This document shows, in pieces, positions 1-52,603 of a DNA stretch of 52,603 nt. Position numbers and translations under genes: made by a program. A model generated the notes under the pieces. It ran no database searches and was not told where the DNA came from. It worked only from the letters and a program-made list of their open reading frames with translations. Origin of the DNA: Fibrobacter sp. Its GTDB lineage: Bacteria; Fibrobacterota; Fibrobacteria; Fibrobacterales; Fibrobacteraceae. The DNA lies in contig JAKSIJ010000018.1 in assembly GCA_024398875.1 (NCBI GenBank), forward strand, positions 1 to 52,603. Reading direction: 5' to 3'. The first letter of the stretch is position 1; each line of letters opens with the position of its first letter.

Positions 1-1278
1 CGGGAGTGTACCTTTTGCGCGTTTGCCGCGTTCGTCCTTCAAAACGGTCTTGTTGTAGATTTCAATTTGTTCGTCCGGGATGCCGCGAATTTTCAGTTTG
101 CCTTCGTCATCGGTCGGCTCGAAAAGTGAACTGTTCAAATAGGGGACGTTCGGATATTTCGCCTTGATGTCTTCGTCGCGTTCGTCAATCTTTTTGCCAA
201 GAACCATGAAGAAGAAAATGTTCAGTTCATCAAAGCTCTTGATTTTATCAAGGCTCATGAACTTGTAATCGGCATTGCCCTTCTGGTACATGAGAATCTG
301 GGATTCCACGAGTTTCAGGAACAGCAGGCGATTTATCCAGGTGATGCAAAGGCGAAGCGCTATTTCTTCACGTTTGTCGGCATTGGGTTCGTCAATTTGC
401 AACTGGTAAATCGCACTTTCCAAGAGGCTCGCCTTGTCGCGGTTTTCGGGCTTTTTGCGGCGGATGACTTTTTTGCCGTCTTCCTTGACTTCCTCAAGGC
501 CGATGATGTGCAAGAGTTCTGCGTAAAAATTCTTGTCCAGGCTGTTGCTGTCGTTTGCGAAGGGCTTCGAAAGTAGCGTTTCTGGCGAAAGGAACTTGTA
601 CAAGGCGAAAAGTTTTTTCTCGTCGTTTTTCTCGACTGCTTTCACGGCTTCGGCAAGCGAAAAATGGACAACGCTCAATTCGCAAGTTTCAATGAACTTG
701 TCGATGGCGGGCTTTGCGATGTCGCTGTAAAAGAAACTCGTCTTGGAGTCGCTCATTTGGTCGGCATCAAACTTCAGGAACTTTGAATATACCGGATTTG
801 ATTTTGCCGCAAAGAACTTGACGAAATCCTTCGCGTCAAAGAAATACCAATCGTTGTAGTTTGTAATGGCAAGGTACTTTATTTCGTGATTTTCCAAACG
901 GATGTATTCCTTCATAAAGTAATACACCAGTTCCTGCAAAGATTTCACATTCGAATGCGATTCCGAAAACATTTCCGCTGCATTTTCCGGAGCCTTCACT
1001 TCGATAAGCACCGCCGCCTTCGCGTTGTTATCCTTGCCGTTGAAAATGGCGAGATCGATGCGGTCCTTGGTGTTCACCGCATAATCCGGGTTGTACAGCG
1101 CATTGCTCAAAAACTTGTTGATTAGCCCTTTGTGGTATTCCTCGGTTTCGCCAGCCTTCCCTTGCGCAGCCATGCTCTTGATGCACTCCTTGAAAACGTC
1201 CATTTTTTCATAGGAAATAGGGAGCTTGAGGTAAGCGGAATTGACGGCTTTTTTCGGCGAAATAAATTGAATAGGCAT
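1..1278 (-). CDS. Type IIG-like restriction endonuclease-methyltransferase, N-terminal part (cut by window edge)
   Basis: The frame is open from an ATG at 1278 to the window edge, giving 426 codons without a stop, so the C-terminal part is missing. The N-terminus (MPIQFISPKKAVNSAYLKLP) resembles the nuclease end of single-chain type IIG restriction-modification proteins. A PD-(D/E)XK-type core is visible at about residues 65-90: an Asp in RIDLAIFNG, then Glu-x-Lys in VLIEVKAPE. A helical region with ALYKFLSPETLLSK and RLCITWINRLLFLKLVE follows, typical of the stretch before the methyltransferase in this family. The SAM-binding and target-recognition domains would lie beyond the edge and were not seen. 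There is no Shine-Dalgarno sequence; AATATA (TATATT on the coding strand) ends 6 bases before the ATG. A stand-alone PD-(D/E)XK protein is the alternative. Confidence 0.72.
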   Translation of the reverse strand, partial: MPIQFISPKKAVNSAYLKLPISYEKMDVFKECIKSMAAQGKAGETEEYHKGLINKFLSNALYNPDYAVNTKDRIDLAIFNGKDNNAKAAVLIEVKAPENAAEMFSESHSNVKSLQELVYYFMKEYIRLENHEIKYLAITNYNDWYFFDAKDFVKFFAAKSNPVYSKFLKFDADQMSDSKTSFFYSDIAKPAIDKFIETCELSVVHFSLAEAVKAVEKNDEKKLFALYKFLSPETLLSKPFANDSNSLDKNFYAELLHIIGLEEVKEDGKKVIRRKKPENRDKASLLESAIYQLQIDEPNADKREEIALRLCITWINRLLFLKLVESQILMYQKGNADYKFMSLDKIKSFDELNIFFFMVLGKKIDERDEDIKAKYPNVPYLNSSLFEPTDDEGKLKIRGIPDEQIEIYNKTVLKDERGKRAKGTLP

Positions 1279-1284
1279 GGATTA

Positions 1285-1290
1285 AATATA
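1285..1290 (-). promoter_or_regulatory. -10-like TATATT, 6 nt before the restriction gene start
   Basis: TATATT on the minus strand is followed by exactly six bases (TAATCC) and the ATG at 1278. No Shine-Dalgarno sequence is present. Transcription starting 6-7 bases after a -10 hexamer would begin at or next to the ATG, so a leaderless mRNA is inferred. No well-spaced -35 is seen. Confidence 0.5.
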
Positions 1291-1457
1291 AGTTAAAAGA
1301 ATGTCAAAAAAGCATTTTGTCAACGAACAAACGCGGGAAAAGGTATAAAAACACGTCTCTTTTCAAGTTTTTTTATTTTTCGCGTTTTTTCACAAATTGT
1401 CATTTTATGTCACTAAACAAATCTAAATTACAGGGAGGCACCAAAAAGGAGTTTTCC

Positions 1458-1736
1458 ATGAAAAGAATCATTCTCACCATCATCACAATCGCAATCATGG
1501 CCTTCGCCACGGATTATTACGACCAGTACGGGCGCAATACAGGTCGCGCAACAACAAACGGGAACCAAACCAACTATTACGACCAATATGGGCACAACAC
1601 CGGGCGATCCACACAAAATGGGAATCAAACTAACCACTACGACCAATACGGGCACAATACGGGTCGAACGACATACAACGGCAACCAAGCCAATTTCTAT
1701 GACCAGTACGGGCATAGCACGGGAAGGTCAAGATAG
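1458..1736 (+). CDS. Small secreted protein made of YDQYGxNTGR repeats
   Basis: A 92-residue protein. The start at 1458 is chosen over upstream codons because AAAGGAG lies just before it and a signal peptide follows at once (MKRIILTIITIAIMAFA). Almost the whole mature chain is tandem 20-residue units, YYDQYGxNTGRxTxNGNQxN, in three complete copies (residues 20-79) and one partial copy (80-92). The DNA repeats with a 60-base period, with synonymous and non-synonymous drift. Each unit has an aromatic/Asp strand and a Gly-Arg turn, suggesting short beta hairpins packed with cyclic symmetry; this is inference from pattern only. I do not recognise the family. It lies between a restriction gene and a toxin-antitoxin-like pair, transcribed away from the restriction gene. 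Function unknown. Confidence 0.7.
   Translation: MKRIILTIITIAIMAFATDYYDQYGRNTGRATTNGNQTNYYDQYGHNTGRSTQNGNQTNHYDQYGHNTGRTTYNGNQANFYDQYGHSTGRSR
1515..1733 (+). repeat. 60-bp coding tandem repeat, 3.65 copies
   Basis: Units begin at 1515, 1575, 1635 and 1695. Each encodes a 20-residue block starting with an aromatic residue and YDQYG. The last unit stops after 13 residues at the stop codon. Whole units would preserve the reading frame if gained or lost. Confidence 0.85.
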
Positions 1737-1780
1737 TACACAGATGTCCATTTGAGCGGAGCTAAGACTGAGCACAAAAA

Positions 1781-2200
1781 CTAAAGCTTACCATCCACAC
1801 CGTTTTCCAGTGCGGAAATTTTAGATTCCATAACGGTCTTAAAGGATTCGAACAGAGTGATATAACTTGTGTAGACTCGATCCAAGACTGCATTGAAAGC
1901 TTCTTCATCGTAAATGTGGGTCGCAGAATTTCGATCTTTCAACATCTGAAGCCAGACGGATTCATCATTCAGAAATCCGTACTTGAAGCCTGCACGTAAA
2001 ATTTCTCGCGGAGAACCGTTTTCAGAATCCTCGATTCCATGAGCACGCATCAATTCCTGAAGCGTTTTCCATGCAAGTTCAAAGGCCAAACCAAACTGAC
2101 CGATAACCCCAGTCCTATAGATTTCATCTGCAAAAGCTTTTGCCTTTTCGGACTTTTTCAGAACTTCAAAACAATTTTTGAAATTATCAAACTTCTGCAT
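1781..2200 (-). CDS. HI0074/HepT-like nucleotidyltransferase substrate-binding protein
   Basis: A 139-residue helical protein starting MQKFDNFKNCFEVLKK; a start 8 codons upstream is also open. It matches the HI0074 (TIGR01987) type of HEPT-domain protein, with FGLAFELAWKTLQELM near the N-terminus. The conserved R-x4-H-x-Y motif appears as RNSATHIY near residue 90. In type VII toxin-antitoxin systems (HepT/MntA) this motif forms the RNase site and its Tyr is AMPylated by the partner. Here the gene overlaps the upstream nucleotidyltransferase by 14 bases, the usual arrangement of such pairs. Whether it is a toxin or an enzyme subunit cannot be told from sequence. It sits downstream of a restriction-modification gene, a common defence-type neighbourhood. 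Confidence 0.85.
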   Translation of the reverse strand: MQKFDNFKNCFEVLKKSEKAKAFADEIYRTGVIGQFGLAFELAWKTLQELMRAHGIEDSENGSPREILRAGFKYGFLNDESVWLQMLKDRNSATHIYDEEAFNAVLDRVYTSYITLFESFKTVMESKISALENGVDGKL

Positions 2201-2474
2201 AAAGGCACACTCCTTCACGCTCAATATTCTGTTTCAATTTCTGCGAAACAACGGCTTCCAAATCCACAACATCAAAAGACAATAGGGAATCCGCTTCATC
2301 TTCAAGCATAAACTGGAAATCGGCAACGTTCTTGCCCGACACAGCAAGATCTACATCACTACGCTCCCTATGGGTGCCACGAGCGCGCGACCCGAACAAC
2401 ACAACACGACTCAATTCGCACTTTTTTGCAAATTGAATTATCTGCTGCCGTAATGTTTCGGGAATATTCGCCAT
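2187..2474 (-). CDS. Minimal nucleotidyltransferase (MNT/MntA-like)
   Basis: A 95-residue protein from an ATG at 2474 (MANIPETLRQQIIQFAKK). It has the pol-beta nucleotidyltransferase signature GSRARG followed by RSDVDLAV, giving the catalytic Gly-Ser and Asp-x-Asp pattern, and a third acidic position in FDVVDLE. Proteins of this size are the antitoxin/AMPylator half of HEPT-MNT pairs. It overlaps the start of the HEPT gene by 14 bases, so translation is probably coupled. TATATT ends exactly 6 bases before the ATG and there is no Shine-Dalgarno sequence. A TTGTCG lies 17 bases upstream of that hexamer and could serve as a -35. The longer open frame up to 2534 would run through the putative promoter and is rejected. 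Confidence 0.85.
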   Translation of the reverse strand: MANIPETLRQQIIQFAKKCELSRVVLFGSRARGTHRERSDVDLAVSGKNVADFQFMLEDEADSLLSFDVVDLEAVVSQKLKQNIEREGVCLYAEV

Positions 2475-2480
2475 ACCTTT

Positions 2481-2486
2481 AATATA
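2481..2486 (-). promoter_or_regulatory. -10-like TATATT, 6 nt before the nucleotidyltransferase start
   Basis: TATATT, then AAAGGT, then ATG on the minus strand. A TTGTCG (4 of 6 matches to TTGACA) is placed 17 bases upstream at 2504-2509. This supports a promoter that yields a leaderless message. Confidence 0.55.
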
Positions 2487-2555
2487 ACAAAAAGCGGGAA
2501 TGGCGACAACACCTGCAAGGTCATTATCGGGCAATAAAGTGCCCCATTCTTTTTC

Positions 2556-2561
2556 TACATT
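2556..2561 (+). promoter_or_regulatory. -10-like TACATT, 7 nt before the pseudouridine synthase start
   Basis: TACATT is followed by seven bases and the ATG at 2569. The same TTTTTCTACATTT string occurs upstream of the TolC-like gene near 29543, where a normal leader with Shine-Dalgarno follows. Here the short distance implies an almost leaderless mRNA. Confidence 0.4.
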
Positions 2562-2568
2562 TCAGGCC

Positions 2569-3333
2569 ATGCACGATTCGTGGAATAAAAAATCAGGTGC
2601 CAAGACCCATGGTGTCGCGCGCGTGATAAGCAAGCGCGGTTATTGCAGCCGCAGCCAGGCGGAAGCATTGGTGCGCGAGGGGCGCGTTTCGCTCTGCGGA
2701 AAAATCGTCACCAACCCTGAAGCGCCCACTCTCGAAACCGACAAAATCACCGTTGACGGTAAGCCCGTTATTGCGAATAAATTCATCTATTTCATGATGA
2801 ACAAGCCCCGCGGCTACGTGACTACCGCAAATGACGAAAAGGGTCGCGCAACGGTCACGGACCTCTTTCGCGAGCAGTTCGCAAAGATTTTCCCAGGGAA
2901 ACCCGTGCCCCACATTTCACCGGTTGGGCGATTAGATGCCGCCAGCGAAGGCTTGCTGCTATTCACCAACGACACCGAATGGGCGAATCTTACACTTACC
3001 GCCCACACGAAGGTTTACCGCGTGCAGGTTGCAGGCCACCCGACTGCGGAACACCTGGCGCAAATGGAGAAAGGCTTCAACGTTCCGCCACGGGTTTTCG
3101 GAGAACCCGAGGAATTCATGCATGCGGTTTCTGCGAAAATCCACAGCGAAGGAGAAAAGAACTGCTGGCTTGAAATCGTCCTCGACGAAGGCAAGAACCG
3201 GGAGATCCGCCGGATGCTCGCCCACTTGGGTTATGAAGTGCTACGGCTCGTGCGCATCAAATTTGCGGGCTATGAACTTGGGGACTTGAAGAGCGGAGAA
3301 ATCCGCGAACTTAAAATTGCGCCGCGAGTTTAA
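2569..3333 (+). CDS. RsuA/RluB/E/F-family rRNA pseudouridine synthase
   Basis: A 254-residue protein with an N-terminal S4 RNA-binding domain (about 15-75, beginning VARVISKRGYCSRSQAEALV) followed by the pseudouridine synthase fold. The catalytic motif GRLDAASEGLLLF holds the Asp that attacks uridine. The C-terminal EGKNREIRRMLAHLGY motif is typical of the RsuA group, which modifies single uridines in 16S or 23S rRNA. Which site is modified cannot be assigned. The start at 2569 is preferred over 2500 because the S4 domain begins about 17 residues later and a -10-like hexamer lies at 2556. The protein carries a basic tail before the domain. It converges on the GH9 gene with a 29-base gap. Confidence 0.9.
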   Translation: MHDSWNKKSGAKTHGVARVISKRGYCSRSQAEALVREGRVSLCGKIVTNPEAPTLETDKITVDGKPVIANKFIYFMMNKPRGYVTTANDEKGRATVTDLFREQFAKIFPGKPVPHISPVGRLDAASEGLLLFTNDTEWANLTLTAHTKVYRVQVAGHPTAEHLAQMEKGFNVPPRVFGEPEEFMHAVSAKIHSEGEKNCWLEIVLDEGKNREIRRMLAHLGYEVLRLVRIKFAGYELGDLKSGEIRELKIAPRV

Positions 3334-3362
3334 ACAGCGACGCGAAAAACAACGCCACGAAT

Positions 3363-5021
3363 TTAAAGTTGCGCCAAGAAGCTGAGAACTGCGACTAAGG
3401 GCGCATTCCAGTTGATTGCGGTTTCATTGCTGGCAAAGGAACAGCGTTCATCCGTATAGGCAAAGCCCGGCAATTCCCCTGGGTAATGAGGGAAGCGGCG
3501 CATGTCCTGGCGGTCGTTGTTGATGCCGCCCACAACCAAGCCCGGGATGGGTTCCTCGATGCCATCGGAATGAGACATGCGATGGTGCGGGAACTTGGGA
3601 GAACTCCAGGCGGCGCCAGTGACAAAGCACTTGTTCACCGGATTCTTCCCGTAGATAAAGTCCAGCATCTGTGCGGCACAATTCGTGAGAGATGCAGATG
3701 GCGCCCAAGTATTCACCAGAAGAAGCGTGAGGGCATGGTTTGCAATCTCCCCATTGGAGCCCCAGACAAACTTGCGGACTGCAATTCCGTAGGCATCTTC
3801 TGCGGAAAGTTCCAGAATCTGCTTGGCGATATTTTCGAGAGTTTGCCGAGCAACTTTCTGCAAGTCCATATCAAAATTCTGAAGCGCAAGAGCAATCCAT
3901 CCAAAGTTCTGCGTGTCGCGCCAGGAAAGTCCCAGGAATGCGGGATTCGCTTCCATATCCTTCAGCAACTGCCTGTGCAATTCAGACGCATCCAGCGTCG
4001 CAGAGGCTTGCGTTTCGCGATAGAGCATGGCGCGGACCCAGAAGAACTCGTCATCGTAATGCTCATCGCCATAGCCGCCACTGCCCTCGGTATTGTGCGG
4101 ATATGTCACGTCGGAATTGGCAACGGCCCACTGGTAGGCTCGCTCCGCAGCTTTGAGGCACTGGGCGGCAAAAGAGGGATAAACGCGGGCGAATACATGA
4201 TGGGCCTGGGCAAGAGCGCCCGCAAAATTCAGCGTGGAGGTGGTGGACTTACCGAGAATCTGACGCTTCTGATTGGCATCGGACTGCGCCGGTGAAACAA
4301 AGCCGTCCCAGCGGATGGGAGACACCTTGAAGAAAACGCCGCCATCAGTATCTTGCATGCGGAGGAAGAATTCCAGTTCGAAGCGGAGTTCCTCCAGAAG
4401 ATTCGCGCGGAAGGAGCCTGCATCAAAAAAGCTGTCGTTGCCAGAAGCCTTGAGGTTATCGGAGGCAAATTCCGCAGCCGTAAGAAGTGTGCCAACGGAA
4501 ACACCACCATTCACGATGTACTTGCCGTAATCGCCAGCATCGTACCAGCCACCGTGAGCATTCCAGAAACCCTCCCGATTCATGGACGGATGAAATGCGA
4601 TGTGGTCATCCAGATGGGAGGCGGGACGAGCCCACTTCCCTGCCCTATCCGGCGTGAGTTCTACGCCAGAACGCTGGTAGTAAAACGACTTCAGCGTGGA
4701 GGCCAGTTCCCGATGGAGCCAATTTTCCGCAATCTCAAAAGAATGGCTTTCAATTTTCAGAAGGCCATCAATCTCCACATAAATCTTATAAGTTCCGGGT
4801 TGCTGAAAATCGGAGAAATCGCCTTCGTAAATCGTCTCGGCGGTATATTCGCAGAAGCCTTTGGAAGTCAGTGTTCCGAAATAGCCTCCACTGCCAACCC
4901 CATCCCTTATCTCAAAATGAAGTTCTCGAAAACTTGAGACATCACCTGTCACCGCAAAAAGGAAATGCTTGGGCCCTTGGGGAGCGTAGCCCACGTGGTT
5001 ATGGCGAATCTCAAAATTCAT
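3363..5021 (-). CDS. Glycoside hydrolase family 9 (endoglucanase/cellodextrinase type), no signal peptide
   Basis: A 552-residue protein. Residues 1-100 form the Ig-like CelD_N module that precedes many GH9 domains (IRHNHVGYAPQGPKHF). The GH9 catalytic domain follows: GGWYDAGDYGKY near residue 160 carries the catalytic-base Asp pair, PHHRMSH near 480 is the His/Arg substrate-binding signature, and SNETAINWNAPLV near 530 carries the proton-donor Glu. All key residues are present, so it should be active on beta-1,4-glucans or cello-oligosaccharides. The N-terminus starts inside the Ig-like fold. The codons just upstream are not starts and a stop lies 7 codons before, so no signal peptide can be added. 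A cytoplasmic enzyme acting on imported cellodextrins is therefore inferred. No Shine-Dalgarno sequence is obvious. It is divergent from the U32 gene. Confidence 0.93.
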   Translation of the reverse strand: MNFEIRHNHVGYAPQGPKHFLFAVTGDVSSFRELHFEIRDGVGSGGYFGTLTSKGFCEYTAETIYEGDFSDFQQPGTYKIYVEIDGLLKIESHSFEIAENWLHRELASTLKSFYYQRSGVELTPDRAGKWARPASHLDDHIAFHPSMNREGFWNAHGGWYDAGDYGKYIVNGGVSVGTLLTAAEFASDNLKASGNDSFFDAGSFRANLLEELRFELEFFLRMQDTDGGVFFKVSPIRWDGFVSPAQSDANQKRQILGKSTTSTLNFAGALAQAHHVFARVYPSFAAQCLKAAERAYQWAVANSDVTYPHNTEGSGGYGDEHYDDEFFWVRAMLYRETQASATLDASELHRQLLKDMEANPAFLGLSWRDTQNFGWIALALQNFDMDLQKVARQTLENIAKQILELSAEDAYGIAVRKFVWGSNGEIANHALTLLLVNTWAPSASLTNCAAQMLDFIYGKNPVNKCFVTGAAWSSPKFPHHRMSHSDGIEEPIPGLVVGGINNDRQDMRRFPHYPGELPGFAYTDERCSFASNETAINWNAPLVAVLSFLAQL

Positions 5022-5100
5022 GACACCAAGGATAAAATTTTACGGGGTGGGCTGAAGGACGTTTTCCGCAAAATCCGTGCACAAATGAAACCACATTAGA

Positions 5101-5106
5101 TATATT
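5101..5106 (+). promoter_or_regulatory. -10-like TATATT, 8 nt before the U32 gene start
   Basis: TATATT is followed by eight bases and the ATG at 5115. A TGCACA (4 of 6 matches to TTGACA) lies 17 bases upstream. No Shine-Dalgarno sequence is present, so a message with a leader of only a few bases, or none, is inferred. Confidence 0.45.
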
Positions 5107-5114
5107 TCGGCTTG

Positions 5115-7757
5115 ATGAAGACTCCCGAGCTGTTACTCCCCGTTGGAACCCGCGAAATGCTCTACGCCGCCATCCACAATGGCGCCGACGCGGTGTATTA
5201 CGGAGTGCCCCACTGGAACGCCCGTGGCCGCACGGAGGATTTCAGTTTTGAGGATGTGCGGGAGATGATCGAGTACGCTCGCGTGAGAGGCGTAAAGACG
5301 TTTCTCGCCATGAACATCCTGGTTTTCGAGCGGGAGATTCAGGATTTGCCGGAATTTCTGGAGCAAATCATCGCCCTCAAGCCCGACGCCTTCATCATTC
5401 AGGACATTGGCCTCGCACGGCTCATCCGCGCCATCGCGCCGGAGCAAGAGATTCACGCCAGCACACAGATGACACTTGCCAGCGCAGAGGCCGTCAATCT
5501 GGCGGGTTCCCTCGGATTCAAACGGGCGGTACTTGCGCGGGAACTCTCCCTCAAGCAGATTGCCGCCATCAAGGAAGCCACTCCGCTGGAGTTGGAAGTC
5601 TTCATTCACGGGGCCCTCTGCGTCAGCTATTCCGGACAGTGCCTCACTAGCGAAAATTTTGGCGGAAGGAGCGCCAACCGCGGGCAATGCGCACAAAGTT
5701 GCAGGCTCCCCTACCGCATTTTTGTAGACGGAAAGGAATACACACAAACTAACGCTCAATATCTTTTTAGCCCACACGATTTATGTGCGCTCCCTGTTCT
5801 CGATGAATTAAAAGAAATCGGAGTAGATTCCCTGAAAGTGGAAGGGAGGTTGAAAAGCCCAGAGTATGTGGCAGCGGTCTCCAAAGCCTACCGGAAAGCC
5901 CTAGGCAATTCACAATTTACAGTTCAAAATTCAAAATTCGCTCAAAATAGTGCATCAAACTTCTCGCAGAAAACAGCAGCGAATTTTTCGCAGGAATTAA
6001 CTGCCACGAGTTTTTCGCAGGAATTAACTGCCGCAAATTTTTCGCAGGAATTAACTGCCGCCGACAAGGAACCGCTGGAAGTTCTCTTCAGCCGAGGCCT
6101 TACCACAGGCTGGCTGGAAGGCGTTGACCACCAGAAACTGGTAGACGGCACCTTCAGCAATCATCACGGCGAATTCTTGGGCACAGTATCAAAAATTGAC
6201 AATCACCGCATTTTTGTGAAATGGGAAGGAACTCCCTCTACGCCAAAGCTTGGCGACGGCATTCTTTTTGAAAGTCCCGAATTCGATGTAAGTATTGGTG
6301 GGCGCTTATACAATGTGGGGACCCAAGTCAACGGATTCTGGCTGGATATGGGCCGCGATTTCAACCTGCGAAAAATCTCCTACGGCATGAAAGCTTACCG
6401 CAACGACTCCCCCGCCCTAGAAAAAGAACTGCACCGCACCTTCACGGAACGAGAATTTTCCAAACACTTGCCCATTGACATGGTGCTGTTCGGGAAGATT
6501 GGCGAAAAACTGAAGTTATCAATTTTTGACAACTGCGAAAACAAAGTCCAGATAGAAAGCGAAAGCATTCTTGAGGCCGCACGGACCATCGCCAATAACG
6601 AGAGTAATTCCATCGAGAAAATTGCACAAAAAGAACTTTCCGCCCTCAGCGCTACTGCCTATCAATTGAATTCCCTAGACGTACAGGTTGACAAGACCGC
6701 TTTTGTTCCCGGTAAAATTCTCCGCATCTTGAAGCAAAGCGCCATCGCAAAATTGGACGAAATTCGCTGTTCATGGAAGCCTTTGAATCCAAACGCAGAA
6801 GCCGGCAGAGATTTGTTGAAATCCGTCCGCCCACACCCAGGCGCCGAGCAGACGAATTCCGCTACCGCTAAGCAAAACGGTGCGAGCCAAGCCTCCTCCA
6901 TTTCCGTGCTGGTGCGCCGCCCAGAGCAGATCGAGGCCCTGCAAGGTTTGGACATCGATAACGTGATTATGGATTTTGACTGGGGCGTAAAATATGACGA
7001 AAGTCTGGAACAGATTCGCCAATACGGTTTCAGCACCGGCATGGCGACCCTCCGCATTCACAAACCTGGAGAAAACCACTATCTGAAAAACATTCTCCGC
7101 CTGGCACCTGACTTTGCGCTGGTCCGCAGCCTCGGTGCACTCGCGATTTTGAAAGACAACGGGATTCCTCTTGTGGGCGATTACAGCCTTAATGCCGCCA
7201 ACAGTCTCAGCTATGACTGGCTTTTAAATCTAGGTCTAAAGACGCTTCACCCGTCCTGGGATTTGAACAGCACTCAACTTTTTGACTTGCTACAAGACAT
7301 CGACGGAAGCCGTCTGGAGCTAAGCCTGCATCAATACATGCCAGCCTTTCATTCCGAATACTGCGCCTTTGCTAGAGCGCTCACTTCTGGCAGGCACTTC
7401 CCTGAATGCGGTAAAATTTGCACGCAGCATAAAGTGGAAATTTTGGACCACAAAGGGGAGCGTCACTTCTTGCAGAGCGATGCGGAATGCAGAAATACGC
7501 TCTTCGTTGGGAAACCTCAATCGGCCCTGAAACTGCTGCCGCAATTAAAAGCCGCAGGCGTTGCCCATTACCGCATAGAACTTCTGGATGAAGAGCCCGA
7601 CGTAGTGCGCCGGAAAGTGCAAATCTACACCGCCGCCATCCGCGGAAAACTGGATATCGAAAGCGCCAGCCGTCAGGCTGGCGTCGAAGAGAAATATGGC
7701 CTGAGCGAAGGTCAACTTTTTAACGAAAGCACCTGGCAGGACCGCAAGAAGGCTTAA
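5115..7757 (+). CDS. Peptidase U32 family protein (RlhA/YhbU-like), with repeat insertion
   Basis: An 880-residue protein; the ATG at 5115 is preferred to an adjacent TTG at 5112. The first 270 residues are the U32 domain (ELLLPVGTREML, the EVFIHGALCVSYSGQC motif near residue 160-175, and SCRLPYRIF). Clustered Cys residues of this family ligate an Fe-S cluster. The length and the second half fit the long subgroup that includes RlhA, which hydroxylates a cytidine of 23S rRNA in E. coli; a true peptidase role is less likely. Residues about 265-316 are odd: an Asn/Ser/Phe/Gln-rich stretch with four copies of a 9-residue unit close to ANFSQELTA, which looks like an in-frame repeat insertion in a loop. 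Sequence before and after it matches the family. Confidence 0.85.
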   Translation: MKTPELLLPVGTREMLYAAIHNGADAVYYGVPHWNARGRTEDFSFEDVREMIEYARVRGVKTFLAMNILVFEREIQDLPEFLEQIIALKPDAFIIQDIGLARLIRAIAPEQEIHASTQMTLASAEAVNLAGSLGFKRAVLARELSLKQIAAIKEATPLELEVFIHGALCVSYSGQCLTSENFGGRSANRGQCAQSCRLPYRIFVDGKEYTQTNAQYLFSPHDLCALPVLDELKEIGVDSLKVEGRLKSPEYVAAVSKAYRKALGNSQFTVQNSKFAQNSASNFSQKTAANFSQELTATSFSQELTAANFSQELTAADKEPLEVLFSRGLTTGWLEGVDHQKLVDGTFSNHHGEFLGTVSKIDNHRIFVKWEGTPSTPKLGDGILFESPEFDVSIGGRLYNVGTQVNGFWLDMGRDFNLRKISYGMKAYRNDSPALEKELHRTFTEREFSKHLPIDMVLFGKIGEKLKLSIFDNCENKVQIESESILEAARTIANNESNSIEKIAQKELSALSATAYQLNSLDVQVDKTAFVPGKILRILKQSAIAKLDEIRCSWKPLNPNAEAGRDLLKSVRPHPGAEQTNSATAKQNGASQASSISVLVRRPEQIEALQGLDIDNVIMDFDWGVKYDESLEQIRQYGFSTGMATLRIHKPGENHYLKNILRLAPDFALVRSLGALAILKDNGIPLVGDYSLNAANSLSYDWLLNLGLKTLHPSWDLNSTQLFDLLQDIDGSRLELSLHQYMPAFHSEYCAFARALTSGRHFPECGKICTQHKVEILDHKGERHFLQSDAECRNTLFVGKPQSALKLLPQLKAAGVAHYRIELLDEEPDVVRRKVQIYTAAIRGKLDIESASRQAGVEEKYGLSEGQLFNESTWQDRKKA
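5952..6059 (+). repeat. Four tandem 27-bp units inserted in the U32 gene
   Basis: Units start at 5952, 5979, 6006 and 6033 and encode ASNFSQKTA, ANFSQELTA, TSFSQELTA and ANFSQELTA. The last three are nearly identical in DNA; the first is diverged. Just before them (5909-5947) is an AT-rich stretch of ATTCACAATT/CAAAATTCAAAATT type like the intergenic repeats near 27240-27370. The reading frame is kept. Confidence 0.8.
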
Positions 7758-7790
7758 TTGCCGCGGCGGCACTTGTATCCGACCCTCTGT

Positions 7791-7875
7791 GGCGACAGCC
7801 CATCAACGGCACCCCACTAGCAGCGACCCATCAACGGCGAACAATTAGCGGCATTCCATCAACGCCCCATTAGTG
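7791..7875. repeat. Degenerate CATCAACGGC repeats between convergent genes
   Basis: The gap between the U32 and M6 genes holds three imperfect units of 25-29 bases, each with a GCGAC/GCGGC-type start and a CATCAACGSC core (near 7801, 7829 and 7857). The last runs into the stop of the M6 gene. No clear terminator hairpin is seen. Confidence 0.45.
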
Positions 7876-10479
7876 ACGGCGGGTCGTGAGAATCTGGCCG
7901 TTATGCTCCACAGAGATAATAAATGGCGAATTCCAAAGGTTCCGCGGAATCTGGAACTGTGCATTTGTCTCCGTAAAGCTTTGGGCAAACAGCAGATTAC
8001 CCGTCATGCTGAAGAACAGCACCCGCTTGCGACCTTGCAGCGGCACGTAAACGGAAACCTCGTTTCGTAGCACATCAATTTGCGCCAATCCGATAATATC
8101 CCCGGAACGCAACGCCATGTCATACTGACTACTGCTCGATTCTTCAACACTTGACGAACTCTCTTCATCATTCCATGGCCACCACTGGCTGGAACTAGAC
8201 TCTAGATATTCATAGCTGGAACTAGATTCTTGCACTTCCGAACTAGAACTTTCAGCAAGTGCACCCGTAGAACTCTCAATGAATCCCTCTGAAGAACTTG
8301 TTTCTACTTCGCTAGAAGAACTTACACCTTCTTCGCTTGAAGAACTTATGTCTTCTGCGCTGAAGGAACTCACTTCCACCTCGTTGGAAGAACTTATGTC
8401 TTCTTCGCTAGAAGAATTCGCTTCTACTTCGCTGGAAGAACTGCTTTCCTCTTCCAAAGAACTGCTCGAAGATTCCTCTCCATAACTCCAGACATACCAT
8501 TCACTAGAACTAGAATCTAGATATTCCTGACTTGAACTGGATTCTTGTTCTTCTGAAGAGGAGGAACCGATAACGCAGGGCACCTCCACCCACCAATATC
8601 CATCCGAAGCCACATCTGGAACTGACTGCAACACGAAATCAATTTCCGGATTCAATGCATAGCACTTTCCAGATTCCATGTCCTGCAACCCGGACTCATA
8701 GCAATGCCCTTCAAAATCACCATTTCCGTTCACAAACTCTACACATTCTTCGGTAATGACAAATTCCGAGGAACTTGAATTTTCCGTAACGGATGAATAT
8801 GCAGCAGAACTAGAACTTGAAATAGAACCGTCCACGCTCATTTTTGCCGTGAAAGTGACATAAGAGGAGTCTTCTGATTCAGCAATATTGGTAATAAACA
8901 CTTCACGACTGGACCCATCCCACATCACAAAATTGTTAAAGGAGGTGATTTTACTCGCTCCTGGGAACAAATCCTTAACATCAGCCTTTGTGGATGTCGG
9001 CGCAACAGCTTCAATAAGGTCTACATGCTGATGGGAGACAGTATCATTAATACCCTTTGCATCCCACACACTTTTACTGTAATCAATATGCCAAATCATC
9101 ATGCCCGACTTTTTTTGCCCTACATCCCATTCCTTATGGGTTCTATACTCCAACACATAAAACTCGTCACTATTATTCTTATTTGTCACTCTATAAGCGA
9201 CATTGTCACCAATTTTATCCAAACGCACCTTTCCGGTGTCGTTGAGTTCTGGGGGCATCATCCAACCCATGGACATGCGTTCAAAGGCGGAGTAGAACGG
9301 GGGCGCACAATTGGTTGTACCTTCCGCATTTGTCGGACAATTATAAACGCCTTGATCCATCACATCCCAACTGCTTAAGGTTCGATGCGCATAGGTGCTC
9401 ACATACAAATCGGGTAAACCAAGGACATGGCTAAATTCATGCACAAAAGTTCCTACACCACCCAATGTCCCCTTTGAAGGATCTTTCTCGTATGCATGAG
9501 AGTCCAGTTCCTGGGCACAGGCAAACTTGCTGAATTTAATTCCAGAATTCGGGTCTTTTTTTGTAGGATAAAATGACCAGGAGAAAGGCCAGATGGATTT
9601 GGCTGCAGCGGGAATCGTCTTATAAGTGCTTGCGCTCAACCCTGCAAATATGAAAAATACGAAATCAACCGTTCCATCACCATCATTGTCATAAATGGAA
9701 AAATCAACATTTCCTTGTTTGAGCAAGGAGTCTAGCGCTATAGAAAAACCAAGACGTGCAGCATAATGCTTGGTAGACTGGCCCTTATTGTATTCTGAAC
9801 TATCACCATAATTTTCGTGATTCTCAGGAAGGGTCACAGGACCATAAACGTCAAAAGCGGGCTCATATTGGCCCATCGAGTTTTGGATAAAGTAATCTCT
9901 GGCGCTTCCTTTGTTGTAATATTCGGAATACCCCTTCTTGTTCATGAAGTTGATGAACTGCATCCGAGGATTAGGGTTGGTAAATTTCACATCAGGGAAC
10001 TGAACGAGAACCACCATTCCCCGTTTTTTACCGCGAACCATATTGGAATTTGGGGAGGGTAATTCAAAAAGACCTTCAGGAAGTGCTTTCCGTTTTGCAA
10101 AATCGGGGACACGGTAAGGATCATCATCCATCACCGGATTCTTCGCTTTCAAACTCTCAAAAACTTTATCCCTATCAAGGGCGTTGAGAAACTTCAGTTC
10201 CTTTCCGGTGCGTTCATTTGGTTCATGCACAGAAAATTTGGAGGGTTCTCCATTCTCGTCAAGGTAGACATAATTGCCGAACAGCCCCTGCTCAATAATG
10301 AAGCCATCTTCCGTCACCTCAAAATGGAGGTTTTCATCACCCATCAATCGGGCGGTAAAACGTGATCCATCCGGCTGAGTATTCGTATACAAGTCCGGAG
10401 GCGCCGGGATTGCAAATGCAGTCGTTCCTAAAAAGCACACGGCCAAAATTGAAAAAAGACTCTTAGTTGTCATACCCAT
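7870..10479 (-). CDS. Secreted M6-family metalloprotease with Ser-rich linkers
   Basis: An 869-residue protein with an N-terminal signal peptide (MTTKSLFSILAVCFLGTTAFA). The M6 (immune inhibitor A-like) domain spans about residues 130-480, with the zinc motif HEFSHVLGLPD near 344-354: two His ligands, the catalytic Glu and the downstream Asp of metzincin-like enzymes. A calcium-like loop YDNDGDGTVDF lies just before. After about residue 560 come low-complexity linkers dense in Ser and Glu (SSSSEE, EESSSSSEV), interrupted by a short Cys-containing region (residues 585-635). The last 70 residues form a beta-rich tail (VSVYVPLQGRKRVLFFSMTG) ending TTRRH, resembling secretion/anchoring tails of other Fibrobacter exoproteins. 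Two ATGs are possible: 10479, with TATATA 6 bases upstream, and 10473, with AGGG 8 bases upstream. Confidence 0.9.
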   Translation of the reverse strand: MGMTTKSLFSILAVCFLGTTAFAIPAPPDLYTNTQPDGSRFTARLMGDENLHFEVTEDGFIIEQGLFGNYVYLDENGEPSKFSVHEPNERTGKELKFLNALDRDKVFESLKAKNPVMDDDPYRVPDFAKRKALPEGLFELPSPNSNMVRGKKRGMVVLVQFPDVKFTNPNPRMQFINFMNKKGYSEYYNKGSARDYFIQNSMGQYEPAFDVYGPVTLPENHENYGDSSEYNKGQSTKHYAARLGFSIALDSLLKQGNVDFSIYDNDGDGTVDFVFFIFAGLSASTYKTIPAAAKSIWPFSWSFYPTKKDPNSGIKFSKFACAQELDSHAYEKDPSKGTLGGVGTFVHEFSHVLGLPDLYVSTYAHRTLSSWDVMDQGVYNCPTNAEGTTNCAPPFYSAFERMSMGWMMPPELNDTGKVRLDKIGDNVAYRVTNKNNSDEFYVLEYRTHKEWDVGQKKSGMMIWHIDYSKSVWDAKGINDTVSHQHVDLIEAVAPTSTKADVKDLFPGASKITSFNNFVMWDGSSREVFITNIAESEDSSYVTFTAKMSVDGSISSSSSAAYSSVTENSSSSEFVITEECVEFVNGNGDFEGHCYESGLQDMESGKCYALNPEIDFVLQSVPDVASDGYWWVEVPCVIGSSSSEEQESSSSQEYLDSSSSEWYVWSYGEESSSSSLEEESSSSSEVEANSSSEEDISSSNEVEVSSFSAEDISSSSEEGVSSSSEVETSSSEGFIESSTGALAESSSSEVQESSSSYEYLESSSSQWWPWNDEESSSSVEESSSSQYDMALRSGDIIGLAQIDVLRNEVSVYVPLQGRKRVLFFSMTGNLLFAQSFTETNAQFQIPRNLWNSPFIISVEHNGQILTTRRH

Positions 10480-10485
10480 ACCCTA

Positions 10486-10491
10486 TATATA
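10486..10491 (-). promoter_or_regulatory. -10-like TATATA, 6 nt before the M6 protease start
   Basis: An alternating TA run on the minus strand leaves TATATA exactly six bases before the ATG at 10479. This fits the leaderless pattern seen elsewhere in the window, although the run makes the exact hexamer ambiguous. Confidence 0.35.
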
Positions 10492-10580
10492 TATTTTTGC
10501 GGTTACCATTGTGCCATATCTAAGCAGAATAAAACATCCAAAAATCTATATTGTAGTTGGAAAACCATTGTTTTTTGCTT

Positions 10581-12404
10581 ATGAAGAATGTAGATACTAT
10601 TGCCGTTCTCGATTTTGGTGGACAGTACGCCCACCTTATCGCAAACCGTGTCCGCCGTCTCGGCGTTTTCACTGAAATCCACTCCCCCAACTGCGACGTT
10701 TCCGAACTGGAAGGCGTCAAGGGAATCATTTACAGCGGTGGCCCGAGCTCCGTTTACGCAGCCGACGCGCCCGAATACAATCCCGAAATCTTGAGCCTGC
10801 CGGTGCCGAAGCTCGGCATTTGCTACGGCCATCAGCTCATCGCCCAGCAGTTGGGCGGTCACGTGGAACCGGGTAAGGTGAAGGAATACGGCATCGCCGA
10901 CCTCATCGTAGGTGACGAGAACTGCCCGATTTTGAAGGGCCTCCCGAAGGCCTCCCCCATGTGGATGAGCCACGGTGACCAAGTGACCAAGCTCCCGGAA
11001 GGCTACCGCATCGTCGCAAGCACCAAGGACTGCGAAGTCGCAGCCGTCGCCCTCGACGAAAAGAAGATTTACGGCATCCAGTTCCACCCGGAAGTCACGC
11101 ACAGCAAGTTCGGCATGAAGATTCTCGAGAACTTCGTGGACATCACCGGCGCAAAGAAGACCTGGAACATGAAGAGCTACCTGCCCCTCATTACCGCCCG
11201 CATTCAGGAACAGGTGAAGGACCGCAAAGTGTTCCTGCTGGTTTCCGGCGGTGTGGATTCCACGGTGGCATTCGTTCTCTTGAACCGCGTGCTTGGCCCA
11301 GAAAAGGTATTGGGCCTGCATGTGGATAACGGCATGATGCGCCTCGGCGAATCCCAGAAAATCATGGACTACCTCACCAAGGAAGGCATGAACAACCTGA
11401 AGATTCGCGACGCAAGCGAGCACTTCCTTTCGAAGCTCGTGGGCATTACGGCCCCCGAAACCAAGCGCGGCATTATCGGCAAGGAATTCCTCGTGGTGAA
11501 AGACGAGGAAATGGCAAAACTCAACTTGGACCCGAACCAGTGGATGATGGCCCAGGGCACCATTTACCCCGACACCATCGAAAGTGGCGGCACCAAGAAC
11601 GCCGACAAGATCAAGACGCACCACAACCGCGTCAAGGAAGTCCTGGACCTCATGGAAAAGGGCCTCGTGCTGGAACCGCTCGCCGACCTCTACAAGGACG
11701 AAGTCCGTGCACTCGGCGAAGAGCTCGGCATTCCGCACAACCTCGTGTGGCGCCATCCGTTCCCGGGCCCGGGTCTCGGCGTACGCCTGCTTTGCAGCGA
11801 CGGCAAACTCGCCCAGGACATGGTCGCCTTCGATGACGTGAAGGACACCAACGGCGGAACCCTCGCCGACTACCTCAAGGCAAACAACATTTCTGGCCGC
11901 ATGCTCCCCATCAAGAGCGTGGGCGTGCAAGGCGACGGCCGCACCTATGCGCAGCCGTTCCTCCTCACGACCGCGGGCCTCTCCTGGAAGCAGTGCGAAA
12001 AGTTCTCGACCGAACTTGCGAACCGCTTCAAGGCCATCAACCGCGTGATTTACCAGATTGGTAGCGTCGCCGATGAAGACCCGAAACTCGTGGAACAGTA
12101 CGCCACCCGGGTCAACTTCGACACGCTCCGCAAGTTCGACGACATCTGCACCACGTTCCTGCAAGAAAACAACCTGTACGAACAAATTTGGCAGATGCCC
12201 GTGGTGAGCGTTCCGCTCCGTACCGCAGGCAAGCCCTGCATCGTGATGCGCCCGGTGAACTCCACCGAAGCCATGACCGCGAACTTCGCCGAAATCGACC
12301 AAGCGATGCTTGCAGGCCTCTGGCGCAAGTTCGAAATGGAAGGCGCCGGCTCCCTCTGGTACGACGTCACCCACAAGCCGCCCGGAACGATTGAGTGGGA
12401 GTAA
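10581..12404 (+). CDS. guaA: GMP synthase (glutamine-hydrolysing), extended form
   Basis: A 607-residue enzyme converting XMP to GMP with glutamine and ATP, the last step of guanine nucleotide synthesis. The class I glutaminase domain (1-200) has the nucleophile Cys81 in GICYGHQ and the His/Glu of FHPEVTHS. The ATP pyrophosphatase domain begins with the P-loop VSGGVDST near residue 220, then HPFPGPGLGVR. The C-terminus is PGTIEWE. Most bacterial GuaA are about 515-525 residues. The extra 85 or so here lie in the dimerisation region, after KSVGVQGDGRTY, which holds VYQIGS-like and QMPVVSVPLR segments as in the longer human enzyme. The start at 10581 matches the beginning of the glutaminase fold; a TTG at 10557 is also open. 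TATATT occurs at 10547. Codon bias is strong, with a long antisense shadow frame. Confidence 0.97.
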   Translation: MKNVDTIAVLDFGGQYAHLIANRVRRLGVFTEIHSPNCDVSELEGVKGIIYSGGPSSVYAADAPEYNPEILSLPVPKLGICYGHQLIAQQLGGHVEPGKVKEYGIADLIVGDENCPILKGLPKASPMWMSHGDQVTKLPEGYRIVASTKDCEVAAVALDEKKIYGIQFHPEVTHSKFGMKILENFVDITGAKKTWNMKSYLPLITARIQEQVKDRKVFLLVSGGVDSTVAFVLLNRVLGPEKVLGLHVDNGMMRLGESQKIMDYLTKEGMNNLKIRDASEHFLSKLVGITAPETKRGIIGKEFLVVKDEEMAKLNLDPNQWMMAQGTIYPDTIESGGTKNADKIKTHHNRVKEVLDLMEKGLVLEPLADLYKDEVRALGEELGIPHNLVWRHPFPGPGLGVRLLCSDGKLAQDMVAFDDVKDTNGGTLADYLKANNISGRMLPIKSVGVQGDGRTYAQPFLLTTAGLSWKQCEKFSTELANRFKAINRVIYQIGSVADEDPKLVEQYATRVNFDTLRKFDDICTTFLQENNLYEQIWQMPVVSVPLRTAGKPCIVMRPVNSTEAMTANFAEIDQAMLAGLWRKFEMEGAGSLWYDVTHKPPGTIEWE

Positions 12405-12415
12405 AATAGAGCCGT

Positions 12416-12446
12416 TCAACGCGCGACATCTCGTGCGTTGATTTTT
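12416..12446 (+). terminator. Rho-independent terminator after guaA
   Basis: An 11-bp stem (TCAACGCGCGA pairing with TCGTGCGTTGA, one G-T pair) with a CATC loop, followed by five T. It ends only 6 bases before the ATG of the next gene, so it may also act as a leader hairpin or attenuator. Confidence 0.85.
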
Positions 12447-12452
12447 CACCTC

Positions 12453-13952
12453 ATGAAAAAATTACTTCTTTACCTGATTACACTTTTCTGCATAGTATCG
12501 CTATGCAGCTGCAGCGAATCTCGTGAAGAAACCGCAATTCAATCAAAACAAGACCTTCCGGGCAAACAAGTTGGTGTCATCACAGGAACATTCCACGACC
12601 AGTTGGTTCTGGATAGCATTGGCCAGGTAGAACTCAGTTATTTTCAAAGCGTCACAGAAATCGTTCTGGCCCTTCAGAAAGAAAAAATTAATGCAGCCAT
12701 CTTTGAACTCATCAACGCCACTCGCTTTACAAAAAAATACACAGACATAAAAATCCTTGAAAAGATTCTTCCCACAGTTCCGCAAGCCATCGGCTTAAAG
12801 AAAGGGAGCCCCCTAAAGGCTGAACTCGACCCAATCATCGAGCAAATGTTCAACCAAGGTTTCTATGCCAAACTGGTTGAGAAATGGATTTCAAATGAAG
12901 AATCTGAAATGCCAAAGCAGGACTGGGAAGGTAAAAACGGCACGCTTGTCGTGGGCACCACTGGCGCCATGCCGCCCACTAACTTCTATCTCAACAACGA
13001 GTTGGCTGGGGCTGATATTGAACTCGTTTTCGCCATCGGGAAGGCTCTGGATAAAAAAATTGAATTCGTCGCCATGGACTTCAACGCCCTCATGCCAGCA
13101 CTTCAGACCGGAAAAATTGACATGTGCATTGCAGGCATCGTCATTACCGAGGAACGCAGCCAGATTATCGACTTTACACATCCCTATTTTGAAAGCGCCA
13201 TCATCGCCATGGTCAAAAAAGAGCCTTCGAACGCAAAAGCAGCCAAATCCTCATTTTTTGGCGAGCTGAAAGCCAGCTTTCATCGAACCTTCATCATTGA
13301 AAGCCGCTGGAAAATGATTCTGGACGGCCTCGGCGTCACCCTCATCCTCTCCATTCTTTCGGGCATTTTCGGCATCCTCCTCGGCTTCATCATCTGTCTG
13401 TTCCGGCGGAGCAAACTTAAAATTTCCTCCATAACCAGCGCCGTTTTTATCCGCATCATTCAAGGGATGCCGATTCTCGTACTTCTCATGATTCTTTACT
13501 ATGTCATTTTCGTCCACTCCAACATCAGCGGAATCGTCGTCGCCATCATCGGATTTTCCATCAACTTCGGCGTTTATGCCTCCGAAATCATGCGAAGTGG
13601 CATGGATGCTGTAGACAAAGGGCAATTAGAAGCCGCTGCAGCCCTTGGCTACAACCGCAGGCAATCATTCTTCAAGATACTTCTCCCTCAGGCCGCAAAC
13701 CATTTCATTCCCGTCCTCAAGGGGGAATTCATCAGCATGGTGAAAATGACCTCCGTCGTGGGCTACATTGCTGTTGTGGACCTCACCAAAGTTTCTGACA
13801 TCATTCGCTCCCGCACCATGGAAGCCTTTTTCCCACTCATTGCGACTGCAATTCTCTACTTCATTATCGCACTGTTACTCACCCGCATTCTTGTTTTGAT
13901 AGAAAAAAAGACGGACCCCAAACAACGCCACAGAAAAATCAAGGGGGTCTGA
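12453..13952 (+). CDS. ABC importer lipoprotein: permuted substrate-binding domain fused to permease
   Basis: A 499-residue protein. A lipoprotein signal ends in LCSC. Residues about 35-145 resemble lobe II of a polar amino acid receptor (GKQVGVITGTFHDQLV, ending LVEKWIS); about 155-260 resemble lobe I (GTLVVGTTGAMPPTNF, the carboxylate-binding Arg in VITEERSQIIDF). This is the reverse of the lobe order in ordinary SBP_bac_3 receptors such as the one encoded at 44102-44881. A HisM/GlnP-type permease follows (about 270-495), with the EAAAALGYNRRQSFFKI coupling loop. The lobe II Asp that binds the amino group is Glu here (AAIFEL). The stop overlaps the next ATG by one base, so the genes are coupled. 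The ATG at 12453 is chosen over a TTG at 12438 to start the signal peptide. No Shine-Dalgarno sequence is seen, and the guaA terminator ends 6 bases before. Confidence 0.85.
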   Translation: MKKLLLYLITLFCIVSLCSCSESREETAIQSKQDLPGKQVGVITGTFHDQLVLDSIGQVELSYFQSVTEIVLALQKEKINAAIFELINATRFTKKYTDIKILEKILPTVPQAIGLKKGSPLKAELDPIIEQMFNQGFYAKLVEKWISNEESEMPKQDWEGKNGTLVVGTTGAMPPTNFYLNNELAGADIELVFAIGKALDKKIEFVAMDFNALMPALQTGKIDMCIAGIVITEERSQIIDFTHPYFESAIIAMVKKEPSNAKAAKSSFFGELKASFHRTFIIESRWKMILDGLGVTLILSILSGIFGILLGFIICLFRRSKLKISSITSAVFIRIIQGMPILVLLMILYYVIFVHSNISGIVVAIIGFSINFGVYASEIMRSGMDAVDKGQLEAAAALGYNRRQSFFKILLPQAANHFIPVLKGEFISMVKMTSVVGYIAVVDLTKVSDIIRSRTMEAFFPLIATAILYFIIALLLTRILVLIEKKTDPKQRHRKIKGV

Positions 13953-16165
13953 TGAAATATACACAAACACTTCTGGCTATTGGTGCCATCCTCTCATTTT
14001 TCTGCGGATGCAGTCAAAACAAAACAGACAACTATCAGACATTCGCTGATTTGGAAGGGAAGAGTATCGCAATTAGAACAGGGACCGTATATGACCAAAC
14101 GGTTCTAGGTGTTGTAAAAAATCCAAAATTCAAATACATGAACACAAATGCAGATATGTTTCAAGCCCTTGATGCGGGAAACATAGATGCTATTGGGCTA
14201 GATTTATCCATTGCAAAGCCATATCTCAAAATATATCCGCAAACTCGTCCCCTGGACGAGCGCATCAATCAGGATGCCTACGGGATCGCCTTCCCAAAGA
14301 ACAGCCCTTACAAGGCAGGCATTGACTCCGTTATTCAAACTTTGCGTGAATCAGGAGAACTTCAGCAGATTATTGAAAAATGGGAAAATGAAACGGAGGA
14401 TACAAAAAGCGAGGATCCTGTTAATTCAGATTTAGATGAAGTCCTCCGTGTTGCAGTAGAAGGTTCTAACCCTCCCTTTGATTTTTTCAAAAACAATAAA
14501 CTTGCAGGAATCAACATCGACATCATCAATGCCATTGGGACGGCTCTCCATAAAAACGTGGAAATTACCGTCATGGATTTTCCAGGGTTTATGCCATCGC
14601 TAGGTTCCAACAAGATGGACATGTGCATGTCTAGCATCAGCATTACGGAAGAACGGAAGAAAATCATTGACTTTTCCATTCCCTACTACTACAATGAAAA
14701 TGTCATCATCGTTTTAGACAAATCAAACGGAAACAAATTTCAGCAATACACCACATTTAAGGATCTTGAAGGCAAAAAAATCGGGGTCTCCACGGGTTCT
14801 ATTTACGACAAACTAGCTTCTGAACGCATCAAGGCCGCAGAAATAAAATATTTCACAACCTATACCGACATTTTTAACGCCCTCAAATCACGGAAAGTGG
14901 ATGCCATCAGTATTGATAAATCCGTTGTTTATCACTGGATGCGAAATTTTCCTGATGTAAAGATTTTAGACGAAAAGCTCAGCAAAGATTATTTTGGCAT
15001 AGCAATAAAAAAAGGAAATCCCATAAAAGCAACAATAGACTCCTTGATTCAAATTCTAAAGGATAATGGAGAACTAGCGCAAATTATTGACAAATGGAAC
15101 CATGAGAAAGAAGACGATTATTGCATTCCTCAAGACTGGGAAGGAAAAAACGGAACATTGAATATTGCGACAGAAGGAATCAACCCTCCTTTTGACTTCT
15201 TCAAAGGAAACCAGTTAGCCGGAATCAACATAGACCTAATGCTTCGATTGGGAAAAATGCTGGACAAGAAAATCGTCTTTAAAACATACGAATTCACTAC
15301 ACTAATTCCTTCCATCGCTTCAGGGAAGGTCGATTTGGGAATATCTGGAATCAGCATTACCGAAGAGAGACAAAAACTCGTTGATTTTTCCATCCCGTAC
15401 TATGAAAATGAAGGCATTGTCGTCGTTCGTGACGAATCGGCCATTTCAGAGACGAAAGCATCATTTTTCGCAGACCTTAAAGAAAGTTTCCACCGCACAT
15501 TCCTGCAGGAAAGTCGCTGGAAAATGGTCTGCAACGGGCTCGGCATTACCATCATTATTTCCATCTTCTCCGGAATTTTCGGCACACTCCTCGGCTTCAT
15601 CATCTGTTTCTTCCGCCGCAGTAAAAATAAGGTGTCTTCCATCTCTAGCGCAATTTTCATCAGAACCATCCAGGGAATGCCAGTCCTCGTACTCCTCATG
15701 ATTCTCTACTACATCGTCTTTGGACATTCAAGTCTGAATGGGATTGTCGTTGCTGTCATCGGATTTGGCATAAACTTCGGCGTCTACGCCTCCGAAATCA
15801 TGCGAAGCGGCATGGATGCCGTAGAAAAGGGGCAGCTGGAAGCCGCAGCAGCCCTCGGCTACAACCGCAGGCAAACCTTCTTCAAGATTCTCCTCCCCCA
15901 GGCCGCAAACCACTTCATTCCCGTCCTCAAGGGGGAATTCATCAGCATGGTGAAAATGACATCCATCGTGGGCTATATCGCCGTCATGGACCTCACCAAA
16001 GTCACCGACATCATCCGTTCCCGTACCATGGAAGCCTTTTTCCCACTCATTGCGACAGCCATTCTCTACTTCATCATCGCAAATATTTTAACTTACATTT
16101 TGACCCTCGTGGAAAAGAAAACCGATCCGAAGCATAGAGAGCGCAAAGTGAAAGGAGTCAACTGA
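13952..16165 (+). CDS. ABC importer lipoprotein: two permuted receptor units fused to permease
   Basis: A 737-residue paralogue of the preceding protein with a doubled receptor. A lipoprotein signal ends FFCGC. The order is lobe II (about 30-148, GKSIAIRTGTVYDQTV), lobe I (150-250, VAVEGSNPPFDFF, ISITEERKKIIDF), lobe II (255-385, GKKIGVSTGSIYDKLA, AISIDKS with the amino-binding Asp), lobe I (390-495, IATEGINPPFDFF, ISITEERQKLVDF), then a permease (505-735). The permease is nearly identical to that of the upstream gene (EIMRSGMDAVEKGQLEAAAALGYNRRQTFFKI), so the two may form a heterodimeric channel. The central lobe I and lobe II could also pair as a conventional receptor. Ligand is probably a polar amino acid. 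It is followed by its ATPase after one base. Confidence 0.85.
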   Translation: MKYTQTLLAIGAILSFFCGCSQNKTDNYQTFADLEGKSIAIRTGTVYDQTVLGVVKNPKFKYMNTNADMFQALDAGNIDAIGLDLSIAKPYLKIYPQTRPLDERINQDAYGIAFPKNSPYKAGIDSVIQTLRESGELQQIIEKWENETEDTKSEDPVNSDLDEVLRVAVEGSNPPFDFFKNNKLAGINIDIINAIGTALHKNVEITVMDFPGFMPSLGSNKMDMCMSSISITEERKKIIDFSIPYYYNENVIIVLDKSNGNKFQQYTTFKDLEGKKIGVSTGSIYDKLASERIKAAEIKYFTTYTDIFNALKSRKVDAISIDKSVVYHWMRNFPDVKILDEKLSKDYFGIAIKKGNPIKATIDSLIQILKDNGELAQIIDKWNHEKEDDYCIPQDWEGKNGTLNIATEGINPPFDFFKGNQLAGINIDLMLRLGKMLDKKIVFKTYEFTTLIPSIASGKVDLGISGISITEERQKLVDFSIPYYENEGIVVVRDESAISETKASFFADLKESFHRTFLQESRWKMVCNGLGITIIISIFSGIFGTLLGFIICFFRRSKNKVSSISSAIFIRTIQGMPVLVLLMILYYIVFGHSSLNGIVVAVIGFGINFGVYASEIMRSGMDAVEKGQLEAAAALGYNRRQTFFKILLPQAANHFIPVLKGEFISMVKMTSIVGYIAVMDLTKVTDIIRSRTMEAFFPLIATAILYFIIANILTYILTLVEKKTDPKHRERKVKGVN

Positions 16166-16166
16166 C

Positions 16167-17252
16167 ATGATTACCGTCCGCCATTTGAGCAAGGTCTACC
16201 CCAACGCTACTCCGTTGAAAGACATCAATGCCGAAATAAAAAAAGGCGAAGTAATTTCTATTATCGGTCCCTCCGGCACCGGCAAGTCTACGTTCCTGCG
16301 GTGTTTGAACCGACTTGAAACGCCTACTTCCGGCGAAATCATCATCGATGGAGTCAACATTCTCGATAAGAAGACGGACATTTCGAAAATTCGTCAGAAA
16401 ATGGGAATGGTGTTCCAGTCCTTCAATCTCTTTGCCCACAAGATGATTGTGGAAAACATCATGATGGGCCCGATGGATTTACTCCACATGTCTAAGCAGG
16501 AAGCCTACGACGAGGCCATCCGGCTTTTAGATATGGTGGGTTTGAAGGACAAGGCTCTGAACTATCCTGACGAACTCTCCGGTGGACAGAAGCAGCGCGT
16601 AGCCATTGCCCGCGCCCTCGCCATGAAGCCCGAAATTCTTCTGTTTGATGAGCCTACCTCCGCACTTGACCCCACCATGGTTTCCGAGGTGCTGAGCGTC
16701 ATTTCTGGTCTTGCCAAACAAGGCATGACCATGATGATTGTCACTCACGAAATGCGTTTCGCCCGCGATGTGTCCACTCGGATTTTCTACATGGACCAGG
16801 GGCTCATCTATGAAGATGGTACGCCGGAACAAATTTTTGGAAATCCTCAAAAAGACTTGACCCGCACCTTCATCTACCGCATCCGCAATTGGAATTACGA
16901 AATTCACAGCAAGACTTTCGACTTCCTCGGCATGATGTCCGAAATCGAGAAATTTGCCACAAGACAATTCCTGAACAGAAAGCAACTCAACGCCATCCAG
17001 ATGGTCATTGAAGAAATCGTCATGAACAAGATGTTCCCCGTTGTGGAGGATGGCAAGGATCCCGACATTCATCTGGAACTTTCCGCCAGCGAAGAAGGCT
17101 CGGAAATCAACCTTCACCTTCAATACAAGGGCGTTCCCAAAGGGAAAATTCACATTGGCGATGATATTTCCGATGCCCTACTCACAAAGTTCGTGGAAGT
17201 CCAAAAGCACGATAGCGAAGCACGCCTTATCGAGCTGAAAATTCTTGTCTAA
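16167..17252 (+). CDS. Polar amino acid ABC transporter ATPase with extra C-terminal domain
   Basis: A 361-residue protein. Residues 1-240 are a complete GlnQ/HisP-type ATPase: Walker A GPSGTGKST, Q-loop MVFQSFNLF, signature LSGGQKQRVAIARAL, Walker B ILLFDEPTSALDP and switch THE. It starts two bases after the permease-receptor gene, with AAAGGAG upstream, and should energise that importer. Residues about 245-361 are not part of GlnQ. They include NAIQMVIEEIVMNKM, which resembles the N-box helix of RsbW/HATPase_c_2 anti-sigma kinases, followed by strand-rich sequence (IHLELSASEEGSEINLHL). The usual Asp-x-Gly box appears as QYKG, so ATP binding by this module would be degenerate. It could be a regulatory domain, as NIL domains are in MetN. 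The RsbW resemblance is inference from pattern. Confidence 0.9.
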   Translation: MITVRHLSKVYPNATPLKDINAEIKKGEVISIIGPSGTGKSTFLRCLNRLETPTSGEIIIDGVNILDKKTDISKIRQKMGMVFQSFNLFAHKMIVENIMMGPMDLLHMSKQEAYDEAIRLLDMVGLKDKALNYPDELSGGQKQRVAIARALAMKPEILLFDEPTSALDPTMVSEVLSVISGLAKQGMTMMIVTHEMRFARDVSTRIFYMDQGLIYEDGTPEQIFGNPQKDLTRTFIYRIRNWNYEIHSKTFDFLGMMSEIEKFATRQFLNRKQLNAIQMVIEEIVMNKMFPVVEDGKDPDIHLELSASEEGSEINLHLQYKGVPKGKIHIGDDISDALLTKFVEVQKHDSEARLIELKILV

Positions 17253-17295
17253 AAAAAGCTCAAATCAATCCATCCCACTAATTTTTGTTTATTTT

Positions 17296-17332
17296 AAATC
17301 CTAGATGTTCAATCGTCTAGGATTTATTTTTT
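17296..17332 (+). terminator. Terminator-like hairpin spanning the endA start codon
   Basis: A perfect 10-bp stem (AAATCCTAGA at 17296-17305 with TCTAGGATTT at 17316-17325), a 10-base loop, then a T-rich tail. It is well placed as the terminator of the ABC operon. The A of the endA ATG pairs in the stem and the rest of the codon is in the loop, so it may also control endA translation. Confidence 0.6.
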
Positions 17333-18048
17333 TATTGATTGCATTCGCAGTAAGCGCCAATGCACGTGTGGATTCTACGCCAAAGCCAAAACATTACAAC
17401 TACAGGGGCGCGGGGCAGCAGATGAAGAACATCTACTACGGAGAGCTTCAGAAAACGCTCTATTGCGGGTGCTCTTACACGGATAAAAGTCATGTAGACA
17501 TCGCCAACTGTGATTACAAGCCTCGGGAAAATCCAAACCGCAAAAGTTTAAAGCGCACGGAACGCATCGAGTGGGAACACATCGTCACCGCCCACAACAT
17601 GGGGCATTTTCTCCCCTGCTGGCGTGATGGCGGGCGCAAAAACTGCTCCGCTAACGATGAAACCTTCGGCATCATGGAAGGAGACCTTCACAACCTCTAT
17701 CCCGCCGTCGGCGAAGTCAACGGGGACCGCAGCAACTTCATGTATTCCCAATGGACAAGCAATCCTACGCCCATGTATGGGAATTGCAAAACCGTTGTAG
17801 ACTTCGAGATGAAGAAAGTGCAACCGCGGGAGGAAATCCGCGGCCTCATCGCCAGAGTCCATTTCTATATGGAGAAAACCTACGGTATCAAGCTTTCCAA
17901 TCAAGACCGCAAGCTCTTTGAAGCTTGGGACAAGTTATTCCCCGTCTCCCGCGAAGAATGCCTACGGGACGCCCGCATTTTCAAGGTCCAAGGGGATCAC
18001 AATCCCTTTGTTTATGAAAAATGCGCCAACTTTGGCCCATTGGAATGA
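17305..18048 (+). CDS. Secreted endonuclease I (EndA/DNase I-like)
   Basis: A 247-residue protein with a signal peptide (MFNRLGFIFLLIAFAVSANA). It matches the endonuclease I family of periplasmic or extracellular non-specific DNases: RIEWEHIVTAHNMG contains the catalytic His of the beta-beta-alpha metal site, DGGRKNC and GDLHNLYPAVGEVNGDRSN follow as in EndA and Vibrio Dns, and Cys pairs suggest disulfides. The likely role is digestion of extracellular DNA for nutrients. The start has no Shine-Dalgarno sequence and lies inside a hairpin with a U-rich tail, which is unusual. A TATTTT hexamer ends 9 bases before the ATG and could be a -10. It follows the ABC operon by 52 bases and precedes an unrelated secreted protein gene. 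Confidence 0.92.
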   Translation: MFNRLGFIFLLIAFAVSANARVDSTPKPKHYNYRGAGQQMKNIYYGELQKTLYCGCSYTDKSHVDIANCDYKPRENPNRKSLKRTERIEWEHIVTAHNMGHFLPCWRDGGRKNCSANDETFGIMEGDLHNLYPAVGEVNGDRSNFMYSQWTSNPTPMYGNCKTVVDFEMKKVQPREEIRGLIARVHFYMEKTYGIKLSNQDRKLFEAWDKLFPVSREECLRDARIFKVQGDHNPFVYEKCANFGPLE

Positions 18049-18116
18049 GTTTTTTCGTTTCAGGAATTGAAATTTTCTATTCTTGAAAATGGAAGTGTTT
18101 GCCGTTTGAGGTGGCT

Positions 18117-21100
18117 ATGCCGTTATTGATTGTACTTATATGTCTGTTTTTTGCAGGAACGACCCTTGCCCAGGTGGATTTTCCCTTGGGTTCCGAGGTC
18201 GTCAATGTCACCAAGGACCCTTACAATGCCAAGGGCGATGGTAAAACGGACGATACCGAAGCAATCCAAAGGGCTCTAGACGACCATCCCAATGGGGACT
18301 ACATCATTTACCTTCCTCATGGCATCTATAAGATTACCAATACCCTCAAATGGCCTGAAGGGAAAAAGCCCGAAGAAGCCTACACCCGCACCATTCTACA
18401 AGGCCAGAGCATGGGTGGTACCATCATCGATTTGGCAAATAGCACCCCCGGCTTTGAAAATCCCGATTTTCCGCAGCCCATGATTTTCACTGGCGACGGC
18501 CAGAAGATGAAAAAGCGCAACTCCATCCGCGATTTGACGCTCCGCACCGGCAAGGAAAACCCTGGCGCCATCGGCATTCGCTTCAATTCCTCCATGCAGG
18601 GAACCATCAACAACGTGAAGATTTATTCCGGCGACAGTACTGGCGTTTACGGCATCGACATGGGATTTACTGACCGAATCGGCCCTCTGCTTCTCAAGAA
18701 TGTTGAAGTTCGTGGATTCGATGTTGGTGTCTACACAGGCGGGAATTCCAACGGGATGACACTTGAACATGTGACTTTGGGTGGGCAGAAAAAATACGGC
18801 CTTGAGAATGACGGGCAAGTTCTCGCCGTTCGTGGTCTCCGCTTTAAAGGCGGAGTTCCCGCCGTATACAACCACGGAAAAGACGCTTCTCTCGTCATCG
18901 TAGATGCAACATTAGAATACAACAAAGAAAAAAGTTCCAAGCCATCTCCAGCCATCATCAACGAATCCGAGATTTTCGTCCGCTCCGTAATGACCAGCAA
19001 ATTCCAGACAAAAATCAAAAGCACCCTCAAGGGCTATAATGAAAGTTTTGTCGGTAACGAAATCATTGAATTTACGACACAGGAATCCAACCAGCTCTGT
19101 CACAGCCCTAAGCAATCTATGCGGGTTCCCGTAGCAGAAACGCCCAATTTCAATGAAGAAAAATCCGATTCCTGGACGACCATCGCTGGCGACTATGGTG
19201 GAAAGTTGAATACAGGTTCCGATGACGCAAAAGCGCTTCAAGATGCCATTGATGACGGTGCAGAAACCATCTACTTCCCGCCAGGAGGCCGCTGGACCAT
19301 CAACCGCGACATCTATCTCCGCAATCGCGTCCGCCGCATTATTGGTACCGAAGGCCGTATTGACGGTAAGGGCAAGTTCATCATCGATGACGGCGTCTTC
19401 AATGAAATCACTATTGAAAGGTTCTCCGAGTTTGGAAGCGGCATCATCCACAAATCCAAGAGAACCGTACTTCTTAAAGACATGATGTTGAAGTCCTTTG
19501 AAACCCACGAACTGGGTTCCGGCGACATCTATATGGAAGACGTTTCCGTAGGCACCATTCAGATTAACGACCAGAAATTCTGGGGTCGTCAAATCACCAT
19601 GTCTTCCGATACCAAGGGCCCCAAAATTCAGAACAATGGAGGGACCATCTGGATTCTCGGTCTCACTGCTCGAGACGGAAATACCATTCTCCAGAACTCC
19701 AACAAGGCTTCCGCTGAACTTCTCGGAGTCCACGTCATTTCAAGCGACAAGGCGAAAAATCGCCCCATGTTCATCAATGACAATTCAAGCCTCTCCATCT
19801 CTGGCCTTAAAGAAACTCTTACTCGAGGAAATCCCTTCCCGAAAATCGTAGAAGAATCCAGACAAGGTTCTGCCATCTACGCTCTTTCTTCCAACGACCT
19901 CCCGAAAAACGAAACCGGAGGCGTTATGATGGCGCTCTACACCGGCTACGCTCCAAAGCAAGGCGCCAACGAAGCTCCTAAGGCAAGTTTTGCAGAAGAA
20001 ATGATTCTCGTGCAACCGGGCAAGTTAAAGGTCACCGGAAACGTGGAAGATGACGGCCGTGGGGATGGGCTCTGCCGTATTCCCGTTCTCTGGAAAAAGG
20101 GAACTGGTCCTGGTCGCGTCATTTTCTCTGATAGTGCAGAAACAACGACAGACATTTCCTTCACCGCCAGTGGCCGCTATAACGTCATCTTCAGCGCAAA
20201 CGATGGCTACCAGTCCGGCGCAGATACAGGGAAAGTCTACGTGTTCGATAAGAAATACACAACATTAGACCACACCGGTGACAACATTCCCAGCGGTCGT
20301 GGTGCAGACACCTGGATTTCCGAATTTGACAACTACTCACCCCACAACAACGATACCGAACTTCACATCGCCAACGTGGAAAAGGAAGCCGGGAAAATCT
20401 ATCTAAAGTTTGACCTATCTTCTCTTCCTGGTCCGCTATTTGACGCCGGTCTTCAACTCAATTTTAATGCAGACACCATCAAAAAGCCCGTTTCCTTCAA
20501 CATCTTCGGTCTTAAGGAAACCAATGTCAAGGAAAATCCCTATGGCGAAGGAAAGTTGGGCGTAGACTGGAGAGGCGATGAGCTCACTTGGGAAAATGCT
20601 CCCGCCAACCTTCCTCAGGCAGGCGGCCAGTTCAACATCCGCAAGAATTCTGGTGGTGGCGTGGATACCAGGTATGCAGATTACCTCGGCATCATCACCA
20701 TCAATCCGAAGGCCCCTCTAGCAGGGTTCCTCCGCACTCCCGCCCTAACGGACTTCTTCAAACGGAAGCACACCTCTGGCCTCTACACATTGATTCTAAC
20801 GGCAATAGAACCGGGCGAGACCCTTATCCAATCCCGTAATTCCGGAAAGGGACTTGCTCCCGCACTATACATCGGCTACTTCGACAACACCAAATCGGTA
20901 GGCGGTGACGCCATGGATGGCGGTTATACGCTCTCCAAGGTCAAGATTGATATTTATTCCCTGGACTGCAATTTTGACTTAACGGTTGGCTATCCACAGT
21001 TTGTGCAGATTGAGATTCTCAACGAATCCGGAAAGCGTATGCTGGTGGTTGCAGCCCGCGATCTGGCCGGAGAAAAGAAGACGAATTTCAAGTTCAAGGC

Positions 21101-21185
21101 AAAAGCCTTCCCCACCGGAAAATACGTTCTGAAGATTGTAGGCGAGGCCTTTACCGCAGAACAAAAATTCAATATTTTGAACTAG
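18117..21185 (+). CDS. Secreted double beta-helix (Pectate_lyase_3/GH55-like) protein with CBM-like domain
   Basis: A 1022-residue protein; the ATG at 18117 has GAGGTGG upstream and begins a signal peptide (MPLLIVLICLFFAGTTLAQ). Two right-handed beta-helix segments each start with the Pectate_lyase_3 signature: NAKGDGKTDDTEAIQRALDD near residue 40 and GSDDAKALQDAIDDGAETIYF near 370. Two such segments in one chain is the arrangement of GH55 beta-1,3-glucanases and related phage-depolymerase-like lyases; the substrate is not determinable. Residues about 640-700 look Ig/PKD-like. Residues about 720-930 resemble the DNRLRE-type (CBM96-like) carbohydrate-binding fold (ADTWISEFDNY, IYLKFDLSSLPG, LTWENAPANLP). 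The last 75 residues form a beta-rich tail (FPTGKYVLKIVGEAF) like other Fibrobacter exoprotein termini. The next lipoprotein gene follows after 10 bases. Confidence 0.82.
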   Translation: MPLLIVLICLFFAGTTLAQVDFPLGSEVVNVTKDPYNAKGDGKTDDTEAIQRALDDHPNGDYIIYLPHGIYKITNTLKWPEGKKPEEAYTRTILQGQSMGGTIIDLANSTPGFENPDFPQPMIFTGDGQKMKKRNSIRDLTLRTGKENPGAIGIRFNSSMQGTINNVKIYSGDSTGVYGIDMGFTDRIGPLLLKNVEVRGFDVGVYTGGNSNGMTLEHVTLGGQKKYGLENDGQVLAVRGLRFKGGVPAVYNHGKDASLVIVDATLEYNKEKSSKPSPAIINESEIFVRSVMTSKFQTKIKSTLKGYNESFVGNEIIEFTTQESNQLCHSPKQSMRVPVAETPNFNEEKSDSWTTIAGDYGGKLNTGSDDAKALQDAIDDGAETIYFPPGGRWTINRDIYLRNRVRRIIGTEGRIDGKGKFIIDDGVFNEITIERFSEFGSGIIHKSKRTVLLKDMMLKSFETHELGSGDIYMEDVSVGTIQINDQKFWGRQITMSSDTKGPKIQNNGGTIWILGLTARDGNTILQNSNKASAELLGVHVISSDKAKNRPMFINDNSSLSISGLKETLTRGNPFPKIVEESRQGSAIYALSSNDLPKNETGGVMMALYTGYAPKQGANEAPKASFAEEMILVQPGKLKVTGNVEDDGRGDGLCRIPVLWKKGTGPGRVIFSDSAETTTDISFTASGRYNVIFSANDGYQSGADTGKVYVFDKKYTTLDHTGDNIPSGRGADTWISEFDNYSPHNNDTELHIANVEKEAGKIYLKFDLSSLPGPLFDAGLQLNFNADTIKKPVSFNIFGLKETNVKENPYGEGKLGVDWRGDELTWENAPANLPQAGGQFNIRKNSGGGVDTRYADYLGIITINPKAPLAGFLRTPALTDFFKRKHTSGLYTLILTAIEPGETLIQSRNSGKGLAPALYIGYFDNTKSVGGDAMDGGYTLSKVKIDIYSLDCNFDLTVGYPQFVQIEILNESGKRMLVVAARDLAGEKKTNFKFKAKAFPTGKYVLKIVGEAFTAEQKFNILN

Positions 21186-21195
21186 GTAGGATTGT

Positions 21196-22896
21196 ATGAA
21201 AAAACACATTTTTGCATTCCTTGCTTTATTCGCTTTGCTATTCGTTACCGCATGTAGCGATAGCGAACACACCACGTCAAAATCCTTTGATGACGATAGC
21301 GACATTGCTGAAGAATCTTTCAAATCCAGCGCTTCTATTAGCGACCGTCTTGACATTGTCTACAGCGACACCATTCCGCTAGGAGACACCGTCAACATCT
21401 ACATCGCCTTTCCCACCGAAGACTCCACAAAGGTTTCCTCAAAAGAGGGTGAAGCCAGCGATTCCATACAGGTCACAACAGGATGTCAGGAAGGCGTTAT
21501 CTGCCTGGATTCCGGAGCAACAGACCTCGCCCTATATCTTGGAGAACTCCCGGCAGGCACCCGTTTTCATGTAGCGGTTGCAACCAGCGACATCGGAAAC
21601 GACACCCTTTATATCATGAACGAAAAGAACGAAGCCCTCCGAGCACTGTCCCCCGTATGGAATAACGAAAAAAACGATTCAATTTTCGTAAACTACCTAG
21701 TTCCCGGAAAGGGCGCAAATCTTGAAAAGAACGAGTTCGTCACATTAGACTCAAACTTCTTCTATGTCAATTTGAAGGGAGACTTCAAAAACAATTCCCA
21801 TGTCCGCATTTACGTTCAGGTAGACTCCGCCTATTACCGCTATACAGGTAATGGAGACACTATTTCCATGGACAAAAATGAAACTCTGCACGGCATTGTT
21901 CTTATTGAAAAAGCACCTAAAGCCGTTGACATATCCTTCTCCACCACCACAGGCTATAACATCAGCATCTCCGCCAAAGGGCAGTGGATTAATAAATTCT
22001 CTCTGCTCGACGAGAAAGGCAAAATTCTGGATTCCACTGATTTACAGAAAGATACCATCGGTCAGCTTCTTTTCCCTGAAGACACCAGTTATTGGTCCCT
22101 TTCCGTTGAACCCCTGACCATCGAAAACTACTTGTCAGGGCCTTTCGCCACCTTTGAAGCAGTGACACTTTCTAGACTTCTAGACAAAGGCGAATACATT
22201 GAAAATGCAGATTCCATCGCTCTCATTGGTGACACGCTGACTGTAATTCGCGAATGTAAGGAAGAAGCAAAATGTTACCTTCGTCAAGAACAATTCGTAT
22301 GGCTTGGCGACTTCAAGAAAGGCGATTCCGTCAACGTCACCCATAAGATGAGCGGATATTACTCCGATTGTAACGGCACGGCCAATCCATGCCCTGCTCA
22401 ATATAGCCTTGTAGACAAATCCGGGAAAAACATCGGAGACATCAATCTCAACGACAATGGTTTCAAGGCAACTAGTGATGGCGCAATCTACTTGCGTTAC
22501 TTGCGCTTGAACTCCCCTGCCAGGGTTGACCCTCCGCTTTTAACGCTTAAAACATTTGTTCAAAGGCCAGGAATCCTAAAATCAATGGCATTCTCCAGCG
22601 CAGAAAAAACAATCAGCGAAAGCGAAAGTATCGAGCTTGAAAAAATGTCTCTTAAATTTGATTCTGACAAGGTAAGCACCCAGGTCAAATGGCTTATTCC
22701 CTGCGATGATTTAAACTTCCTGGGAACAACGGAATATATCACCATGATTCCTAAATGCAAGGAAGAGGGAACGGAACAGGAAGTTTCCGGAACACTGACT
22801 GGCCTGGAAAGCACAAAAGGTGAGGCCGTTCTGCTCATCGCCGAAAGCGTTGCGGACCCGAAAATGAGGGACACATTGAAGGTTTTTGTAAAATAG
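21196..22896 (+). CDS. Large lipoprotein of unknown function
   Basis: A 566-residue protein starting with a clear lipoprotein signal (MKKHIFAFLALFALLFVTACSDS; lipid on the Cys of VTAC) and a Shine-Dalgarno AGGTAGG. After a Ser/Asp-rich spacer the chain is beta-strand rich, with several pairs of Cys (CQEGVIC, CKEEAKC, DCNGTANPC). Repeated patterns such as GDTVNIYIAFP, GDTISMD and KGDSVNVTHKM suggest several beta-sandwich modules of about 100 residues. I do not recognise a family. It begins 10 bases after the beta-helix gene and is probably cotranscribed, so a role in binding or presenting the same substrate at the cell surface is a reasonable guess, not evidence. Confidence 0.75.
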   Translation: MKKHIFAFLALFALLFVTACSDSEHTTSKSFDDDSDIAEESFKSSASISDRLDIVYSDTIPLGDTVNIYIAFPTEDSTKVSSKEGEASDSIQVTTGCQEGVICLDSGATDLALYLGELPAGTRFHVAVATSDIGNDTLYIMNEKNEALRALSPVWNNEKNDSIFVNYLVPGKGANLEKNEFVTLDSNFFYVNLKGDFKNNSHVRIYVQVDSAYYRYTGNGDTISMDKNETLHGIVLIEKAPKAVDISFSTTTGYNISISAKGQWINKFSLLDEKGKILDSTDLQKDTIGQLLFPEDTSYWSLSVEPLTIENYLSGPFATFEAVTLSRLLDKGEYIENADSIALIGDTLTVIRECKEEAKCYLRQEQFVWLGDFKKGDSVNVTHKMSGYYSDCNGTANPCPAQYSLVDKSGKNIGDINLNDNGFKATSDGAIYLRYLRLNSPARVDPPLLTLKTFVQRPGILKSMAFSSAEKTISESESIELEKMSLKFDSDKVSTQVKWLIPCDDLNFLGTTEYITMIPKCKEEGTEQEVSGTLTGLESTKGEAVLLIAESVADPKMRDTLKVFVK

Positions 22897-22923
22897 CATG
22901 TCAAAAACCATCAAAAATCATCA

Positions 22924-22979
22924 AAAAGCGCCCAATTTCATCAATTTTAAGCAAAAATCCTTGAAAAAGCGCCCAATTT
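22924..22979 (+). repeat. Pair of AAAAAGCGCCCAATTT direct repeats before rpsD
   Basis: A 16-base string occurs at 22924-22939 and again at 22964-22979, 40 bases apart (about four helix turns). The second copy overlaps the spacer of the rpsD promoter and, together with AATTGGG at 22986-22992, forms an inverted repeat around the -10 box. Confidence 0.6.
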
Positions 22980-22988
22980 TACTATAAT
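22961..22988 (+). promoter_or_regulatory. Sigma-70-type promoter of rpsD
   Basis: TTGAAA (22961-22966), a 16-base spacer and TATAAT (22983-22988). This is the best consensus promoter in the window. CCCAATT before and AATTGGG across the -10 form a palindrome that could be an operator. A leader of about 70 bases follows. Confidence 0.75.
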
Positions 22989-23066
22989 TGGGCTCTACTC
23001 TTGCAAGTCGCGCCAAGCTCTGCCAACCTGCAAGCATAACCAAAGAGCTTCCTTACGAGGTACAAT

Positions 23067-23672
23067 ATGTCGTCCTTCCGCGGACCAAAAGGCAAAGTCG
23101 CTCGTTCTCTGGGCGTTGCCGTTTCTCAAAAGACACAAAAGGCTCTCGACCGCCGCAACTTCGCTCCTGGCCAGCATGGTCAGAACCGCAAGAAGTCTTC
23201 TTCTGTGTATAAGCAGCAGCTCGTCGAAAAGCAGCGTCTTCGTTTCACCTACAACATTTCCGAAGCTCAGCTTGCCAAGGCATACAAGGAAGCTAACCGT
23301 CGTGAAGGTTCTGCCGGTGATAACTTGATGATTCTCTTGGAAACCCGTCTTGACGCTCTCGTCTACCGCATGGGTTTCGCCCGCACCATTTTTGCTGCTC
23401 GCCAGTATGTGGCCCACGGTCACTTCCAGGTGAACGGTGTTCGCAGCTTCTCTCCTTCCCGCCTCATCAAGGCCGGCGATGTGATTGCTGTTCGTGAACG
23501 CTCTAAGGAACACGTGCAGATCAAGGAAGCTATCGCTAACGCTCCTGAAGCTCCGGAATACTTGACTGTGGATACCGGCAAGATGGAAGGCACCCTGGTG
23601 AAGCTTCCTCTCCGCGATCAGATCCCCGTCAAGCTGGAAGAACAGCTCGTCGTGGAATACTATTCTCGGTAA
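23067..23672 (+). CDS. rpsD: 30S ribosomal protein S4
   Basis: A 201-residue S4 protein, a primary binder of 16S rRNA and assembly initiator of the 30S body. The N-terminal domain is of the Cys-less (zinc-free) kind. The S4 RNA-binding domain spans about residues 90-155 (RLDALVYRMGFARTIFAARQYVAHGH, ending VNGVRSFSPS in the visible match). The start has GAGG 7 bases upstream. The gene stands alone with its own promoter and terminator rather than in the alpha operon with rpsM, rpsK and rpoA. Autoregulation through the leader is possible, as S4 does in other bacteria, but no recognisable pseudoknot was found. Confidence 0.98.
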   Translation: MSSFRGPKGKVARSLGVAVSQKTQKALDRRNFAPGQHGQNRKKSSSVYKQQLVEKQRLRFTYNISEAQLAKAYKEANRREGSAGDNLMILLETRLDALVYRMGFARTIFAARQYVAHGHFQVNGVRSFSPSRLIKAGDVIAVRERSKEHVQIKEAIANAPEAPEYLTVDTGKMEGTLVKLPLRDQIPVKLEEQLVVEYYSR

Positions 23673-23695
23673 GTCGAGTTTACTCGTTCAAGAAA

Positions 23696-23727
23696 GACCC
23701 GTGGCGCAAAGCCTCGGGCCTTTTTTA
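23696..23727 (+). terminator. Terminator after rpsD
   Basis: A GC-rich hairpin (GACCCGTGGC with GCCTCGGGCC, two mismatches, GCAAA-type loop) followed by six T, 23 bases after the rpsD stop. Confidence 0.8.
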
Positions 23728-23817
23728 TTATTGCACTTTTCTATATTTTCCACCGAATTTTAATCGGCAATTCTGCCTGGCGCAAAAGGCCGCACAGAAT
23801 CTGCCCTAGAGGAAAAG

Positions 23818-26262
23818 ATGAAAGTTTCTTTGAATTGGTTGAGACGTCATGTGGATCTTCCGGAATCTGCGGAAGAAGTGGCAAAGGCACTGACTTCCAT
23901 TGGTTTGGAAGTGGAAGGCACGGAAGAACCGGGTAAAGTTTACGACAAGCTCTTGGTGGCCAAGGTGCTCACCTGCGAGTCTCATCCTGACAGCGACCAC
24001 CTTCACATCACCACCGTCAATAACGGTACGGAAGTCATCCAGGTGGTTTGCGGCGCTCCCAATGTGGCTGCCGGCCAGACCGTTGTCCTCGCCCCCATTG
24101 GCGCAGAGCTCCCGCTCCCCGACGGCACCATGCTGAAGATGAAGAAGTCCAAGATTCGCGGTGTGGAAAGCTTCGGCATGATTTGCGCCGAAGACGAAAT
24201 CGGTTTAAGCGACGACCACGGCGGCATCATGGTGCTGGACGACAGCATTCCTGCAGGAACTCCCTTTGTGAGCCTGGGTATGTATGACGTTTGTTATGAA
24301 CTGAACGTGACCCCAAACCGTCCGGATGCGCTGTCTCATCGCGGTGTGGCCCGCGAACTTGCCGCAAAGTTCAACCGCCCGCTGAAGCCCCTCGCATACA
24401 ACTTCGCAGAAGATGCAGAAGCCGCAAGCGGCGCCATCAGCCTGGAAGTGGTTCCCGGCTGCGGATGCTCCCGCTATGTGGGCCGCGTCATTAAAGATGT
24501 GAAGGTGGAAAAGTCACCCGCCTGGCTCGCCAAATTGCTCCACGCCGTAGGAATGAACTCCATCAACAACGTGGTGGACATCACCAACTTCATTCTCATG
24601 GATGTAGGTCAGCCCCTCCACAGCTTTGACATGGACCAGCTGAAAGGCAATAAGATTAAGGTTCGCAAGGCAGCCAAGGGCGAAAAGATTGAAACCATTG
24701 ACCACACTGCGCACGAACTCACCGAGAATGATTTGGTGATTTGCGATGGCGACCGTCCTGCCTGCGTGGCTGGCGTCATGGGCGGCGTGGAATCCGAAAT
24801 CGTGGATGCCACCAAGAACGTGTTCCTGGAAAGTGCCTGGTTCAACCCCACCGTCGTCCGCAAACAGGCCAAACGCCTCTGCATCTCTACGGATTCCAGC
24901 TACCGCTTTGAACGCGAAATCGATTTCCGCACTCAGGATGAATACAGCAAGTACGCCTGCGCCATGATTCAAGAAGTGGCCGGAGGCCGCATTCTCAAAG
25001 GCGCCGTGGAATATACCGGCGAAGAGCACAAGAAGGAATGCGACCAGGTGACCCTCCGTTTCGCCCGTGCAGAAAAAGTCATCGGTATGAAGTTGGAAGC
25101 GGAAAAGATTGAGAGCTACCTTACTGGTATCGCCCTCGAGGTTGTTGCAAAAGACGCGGAATCCATCACCTTCAAGATTCCCAGTTTCCGACCGGACCTG
25201 ACCCGTGAAGTGGACCTCATCGAAGAAGTGGCCCGCCTTATCGGGTTCGACAACATCCCCTACACCCTCCCGAAATTTGAAATGCGGCCAAACGAACTCC
25301 CCGCTCACGAAATCATGAACCGGAAGATTCGCAAGGCCCTCTCTGCCATGGGCCTCCATGAATGCCTGAGCCTCCGCTTTACCAGCAAGGCCCGCACAGA
25401 GGCCATCTTTGGCGTTCCTAGCGAGGCAAACACGGACCGTCGTGCAAAGCCCGCAGTGCTTTTGAACCCCCTCAGCGAAGAACTTGGAGCAATTCCCACA
25501 AGCCTCCTCCCCAACCTCTTGAAGAGCGTTGCCGAGAACGAGAAGAACCGTCCCGGTTCCGTTCGTTTGTTCGAAGTGGCCAAGGGCCAGTACAAGCGTG
25601 AACGCAAAGACGTGCGCGATCCCGGTTTTGATGAATCCAACCTGGTGGCTCTTGCCATTGCAGGCAACTTTGACGCAGACCCCTTGAACGACAAGCCAAA
25701 GCAGATTGACTTCGCCGCCTTCAAGGGCTTTGTCATCTCCTTCTTCAAGCGCCTCGGTCTTGTGGTGGAAATCCGCGAAGCCGCAAAGCCCGAAGTCTTC
25801 CTCCACCCAGGCAAGCAGGCCGAAGTGGTCATGAACGGAACCGTTCTTGGCACCATGGGCGCAGTGCATCCCTCTGTTCTTTCTGCACTGGAAATCACCT
25901 ACGATACCTTCGTGCTGGAAGCCGACATGGACAAGATGGAGAAGGAAAGCCACAAGAAGATTGTGTTCCAGGCCTTCAGCCGTCAGGTTCCCTCCAGCCG
26001 AGACATTTCCATCGAGGTGGAGAAGTCCATGACTCACGAGCAGGTTCTCGCCCGCATCAAGGGACTCAATCCCAAGAACCTGGCGAAGATTACCCTCAAG
26101 AGCATCTACGAAGGCGACAAGATTGAAGCCGGCAAGAAGAACATGGTCTACAGCCTCACCTACCAGGCCATGGACCGCACCCTCACCGACGACGAAGTCA
26201 ACAAGGCCCACAACAAGCTTCGCGACAAGCTGGTGGCAAACGGCGACATCGTGCTGCGCTAA
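23818..26262 (+). CDS. pheT: Phenylalanine-tRNA ligase beta subunit
   Basis: An 814-residue protein, full length for bacterial PheT. It pairs with PheS to charge tRNA-Phe. Domains in order: N-terminal MKVSLNWLRRHVDL, OB-fold tRNA-binding (about 40-150; HPDSDHLHITTVNNG), B3/B4 editing domain (210-370; LTPNRPDALSHRG-type motif, here NVTPNRPDALSHRGVAREL), B5 (400-475), the catalytic-like core (480-700), and FDX-ACB anticodon-binding domain (720-814; QVPSSRDISIEVEK). A GAGGAAAAG Shine-Dalgarno sits directly before the ATG. pheS is not adjacent, unlike the usual pheST operon. It lies 145 bases after rpsD, beyond a terminator, and has its own terminator. Confidence 0.98.
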   Translation: MKVSLNWLRRHVDLPESAEEVAKALTSIGLEVEGTEEPGKVYDKLLVAKVLTCESHPDSDHLHITTVNNGTEVIQVVCGAPNVAAGQTVVLAPIGAELPLPDGTMLKMKKSKIRGVESFGMICAEDEIGLSDDHGGIMVLDDSIPAGTPFVSLGMYDVCYELNVTPNRPDALSHRGVARELAAKFNRPLKPLAYNFAEDAEAASGAISLEVVPGCGCSRYVGRVIKDVKVEKSPAWLAKLLHAVGMNSINNVVDITNFILMDVGQPLHSFDMDQLKGNKIKVRKAAKGEKIETIDHTAHELTENDLVICDGDRPACVAGVMGGVESEIVDATKNVFLESAWFNPTVVRKQAKRLCISTDSSYRFEREIDFRTQDEYSKYACAMIQEVAGGRILKGAVEYTGEEHKKECDQVTLRFARAEKVIGMKLEAEKIESYLTGIALEVVAKDAESITFKIPSFRPDLTREVDLIEEVARLIGFDNIPYTLPKFEMRPNELPAHEIMNRKIRKALSAMGLHECLSLRFTSKARTEAIFGVPSEANTDRRAKPAVLLNPLSEELGAIPTSLLPNLLKSVAENEKNRPGSVRLFEVAKGQYKRERKDVRDPGFDESNLVALAIAGNFDADPLNDKPKQIDFAAFKGFVISFFKRLGLVVEIREAAKPEVFLHPGKQAEVVMNGTVLGTMGAVHPSVLSALEITYDTFVLEADMDKMEKESHKKIVFQAFSRQVPSSRDISIEVEKSMTHEQVLARIKGLNPKNLAKITLKSIYEGDKIEAGKKNMVYSLTYQAMDRTLTDDEVNKAHNKLRDKLVANGDIVLR

Positions 26263-26303
26263 CTCCAGCCAATCCGCGGCGGAAGCAAACAAAGAATACA
26301 ACA

Positions 26304-26333
26304 AAAAATCCTCGCATCATTGCGGGGATTTTT
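26304..26333 (+). terminator. Terminator after pheT
   Basis: A 13-bp stem (AAAAATCCTCGCA with TGCGGGGATTTTT, one G-T pair) closing a short loop and ending in T-rich sequence, 42 bases after the pheT stop. The A-run on the 5' side could make it bidirectional. Confidence 0.85.
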
Positions 26334-26366
26334 CAATTCTGTCGGCCTTGCAGTACTAGACTTTAA

Positions 26367-26768
26367 CTACCAGCAAGGGATTGATGGATTTGTAAGCGAA
26401 AGACTGTTGGGATTGAAAAGGAGTTGCCCTGCGGACAAAAAAAGGCCCATCGCTACCACTGTCGCCGAAGTACACCCGGCCTTTTCAGCAATTTCAGCAG
26501 CCCTTGTGTTTCTTTTTTGCCAATATTCAGCGTCGCTCACTTCAGCTTCAACCACTGTATTTTCCTGCTCCAAAGACGTTTTCTCTTCCTGTATAGCGGG
26601 TTCCGATTTTGATAAAGAATTATCGTAGACAAGGAAAGCCCTATTAACTATAGGGTCTTCATCCATTGTCAATTTTACATTTGCAGGTCCCTTCAAAACC
26701 ATTTGTGCACAGCACAAAGAGGCTATTGCAAACACAGAAATAATCATTTGCTTTAGAGGAATCCGCAT
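26367..26768 (-). CDS. Small exported protein of unknown function
   Basis: A 133-residue protein from an ATG at 26768 (another ATG lies directly before it). The N-terminus is a signal peptide (MRIPLKQMIISVFAIASLCCAQ) with a possible lipobox around SLCC. Residues 55-90 are rich in Glu and Lys and likely a short coiled coil. A hydrophobic segment (SATVVAMGLFLSAGQLLF) near the C-terminus could be a membrane helix. No family recognised. It starts 11 bases after the stop of the upstream unknown gene on the same strand and is probably translated from the same message; no Shine-Dalgarno sequence is visible. Confidence 0.55.
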   Translation of the reverse strand: MRIPLKQMIISVFAIASLCCAQMVLKGPANVKLTMDEDPIVNRAFLVYDNSLSKSEPAIQEEKTSLEQENTVVEAEVSDAEYWQKRNTRAAEIAEKAGCTSATVVAMGLFLSAGQLLFNPNSLSLTNPSIPCW

Positions 26769-26778
26769 CATAACTGTT

Positions 26779-27159
26779 TTACAGTCCCAAAGCCTTCTTC
26801 ATCTGATCGATGAACGTCTGTTCTTCAGCAGAAATGTTGCTGTCGTTGTCATCTTCTTCGGAGGCATTGGCAATGCGAGTCATGCATTCCACCACCAGCT
26901 GCTTGAATTCCGGCTTGGAATTTTCCAGCGCACTTACGCAGGCGCGAGCACGGCCAGCAGCAGTTTGGAAACTTCCATAGACATCATTGAACTCATCCCA
27001 AGAAACTTCGGGAACCTTTTCATCGTGAATCTTGTCCAGTTCATCACTTTCTGCCTGGGTTGCAGAAGTCGCACCCGGAAGAAGAGTATCATTTTCCTTG
27101 TCGTGATAAAGGCAGGCCACCTGCCAGCTGAGAACCAAAAGTGCCATTTCTTGAGTCAT
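26779..27159 (-). CDS. Small cytoplasmic protein, possibly TerB-like
   Basis: A 126-residue acidic protein with a GAGGTAA Shine-Dalgarno before the ATG. No signal peptide. The last 30 residues (ISAEEQTFIDQMKKALGL) resemble the C-terminal helix of TerB/DjlA-type helical domains, which end with an acidic D/E-rich loop, an S-x-E-E start and an xxALGL end. This resemblance is weak, so the function is left open. It heads a two-gene unit with the small exported protein downstream. The upstream region holds AT-rich repeats and the divergent dnaX promoter. Confidence 0.65.
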   Translation of the reverse strand: MTQEMALLVLSWQVACLYHDKENDTLLPGATSATQAESDELDKIHDEKVPEVSWDEFNDVYGSFQTAAGRARACVSALENSKPEFKQLVVECMTRIANASEEDDNDSNISAEEQTFIDQMKKALGL

Positions 27160-27235
27160 GATTTACCTCATTTTAAAGATACATAAAAATGCACCACCAA
27201 AGCAACCTCGCAACCCCACCCGAGCACAAATTTCC

Positions 27236-27371
27236 AATTGTGAATTTTGAATTAAGAAGTATAAAATACCTCAAGCGATGAACTCTCCTGAGGGAATTTT
27301 GAATTATGAATTATAAGCAGTCTTCGCCCTCTTCTCAATTTTGAATTTTAAATTTTGAATTTTGAATTTTA
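27236..27371. repeat. AT-rich GAATTTTGAATT/GAATTATGAATT repeats before dnaX
   Basis: The 224-base gap between the TerB-like gene and dnaX contains repeated AATTTTGAATT and AATTATGAATT units (near 27240, 27296 and 27338-27370). Similar strings flank the REP-like elements at 43345 and 48481 and precede the in-gene repeats at 5952. Confidence 0.6.
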
Positions 27372-27377
27372 TATATT
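27372..27377 (+). promoter_or_regulatory. -10-like TATATT, 6 nt before the dnaX start
   Basis: TATATT, six bases (TGTGTC), then ATG at 27384. No Shine-Dalgarno sequence. It fits leaderless transcription of dnaX. The upstream AT-rich repeats hide any -35. Confidence 0.5.
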
Positions 27378-27383
27378 TGTGTC

Positions 27384-29126
27384 ATGGCTTACGTCGCAAT
27401 GGCCCGAAAGTGGCGCCCGCAATCTTTTAGTGATATGGTCGGTCAGGAACATATCGCCAAAACCCTTCAGAATGCTATTGAAGGGGGGCGTCTCCATCAT
27501 GCCTTCCTCTTTACAGGAACCCGTGGCGTAGGTAAGACCACCAGTGCCAGAATCCTCGCCCGCACCCTGAACTGCAAGGGCGGCGACCCGCTCCACCCCT
27601 GTGGAGTCTGCGATAGCTGCAAGGATATCGACGGTGGAAACCCGATGGACGTTCTGGAAATCGATGCCGCTTCCAACACCAGCGTAGAAAACATCCGCGA
27701 TGTGATTGAGCGAGTCCAGTATTCCCCCGTCATCGGCAAGTACAAGATTTTTATCATCGACGAAGTCCACATGCTCTCTACGGGAGCCTTCAACGCTCTC
27801 CTCAAGACCCTTGAAGAACCTCCCCCACATGTGATTTTCATCTTCGCCACCACCGAAGTCAACAAGGTCCCGCAAACCATCCTCAGCCGCGTGCAGCGCT
27901 TCGATTTCAAGCGTCTCACCGTCGCCCAGATTACTTCTCGCCTCCGCTATATTTGCGAACAAGAGAACATCAACGCAAGCGATGAAGCCCTGGACATTTT
28001 CGCCGAAAAGGCAGACGGTTCCATGCGCGATGGCCTCACCTACTTCGATCAAGCCTACGCCTTCACCGGTAGCGAAATGAGCGCGGATTCCGTCCGCTCC
28101 ATTCTCGGCATTCCTCCAGTAGAACTTTTCTTCACCCTCATCCAGGCCATAGAAAATCACGACCTTAAAGGCGTTTTCAAGATGGTGGACGATGCCGTGA
28201 AAATCGGTATCGAGTTCACTCCCCTTCTGGATGGCTTCGGCAAGTTCCTCCGGAATCTGCTCTACACCCGCATGGATGCCCTCCCTGCAGACGCCCTCAA
28301 CATCACGGAAGAACTTTATTCGAAATTCAAGAGCACTGCCCTCGGTCTCGGCAACGGAGACCTCCTCCGCATTTCCAAGATGCTGACGGACTTGCAGGGC
28401 ACGCTCCGCTACAGCACCAACCCGCGGCTTTTGGTAGAGACTACCTTTGCCCGCATGGCCTGGCTGGATAGGCTCACCGATTTACGGAAGGCTTTAGCCG
28501 CCATCAACGACCCGAACAGCGCCGACACAGCGGCGTTAAAAAAAAAAGTAACTGAAGTCCAAGTCATGATTGACGCTCAGGAGGAAGTCCAGAACGGACT
28601 CCCCGAGCCTACCTATGACGATCCCTTCGCCTCTTACCAGGGGGCTTCCGACGCGGGTACCTATTCTCGCTACGAAATTACTGCGGCCTGGCCCTCCATC
28701 ATGTTGAGCCTATCCGACAGTGGCGATTTGATGTTCTCCGTAGCCCTCAACGGGAGCGTTCTGGAAGCGGGTGACTTGCAAGCAAACCCATTCCCGCTGT
28801 TCCTCACCTACCCCTGCGACGCAGAAAACGGCGCTCCCTACGAATACACCCAGTTCCGGGACCACCCCGAGTACCTCGAGCGACTCACCAACATCCTGGA
28901 AGACAAACTGCAGACCAAGATTGCCCTCTCTGTGCGGACCCGAGCCTACACTGCCGAAGAACGGCAAATCCAGATTAACGCGAAGATGAGCCCCTACGAA
29001 CTGGACTGCCAAAACGAGCCCGGACTCGCCAAACTGAAGGAACTTTTTGCCGCAGAATTGGTATATTCTCAAAAAATTAAGAAAGCAACCCTAACTCAAG
29101 AGGAAAATGACGATGGACATGAGTAA
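27384..29126 (+). CDS. dnaX: DNA polymerase III subunits tau/gamma
   Basis: A 580-residue clamp-loader ATPase. The AAA+ region (1-220) has Walker A GTRGVGKT, a zinc module with Cys residues in LNCKGGDPLHPCGVCDSC, Walker B IIDEVHML, SRC-like LSRVQRFDF, then domains II-III to about residue 370. The remainder is a tau-like C-terminal extension. At codons 385-388 the message is TTA AAA AAA AAA G, ten A in a row. In the -1 frame a stop follows after two codons (AGT AAC TGA), and in the +1 frame TAA follows at once. Slippage of ribosome or RNA polymerase would therefore give a gamma product of about 390 residues ending just after the clamp-loader core, as in E. coli and Thermus. The start has no Shine-Dalgarno sequence. 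The ebfC gene overlaps its 3' end. Confidence 0.97.
   Translation: MAYVAMARKWRPQSFSDMVGQEHIAKTLQNAIEGGRLHHAFLFTGTRGVGKTTSARILARTLNCKGGDPLHPCGVCDSCKDIDGGNPMDVLEIDAASNTSVENIRDVIERVQYSPVIGKYKIFIIDEVHMLSTGAFNALLKTLEEPPPHVIFIFATTEVNKVPQTILSRVQRFDFKRLTVAQITSRLRYICEQENINASDEALDIFAEKADGSMRDGLTYFDQAYAFTGSEMSADSVRSILGIPPVELFFTLIQAIENHDLKGVFKMVDDAVKIGIEFTPLLDGFGKFLRNLLYTRMDALPADALNITEELYSKFKSTALGLGNGDLLRISKMLTDLQGTLRYSTNPRLLVETTFARMAWLDRLTDLRKALAAINDPNSADTAALKKKVTEVQVMIDAQEEVQNGLPEPTYDDPFASYQGASDAGTYSRYEITAAWPSIMLSLSDSGDLMFSVALNGSVLEAGDLQANPFPLFLTYPCDAENGAPYEYTQFRDHPEYLERLTNILEDKLQTKIALSVRTRAYTAEERQIQINAKMSPYELDCQNEPGLAKLKELFAAELVYSQKIKKATLTQEENDDGHE
28538..28547 (+). other. A10 slippery run in dnaX (predicted tau/gamma switch)
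   Basis: Ten consecutive A within codons 385-388 of dnaX. Insertion or loss of one A, or a one-base ribosomal slip, leads to a stop within three codons in either frame. The position just after the clamp-loader core is where gamma ends in other bacteria. Confidence 0.75.
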
Positions 29127-29421
29127 AATGCTCAAAGACCTTCAGAAGATGCAAAACAAAATGCTGAGGGCTCAAAGTGAACTGAAAACCCAGAGTTACG
29201 AGGCTGAAGCAGGTGGTGGCATGGTCAAGGTGGCCATCAACGGTCAGGGTATTCTCACCATGATCAAAATCAACCCCGACGCTGTAGACAAGGACGACGT
29301 AGAAGCCTTGGAAGACCTCATCATGGCAGCCTTCAATTCCGCCATGAAGAAGAAGGAAGAAGCTGCTCAATCCAGCTTGAACGAGATTACCGGCGGCATG
29401 AAAATCCCCGGCCTCATGTAA
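29107..29421 (+). CDS. ebfC: YbaB/EbfC family nucleoid-associated protein
   Basis: A 104-residue protein of the YbaB/EbfC DNA-binding family: an N-terminal helix (MSKMLKDLQKMQNKMLRAQSE), beta strands GGMVKVAINGQG, DLIMAAFNSAMKK in the second helix, and the Met-rich end GGMKIPGLM. These proteins dimerise as tweezers on DNA. The usual order dnaX-ybaB-recR is kept for the first two genes; recR is absent here. It overlaps the dnaX end by 20 bases, so translation is coupled. AAGAGG lies 3 bases before the ATG at 29107 and 9 bases before an in-frame ATG at 29113, which may be the real start. Confidence 0.95.
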   Translation: MTMDMSKMLKDLQKMQNKMLRAQSELKTQSYEAEAGGGMVKVAINGQGILTMIKINPDAVDKDDVEALEDLIMAAFNSAMKKKEEAAQSSLNEITGGMKIPGLM

Positions 29422-29448
29422 TCTACATCACACTTTGGCAAGGACTTC

Positions 29449-29474
29449 ACCCCGCCCCTCAGGGCGGGGTTTTC
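29449..29474 (+). terminator. Terminator after ebfC
   Basis: A perfect 9-bp stem (ACCCCGCCC with GGGCGGGGT) with a 4-base loop followed by TTTT. It closes the dnaX-ebfC unit. Confidence 0.9.
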
Positions 29475-29580
29475 CGTTTGTCCGCCCTTTTTTACACTTC
29501 GTCCATAAATCAATAAAACTCTTTCCATATATATGGGAATTTTTCTACATTTGGCGGGTCAAAAATTTATAGGAGAACGA

Positions 29581-31002
29581 ATGTCAAGGCATCTTGCAAT
29601 CATTCCAGCTCTCGCCATTGCAATGGCCGTCCCAACATGGGCTGGCCAGACCTATACCCGCGAAGAGGCTGTTCAGACAGCCATGGATAATTCCCCTGAT
29701 ATCAAAAATGCCGAGGAAGCTCTAAAAACCGCTAATTCCCAGGTGGACGCCGGTTATGGCAACGCCTACCCCTCTATCGACCTTAGCGCGACGACGACCC
29801 GTATTTTTGGTTTGGATGATGTAGAAAAGAGTTCTGCCATGAGCGACGCCGCCAGTGGCATGTATGGTCAAAAAGACGATGACGGCAATCCCCAGGCAAA
29901 CGCTTTCGACAAAAATGTCGTAGGACCCGCTATCGACGGTCTCATTAACGGCATGGCCGCCCAGGGCTACCGCTGGCAGTCCAGCGTAGGACTCACCGCC
30001 ACCCAGATTCTCTATGCTGCAGGCAAAGTGGGCACCGGCATCGAAATCGCCAAGGCCTACAAGCGCCTTCAAGAAGTTAACCTGGAAAACACAAAGTCCA
30101 CCGTCCGCTTCAGTGTGGAAACCAGTTTCGACCAGCTCATTTACCTGGATTCTGTAGTCGCCATCGCCGAAGCAAGCCTCGCCCAACTCCAGGAACACAT
30201 CGATTTCGTGAAGCAATCCTACGAAAGCGGGCTGGTGGGTGAACTGGATATGATTCGCGCACAGCTCCAGTTGGATGAAGTCCAATCCAGTTTGGAAAGC
30301 GCCAAGAAGAGCCAGGTTTTGGCTAGAAACGCCCTCCTCAACGTCATGGGTCTCCCTTACGATGCCGAAGTGCAGTTTAAGGGAGAACTTAGAGACCCCG
30401 AAGCCGGAGTTCCCTACCCCGATACATCTATGGCCAGCGTCAAGAAGCGCCGCAAGGAGCTGGTCATGCTGGAAGAAACGGAAAACATGAAGCAGAAGAA
30501 CATCAGCATCGAGGAAGGCGGTTACAAGCCTACGGTGGTGCTGGGCGGTCAGCTGACTTACAACAACAAGCAGAACGAATTCTACAAGTGGGATGCCCCG
30601 GATTGGGACAAGAACATCACCAAGGCAGTATTCCTGAATGTCACCATGAACCTCTTCAATGGTATGAAGACCCGTGAAAGCGTGACTCAGGCCAAGTCCA
30701 GCCTCCGCACCACACAAATCCAGAAAGAAACTGCTGAACGTGGCTTCCGCCTGCAGATTGAAAACAACGCAAACGCCTTGTCGGATACGGAATCGCAACT
30801 GGTTTTGAAAAAACGCTCTGTGGAACTGGCCCAGAAGAACTACGAACTCACGGAGGCCGCCTACAAGGTTGGCCGCGAAACCCAGTTGAACTTCTTGGAT
30901 GCCACAATGAGCCTTCGCCAGGCAAAACTCAACTACATGCAGGCTGTTTTGAACTGGAATATAGCCTATAATGCATTGTTACAGGCCACCGGAGAATATT
31001 AA
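29581..31002 (+). CDS. TolC-family outer membrane efflux protein
   Basis: A 473-residue protein; the ATG at 29581 has AGGAGA upstream and begins a signal peptide (MSRHLAIIPALAIAMAVPTWA). Two outer-membrane efflux protein repeats follow: long helices rich in Ala/Glu/Gln, with YTREEAVQTAMDNSPDIKNAEEAL at the start of the first (residues about 20-45) and ELTEAAYKVGRETQLNFLDA near the end of the second. It should form the trimeric outer-membrane channel of the efflux pump encoded by the next two genes; spacing is 17 bases to the adaptor gene. A -10-like TACATT near 29551 gives a leader of about 25 bases, in contrast to the leaderless genes. Confidence 0.93.
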   Translation: MSRHLAIIPALAIAMAVPTWAGQTYTREEAVQTAMDNSPDIKNAEEALKTANSQVDAGYGNAYPSIDLSATTTRIFGLDDVEKSSAMSDAASGMYGQKDDDGNPQANAFDKNVVGPAIDGLINGMAAQGYRWQSSVGLTATQILYAAGKVGTGIEIAKAYKRLQEVNLENTKSTVRFSVETSFDQLIYLDSVVAIAEASLAQLQEHIDFVKQSYESGLVGELDMIRAQLQLDEVQSSLESAKKSQVLARNALLNVMGLPYDAEVQFKGELRDPEAGVPYPDTSMASVKKRRKELVMLEETENMKQKNISIEEGGYKPTVVLGGQLTYNNKQNEFYKWDAPDWDKNITKAVFLNVTMNLFNGMKTRESVTQAKSSLRTTQIQKETAERGFRLQIENNANALSDTESQLVLKKRSVELAQKNYELTEAAYKVGRETQLNFLDATMSLRQAKLNYMQAVLNWNIAYNALLQATGEY

Positions 31003-31019
31003 GAGATTAGAGGACGATT

Positions 31020-32072
31020 ATGAACAAGATCGCAAAAACAATCATCACACTGACCACCCTTTCGCTCCTCCTGGTTGGCTGCGAAAATAAAGAAGAAAAA
31101 GCGGCAAAGACAAATGCTCAGGCATCTACCATTGAGCAGATTCAGAAAGAAAAGGGCAAGCCCGCCCGCGTAGCCAAGGCCACCAAGGCCAAGCTCAATG
31201 ACGTCCGCAAGTTTACGGGTACTGTTGAAGGTATGCAGCAGACCAGCGCCATCGCCAAGATGGGCGACCCTCTGGCAAAAATCAATGTCCAGATTGGCAG
31301 CACTGTCCAAAAAGACCAAGTTTTGGCTGAATTCGTCTTCACTGGCGACAACACCAGCTACCAGCAGGCCGAAGAACAGGTGAAGCTCCTAGAAGCCTCC
31401 ACCCAGCGCATGCGTGAAGTGAAGGAGAAGGGCGGCATCAGCCAGCAGGACATGGACCAAATGGAAATGCAGCTGAAGATTGCCAAGATGAACCTGGAAA
31501 CCGCTCGCCGCGCTACCAAGATTCTCGCCCCCGCCTCTGGCGTGGTGACCGAGCTCAACTATAAGGAAGGTCAAGTTCCTGGCGTAGGCAGCGTCCTCTG
31601 CACCATCGCCAAGTTGGACAAAGTAATCCTCAAGCTGAACGTCACCAGTCAGGAAATCGGATTCTTCAAGATGGGCGCCACTGCCACCGTGAACCTCAAT
31701 GGCGAAACCTTCAAGGGTAAAGTGAGCCTCATTCCGCTGGCCGCCAACCCCACGACCCGTTTCTTCCCCGTGGAAGTCACCTTCGACAACAGCAAGAAGA
31801 AACTTCTCCCCGGCATGTTCATCACTGCCGAACTGAATACCCGCCAGGTTGATGGCATCGTGGTTCCTGCAGAAGCAATCGTTTACCGCAACGGCCTCAA
31901 TACCGTATGGGTGGTCAATGAAGATGGCACCGCCAAGCGCAAGGTTGTGAAGGTGGGCGTCATGACTAAGGAAACTGTCCAGATTGCCGATGGCATCGAA
32001 GAAGGCGAAACCGTCATGATTGAAGGCATGTCCCGTATGAACGACGGCGACAAGGTCCTCGTTGTGGAATAG
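31020..32072 (+). CDS. RND efflux membrane fusion (adaptor) lipoprotein
   Basis: A 350-residue HlyD/AcrA-family periplasmic adaptor anchored by a lipid: the signal ends LLLVGC. The order is beta-barrel/lipoyl halves around a short helical hairpin (about 115-165, QQAEEQVKLLEAST and QQDMDQMEMQLKIAKMNLETA), the second lipoyl half (ILAPASGVVTELNYKEGQ), a beta-barrel (VILKLNVTSQEIGFFKMG) and the membrane-proximal domain (VPAEAIVYRNGLNTVWVV). It links the inner-membrane pump to the TolC-like channel. AGAGGA precedes the ATG. The hairpin is short, as in RND adaptors of MexA type. Confidence 0.94.
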   Translation: MNKIAKTIITLTTLSLLLVGCENKEEKAAKTNAQASTIEQIQKEKGKPARVAKATKAKLNDVRKFTGTVEGMQQTSAIAKMGDPLAKINVQIGSTVQKDQVLAEFVFTGDNTSYQQAEEQVKLLEASTQRMREVKEKGGISQQDMDQMEMQLKIAKMNLETARRATKILAPASGVVTELNYKEGQVPGVGSVLCTIAKLDKVILKLNVTSQEIGFFKMGATATVNLNGETFKGKVSLIPLAANPTTRFFPVEVTFDNSKKKLLPGMFITAELNTRQVDGIVVPAEAIVYRNGLNTVWVVNEDGTAKRKVVKVGVMTKETVQIADGIEEGETVMIEGMSRMNDGDKVLVVE

Positions 32073-32094
32073 TTGTAGGCTGGAGATTTACTGA

Positions 32095-35000
32095 ATGATT
32101 AAAGCCAGTATTTATAAACCAATCACCATGCTCATGGTCATCTTGACCGTGGTGGTGTTCGGTATCTACACCTACACCATGATGGTGGTGGACTTGATGC
32201 CGAAATTCGACGTGCCTGTGGTGACAGGTACCGTTATTTACGCCGGCGCAAACCCGGAAGAAATTGAAACCACCATCGTGAAGCCCATCGAAGAGCAGGT
32301 GGAACTGGTGGATGGTATCGACTACGTGCAGTCCATCTGTATGGAAAACTACGGCATCATCATCGCCATGTTCAACATGGGTATTGATGTGGATGTGGCT
32401 GCAAACGACGTTCGTGCAAAAATCGAACAGGTGGCCGCCGACTTCCCTGACGCTGTGGAAGCCCCGATTATTTCAAAAATCGATATCAACGCTTCTGCTA
32501 TCATGAGTTTCTCCTTTACCGGTCCCGTGGGCCCTACGGAACTCCGCCAGAAGGCTGAAGACGAAATCGAACCGCTCCTCACCTCTGTTTCCGGCGTGGC
32601 TAGCGTAGATATCTTCGGTGGTACTACTCGCCAGATTTCCATTGAATTGGACAAGGAAATGCTCAAGTCCCGCGGTGTGGACATCACCACCATGATGGGC
32701 GTGTTCCAGGCCTCCAACCTGAACTACCCCGTTGGTGAAGTCATTGGCAAGCACAAAAACACCAGCGTTCGTACCAGCGGTAAGTTTGAAACCCTGGACC
32801 AAATTCGCAATTTGGATATTCCTACAGCTACAGGCGTCATCAAACTTGGCGATGTAGCCCTCGTAAAAGATACCGTGGCAACGGTGACCTCCGCCTCCCG
32901 CTATAACGGAACAAACTCCGTCTCTCTGGATATTAAGAAGCGTTCCGACGCAAACGTGGTGGAAGTGGCCAAGGGCGCTTTGAAGCGTGCCGAAGAAATC
33001 AACAAGACTCTCCCCGAAGGCTACGAGCTTCACCTGGTGTACGATAAGTCCGAAGCTGTGGAAGAATCCATCAACAACGTGATTTCGAACATCGTCATTG
33101 CTATTATCCTTACCTCTATTCTGCTCCTCCTCTTCCTCGGAAAGATGAGCACCATGCTTATTGCAGCCCTCACCATGCCTATCTCCGTGATTGGCGCCTT
33201 CACCTTCATGTACTTCGCCGGTTTCGGTATCAACATGATGTCCCTGATGGCACTTTCCTCTGCAGTGGGCCTCTTGGTGACCAACTCCATCGTGGTGTTG
33301 GAAAACATCAACGCAAAACTGATGGATGGTTTGGACCCGAAGGAAGCCGCCCTCAAGGGAACCACAGAAATCATGGTGGCCATCATGGCATCCACCTTGA
33401 CAAACGTCTGCGTGTTCGTGCCCATCGCCTTCATGAAATCCATCGTGGGTATCTTCTTCCGTACCTACGGTATGACCATGGTGTTCGCCACCTTCGTGTC
33501 ACTCCTCGTGACCTTCACGCTTACGCCGCTCATGGCTGCCTACCTGTTCAAGGGCAAGAAGCGTGACGAGAATGGAAACATCGTTGAAGAAAAGCCAGGC
33601 CTCATCGAACGAATCACCAGCTTCTTCCCCAAGATACTGAATGGTGTTCGCTTCCTCTACTTGAAGACGTTGAGTTTCTGCCTTTCCATCCCTGGTGTGA
33701 TTTTCCAGGTGGTGGCATTAGTGGCCATGCTCTACTTCGTGGGATTCATGGCAAAGAACTTCCTCACCGTAGAACTTATGCCTAAGCAAGACCAGGGCAT
33801 GATGAACATTACTCTCGAAATGCCCGTGGGTACCAACATCGAGACCACGGATAGTGTTGCAAAGATTATCGAATCCCGCATCAAGGACATTCCCGAAATT
33901 GAACGCTATAGCGTGACGGTGGGTGGCGAAAACGGCTTTACCGGCGTGAACCAGGCCACCGTGCGCGTGAAGATGATTAAGCGCGATCAGGGACGTACCC
34001 GCAGTACTGACCAGATTGTGGACTCCATCCGCCCCTACCTGGCAGATATTCCCGATGCTTACATCGCTGTGAAGAGCGCCTCTGCTTCTGAAATGAGCAA
34101 CAACAGCGCCGGCGACGTGGTGCTGGAAGTTTACAGCCTCAAGGCTGATTCCGCCATCAAGGCTTCCGAAATCCTTCTGGACAAGGCCAGAGACATTCCG
34201 GGCGTTGTGGACGTGAAGACCAGTTACGAAGCCGGTAAGCCCGAAATCAAGTTGGTGCCCAACCGTCAGGCAATCGCTGATTACGGCGCAACGCTCCAGA
34301 GCCTTGCCACCGTGAACTACATCGCCGTCAGTGGTTTCGAAGCAGGAACCTTCACTGAAGACGGTGAAGAATACGATGTATACGTGCGTATGCAGGAGAA
34401 GGACCGCCAAAGCCATGCCGACATTGAAGACCTTCCCATGCTGACCCCCAAGGGCTATGTTTCTGCCAGCACCCTCTTCTATGTGGAAGATGGCGCAGGC
34501 CCCACCAAGATTAACCGTAAGCGCAAAATGACCCGCGTGGACGTTTCCATGAACCTTCTTCCAGGACACACCACCGGTGAAATCATGGGCAAGTTGGGAG
34601 CCCTCTCCGCAGAACTGCAGAAGAATGGCGAACTTCCGGAAGGCGTCTCTACGGGCTTCGGTGGTAACGCTGACATGCAGAACGACATGATTAAGGAATT
34701 CGTGGCAGCTATCATCATGGCCGTGCTCCTCACCTACATCTTGCTGGTGGCCTTGCTGGAAAGCTTTGCACAGCCCTTCATCATCATGACTACCATCCCG
34801 ATGGGTGCAATCGGTGTGATTCTCTCCCTGGTGTTTACAGGGAAGTCCCTCTCCATGATTGCCTTCATGGCTATCGTGATGCTTATCGGTGTGGTGGTGA
34901 ACAACGCTATTCTATTGCTGGATGAAGCCAACCGCCTGCTCCGTAGTGGAAGCATGGGCCGTCGCTCCGCAGTGCTTACCGCCGGTAAGGCAAAGTTCCA

Positions 35001-35235
35001 GGCAATCGCCCTTGCCACCTTCGCCTCCATTGTGGCTCAGCTCCCGCTGGCCTTCGGTATCGGTGGTGACGTGGCCGCCATGACGCAGCCCATGGGTATC
35101 GCTTCTGTGGGCGGCTTGCTGATTTCCGCAATCCTCACCATGTACTTGATTCCTACCTTCTTCTGGCTCCCCAACGCCCTCTTTAGCAAGGCGAAGAAGG
35201 GTGTTTCCAAGATGAAGAAGAAGTTTTCCAAGTAA
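32095..35235 (+). CDS. RND-family efflux pump (HAE1/AcrB-like), atypical TM4
   Basis: A 1046-residue inner-membrane transporter with the standard RND plan: TM1 near residues 10-30, a large periplasmic porter domain (35-330), TM2-6 (335-490), TM7 and a second porter domain (530-865), and TM8-12 (870-1030). It forms a tripartite pump with the two genes upstream. The TM4 motif reads GLLVTNSIVVLENI. In AcrB this place is GLLVDDAIVVVENV, and the Asp pair (407/408) carries protons. Here both are neutral (Thr396, Asn397), and the TM10 Lys position is Asn (GVVVNNAILLLDE). Proton coupling must therefore use other residues, or the ion or direction differs. Substrate unknown. A strong terminator follows. 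Confidence 0.95.
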   Translation: MIKASIYKPITMLMVILTVVVFGIYTYTMMVVDLMPKFDVPVVTGTVIYAGANPEEIETTIVKPIEEQVELVDGIDYVQSICMENYGIIIAMFNMGIDVDVAANDVRAKIEQVAADFPDAVEAPIISKIDINASAIMSFSFTGPVGPTELRQKAEDEIEPLLTSVSGVASVDIFGGTTRQISIELDKEMLKSRGVDITTMMGVFQASNLNYPVGEVIGKHKNTSVRTSGKFETLDQIRNLDIPTATGVIKLGDVALVKDTVATVTSASRYNGTNSVSLDIKKRSDANVVEVAKGALKRAEEINKTLPEGYELHLVYDKSEAVEESINNVISNIVIAIILTSILLLLFLGKMSTMLIAALTMPISVIGAFTFMYFAGFGINMMSLMALSSAVGLLVTNSIVVLENINAKLMDGLDPKEAALKGTTEIMVAIMASTLTNVCVFVPIAFMKSIVGIFFRTYGMTMVFATFVSLLVTFTLTPLMAAYLFKGKKRDENGNIVEEKPGLIERITSFFPKILNGVRFLYLKTLSFCLSIPGVIFQVVALVAMLYFVGFMAKNFLTVELMPKQDQGMMNITLEMPVGTNIETTDSVAKIIESRIKDIPEIERYSVTVGGENGFTGVNQATVRVKMIKRDQGRTRSTDQIVDSIRPYLADIPDAYIAVKSASASEMSNNSAGDVVLEVYSLKADSAIKASEILLDKARDIPGVVDVKTSYEAGKPEIKLVPNRQAIADYGATLQSLATVNYIAVSGFEAGTFTEDGEEYDVYVRMQEKDRQSHADIEDLPMLTPKGYVSASTLFYVEDGAGPTKINRKRKMTRVDVSMNLLPGHTTGEIMGKLGALSAELQKNGELPEGVSTGFGGNADMQNDMIKEFVAAIIMAVLLTYILLVALLESFAQPFIIMTTIPMGAIGVILSLVFTGKSLSMIAFMAIVMLIGVVVNNAILLLDEANRLLRSGSMGRRSAVLTAGKAKFQAIALATFASIVAQLPLAFGIGGDVAAMTQPMGIASVGGLLISAILTMYLIPTFFWLPNALFSKAKKGVSKMKKKFSK

Positions 35236-35261
35236 TCGAAAAGCTTAAAATTCAAGCATTG

Positions 35262-35295
35262 AAATCCGCGGGCTTTTGGCCTGCGGATTTTTTTT
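35262..35295 (+). terminator. Terminator of the efflux operon
   Basis: A 12-bp stem (AAATCCGCGGGC with GCCTGCGGATTT, one mismatch) with a TTTTG loop and eight T, 27 bases after the pump stop. Confidence 0.9.
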
Positions 35296-35309
35296 ACTGC
35301 CGATGACAT

Positions 35310-35386
35310 CCGCGAAATTTGATACTGCCGCGGAAACGTGATACAGCCGCGAAAAAAATTGATACTGCCGCGAAAATTTGATACTG
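35310..35386. repeat. Four tandem CCGCGAAAATTTGATACTG units
   Basis: Imperfect units of 18, 19, 21 and 19 bases start at 35310, 35328, 35347 and 35368. They lie between the efflux operon terminator and the GspE-like gene. The ACTGCCGC-AAATTT core also appears in the 27-bp repeats inside the U32 gene (6033-6062). Confidence 0.65.
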
Positions 35387-35442
35387 CAAATTTTTTTTGA
35401 GAAGGGGTTGGAAAATGGACGTCGAAAAACGTCTATAAGAGT

Positions 35443-36750
35443 ATGACTCTTTCTCTAAAATGGGCGAAGGCCCACAACATCGCTGTAATACCCTCTAATA
35501 TCGAGCCCGGGGACAGTTCCAACCTCGGCCCCATGGACTGCAATTTCGAGCCAGTGGACTGCGCCACCCTTCGGGTGGCCATGCGGAACATTCACGACGA
35601 ACTGCTGCTGGAAAAAATCAAAATAGCGGCTCCAGGTAAAACAATCTTGCCTGTGGAACATAGCCAGAGTGAAATTCAGCGACTCTGGAGGGCCGCAGCC
35701 ACTGCAGAAACAAGCCCTCAGAATCTGATGGAAAACATGGAGAAGGCCTCCACCACTTGGGAGTCGGAACCCATCATCAACCTGGTGGATTTTTTGATGG
35801 AGCAGGCTCTGGAACGGCGGGCCACCGATATCCACCTGGAGCCCGGGAACGACGGTTTTCGCGTGCGATTCCGCATAGATGGCATGCTGGTAGACTACCG
35901 CACCCTCCCCGCCTGGCTTGCAGATCCCATCCTCATCCGGCTAAAGCTGCTGGCGAAAGCAGACATTACGGAGCGCCGCACCCCTCACGATGGCAGCTTC
36001 AACTTCCAGGGCATCAAGCACGAGGCCAACGTGCGACTCAGCACGCTGCCTATCTATACCGCAGGACAAGCGCAGGAGAAATGCGTTTTGCGGTTACTGC
36101 CTGTAGCCGAAAAGGAAATCACCCTGAAGGAGCTGGACATTTTCCCCAAAACGCTAGAATTTCTGGAGGGAATCTTCCGAAAGCCCCAAGGCCTCTTCCT
36201 CATTACGGGCCCCACAGGCAGCGGCAAGACGACGACGCTCTACGCCGGGCTCCGAGAGGTCATCGGACGAGAAATCAACGTGACAACCATCGAAGACCCG
36301 GTGGAGTATAGCCTGAAGGGGGCGAATCAGGTTCAGGTGAATGAGAAGTGCGGGCTCACCTTCGCCGCCGCCCTCCGCTCCATTTTGCGACAAGATCCGG
36401 ATGTAATCCTCGTGGGGGAAATCCGCGACGCAGAAACCGCAAAAATCGCTCTGCAGGCCGCGCAAACGGGGCATCTTGTATTCGCGACACTCCATACCAA
36501 CAGCGCGAAGAACGCGGAGGAGCGGCTCGCAGACTTAGGATTGGACCCGAAAATTGCGAAGGAAGCCATTATCGGGATCATGGCACAGCGACTGCTGCGA
36601 CGACGGGACCGCGACAAAGGCCGCATCGCTGCCATGGAAATCCTAAATCCCGACGGCACCTACGTGGAAGGGACATTAAAGGAATACGCCCAAAAACTAG
36701 TGCAATTAGGCAAAACTGACGAAAACGAGGTTACGAGAGTAATTGGATAA
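35443..36750 (+). CDS. GspE/PilB-family secretion ATPase, short form
   Basis: A 435-residue type II secretion/type IV pilus ATPase. A short N-terminal region leads to the N2 domain (about 105-210, EQALERRATDIHLEPG). The C-terminal ATPase has Walker A GPTGSGKTTTLY near 250, the Asp box IEDPVEYSL, Walker B ILVGEIRDAETAKIALQAAQTGH and the His box TLHTNSA. The tetracysteine zinc loop that follows the His box in most GspE/PilB is missing; the sequence goes directly from LLRRRDRDKGR to AAMEILN. The N1 domain is also reduced. No other pilus or secretion genes are nearby, so the partner machine is unknown. A GACGT-CGAAA-ACGTC inverted repeat and TATAAG lie just upstream of the ATG; no clear Shine-Dalgarno sequence. 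Confidence 0.92.
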   Translation: MTLSLKWAKAHNIAVIPSNIEPGDSSNLGPMDCNFEPVDCATLRVAMRNIHDELLLEKIKIAAPGKTILPVEHSQSEIQRLWRAAATAETSPQNLMENMEKASTTWESEPIINLVDFLMEQALERRATDIHLEPGNDGFRVRFRIDGMLVDYRTLPAWLADPILIRLKLLAKADITERRTPHDGSFNFQGIKHEANVRLSTLPIYTAGQAQEKCVLRLLPVAEKEITLKELDIFPKTLEFLEGIFRKPQGLFLITGPTGSGKTTTLYAGLREVIGREINVTTIEDPVEYSLKGANQVQVNEKCGLTFAAALRSILRQDPDVILVGEIRDAETAKIALQAAQTGHLVFATLHTNSAKNAEERLADLGLDPKIAKEAIIGIMAQRLLRRRDRDKGRIAAMEILNPDGTYVEGTLKEYAQKLVQLGKTDENEVTRVIG

Positions 36751-36819
36751 AATCTTGTATAAATATACAAGATTTCATTCTTCTATTATGCTATTTACAC
36801 ATTTTGTAAAGAAAATATG

Positions 36820-36825
36820 TATATT
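36820..36825 (+). promoter_or_regulatory. -10-like TATATT, 6 nt before a GTG start
   Basis: TATATT, then TATACA, then GTG at 36832. The hexamer lies downstream of an in-frame ATG at 36817, so if it is the promoter the ATG is not transcribed and the GTG is the true start. Confidence 0.4.
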
Positions 36826-36831
36826 TATACA

Positions 36832-38121
36832 GTGAATCGTCCTAAATATTTAAAAGCCCTTATAGAAAAAAACGGCAACGGCTTAATAAAAGTCATTACC
36901 GGATTGCGTCGGGTAGGCAAATCCTACCTGCTTTTTGAACTATTCCGCCACCACCTGTTGGAATCCGGGGTAAGTCCAGACCATATTATTGCGGTAGCTC
37001 TGGATGACGATTTAAACCTGAAGTTAAGAAACCCTCTAGAGTTGGGAAAGTATATTCGCGAAAAGATTCACGAATCACATAGCCAGTATTATGTCTTTCT
37101 GGATGAAATTCAAAAAGTCGAACCCGTAAGGAACCCTTACCTTCCCGATTCAAAAGAAAAAGTCACCTTCATTGACGTTCTGCTGGGCATCCAGAAAATC
37201 AAGAATGTGGATGTATATGTCACCGGAAGCAATTCCAGAATGCTTTCGTCCGAGGTGCTTACCGAATTCCGAGGGCGTGGCGACGAAATCCACGTCAGGC
37301 CGTTTTCGTATAGCGAATTTTGCGATGTCTATGAAGACAAGCGCAATGCCTGGCGAGACTACATCACCTATGGAGGAATGCCTTACGTGCTGTCGCTCCA
37401 AGGCCACGACGCCAAAAGCCAATACTTGAAGCATCTCGTTGAACATACCTACATAAGTGATGTTCTTGACAGAAACCACATCCGTGCAGAAAAATCGGTG
37501 TTGGACGATTTGCTGAATACGGTGTCATCCAGTGTTGGCTCCCTCACCAATCCAAACAAAATTGCGAACACCTTTGCAAGCGAACGAAAATTACAAATAA
37601 ATTCAACAACCATCGATTCCTACATCGGGCATTTTGTCGACGCCTTTTTGCTGGAAACCGCCAAGCGCTACGACGTCAAGGGACGAAAATACATCGGCTC
37701 GCTTTACAAATACTACTTCGCCGATGTAGGGCTACGCAATGCCAGGCTAAACTTTAGGCAAAATGAAGAGAGCCATATTATGGAGAATGTCATTTTCAAC
37801 GAACTTCTCTACAGAGGCTTTGATGTGGATATTGGTGTTGTAAACCACATGAGAAAAATAGACGGCAAACAAGTCCGATGCACGTTTGAAGTAGATTTTG
37901 TTGCAAACAAGGGCGGGAACAGGTTCTATATCCAATCAGCGCTAAACGTTGCTAGCGAAGAAAAACGAATTCAAGAGACAAACTCGCTGAACAGCATCAA
38001 GGAATCCTTTAAGAAAATCGTCATCGTCAAAGACAACATCGTCCCTTGGCACGATGAAAAAGGAATCCTTTACATGGGCGTAGAGGAATTTCTGCTGAAC
38101 GAGCACTCTCTGGAAATGTAA
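36832..38121 (+). CDS. AAA ATPase with DUF4143 domain
   Basis: A 429-residue protein of the common AAA_14/DUF4143 family (function poorly known; often called putative ATP-binding protein). The N-terminal ATPase has Walker A GLRRVGKS near residue 25, Walker B YYVFLDEIQ near 90, and the sensor-like VTGSNSRML. The winged-helix middle is followed by DUF4143 with a PD-(D/E)XK-like core: ENVIFNELLYRG, CTFEVDFVA and YIQSALNV, where the usual E-x-K is replaced by Q-x-A, so nuclease activity is doubtful. Family members begin shortly before M/V-x-R-x-x-Y-L, which fits the GTG at 36832 (VNRPKYLKAL); an ATG at 36817 is the alternative. It converges with mtgA, 9 bases apart. Confidence 0.87.
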   Translation: MNRPKYLKALIEKNGNGLIKVITGLRRVGKSYLLFELFRHHLLESGVSPDHIIAVALDDDLNLKLRNPLELGKYIREKIHESHSQYYVFLDEIQKVEPVRNPYLPDSKEKVTFIDVLLGIQKIKNVDVYVTGSNSRMLSSEVLTEFRGRGDEIHVRPFSYSEFCDVYEDKRNAWRDYITYGGMPYVLSLQGHDAKSQYLKHLVEHTYISDVLDRNHIRAEKSVLDDLLNTVSSSVGSLTNPNKIANTFASERKLQINSTTIDSYIGHFVDAFLLETAKRYDVKGRKYIGSLYKYYFADVGLRNARLNFRQNEESHIMENVIFNELLYRGFDVDIGVVNHMRKIDGKQVRCTFEVDFVANKGGNRFYIQSALNVASEEKRIQETNSLNSIKESFKKIVIVKDNIVPWHDEKGILYMGVEEFLLNEHSLEM

Positions 38122-38130
38122 TCCACAAAG

Positions 38131-39063
38131 CTAGGGAACCGCAGGTGCTGCAGGAGCAGCAGGTGTTGCGGGCGCGGGGGGCATTGTTGCCGTGGAATTC
38201 CGCGCAGCTGTCGAATCAGGCGGGGCCATCAGTTGCCGGAGGGAATCCACCAGGAGGCTATCCTTCTTGGGGAACATGTTCTGGTAAATCACCGCCCGAC
38301 GCTGCTGCATAAAGCGGCTTTCGCGCATGTTGGGGTGATGCTTGCCCGGACTCGCGAGCATTGCTGCGAGATTGATGGCCTGATCCACACTGAGCTTGGA
38401 GCAGCTCTTCTTGTAGTAGGCTTTGCAAGCCTCCTGACAGCCAAAGATATCCTTCCCCCACTGGGCATAATTGAGGTAGAGTTCCAGAATGCGGTCCTTC
38501 CCCAGTTCGTGCTCCATCAGAAGAGCGTAGGCCAGCTCCTTGAACTTCCGCTCCCAGGAGCGCTCCCCGCTAAGGAAGAGATTCTTGGCCAGTTGCTGAG
38601 TGATGGTAGAGCCGCCGAACTTGGTGCGGCCCGAGTTGCGGTTGGCATTCAGGGCCTCCGCGATGGCATTCACGTCAAACCCAGGATGGAAATAGAAGCC
38701 CGCATCCTCGCTGGCAATAACAGCCTTCTGCAGGTAAGGGCTGATGGAATCCAGAGGGACGAAGGTATGCTTGATTTCCACATCCGGATTGGAATCCCGG
38801 AGAGCCAGCATGTAATTGCTCATCTCGGGCTGGGTATCCTTCAGATTCTCCACCCCATCGTAGATGTTATAGCCGTAAACGAAAGCCTTGTAGAGGGCGA
38901 TGGACGCCACGATGGTGAAAGCGGCGGAATAGAGGATGAGGCTCAGCAGCACCACCCGGAGCAAAAAATTGATGAACCGGTAGACGCACCGGAAAATCTT
39001 CGCCCCCAAGCTATTGTGAATCCGCTTGCAGAAGGCCACCAATTTTTGCCATTTCGCTTTCAT
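38131..39063 (-). CDS. mtgA: Monofunctional peptidoglycan transglycosylase
   Basis: A 310-residue GT51 enzyme that polymerises lipid II into glycan strands at the outer face of the inner membrane. One N-terminal membrane helix (about residues 22-60) precedes the catalytic domain: ASEDAGFYFHPGFD near 115 carries the catalytic Glu, GGSTITQQLAKNLF near 150 and KELAYALLMEHELGKDRILELYLN with the second Glu follow. There is no transpeptidase domain. The last 35 residues are a Pro/Ala-rich low-complexity tail (APATPAAPAAPAVP), unusual for MtgA. TATATT ends 9 bases before the ATG, with no Shine-Dalgarno sequence. It is divergent from the sigma factor gene. Confidence 0.93.
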   Translation of the reverse strand: MKAKWQKLVAFCKRIHNSLGAKIFRCVYRFINFLLRVVLLSLILYSAAFTIVASIALYKAFVYGYNIYDGVENLKDTQPEMSNYMLALRDSNPDVEIKHTFVPLDSISPYLQKAVIASEDAGFYFHPGFDVNAIAEALNANRNSGRTKFGGSTITQQLAKNLFLSGERSWERKFKELAYALLMEHELGKDRILELYLNYAQWGKDIFGCQEACKAYYKKSCSKLSVDQAINLAAMLASPGKHHPNMRESRFMQQRRAVIYQNMFPKKDSLLVDSLRQLMAPPDSTAARNSTATMPPAPATPAAPAAPAVP

Positions 39064-39072
39064 GGTAGGGTA

Positions 39073-39078
39073 AATATA
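39073..39078 (-). promoter_or_regulatory. -10-like TATATT, 9 nt before the mtgA start
   Basis: TATATT followed by nine bases and the ATG at 39063 on the minus strand. This gives a leader of 0-3 bases if it is the promoter. Confidence 0.4.
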
Positions 39079-39144
39079 TAATGTAAAATCGTGTTGGGAA
39101 AAATTTTACAAACAAATCCTTTCCATTAACCTCAAAAAATGCAA

Positions 39145-39150
39145 TATTAT
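39145..39150 (+). promoter_or_regulatory. -10-like TATTAT, 6 nt before the sigma factor start
   Basis: TATTAT, six bases (GCACGT), then ATG at 39157. It lies inside the longer open frame that starts at 39139, and so argues for the ATG at 39157 as the real start. Confidence 0.35.
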
Positions 39151-39156
39151 GCACGT

Positions 39157-39876
39157 ATGATGGTGGAAAAATGCTTTCAACGCTATATCTGGTACAAGAC
39201 GGAAATCTTGGAACTGGAATCCTATATCCAAACCCTGGATTTGGACTCTGAAACCAGAGCCCACGTAACCCGCATTCTCACTTCCCTGAAGCAGGACCGG
39301 GACACCCTCCGAAACGCCATCGCCGGCGAGCATGCCGAATTTGCGCTCCGCATTGCGCGCAAATACCACCACGAAAATATGGACCTGGAAGATTTTTTTC
39401 AGGAAGCCCACCAGGCACTGCTAAAATCCATCGAGACATACGACCCGACATACGGCGTCCCCTTTGAAGCCTACGCCTACATCTGGATCCGGAAGACTCT
39501 TAGCCATCTGGTGGAAAGCGAATGCGGTCTCATCCGCGTGCCCGATAGCCTTGTGAGACAACGCCGGAAGGACAAGCAAAGCCCCACAGTATTCACCTAC
39601 GAATGCTATGAAGACCGCGTTTCCGATGGAGAACCAACTCCTGAAGAAATCCAGATTTGCCGGAGGACTCGGGATTATCTGAACGCCTGCATCACCAACC
39701 TGGACGACACCCGCCGGAAGATTCTGCAGAAGCGCTACATGAGCAACAAGCTGATTCCAAACTCCCTAGAAGAAGTGGCCAGAGAATGCGGTCTCACCCG
39801 AGAAAAGACGCGATTGCTAGAGAAAAGTGCCCTGCAACGACTCACCCGTTATTTAGAACAAAGTAAAACTGTTTAG
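39157..39876 (+). CDS. Sigma-70 family RNA polymerase sigma factor
   Basis: A 239-residue alternative sigma factor. Region 2 is clear: HAEFALRIARKYHHENMDLEDFFQEAHQ corresponds to 2.1-2.2 (about residues 60-90) and YGVPFEAYAYIWIRKTLSHLV to 2.3-2.4, the -10-recognition helix. A short Arg/Lys-rich, degenerate region 3 follows, then region 4 (LDDTRRKILQKRYM to the helix-turn-helix SLEEVARECGLTREKTRLLEKSALQRL), which recognises the -35. Region 1.1 is absent; residues 1-55 form a helical N-terminus. It is neither ECF (too long) nor a full RpoD. No anti-sigma gene is adjacent. The ATG at 39157 is preferred to 39139 on the basis of the TATTAT box. It converges with the primase-like gene, 12 bases apart. 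Confidence 0.88.
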   Translation: MMVEKCFQRYIWYKTEILELESYIQTLDLDSETRAHVTRILTSLKQDRDTLRNAIAGEHAEFALRIARKYHHENMDLEDFFQEAHQALLKSIETYDPTYGVPFEAYAYIWIRKTLSHLVESECGLIRVPDSLVRQRRKDKQSPTVFTYECYEDRVSDGEPTPEEIQICRRTRDYLNACITNLDDTRRKILQKRYMSNKLIPNSLEEVARECGLTREKTRLLEKSALQRLTRYLEQSKTV

Positions 39877-39888
39877 CGCTTACCGCAA

Positions 39889-41013
39889 TTAGGTTCGCTT
39901 ACCACCGAACCAATCATTGATATCCTCGCCTTCCTTCATTGCCGAAGGGAGGTTTTCTGTTCCCGCCGCCATGCGAGTGGTACGGATTCCCGCATTGGCA
40001 AAAATTGGTTCCAAATAATCCATACCGCTGCGACCGGCCTCGTCGTTATCCAGGCAGAGCACCACGTTCTTGTTTTTGAACAAGGGAAGCCATTCCGGTT
40101 TGAAGGAGCGCACTCCAGGAATTCCCACGGCATTCATGCTGCGTCCAATGAAGGTGAGGGTATCCACCGCCCCCTCGCAAAAGTATATCCAGCCCACTTT
40201 TCCATCCAGGGCGCTCATGTTGTAAGGGTACGGCACCGTTCCCCGAAGGTTCAGTTCCTTCGGAACTACGGTTTTGTCGATGGCCCGGGCCTGAAAATAG
40301 AAGGAGCGGTTCGCCTTGTCCAGATAAGGAAAAATCAGCGGATGCTTGTAGTAGCGCAGATTCCCTTTGTCATTGAAAAGCCCCACGTATTTCAGGACGT
40401 CGATGCTGTAAGCGGCCTTCAGTTTCTCATTGATGGCTTTGTAATCCACAATGGTCCTGAGGAGCATCTTGTCCCAGACGGGTTTGAAGATGCGGCGTTT
40501 GACGAGCCACGCTGCCGCAGGCGTATTCTCCACCGGAGAAAGCATTTTCAGGAAAGCGAGAATGATTTTCTTCCGCTCGTCTTCTGAAACAAGTTGTTGC
40601 GGTGGCTCTGAAGGGATTTCTTCTGCCGGCGGCGCAATGCGTGCGCTTTGGGCCTGCTTTATTGCGGAAGAATTCTTTGTTGCACCAACGCTCGGCCCAG
40701 AACTTTTCGCAGACGTTTGAAACTTCGCGAGGAACGGGAAGGTTTCCTTCAACCACTCCAGAGCCTCCAAAAAAGAGCAACCCTGACTCAACTGCACCAA
40801 ATTGATGGCATCGCCGCGAACATCTTCGCAAACCCAGCAGCGGAATGTTCCTCTTTCCTCAGAAATAGATACCGAAGGAGTTCTATCCCCGTGGGAATGC
40901 CTCTCCGGAAACAGGCAGCGGCAGCGGCCATGATCCACAGAAATTCCCAGAGCCTTTGCCACCGTGGTGATGGAAAGGGAGGATTTGAATTCTTTGAGTT
41001 CGTCCGAGGTCAT
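39889..41013 (-). CDS. Short primase-like protein: CHC2 zinc finger plus Toprim
   Basis: A 374-residue protein. Residues 20-75 form a CHC2-type zinc finger of DnaG primases (CRCLFPERHSHGDRTPSV, then FRCWVC and GDAINLVQL). A low-complexity Ala/Ser/Pro linker (95-140) follows. Toprim motifs come late: FCEGAVDTLTFIG near 275 with the catalytic Glu, and VLCLDNDEAGRSGMDYL near 315 with the Asp-x-Asp. DnaG is normally about 600 residues, with a longer N-terminal RNA-polymerase subdomain and a C-terminal DnaB-binding domain; the latter is absent. The layout is closer to primases of mobile elements than to housekeeping DnaG, but no other phage or plasmid gene is nearby. TATAAT lies 10 bases before the ATG. 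Confidence 0.85.
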   Translation of the reverse strand: MTSDELKEFKSSLSITTVAKALGISVDHGRCRCLFPERHSHGDRTPSVSISEERGTFRCWVCEDVRGDAINLVQLSQGCSFLEALEWLKETFPFLAKFQTSAKSSGPSVGATKNSSAIKQAQSARIAPPAEEIPSEPPQQLVSEDERKKIILAFLKMLSPVENTPAAAWLVKRRIFKPVWDKMLLRTIVDYKAINEKLKAAYSIDVLKYVGLFNDKGNLRYYKHPLIFPYLDKANRSFYFQARAIDKTVVPKELNLRGTVPYPYNMSALDGKVGWIYFCEGAVDTLTFIGRSMNAVGIPGVRSFKPEWLPLFKNKNVVLCLDNDEAGRSGMDYLEPIFANAGIRTTRMAAGTENLPSAMKEGEDINDWFGGKRT

Positions 41014-41023
41014 TACATTAATA

Positions 41024-41029
41024 ATTATA
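41024..41029 (-). promoter_or_regulatory. -10-like TATAAT, 10 nt before the primase-like gene
   Basis: TATAAT on the minus strand, ten bases before the ATG at 41013. A leader of only about 3 bases is implied. Confidence 0.4.
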
Positions 41030-41101
41030 GATTATTTTGCCTCCTCCCCGCAAGACGCTTTATTTAGACATAAATTTTCACATATATGAAATATATAAAC
41101 C

Positions 41102-41107
41102 TATATT
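41102..41107 (+). promoter_or_regulatory. -10-like TATATT, 6 nt before murB
   Basis: TATATT, six bases (TTATGT), then ATG at 41114. There is no Shine-Dalgarno sequence. The surrounding 40 bases are AT-rich and separate murB from the divergent primase-like gene. Confidence 0.5.
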
Positions 41108-41113
41108 TTATGT

Positions 41114-42064
41114 ATGGAAATTTTGGAAAATGAGTCGATGGCAGCACATACGTCCCTGAAAACTGGGGGATGTGCCCGATATTTCATCAAGATTCATTCC
41201 ATAGCGGAACTTGCGGAAGCCGAGAATTTCGCAAAAACACAAAATTTCCCCATTTTTCTCTTAGGCAAAGGCACGAATCTTCTGGTCTCCGACAAAGGTT
41301 TTGCAGGAGTCATCGTCCAGCTGGGTTCAGAATTCTCTGAAATCCGGAACATTGGTGATGGGCGATTCCAGGTGGGAGCGGCAACGCCCCTCGCCCGCCT
41401 CGCCCGCTATACAATTCAAGAAGGATTTGCCGGCATTCATAAGCTGGCGGGAATTCCCGGAAGCCTCGGCGGTGCGATTTATATGAACGCAGGCGCCTAC
41501 GGCCAAGAAATCGGGAACGCCATCGTTGAAGTAAAAAGTCTGAACGCTGCTGGTGAAATCGTCACCCGCAGTGGTGCAGATTGTGGCTTCAGTTACCGCC
41601 ACAGCATCTTTCAGGATTTGGCGAGGAACGAAGACCGCGGCAGTAGCATCGACAATGACTACAACAGTGACCGCCGCGAAATCATTCTGGAAGCAACACT
41701 GCAACTCGCGCCAGGCGATACTGCCGCCATGACGCAGGAAATGGAAACTGCCATGGAAAAACGTCGCAGTTCCCAGCCCCTCAATTTCCCCAATGCTGGC
41801 TCCACTTTCAAGCGGTTAGCCGCAGGCGCAGCAGAAACGCCAACGCAAGTCGCACCAGGCTACTACATCGAACAAGCGGGTCTGAAGGGCTTCCGGATTG
41901 GCGGTGCCGAGGTAAGCACCATTCACGCCAATTTCATTGTCAATACCGGGAACGCCACCGCCAAAGACATTGCCGACCTCTGCCAACTCATGACACAAAA
42001 AGTGCAGGAAAAATTCGGGATTTCTCTACAGCGAGAGATTATCTTTCTTGGCGATTTTAGCTAA
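41114..42064 (+). CDS. murB: UDP-N-acetylenolpyruvoylglucosamine reductase
   Basis: A 316-residue FAD enzyme that reduces UDP-GlcNAc-enolpyruvate to UDP-MurNAc in cytoplasmic peptidoglycan precursor synthesis. The FAD-binding part has TSLKTGGCARYF, GKGTNLLVSD and IPGSLGGAIYMNAGAYG (about 118-134), and YRHSIF. The MurB C-terminal domain has NAGSTFKR (catalytic Ser) and ends LQREIIFLGD with the catalytic Glu. The compact loops fit type II MurB. A 10-15 residue insertion follows the YRHSIF motif (DLARNEDRGSSIDND). The start has TATATT 6 bases upstream and no Shine-Dalgarno sequence. Its 3' end overlaps the convergent VanZ gene by 39 bases. Confidence 0.96.
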   Translation: MEILENESMAAHTSLKTGGCARYFIKIHSIAELAEAENFAKTQNFPIFLLGKGTNLLVSDKGFAGVIVQLGSEFSEIRNIGDGRFQVGAATPLARLARYTIQEGFAGIHKLAGIPGSLGGAIYMNAGAYGQEIGNAIVEVKSLNAAGEIVTRSGADCGFSYRHSIFQDLARNEDRGSSIDNDYNSDRREIILEATLQLAPGDTAAMTQEMETAMEKRRSSQPLNFPNAGSTFKRLAAGAAETPTQVAPGYYIEQAGLKGFRIGGAEVSTIHANFIVNTGNATAKDIADLCQLMTQKVQEKFGISLQREIIFLGDFS

Positions 42065-42433
42065 GGCGACGCAATACGCCGACACGCCAACCAAGGCGCC
42101 AATGGTATCGGCCACCCAATCAAAAACATCCATGCAACGGCAAGGCACAAAGCTCTGGTGAAATTCATCGCTTACTCCATAGAGCGATGCAATCGCAAGT
42201 GTCACCACAAACCACAGCCACTTCTTTTTTAGCCATTTGGCTTGATTCCACCACAGTGAAAGGCAAAACGCCAAAACTGCATAAGCCGTTCCGTGGGCAA
42301 TTTTATCAAAAGGCGGCACAAGCCAGCCTGCACCCGTTGAGGGAGAAGCGGACAAGCGAAAAAGAATGGCCATCATCAAAACGCCGGGAATAACGCGGAA
42401 GAATGGGTACTTTTCAAAAATCTTTTCAAACAT
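42026..42433 (-). CDS. VanZ family membrane protein
   Basis: A 135-residue protein with four predicted membrane helices. VanZ-family motifs are present: DKIAHGTAYAVLAF (about 44-57), YGVSDEFHQSFVP (about 85-97) and DVFDWVADTIGALVG. The usual VPGR is VPCR here. VanZ proteins are membrane proteins of uncertain function, one of which gives low-level teicoplanin resistance. The gene converges on murB and its last 39 bases lie antisense to the murB end. No Shine-Dalgarno sequence is obvious. Confidence 0.88.
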   Translation of the reverse strand: MFEKIFEKYPFFRVIPGVLMMAILFRLSASPSTGAGWLVPPFDKIAHGTAYAVLAFCLSLWWNQAKWLKKKWLWFVVTLAIASLYGVSDEFHQSFVPCRCMDVFDWVADTIGALVGVSAYCVALAKIAKKDNLSL

Positions 42434-42471
42434 AGATTAGAGACTGTCGCGAAATTGGCAACGTAAATGAT

Positions 42472-43290
42472 TTAGTGCTGAGCAAAGCGGCTCAGGAAGG
42501 ATGACAGGCGCTCGTTCCCAGACTGGTTAAATACGAAATCCGGAGTTCCCTGTTCCACAATCACGCCCTTGTCCATAAATATTACTTTGTCCGCAACGTC
42601 ACGGGCAAAAGCCATCTCGTGGGTCACGATGACCATGGTCATCTTGTCGGCAGCCAAATCCTTGATGACTTTCAGGATTTCTCCTGTCAGTTCTGGGTCC
42701 AGAGCGCTGGTGGGTTCGTCAAAGAACAAAATGCGAGGATTCATGGCAAGCGCACGAGCAATAGAAACACGCTGCTGCTGGCCACCGCTGAGTTCGCAAG
42801 GATAAGCCTTCTCCTTCCCTTCCAGGCCCATGCGCTTCAAGAGGAATCGCCCCATGGCGCGAGCCTCTTCCCGAGAATCCCCCAGCACACGGACCGGCGC
42901 AAGGGTGATGTTCTGAAGCACCGTCAAATGCGGGAAGAGATTGAAGTTCTGGAATACAAGTCCTGTGGAAAGACGGATGCTACGCAGCACTTTTGCAGGG
43001 GCGTATTTCACCGGGCGAGTACCGTTCATGTCGCTCCCTGGAATCACCAGATCTTTGCCATCCACATTGACTTCACCTGCATCAAGCGTTTCTAGCTGAG
43101 TGATGCACCGGAGGAGCGTAGACTTTCCACTGCCCGAGGGCCCGATGATGGAGAGAACCTCGCCCTCGTTCAAATCGAAGGAGATGTCCTTCAGCACATG
43201 GTTATCGCCAAAGGATTTCTTCAGATGGGAAACCTTGAGAATCGGAAGAGAATCCTTATTAGTATCTACCATATTTTTATCCACACTCAT
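42472..43290 (-). CDS. Polar amino acid ABC transporter ATPase (GlnQ-type)
   Basis: A 272-residue ATPase; the ATG at 43290 is chosen over an adjacent TTG. Motifs: Walker A GPSGSGKST, Q-loop LVFQNFNLF, signature LSGGQQQRVSIARAL, Walker B ILFFDEPTSALDP and switch THE. The chain is of ordinary length and, unlike the ATPase at 16167, has no extra domain. A loop of about 15 residues (GSDMNGTRPVKYAPAKVL) before the Q-loop is longer than in GlnQ of E. coli. It belongs with the permease and receptor genes upstream on the same strand, but 151 bases containing a REP-like element separate it from the permease gene. TATAAT lies 15 bases before its ATG, so it may also have its own promoter. Confidence 0.95.
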   Translation of the reverse strand: MSVDKNMVDTNKDSLPILKVSHLKKSFGDNHVLKDISFDLNEGEVLSIIGPSGSGKSTLLRCITQLETLDAGEVNVDGKDLVIPGSDMNGTRPVKYAPAKVLRSIRLSTGLVFQNFNLFPHLTVLQNITLAPVRVLGDSREEARAMGRFLLKRMGLEGKEKAYPCELSGGQQQRVSIARALAMNPRILFFDEPTSALDPELTGEILKVIKDLAADKMTMVIVTHEMAFARDVADKVIFMDKGVIVEQGTPDFVFNQSGNERLSSFLSRFAQH

Positions 43291-43344
43291 CAACTATCGA
43301 CACCAATTATAAATAACTTCATCCTTCGTAATTCCTGCTTCTTA

Positions 43345-43435
43345 GATTGCCACGGGGCTGAGCCCCTCGCAATGACGTTTCGCAGAAACGTATCAGATAA
43401 ATCTCATACTTCATAATTCATAATTAACATTCCCG
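43345..43435 (-). repeat. REP-like palindrome plus GAATTATGAATT stretch, copy 1
   Basis: Contains a hairpin-forming core (GATTGC, then GGGGCTGAGCCCC, then GCAATG) and then TTCATAATTCATAATTAA. Its reverse complement aligns with 48481-48535. It lies between the permease and ATPase genes of the GlnHPQ-type importer. Confidence 0.7.
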
Positions 43436-43441
43436 CCGCCC

Positions 43442-44101
43442 TCACTTATAATAGTCCAGCTTCCGCTCAATATAACTGAACAGACAGCTGAGAACAAGGT
43501 TTGCCACATAGTAGAAGATTCCCGCCACAAACAAGGGATAGATGCTGGCGTAAACCGCCTGTTGCTTTTTCGCGAGGGCGAAGAGTTCAGTCACTGCAAT
43601 AACCTGCGCAAGGGACGTATCCTTCACGAGGGTGATGACTTCGTTTGCGCTGGCGGGCACCACACGCTTCACCACCTGCGGTAAAATAATGCGGAAGAAG
43701 GTCTGGGTCTTGGTGAGCCCCAGCATGGTGGCGGCTTCGTACTGCCCCTTCCCTATGGACTGGATTCCACCGCGAAAAATCTCAGCGAAATAGGCGGCAT
43801 AGTTGATGGAGAAAGCGATAATCACTGCCGGGAATCGATCCACTATAATATCGGTTCCGAGGCTTTCATTCAGGTAATAAGATCCAAAATAGATGGCCAC
43901 GATTTGGAGGAGAAGCGGTGTTCCGCGCATCACAGAGATGTAGAAGGACACCGGGTAGCGCACAATGCGATACTTGCTCATCTTCAAGACGGCAATAATC
44001 AACCCCAATGGGATGGAGAAGAGGAGCGTCAGGCCAAAGATGGCGAGCGTCGTCTGGAACCCACCCCACAAAATCGGGATCAAATTGGACAAATCACTCA
44101 T
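43442..44101 (-). CDS. Polar amino acid ABC transporter permease
   Basis: A 219-residue HisM/GlnP-family inner-membrane permease with about five helices. The N-terminal GGFQTTLAIFGLTLLFSIPLGL and the coupling loop EAATMLGLTKTQTFFRIILPQVVKR (shown here in part as EAATMLGLTKTQTFF) are typical. It starts immediately after the stop of the receptor gene (no intergenic base), so the two are translationally coupled. With the receptor at 44102 and the ATPase at 42472 it forms a standard one-receptor importer, in contrast to the fused system at 12453-17252. Confidence 0.95.
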   Translation of the reverse strand: MSDLSNLIPILWGGFQTTLAIFGLTLLFSIPLGLIIAVLKMSKYRIVRYPVSFYISVMRGTPLLLQIVAIYFGSYYLNESLGTDIIVDRFPAVIIAFSINYAAYFAEIFRGGIQSIGKGQYEAATMLGLTKTQTFFRIILPQVVKRVVPASANEVITLVKDTSLAQVIAVTELFALAKKQQAVYASIYPLFVAGIFYYVANLVLSCLFSYIERKLDYYK

Positions 44102-44881
44102 TTATTTTCCAAACCACTTGGCATGAATTTCATCAAACTTGCCATCTGCCTTCATAGCGGCAAGAGCGCTATCCACGGCATCGTGGAGTTTCTGGTCGCC
44201 CTTGCGGAAGCCAATAGCGTATTCTTCGTCGCTCAGGCCTTCTTCGAGCACAACATAGTCCTTGGCATTCTGGACAATCCAGTACTTGGCCACGATTTCA
44301 TCCAGGAACACGGCGTCCACGCCACCCTTTTCAAGGTCCATGAGAGCGGTCTGATTGTCGTCAAAGGGAACGATTTCCTTCGCGGCCTGGCCTGCAGCAG
44401 ATGCATCCAAAAGCTTCTGGGCTGTGGAGCCATTCTGCACGGCAATCTTCTTGCCGGCAAGAGAAGCGAGACTAGCGAGAGCCTTGTCCTTCACCGTGAA
44501 AATCATGCGGTTCTTGAGGTAGGGCGTGCTCAAATTCATGGCAGCAGCACGTTCCGGGTCCACAGAAAGGCCATTCCAGATGCAGTCAATCTTACCGGTA
44601 TTGAGTTCCTGTTCCTTGGCATCCCAGGAGATGGGCTGGGTCTTGAGGGTCACACCTAGACGGGCACAAACTTCGGTAGCCAAATCAATATCGAAACCCA
44701 CAATGTTGTTGTCCTTGTCACGGAAGCCCATGGGCGGGAAAGAGTCATCCAAGCCCAGCACAAAGACGCCAGCGCTCTTCACCTTGTCTAAAGAGGCGTC
44801 ACCTTGAGCCTTCTGTTCCTGTTTTTCATTGCAACCAGCCAAAAGGGCCACCATTGCAAGACATGCCAATAACTTCTTCAT
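44102..44881 (-). CDS. Amino acid ABC transporter substrate-binding lipoprotein
   Basis: A 259-residue SBP_bac_3 receptor with a lipoprotein signal (MKKLLACLAMVALLAGC) and an AAGGAGT Shine-Dalgarno. The lobes are in the usual order: lobe I first (VLGLDDSFPPMGF, DIDLATEVCARLG, with the ligand-carboxylate Arg in VDPERAAAMN), then lobe II (GKKIAVQNGSTAQKLL, VDAVFLDE with the amino-binding Asp) and a C-terminal IHAKWFGK. It delivers a polar amino acid to the permease encoded next. It provides an in-window reference for the permuted receptors at 12453-16165. Confidence 0.95.
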   Translation of the reverse strand: MKKLLACLAMVALLAGCNEKQEQKAQGDASLDKVKSAGVFVLGLDDSFPPMGFRDKDNNIVGFDIDLATEVCARLGVTLKTQPISWDAKEQELNTGKIDCIWNGLSVDPERAAAMNLSTPYLKNRMIFTVKDKALASLASLAGKKIAVQNGSTAQKLLDASAAGQAAKEIVPFDDNQTALMDLEKGGVDAVFLDEIVAKYWIVQNAKDYVVLEEGLSDEEYAIGFRKGDQKLHDAVDSALAAMKADGKFDEIHAKWFGK

Positions 44882-45013
44882 AGCTACTCCTTAGTTTTTT
44901 ACAAAATCTAGAAAAAGAAATTTTCCTTAAAGAAAGCGACCACGAAAGGTTCATCTTTTTCTAATTTTATCCTTGAAAAGGTAGCGAAATTTCGCTTATT
45001 CAAAGGAATAAAA

Positions 45014-46708
45014 ATGAAACTGTCCAAATACTTCTATGTGACGCTCCGTGAGACCCCTAGCGATGCCACTATGCCAAGCCACATCTTTTTGATGCGCGGC
45101 GGTTATATTAAGCCCGTTTCCACAGGTATCTATTCCATGATGCCGATCGGTTACCGCGTCATCCAGAAGATTACGAAAATCATCCGCGAAGAAATGAACA
45201 AGATTGGCGGTATCGAAGTGGACCTCCCAGTGGTGCAGACGGCAGACCTCTGGAGCGAATCCGGACGTTACCAGGCCATCGGCGAAGAACTCCTCCGCTT
45301 CAAGGACCGTAACAACCACAACATGGTCTTGGCCATGACGCACGAAGAAGCCATGACCGACCTCGTCCGCTACGTTCTGAACAGCTACAAGCAACTCCCG
45401 GTGATGCTCTACCAGTTCAAGACAAAGTACCGCGACGAAGCCCGTGCCCGCGGCGGCCTCATCCGCGTCCGCGAATTCTTGATGAAGGACGCCTACAGTT
45501 TCCACACGAGCCAGGAAGATTTGGACCGCCATTACCAGGAAGAATACGACGCCTACCTCCGCATCTACCGTCGCGTGGGCATCGAACCGGTCGTGGTGCA
45601 GAGCGATACCGGCATCATGGGCGGTAAGGTCGCTCACGAATTCATGCTCGACACTCCGAACGGCGAAGACTACCTGATTCTTTGCAAGAAGTGCGGCTAC
45701 CAGGCCAACCGCGAAATCGCTAAATTCCAGCGTGTACCGTTCAAGGGCGACGAAAATGCAACTCTCGAAAAGGTCGCCACCCCGAACAGCGAAAGCATCG
45801 AAGAAATCACGAAGCTCTTGGGCGTCGTGCCAGAATCCACCGCCAAGTGTGTGTTCTTCGACTTCGAAGGAAAACTCATCACGGTCGTCGTACCAGGCAA
45901 TCTCGAAGTTTCCGAAATCAAGCTCCACAACCTTTTGAAGGCAAAGGAACTCTACCCGGCCGAAGACTCCTTAATCCAGGCCTGCGGCATGGTGCCCGGC
46001 TTTGCAAGCCCCATCAACAGCCACGACACCCGCGTGATCGTGGACGAAGCCATCGCCGAATCCTTCGACCTCGTTTGCGGCGCGAACGAAGCGGGCTTCC
46101 ACTTCAAGCACTGCAACCCGAAGCGCGACTTCCCGAAATTCGAAGTCGCAGACATCGCCGAAGCAAGCGAAGTCTGCAAGTGCCCCTGCTGCGGCGAACT
46201 CCTCACCGAAACCCGCGGCATCGAAATGGGCAACATCTTCAAGCTCGGCACCAAGTTCAGCGAATCCATGGGCGCGAAGTTCCTCACCGCCGAAAAGACG
46301 ACAGCCCCTGCCATCATGGGCTGCTACGGCATCGGTGTGGGCCGCCTCATGGCCTCGGTCGTTGAAAACAGCCACGACGACTTCGGACCGATTTGGCCCA
46401 AGTCCATCGCACCGTTCCAGGTGGAAATCGTCCCAATTGGCAAGGAAGCCGAACTCGTGGAACTCGCCGAAAAGTTCGAGAAGGAACTGGAAGCCGCCGG
46501 TATCGACGTGCTGGTGGACGACCGCGACGAACGCCCGGGCGTAAAGTTCAAGGACGCCGACCTCTGGGGTTCCCCGGTCCGCATCGCCATTGGCAAGAAG
46601 GGCCTCGCCAACGGCGAAGTCGAATGGAAGTTCCGTAACGAAAAGGAATTCACCATGGTGAAGCTGGAAGATGTGGTCGCCAAGGCCAAAGCTTATTTCG
46701 CCGAATAA
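45014..46708 (+). CDS. proS: Proline-tRNA ligase
   Basis: A 564-residue class II synthetase of the bacterial (E. coli-like) ProS type. Motif 1 region: GGYIKPVSTGIYSMMPIG; motif 2: QFKTKYRDEARARGGLIR; an INS-type editing domain for mischarged alanine lies between (about 230-390); motif 3 region near 430 (IMGCYGIGVGRLM); the C-terminal anticodon-binding domain covers about 465-564 (DVLVDDRDERPGVKFKDADL). AAAGGA lies 6 bases before the ATG. It heads a run of four same-strand genes: metF follows after 13 bases and aguB directly after metF. Confidence 0.98.
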   Translation: MKLSKYFYVTLRETPSDATMPSHIFLMRGGYIKPVSTGIYSMMPIGYRVIQKITKIIREEMNKIGGIEVDLPVVQTADLWSESGRYQAIGEELLRFKDRNNHNMVLAMTHEEAMTDLVRYVLNSYKQLPVMLYQFKTKYRDEARARGGLIRVREFLMKDAYSFHTSQEDLDRHYQEEYDAYLRIYRRVGIEPVVVQSDTGIMGGKVAHEFMLDTPNGEDYLILCKKCGYQANREIAKFQRVPFKGDENATLEKVATPNSESIEEITKLLGVVPESTAKCVFFDFEGKLITVVVPGNLEVSEIKLHNLLKAKELYPAEDSLIQACGMVPGFASPINSHDTRVIVDEAIAESFDLVCGANEAGFHFKHCNPKRDFPKFEVADIAEASEVCKCPCCGELLTETRGIEMGNIFKLGTKFSESMGAKFLTAEKTTAPAIMGCYGIGVGRLMASVVENSHDDFGPIWPKSIAPFQVEIVPIGKEAELVELAEKFEKELEAAGIDVLVDDRDERPGVKFKDADLWGSPVRIAIGKKGLANGEVEWKFRNEKEFTMVKLEDVVAKAKAYFAE

Positions 46709-46721
46709 CAACAGGTAACTC

Positions 46722-47606
46722 ATGAAGATTATCGACATTCTCAAAAAAGACCAGATGTCCCTTTCTTTCGAGGTGTTCCCTCCCAAGAAGGAGACCAACT
46801 TCGAGAGCGTAAAGGCTGCAACCGAAAAGATTGCAGAACTGAAGCCTGCCTTCATGAGCGTTACCTATGGCGCTGGTGGCGGCGTAAGCCAGTACACGCT
46901 CCAGATTGCGAAGAATCTGAAGGAAAAGTTCAACGTGCCCATGCTCGCCCACCTCACCTGCGTCAGTAGCAGCAAGGAAACGGTGAAGGCGCGCATCGCC
47001 GACATGAAGGCCGCAGGCATCATGAACGTCATGGCCCTCCGCGGCGACCTTACGCCAGAACTGATGGAAGGCGACCGCAGCAAGTGGGATTACCAGCACG
47101 CTGTGGAACTTATCCGCGACATCAAGGAAAGCGGTGCAGACTTCTGCATCGGTGCAGCCTGCTACCCTGAAAAGCATCCGGAAAGCCCCAGCCAGAAAGA
47201 AGACATCCAGCATTTGAAAGAGAAGGTGGATGCAGGCGCTGATTTCCTCACCACCCAGATGGTTTTTGACAACAACCTGTTCTTCAACTTCCTCTACAAG
47301 CTGCGTGAAGCAGGCGTCACCTGCCCCGTGCTCCCCGGCATCATGCCCATCACCAACGCAAACCAGGTGGAACGGGCCATCAAGCTCTCCGGCTCCTTCA
47401 TGCCCCAGCGCTTCAAATCCCTGGTGGACAAGTTCGGCAGCGATCCAGAAGCCATGAAGCAGGCGGGCATCATCTACGCCAGCGACCAGATTATCGACCT
47501 CTACGCCAACGGCATCACCAACGTGCATGTTTACTCCATGAACAAACCGGACGTTGCCGAGGGCATTCTGCGCAACGTTTCCGCCATTCTCGGGAAGTCT
47601 TTCTAA
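46722..47606 (+). CDS. metF: Methylenetetrahydrofolate reductase
   Basis: A 294-residue FAD-dependent TIM-barrel enzyme that reduces 5,10-methylene-THF to 5-methyl-THF for methionine synthesis. Family motifs: SLSFEVFPPKKE near residue 10 with the catalytic Glu, FMSVTYGAGG near 45, HLTCVSSS, NVMALRGDLTP near 105, and DFLTTQMVFDN near 180. Length matches E. coli MetF. AACAGGTAA precedes the ATG. It is placed between proS and aguB, with 13 bases to the former and none to the latter, so cotranscription is likely. Confidence 0.97.
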   Translation: MKIIDILKKDQMSLSFEVFPPKKETNFESVKAATEKIAELKPAFMSVTYGAGGGVSQYTLQIAKNLKEKFNVPMLAHLTCVSSSKETVKARIADMKAAGIMNVMALRGDLTPELMEGDRSKWDYQHAVELIRDIKESGADFCIGAACYPEKHPESPSQKEDIQHLKEKVDAGADFLTTQMVFDNNLFFNFLYKLREAGVTCPVLPGIMPITNANQVERAIKLSGSFMPQRFKSLVDKFGSDPEAMKQAGIIYASDQIIDLYANGITNVHVYSMNKPDVAEGILRNVSAILGKSF

Positions 47607-48470
47607 ATGAAGAACGTGAAAATTGCCACCCTGCAGGGGAAGTGGACCGGCGATTTCAAAAGCAACAACGCCTGGTATAAGGAACAGGCACTCACTCTTG
47701 CGGGCAAAAGCGTCGACCTGGTTATCCTTCCGGAACTTTTCCACACGCCCTACTTCCCCTTTGAGGAGAACGCCGATTTTTTTGATTTGGCGATTACCAA
47801 GGATGACGCTTTGGTGAAGGAATGGCAGGACATTGCAAAAGAATTGAATGCGGTGGTGGTCTTCCCCTTCTTTGAAAAACGGGCCACAGGAATTTATCAC
47901 AATTCTGCCTTCGTTTTTGAGCGGGATGGAAGCATCGCCGGACTATACCGCAAGAGCCACATTCCCGACGACCCCGCCTTCTACGAGAAGTATTACTTTG
48001 TTCCTGGCGATACAGGCTTCGAGCCCATCAAGACAAGCGCCGGAACCTTGGGCGTATTGATTTGCTGGGACCAGTGGTTTCCGGAAGCCGCCCGCATCAT
48101 GTGCCTGAAGGGCGCAGACATTCTCATCTACCCCACGGCCATTGGCTGGATGGATAGCGAGCCTGCAGAAATCTACCCCCGGCAGCAAGACAGCTGGATG
48201 ACAGTGATGCGCGGCCACGCCATCGCGAACCGCACCTTCCTCATTGCCGCAAACCGCGGTGGCGTTGAAGGGCACTTGACATTCTGGGGCACAAGCTTCA
48301 TCGCCGCCCCCGACGGATTCATCGAGGCAAAATGCGACGCCGGATTCATCGGCACAAACATTACAGAAATCGACCTCTCCGAAGCGGAAGAAAATCGCCG
48401 CTGGTGGCCACACTTCCGCGACCGCCGCGTTGACCTCTATGGCGATATCTTGAAAATTTGGGCAGAGTAA
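47607..48470 (+). CDS. aguB: N-carbamoylputrescine amidohydrolase (nitrilase family)
   Basis: A 287-residue carbon-nitrogen hydrolase. The catalytic triad is visible: Glu in ILPELFHTPYF, Lys in YRKSHIPDDP, and Cys in VLICWDQWFPEAAR. These surrounding sequences are those of AguB rather than other nitrilases. It hydrolyses N-carbamoylputrescine to putrescine, CO2 and ammonia. The agmatine deiminase gene that supplies this substrate follows 197 bases downstream, giving the agmatine route to putrescine. The ATG abuts the metF stop. Confidence 0.93.
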   Translation: MKNVKIATLQGKWTGDFKSNNAWYKEQALTLAGKSVDLVILPELFHTPYFPFEENADFFDLAITKDDALVKEWQDIAKELNAVVVFPFFEKRATGIYHNSAFVFERDGSIAGLYRKSHIPDDPAFYEKYYFVPGDTGFEPIKTSAGTLGVLICWDQWFPEAARIMCLKGADILIYPTAIGWMDSEPAEIYPRQQDSWMTVMRGHAIANRTFLIAANRGGVEGHLTFWGTSFIAAPDGFIEAKCDAGFIGTNITEIDLSEAEENRRWWPHFRDRRVDLYGDILKIWAE

Positions 48471-48480
48471 GGCGAAGCCA

Positions 48481-48596
48481 ATTATTAATTACGAATTATG
48501 AATTATGAGATTCGTCAGAAACGTCATTGCGAGCGTAGCGCGGCAATCCAAGCATGATTAATTATAAAATATGAATTATGAATTATGAATTATGAG
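48481..48596 (+). repeat. REP-like palindrome flanked by GAATTATGAATT, copy 2
   Basis: AATTATGAATTATGAGA, then GTCATTGCGAGCGTAGCG and CGGCAATCC (inverted ATTGC/GCAAT ends), then several more GAATTATGAATT units to 48596. The first 55 bases match the reverse complement of 43345-43435. It lies between aguB and aguA. Confidence 0.7.
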
Positions 48597-48606
48597 AGGA
48601 TGCTTG

Positions 48607-48684
48607 ATGGCAAACTCGAGTGTAGTCGCGAGCAAGCGAAGCGTGGCGAAGGACCTAGCAGTAATCTATGAAAAACACAATTGA
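48607..48684 (+). CDS. Possible 25-codon leader peptide before aguA
   Basis: An ATG at 48607 with GAGAGGA 7 bases upstream opens a 25-residue frame (MANSSVVASKRSVAKDLAVI...) whose TGA lies 14 bases inside aguA, in another frame. aguA itself has no Shine-Dalgarno sequence, so reinitiation from this frame could deliver ribosomes. The evidence is only position and a ribosome-binding site; it may be chance. Confidence 0.25.
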   Translation: MANSSVVASKRSVAKDLAVIYEKHN

Positions 48685-49690
48685 ATTTCCTGCAGAATGG
48701 GAGAATCAAGCCGCCACATGGCTCGCCTTCCCCCACAACAAAAAAAATTGGCCCGGCGAACGGGGCGTTAAAATCCGCAAATTCTACATCCAGCTCATCC
48801 GCACCATCAGCGAATTCCAGCCGGTGAACGTCCTCGTTCCAAATGCAAAATTCCTGACCCTGGACGAAAAATTCGCCCTCGCCGATAGACCCTTCCCCGT
48901 CAGCATTTTCTTCGTCCCCACCAACGACATCTGGATTCGGGATTACGGTCCCTTCTTTGTTAGGGTTGGCAAGGAAGTGCAAATCGCAGAGACAAAATTC
49001 AACGCCTGGGGCGCCAAGTTCCCGCCTTGGAACAAAGACGACGCCATTCCCTCGGCCATCGCCAAAATTTTCGGGTATAAAAAAATGCACGCTGTCCCCT
49101 ACATCTTCGAGGGCGGTGCCATCGAAGTCAACGGCGATGGCCTCGGCATCACAACTCTTGACTGCCTCGTGGGCAAGAACCGCAACAAAATCGCGGACCT
49201 GAGCAAAGTCATCAAGTCCCTCTGCAAGATTTTCGGGCTGAAATCCCTCCTGATTCTCCCCCGGGGTCTCCATGGAGACCATACCGACGGCCACATCGAC
49301 AACGTGGCCCGCTTTGTGGCAAAAGACCGCGTTGTTGTCGCAAGCGAAAAGAACAGCAAGAGCGAGAACGCAGCAACCCTTCGCGAAGCGAAACTTCTCA
49401 TTGAATCCTGGCTGAAGAACTTCTACGGCAAAAAGGCAGTTGTAGACACCCTGCAGCTACCTCCACAGCGAAAACTCGCCGACGGGCAGATTCTCCCTGC
49501 CAGCTATATGAACTTCATTTTCGCAAATGGGGCGCTCATTTATCCGAAATACAAGTGCGCCGCCGACAAGGCCGCACAGCAGTACTTCGAGAAAGTCTTC
49601 CCAGGCCGCATGGTCATCGGGCTAGACGCGCGCACCGTCATCGAAGAAGGCGGAAGCCTCCACTGCATCAGCAAGCAGGAATGCCGGTAA
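48668..49690 (+). CDS. aguA: Agmatine deiminase
   Basis: A 340-residue enzyme of the peptidyl-arginine deiminase-like family that converts agmatine to N-carbamoylputrescine. Key features: TWLAFPHNKKNWPG at the N-terminus, NDIWIRDYGPFF near residue 95 with the Asp that holds the guanidine, GLHGDHTDGHIDNVARF near 205 with the catalytic His, and the nucleophile Cys in GGSLHCISKQE near the end. With aguB it makes putrescine. The start has no Shine-Dalgarno sequence and overlaps a possible leader peptide. Its last 69 bases are antisense to the end of a small membrane protein gene. Confidence 0.94.
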   Translation: MKNTIEFPAEWENQAATWLAFPHNKKNWPGERGVKIRKFYIQLIRTISEFQPVNVLVPNAKFLTLDEKFALADRPFPVSIFFVPTNDIWIRDYGPFFVRVGKEVQIAETKFNAWGAKFPPWNKDDAIPSAIAKIFGYKKMHAVPYIFEGGAIEVNGDGLGITTLDCLVGKNRNKIADLSKVIKSLCKIFGLKSLLILPRGLHGDHTDGHIDNVARFVAKDRVVVASEKNSKSENAATLREAKLLIESWLKNFYGKKAVVDTLQLPPQRKLADGQILPASYMNFIFANGALIYPKYKCAADKAAQQYFEKVFPGRMVIGLDARTVIEEGGSLHCISKQECR

Positions 49691-49879
49691 AAATTCCCCA
49701 TTCCCGTCAACCTTGTCCATGGGCAGGTAGCGGCGATTCTCCCACTCCACAAAACCAGGAGGACAGCGAGTCGCGAATTCCCGCCGCAAATCTCGTTTCA
49801 TCATTTCGCTATGAATGATATAGCCGCTGACAAACCCGACAATAAAGCATGCGCTTATTATAAGGATGCTCTTTTTCAT
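49622..49879 (-). CDS. Small membrane-anchored protein, unknown
   Basis: An 85-residue protein with an N-terminal membrane helix (MKKSILIISACFIVGFVSGYII) followed by a basic stretch (MMKRDLRREF) and a soluble part with CPPGFVEWENRRYLP. No family recognised. Its start overlaps the stop of the upstream gene by 4 bases (ATGA), a sign of coupling. The last 69 bases overlap the end of aguA in antisense. A decayed copy of its first codons is found at 51724-51762 (VKKSFHIISACF), which supports it being a real gene. Confidence 0.6.
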   Translation of the reverse strand: MKKSILIISACFIVGFVSGYIIHSEMMKRDLRREFATRCPPGFVEWENRRYLPMDKVDGNGEFLPAFLLADAVEASAFFDDGARV

Positions 49880-50475
49880 ACCTCCCTCCGACGCTTCTTC
49901 AAAACAAGCTCCATGCGTTCCTTGAAAAAAGCGAAGTCGAGGCTAGAAAGGTCATCCGTTTCCATCATGTGGCAGAAACCATCCAAGCCAAGGATAGCAC
50001 CAATTTTTTCTCCCGGGCGATAGAAACCAGCGCAGGGATGTGCAATTTTATCGATACCAGCAGCCTCCCGCTCCGCAGCACTACTCACATAGAATTTAAT
50101 CAGGAGCCTGCCATCTGTCACGGTTCCAAAGCAATAACGCGGATTGTCATTATCCTTGCGTACAATACATTCCTTGAACGCAGCAAACCTCTTTTCATCC
50201 ATATCCCACTGAATCTCAGGAAAACTGAGATCCTTGAATGCCGTAAACTGGCATCCATCCTTGTCCCAGTGAATAGTTTGCGTTGTGGTATAACTACGGA
50301 CCATACCGTCCCCTCCTATTTTAACCTGAAAGTGCTCCAAGCCAAAACTGACGGCCCTTCCCCAAGCCTTCATTCCCTTATCGGGGCACGGAGGGATTTT
50401 GTCAATAAAGCAATTGAAAAAAATTGGGAACGCCCAAAACGGTGGCAATAAGATCCGCAGAAACGGGATTTTCAT
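49876..50475 (-). CDS. Protein of unknown function with hydrophobic N-terminus
   Basis: A 199-residue protein from an ATG at 50475; ATG or other starts at 50529 and 50559 are also open. The N-terminus (MKIPFLRILLPPFWAFPIFF) could be a signal or anchor. The rest is mixed, with WDKDGCQFTAFKDLSF and WDMDEKRFAAFKECIV suggesting two related beta units with a W-D-x-D...F-x-A-F-K pattern, about 23 residues apart. No family recognised. It is coupled to the small membrane protein downstream (4-base overlap). A partial, internally deleted copy of this gene pair lies at 51717-51832 beyond the Rpn gene. Confidence 0.6.
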   Translation of the reverse strand: MKIPFLRILLPPFWAFPIFFNCFIDKIPPCPDKGMKAWGRAVSFGLEHFQVKIGGDGMVRSYTTTQTIHWDKDGCQFTAFKDLSFPEIQWDMDEKRFAAFKECIVRKDNDNPRYCFGTVTDGRLLIKFYVSSAAEREAAGIDKIAHPCAGFYRPGEKIGAILGLDGFCHMMETDDLSSLDFAFFKERMELVLKKRRREV

Positions 50476-50633
50476 TCCGTAATTTGAAGAAATAATGCGA
50501 ATTGCAAATTTGTAAAAATTATTTTGCATTTTAAGCGTGAGTGAATTGGGCGGCAACAACGTTTAAAGTAGTAGGCAATGATTTCAATTGCCTGCGAATC
50601 GGTCGCATTGCCGGAGATATAAGGAAAAAATAC

Positions 50634-51494
50634 ATGAGCGAGGAAACGTCCACAGATAAAACAAACTCCATCAACGAGGTAAAAACCATCGACTTCTCAA
50701 AACTGTCCATCACCGACAGGTTTATTTTCCCGCTGGTCATGAGTCACAAGGAAATTGCGAAACCCTTCATCGAGGCCGCCCTCGGCATCAAGATTTACGA
50801 CCTGAAGGACCCCGAGCAGGAGAAAACGGAGCAGGTCAGCGTCTTTGGAAAGAGTGTGCGCTACGACGTGTTCACCCAGCAGATTGACAAGAATGGCGAG
50901 GTTATCCGATCTTTCGATATCGAGATGCAGGTGGTGGACACCAAGGAACTCCCGAAGCGGGCGCGATACTATCAATCCATTCGCGATACAAACGAACTGC
51001 GCAAAGGAAGTCTCTATGGTGGACTCAAGGATCAGTATGTTCTTTTCATCTGTCCTGACGATATTTTTGGAGCTGGGCTCCCTATTTACAGTTTCCAAAA
51101 TTTTGCTGTTGAAAATAAAAACATTGCTTTGAACGACCGCACCTTCAAGAATTATTATATTTTCAAAGAGTACAAGAAACTTCCGGATACTCACCCTCTC
51201 AAGAAGTACCTGAAGTATTTTGCGACCAACGCCGCCGACTCTGTGGAGACGAAGGAAATCGATTCCAAGGTCGAGTGGTACAAGACGGACGGCTTAACAC
51301 AGGAGCGCTATATGACATGGGAACAGGAAATCCAGCTTGCTGTTGAAAATGAACGTCAGCGCAACGAAAAAGTCATCGCCGAGAAGGACCAGGCTCTTGC
51401 TGAACAGTCTAAGGCTCTTGCTGAACAAGCCCGTGAAATTGCTAAACTCAAGGAGCAACTTGCAGCTACGAGCGATACAAGACGGATGGCTTAA
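50634..51494 (+). CDS. Rpn-family PD-(D/E)XK nuclease (recombination-promoting nuclease type)
   Basis: A 286-residue protein; the ATG at 50634 has AAGGA 8 bases upstream. It belongs to the Rpn/PDDEXK transposase-like family (TIGR01784): FSKLSITDRFIFPLVM opens the domain, and the nuclease core is RYDVF then SFDIEMQ (Asp, Glu, Gln), followed by KRARYYQSIRDTNEL and KDQYVLFICPDDIF. The last 60 residues are a charged coiled coil (NEKVIAEKDQALAEQSKAL). An internal ATG at 51312 (Met227) has AGGAG 6 bases upstream, so a separate C-terminal peptide could be made, as for the RpnS products of E. coli rpn genes. The end (TSDTRRMA) results from a frameshifted junction with a 92-bp duplication of its own C-terminal region. 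Confidence 0.88.
   Translation: MSEETSTDKTNSINEVKTIDFSKLSITDRFIFPLVMSHKEIAKPFIEAALGIKIYDLKDPEQEKTEQVSVFGKSVRYDVFTQQIDKNGEVIRSFDIEMQVVDTKELPKRARYYQSIRDTNELRKGSLYGGLKDQYVLFICPDDIFGAGLPIYSFQNFAVENKNIALNDRTFKNYYIFKEYKKLPDTHPLKKYLKYFATNAADSVETKEIDSKVEWYKTDGLTQERYMTWEQEIQLAVENERQRNEKVIAEKDQALAEQSKALAEQAREIAKLKEQLAATSDTRRMA
51279..51370 (+). repeat. 92-bp direct repeat, copy A (inside rpn)
   Basis: Encodes YKTDGLTQERYMTWEQ and what follows, in frame with the nuclease. Copy B at 51476-51567 differs at only two positions. Confidence 0.9.
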
Positions 51495-51567
51495 CACAGG
51501 AGCGCTATATGACATGGGAACAGAAAATCCAGCTTGCTGTTGAAAATGAACGTCAGCGCAACGAAAA
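51476..51567 (+). repeat. 92-bp direct repeat, copy B (out of frame with rpn)
   Basis: Nearly identical to 51279-51370, 197 bases downstream. The rpn frame enters it in the wrong phase and stops at 51494. Confidence 0.9.
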
Positions 51568-51649
51568 GGCCCTTGAGCAGAAAGATAAGACCATCGCCGA
51601 GAAGGACCACGAGATAGCGGAGCTCAAGGCGAAACTCGCCGCAAAATAG
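51509..51649 (+). CDS. Orphan C-terminal Rpn cassette (RpnS-like small ORF)
   Basis: A 46-residue frame starting at an ATG with AGGAG 6 bases upstream (51498-51502). It reads MTWEQKIQLAVENERQRNEK, then a coiled coil ending AELKAKLAAK. It equals the C-terminal part of an Rpn protein and keeps a natural stop, so it is either a debris copy from an uneven recombination or a free-standing small protein. In E. coli, small proteins made from the ends of rpn genes block the full-length nuclease. That this one does so is inference. Confidence 0.5.
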   Translation: MTWEQKIQLAVENERQRNEKALEQKDKTIAEKDHEIAELKAKLAAK

Positions 51650-51716
51650 GTTCTTTCCCTATTCGTTAAAACCGTATCCGCATCAAGCAGCCGGGCTGTG
51701 CGAAGGTCGGGTAAAC

Positions 51717-51832
51717 AGATCAAAGCACGCGCTTATTATATGGAAACTCTTTTTCACACGTCCTTCCCCAAGCCTTCATTCCCTTATCGGGGCATGGAGG
51801 GATTTTGTCAATAATACATCTCAAAAAAAAGT
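51717..51832 (-). pseudogene. Decayed copy of the 49.8-50.4 kb gene pair
   Basis: 51721-51762 aligns with 49847-49888 (start of the small membrane protein, CGCTTATTATA and CTCTTTTTCA shared). 51762-51830 aligns with 50356-50425 (CTTCCCCAAGCCTTCATTCC and GAGGGATTTTGTCAATAA shared). In the intact locus these segments are about 470 bases apart, so the middle was deleted. No long frame remains. Confidence 0.7.
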
Positions 51833-51899
51833 GGAAATCGGAGAAATACGACTGCAAATTGAGAAAGGGCAGACACGAAGCCCGCCCCTTAAACTACAT

Positions 51900-52603
51900 C
51901 TACTTTACAGAAATTTGTTGCATGTAACTTCCAACTCGCACTAAATATCTACCGGGCCGTCGCACAGGAACATTGAAATTTGATGAAGCGACAATTCCCC
52001 TATTCAATGCACGTCCCTGCATATCAAGTACTACATAAGCGGAGCCCTGAGTCGCTGCAGAAATCTGTACCGAGCGAGTCTTTCCTACCACTGAAATTTT
52101 AAGATTAGTATATCGACTATCATCAATCCTTGTTATTTTGGTACTATCAAATACTGCAACAAAATCGGTCTTTTCCGTAATAGCCCCTATTTCAGGCAAC
52201 CATCCAACAAAATTATAAGTATATGAACTATTAGAATTCTTCACCGGAATCTCCCCAGCATAATTTGGGACATCGCCATAATCAACAACCTGGCTCTTTA
52301 GTAATTCATTTTCATTCATAAATCGAACAATAAATTTCTTTTTAATTTCTTCAAACTTCGCCGTATAAATAGTATTTCCAACAACCAGCTGTATTTCAGA
52401 ATTCCAACCGACAAACTTGAATACGCTTGAATCAGTAGGCATTTTTTCAGGAATTTTTCCATTATAAGACGGAATTTCACCATAGCCAACAATCGCACGC
52501 ATTAACTCTTCTGATTCATTCATAAATACCACCGTATAAATTTGGCTTGTACTGTCGTACACAGCGGAATACACTGCATCTCCCGTCACATCCGTAAGAG
52601 CAG
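51900..52603 (-). CDS. InlB-type repeat surface protein, C-terminal part (cut by window edge)
   Basis: The frame runs from a stop at 51900 to the window edge without interruption, so the N-terminus is missing; a GTG at 52589 is not a plausible start. At least two repeats of about 67 residues resemble InlB B-repeats (Flg_new/Listeria-Bacteroides type): YTVVFMNESEELM...YGEIPSYNGKIP...FVGW, and FIVRFMNENELLK...YGDVPNYAGEIP...FVGW. These beta-grasp-like modules build surface stalks. The last 75 residues (VVLDMQGRALNRGIVASS, FNVPVRRPGRYLVRVG) form a beta-sandwich tail like the sorting signals of type IX-style secreted proteins in Fibrobacter and Bacteroidetes. The gene is probably a cell-surface or secreted protein; the passenger domain lies outside the window. 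Confidence 0.8.
   Translation of the reverse strand, partial: ALTDVTGDAVYSAVYDSTSQIYTVVFMNESEELMRAIVGYGEIPSYNGKIPEKMPTDSSVFKFVGWNSEIQLVVGNTIYTAKFEEIKKKFIVRFMNENELLKSQVVDYGDVPNYAGEIPVKNSNSSYTYNFVGWLPEIGAITEKTDFVAVFDSTKITRIDDSRYTNLKISVVGKTRSVQISAATQGSAYVVLDMQGRALNRGIVASSNFNVPVRRPGRYLVRVGSYMQQISVK

Follow-up and report, generated by a model that had tools for sequence, protein, structure and literature searches.

The window, that is the whole stretch of 52,603 nucleotides that was analysed, carries two consecutive forward-strand genes, here called P1 (12453..13952, 499 aa) and P2 (13952..16165, 737 aa), followed in the same operon by a forward-strand ATPase gene (16167..17252) whose residues 1-236 form a GlnQ-like NBD. 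The P1 stop and the P2 start overlap in TGATG, a single base separates the P2 stop from the ATPase start, and both the P1 and the P2 reading frames are intact. Each protein begins with a lipoprotein-type signal, for which the lipobox-like LCSC of P1 can be seen in the sequence. At the other end of each chain lies a permease domain, on the forward strand at 13305..13910 in P1 and 15515..16120 in P2. Both are recognised by Pfam and by HMM, that of P1 as BPD_transp_1, and the two share 84% identity; Pfam and NCBIfam assign them to the PAAT permeases, and structure comparison of the P1 domain with 4yms gives a Z score of 20.8.

The open frame of P1 starts at 12405, immediately 3' of the guaA stop, which, with both frames intact, rules out a missed upstream half-receptor of the N type described below, or a frameshift. 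Between guaA and P1, at 12416-12441, lies a terminator-like hairpin of 11 pairs with a T-run. The P1 start follows it by about 12 bases, without room for a promoter, and the hairpin may therefore reflect read-through or attenuation. We considered the adjacency of guaA as a clue to substrate and dropped it: guaA is not beside the transporter in ten related loci, and in the window itself the hairpin separates it from the operon.

The order of the receptor halves was assessed with separate HMMs for the N- and C-terminal halves of SBP_bac_3 (PF00497), denoted N and C, iterated from a few canonical and local sequences. In P1 they place C at residues 33-145 (12549..12887, E 2e-31) and N at 164-255 (12942..13217), the latter ending in hinge strand 246-255 of the structural model, ahead of the permease at 285-486. 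In P2 the corresponding order is C1 at 32-144 (14045..14383, E 2e-35), N1 at 164-254 (14441..14713, E 5e-34), C2 at 270-382 (14759..15097, E 2e-37), N2 at 402-493 (15155..15430, E 7e-33) and permease at 522-723, all on the forward strand. E-values per half span 1e-31 to 1e-37. The same HMMs, and Pfam, were applied to an in-genome control, the reverse-strand receptor at 44102..44881, which reads canonically as N(42-134)-C(143-259) of its open frame. Pairwise scores among all eight halves separate cleanly, at 71-267 for C against C, 82-267 for N against N and no more than 27 for C against N. Pfam matches P1 at SBP_bac_3 profile positions 1-96 only, that is the N half, over residues 165-260 and adjoining BPD_transp_1.

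These results bear out the sequence-only reading, which had proposed that lobe II precedes lobe I directly after the lipid anchor in both proteins, giving II-I-permease in P1 and II-I-II-I-permease in P2, and that the receptor at 44102-44881 is of the normal I-II kind. Its coordinates and order were correct, and alignment puts a C half, rather than a complete I-II receptor, at the N-terminus of P1 and P2 alike. The label 'lobe II' stands as a description of the C-terminal half of the chain but is incomplete: this half also contains the final helices, and these pack back on lobe I. The cut therefore falls immediately behind the chain's first crossing of the hinge, not precisely between the lobes. 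Both kinds of half match the polar amino-acid receptor family by sequence, and the family trait of N followed by C within one receptor is absent from the P1 and P2 units. Judged by their sequences, these receptors are a permuted derivative of SBP_bac_3, and none is a canonical member. The central proposal of circularly permuted receptor lobes, arrayed and fused to permeases, is thus supported.

The arrangement is not unique to P1 and P2. Relatives were collected from 40 other genomes and from at least 80 loci of one scan of 84,980 species genomes, the scope of the scan being relatives of P1-type permeases. With T denoting the permease, the permuted proteins in the scan comprise at least 19 C-N, at least 18 C-N-T, at least 12 C-N-C-N-T, at least three (C-N)3-T and at least one (C-N)4-T, alongside canonical proteins numbering at least 27 N-C, at least one N-C-T and at least three N-C-N-C-T. 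The forms seen among relatives range from the single free C-N lipoprotein, through C-N with a separate permease and (C-N)1-4-permease, to (C-N)n-permease-ATPase. Four ORFs of the first form, of about 275 to 305 aa, come from the window's own, Fibrobacter-like genus (L047 twice, L048 and L050), and L041-L044 encode free (C-N)2 proteins, about 570 aa long and lacking a permease. All clear arrays have C first and N last, which identifies the C-N unit as the module; the sole odd reading among the matches listed is C-N-C in L131, made of partial matches in an incomplete-looking ORF. The source records name Fibrobacterota, Bacillota, Spirochaetota, Pseudomonadota, Thermodesulfobacteriota, Chlorobiota and Bacteroidota among the matches listed, many of them metagenome bins, so that single phylum assignments may be wrong. 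The permuted form of this well-known receptor is real and widespread, and has so far gone without a name.

Some individual architectures deserve mention. On the receptor tree the P2 units have their nearest relative in the second unit of the L041-L044 proteins. A gammaproteobacterial bin encodes a 1246 aa chain with four permuted receptors followed by one permease (L082, 3438-7175). Chains of 900-1160 aa in L060, L061, L062, L063, L064, L071 and L083 join receptor(s), permease, ATPase and an HATPase_c_2-like domain, and are whole importer halves in one protein. In the window's genus, a 981 aa protein (L040, 1142-4084) has the order permease-C-N-ATPase, with the receptor between permease and ATPase, a puzzling topology across the membrane.

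Which halves pair was addressed through structure prediction, linker lengths and covariation. The AlphaFold model of P1 has a mean pLDDT of 88, mostly above 90 in the receptor, and its hinge keeps two long strands (108-116 and 246-255), of which the latter exits towards the permease. That of P2 is weaker (pLDDT 79, pTM 0.40, 17 aligned sequences). In both models the lobes pair within C-N units, each unit being predicted as one two-lobed receptor. The best PDB receptor match over a whole C-N unit is the glycine-betaine receptor OpuAC (PDB 2b4l), on which the complete C-N region of the P1 model superposes with Z 13.8 over 214 residues at 4.5 Å, and unit 2 of the P2 model with Z 14.0 over 208 residues at 4.3 Å. 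Canonical amino-acid receptors fit the C-N models over about 170 residues at Z 11; we read such fits as exchanging the lobes through internal pseudo-symmetry.

The partner of a half is not fixed by lobe order alone, and the C-N units might accordingly be domain-swapped dimers in which P1 and P2, or two copies of one protein, exchange lobes; a helix-swapped dimer of the receptor TmArgBP has been described, as quoted in PMC8276074. We regard such swapping as very unlikely, however, given that the C-to-N linker within a unit is nearly constant at about 20 residues (17-23 in 73 of 74 units, 29 in the other; median 20), that the monomeric P1 model closes well, and that the number of units per transporter is both odd and even.

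A second arrangement, not weighed in the sequence-only reading, would place a canonical receptor, N1-C2, in the middle of P2 and leave the outer halves, C1 and N2, to pair with each other over a distance or with those of P1. Pfam does join residues 165-383 into one SBP_bac_3 match, formally a canonical stretch. Against this, the N-to-C spacing between units varies from 12 to 38 residues and never takes the value 8, whereas nearly all canonical N-C hinges are of 8 (the commonest) or 12 residues. Evolutionary distances tell the same story: in 22 two-unit proteins the distances of C halves correlate with those of N from the same unit at r 0.887, compared with 0.761 for the other N, and none of 2000 random within-protein swaps reached as high a value. 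When canonical receptors are positioned by sequence over N1-C2 in the P2 model, the superposition is no better than about 15 Å, so that N1 and C2 are not paired in that model. Finally, P1, the C-N-T proteins generally and the free C-N proteins contain no N-C pair at all. The arrangement is largely ruled out, and we would give it hardly any weight.

Pairing within each C-N unit is therefore the favoured one of the two mechanisms offered by the sequence-only reading. Four results speak against its alternative, in which neighbouring units, or the two proteins, would share lobes: the free C-N lipoproteins, the near-fixed C-N linker, the same-unit covariation, and the P2 model, which fits permuted OpuAC but does not fit canonical receptors across N1-C2. 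L017, L019 and L022, all from the window's genus, have two almost identical C-N units (distance 0.00-0.04), the whole module having been duplicated recently.

The residues of the ligand site are well kept. Arg and Thr, located in the N half, are present in 69 and 65 of 72 permuted units, respectively, and Gly and Asp/Glu, located in the C half, in 65 and 60. It is scarcely credible that the first C half and last N half are degenerate leftovers without ligand binding, for although the C half of P1 has Glu where Asp is usual and some units elsewhere have lost the motifs, the site Arg, Thr and Gly are each retained in at least 90% of the 72 units and there are whole permease-ATPase sets that have retained a single C-N unit as their sole receptor.

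Natural permutation of solute-binding proteins and the fusion of tandem receptors to permeases are both already known. OpuAC was recognised by structural search as a circular permutant of ProX and the molybdate receptors (PMC2395249). As a natural permutation within the type II receptors it parallels P1 and P2, and by sequential structure alignment it has the same lobe order as their models, but it belongs to a different sequence family and is not arrayed before a PAAT permease; among Pfam matches up to E 0.01, which were to SBP_bac_3 and related families only, the OpuAC family was absent. TpMglB-2 (Tp0684) is likewise a natural circular permutant, proposed as a type Ic or cluster Bc receptor (PMC4990184). 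It resembles P1 and P2 in being a lipid-anchored permuted receptor that occurs in spirochetes and gut bacteria, but it is a type I sugar receptor of an unrelated family with another cut site, and no type I sugar-receptor family appeared among the Pfam or NCBIfam matches of P1 and P2. Also close, in layout, is GlnPQ of Lactococcus lactis (PMC8025302), which shares with P1 and P2 the similar sequence family, the one or two polar amino-acid receptors N-terminal to a PAAT permease, and the separate ATPase. Its receptors are whole and run N-C, as had been remarked earlier; those of P1 and P2 run C-N, so that anchor and permease attach elsewhere on the receptor.

A C-N profile matched 485 PDB sequences, and the best 60 of these included no solved permuted polar amino-acid receptor; the GlnPQ tandem 6h30 alone aligned C then N, and did so across two canonical domains. 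A literature search that took in few subscription journals gave OpuAC and TpMglB-2 as the only permuted cases and no paper describing permutation in polar amino-acid receptors, or arrays of permuted receptors fused to permeases. Permutation in this family may be new to the literature.

In ionotropic glutamate receptors, including GluR0, the N half of the same domain family leads from the hinge straight into the membrane domain, and in the channels the C half comes after that domain, whereas in P1 and P2 it comes before the N half. The N halves of P1 and P2 also match Pfam Lig_chan-Glu_bd.

The ATPase of the operon carries a marker of the P1/P2 permuted family in the form of an extra C-terminal domain (16878..17249, forward strand), a degenerate HATPase_c_2-like domain of about 120 aa. 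Among the matches listed it was present in 32 ATPases of this family and in none of 38 clear others, comprising 25 canonical ATPases and 13 from a second, mostly clostridial, C-N family; the ATPase of L079 is cut by the contig end. Further examples lie at 8010-8387 of L060 and 7950-8330 of L063. Twelve of the 32 members match HATPase_c_2, with a best E of 2e-4 and motif positions mostly degenerate, and a PDB profile search gave no match below E 0.78. It is possibly a regulatory domain.

The origin of the permutation was examined through a receptor tree in which N and C were joined in one order for all sequences. The permuted units are spread over more than one group, and an AU test rejects a single clade of all C-N receptors (p 0.00016), also when L111 is left out (p 0.004). 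One clade is accepted (p 0.79) once the mostly clostridial group, chosen after seeing the tree, is omitted as well, so that the family containing P1 and P2 passes as one clade. Two independent markers concur: in the permease tree, 42 C-N rows including P1 and P2 form one group (SH-aLRT 98) apart from all canonical rows and from the second C-N group, and the extra ATPase domain is confined to the first family. Together with the AU tests these indicate at least two natural permutations, and the rearrangement seems to have arisen independently twice or more. The permuted receptor at 7311-8114 of L111, from a Lachnospiraceae bin, has canonical receptors as its nearest neighbours on the tree and may be a third, independent permutation. 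As to route, permutation by duplication, with loss of the first N and last C from a GlnPQ-like tandem (N-C-N-C-permease), is plausible in view of linker lengths, the C-N linker being similar in length to the between-unit linkers of canonical tandems, which are 16, 16 and 24 residues in only three cases.

Overall, we consider it highly probable that P1, P2 and the ATPase constitute a type-I polar amino-acid ABC importer with circularly permuted SBP_bac_3 receptors built of C-N units. P1 and P2 would be the two permease subunits, their chains beginning with one and two receptor domains, respectively, and the presence of two permease chains with one ATPase gene suggests a heterodimer bearing three receptors. 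Each receptor chain would start in lobe II, pass over the hinge back to lobe I and form the C-terminal helices there; the linker of about 20 residues would then lead to the old N-terminus, lobe I would be completed, and the chain would run out towards the permease along the remaining hinge strand. The two halves of a unit would close round the ligand, with its carboxylate bound by conserved Thr and Arg in the N half and the amino acid held from the opposite side by Gly-Thr/Ser and Asp/Glu in the C half. The retained binding residues, the PAAT permease and the GlnQ-like ATPase make import of polar amino acids likely. The units themselves multiply as whole C-N modules.

From the fold, a cut at the hinge would shift both tethers, so that lipid anchor and permease attach at lobe II and the hinge as opposed to lobe I in GlnPQ. 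The receptors of GlnPQ act independently and its transport depends on linker length (PMC8025302), and tether position could by analogy matter for transport by P1 and P2 too. A more ambitious scenario, in which two or more independent hinge permutations were selected because the tether shift alters receptor closing or docking, and in one family act together with an extra HATPase_c_2-like ATPase domain that regulates transport, is one we hold only tentatively and think rather doubtful.

A cut at the hinge is tolerated by the best-studied superfamily of bacterial uptake receptors, and has evolved there repeatedly. Automatic annotation hides the permutation, because Pfam and NCBIfam label each half without regard to the order in which the halves stand; for such proteins, any receptor count, prediction of specificity or biosensor design that presupposes N-C order will be in error. 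The same cut site joins receptor to membrane domain in ionotropic glutamate receptors, which gives the comparison evolutionary interest. The permuted importers offer natural systems in which to test how tether position affects closing and docking of the receptor, and the ATPase domain linked to them suggests that amino-acid importers have a regulatory branch not studied so far.
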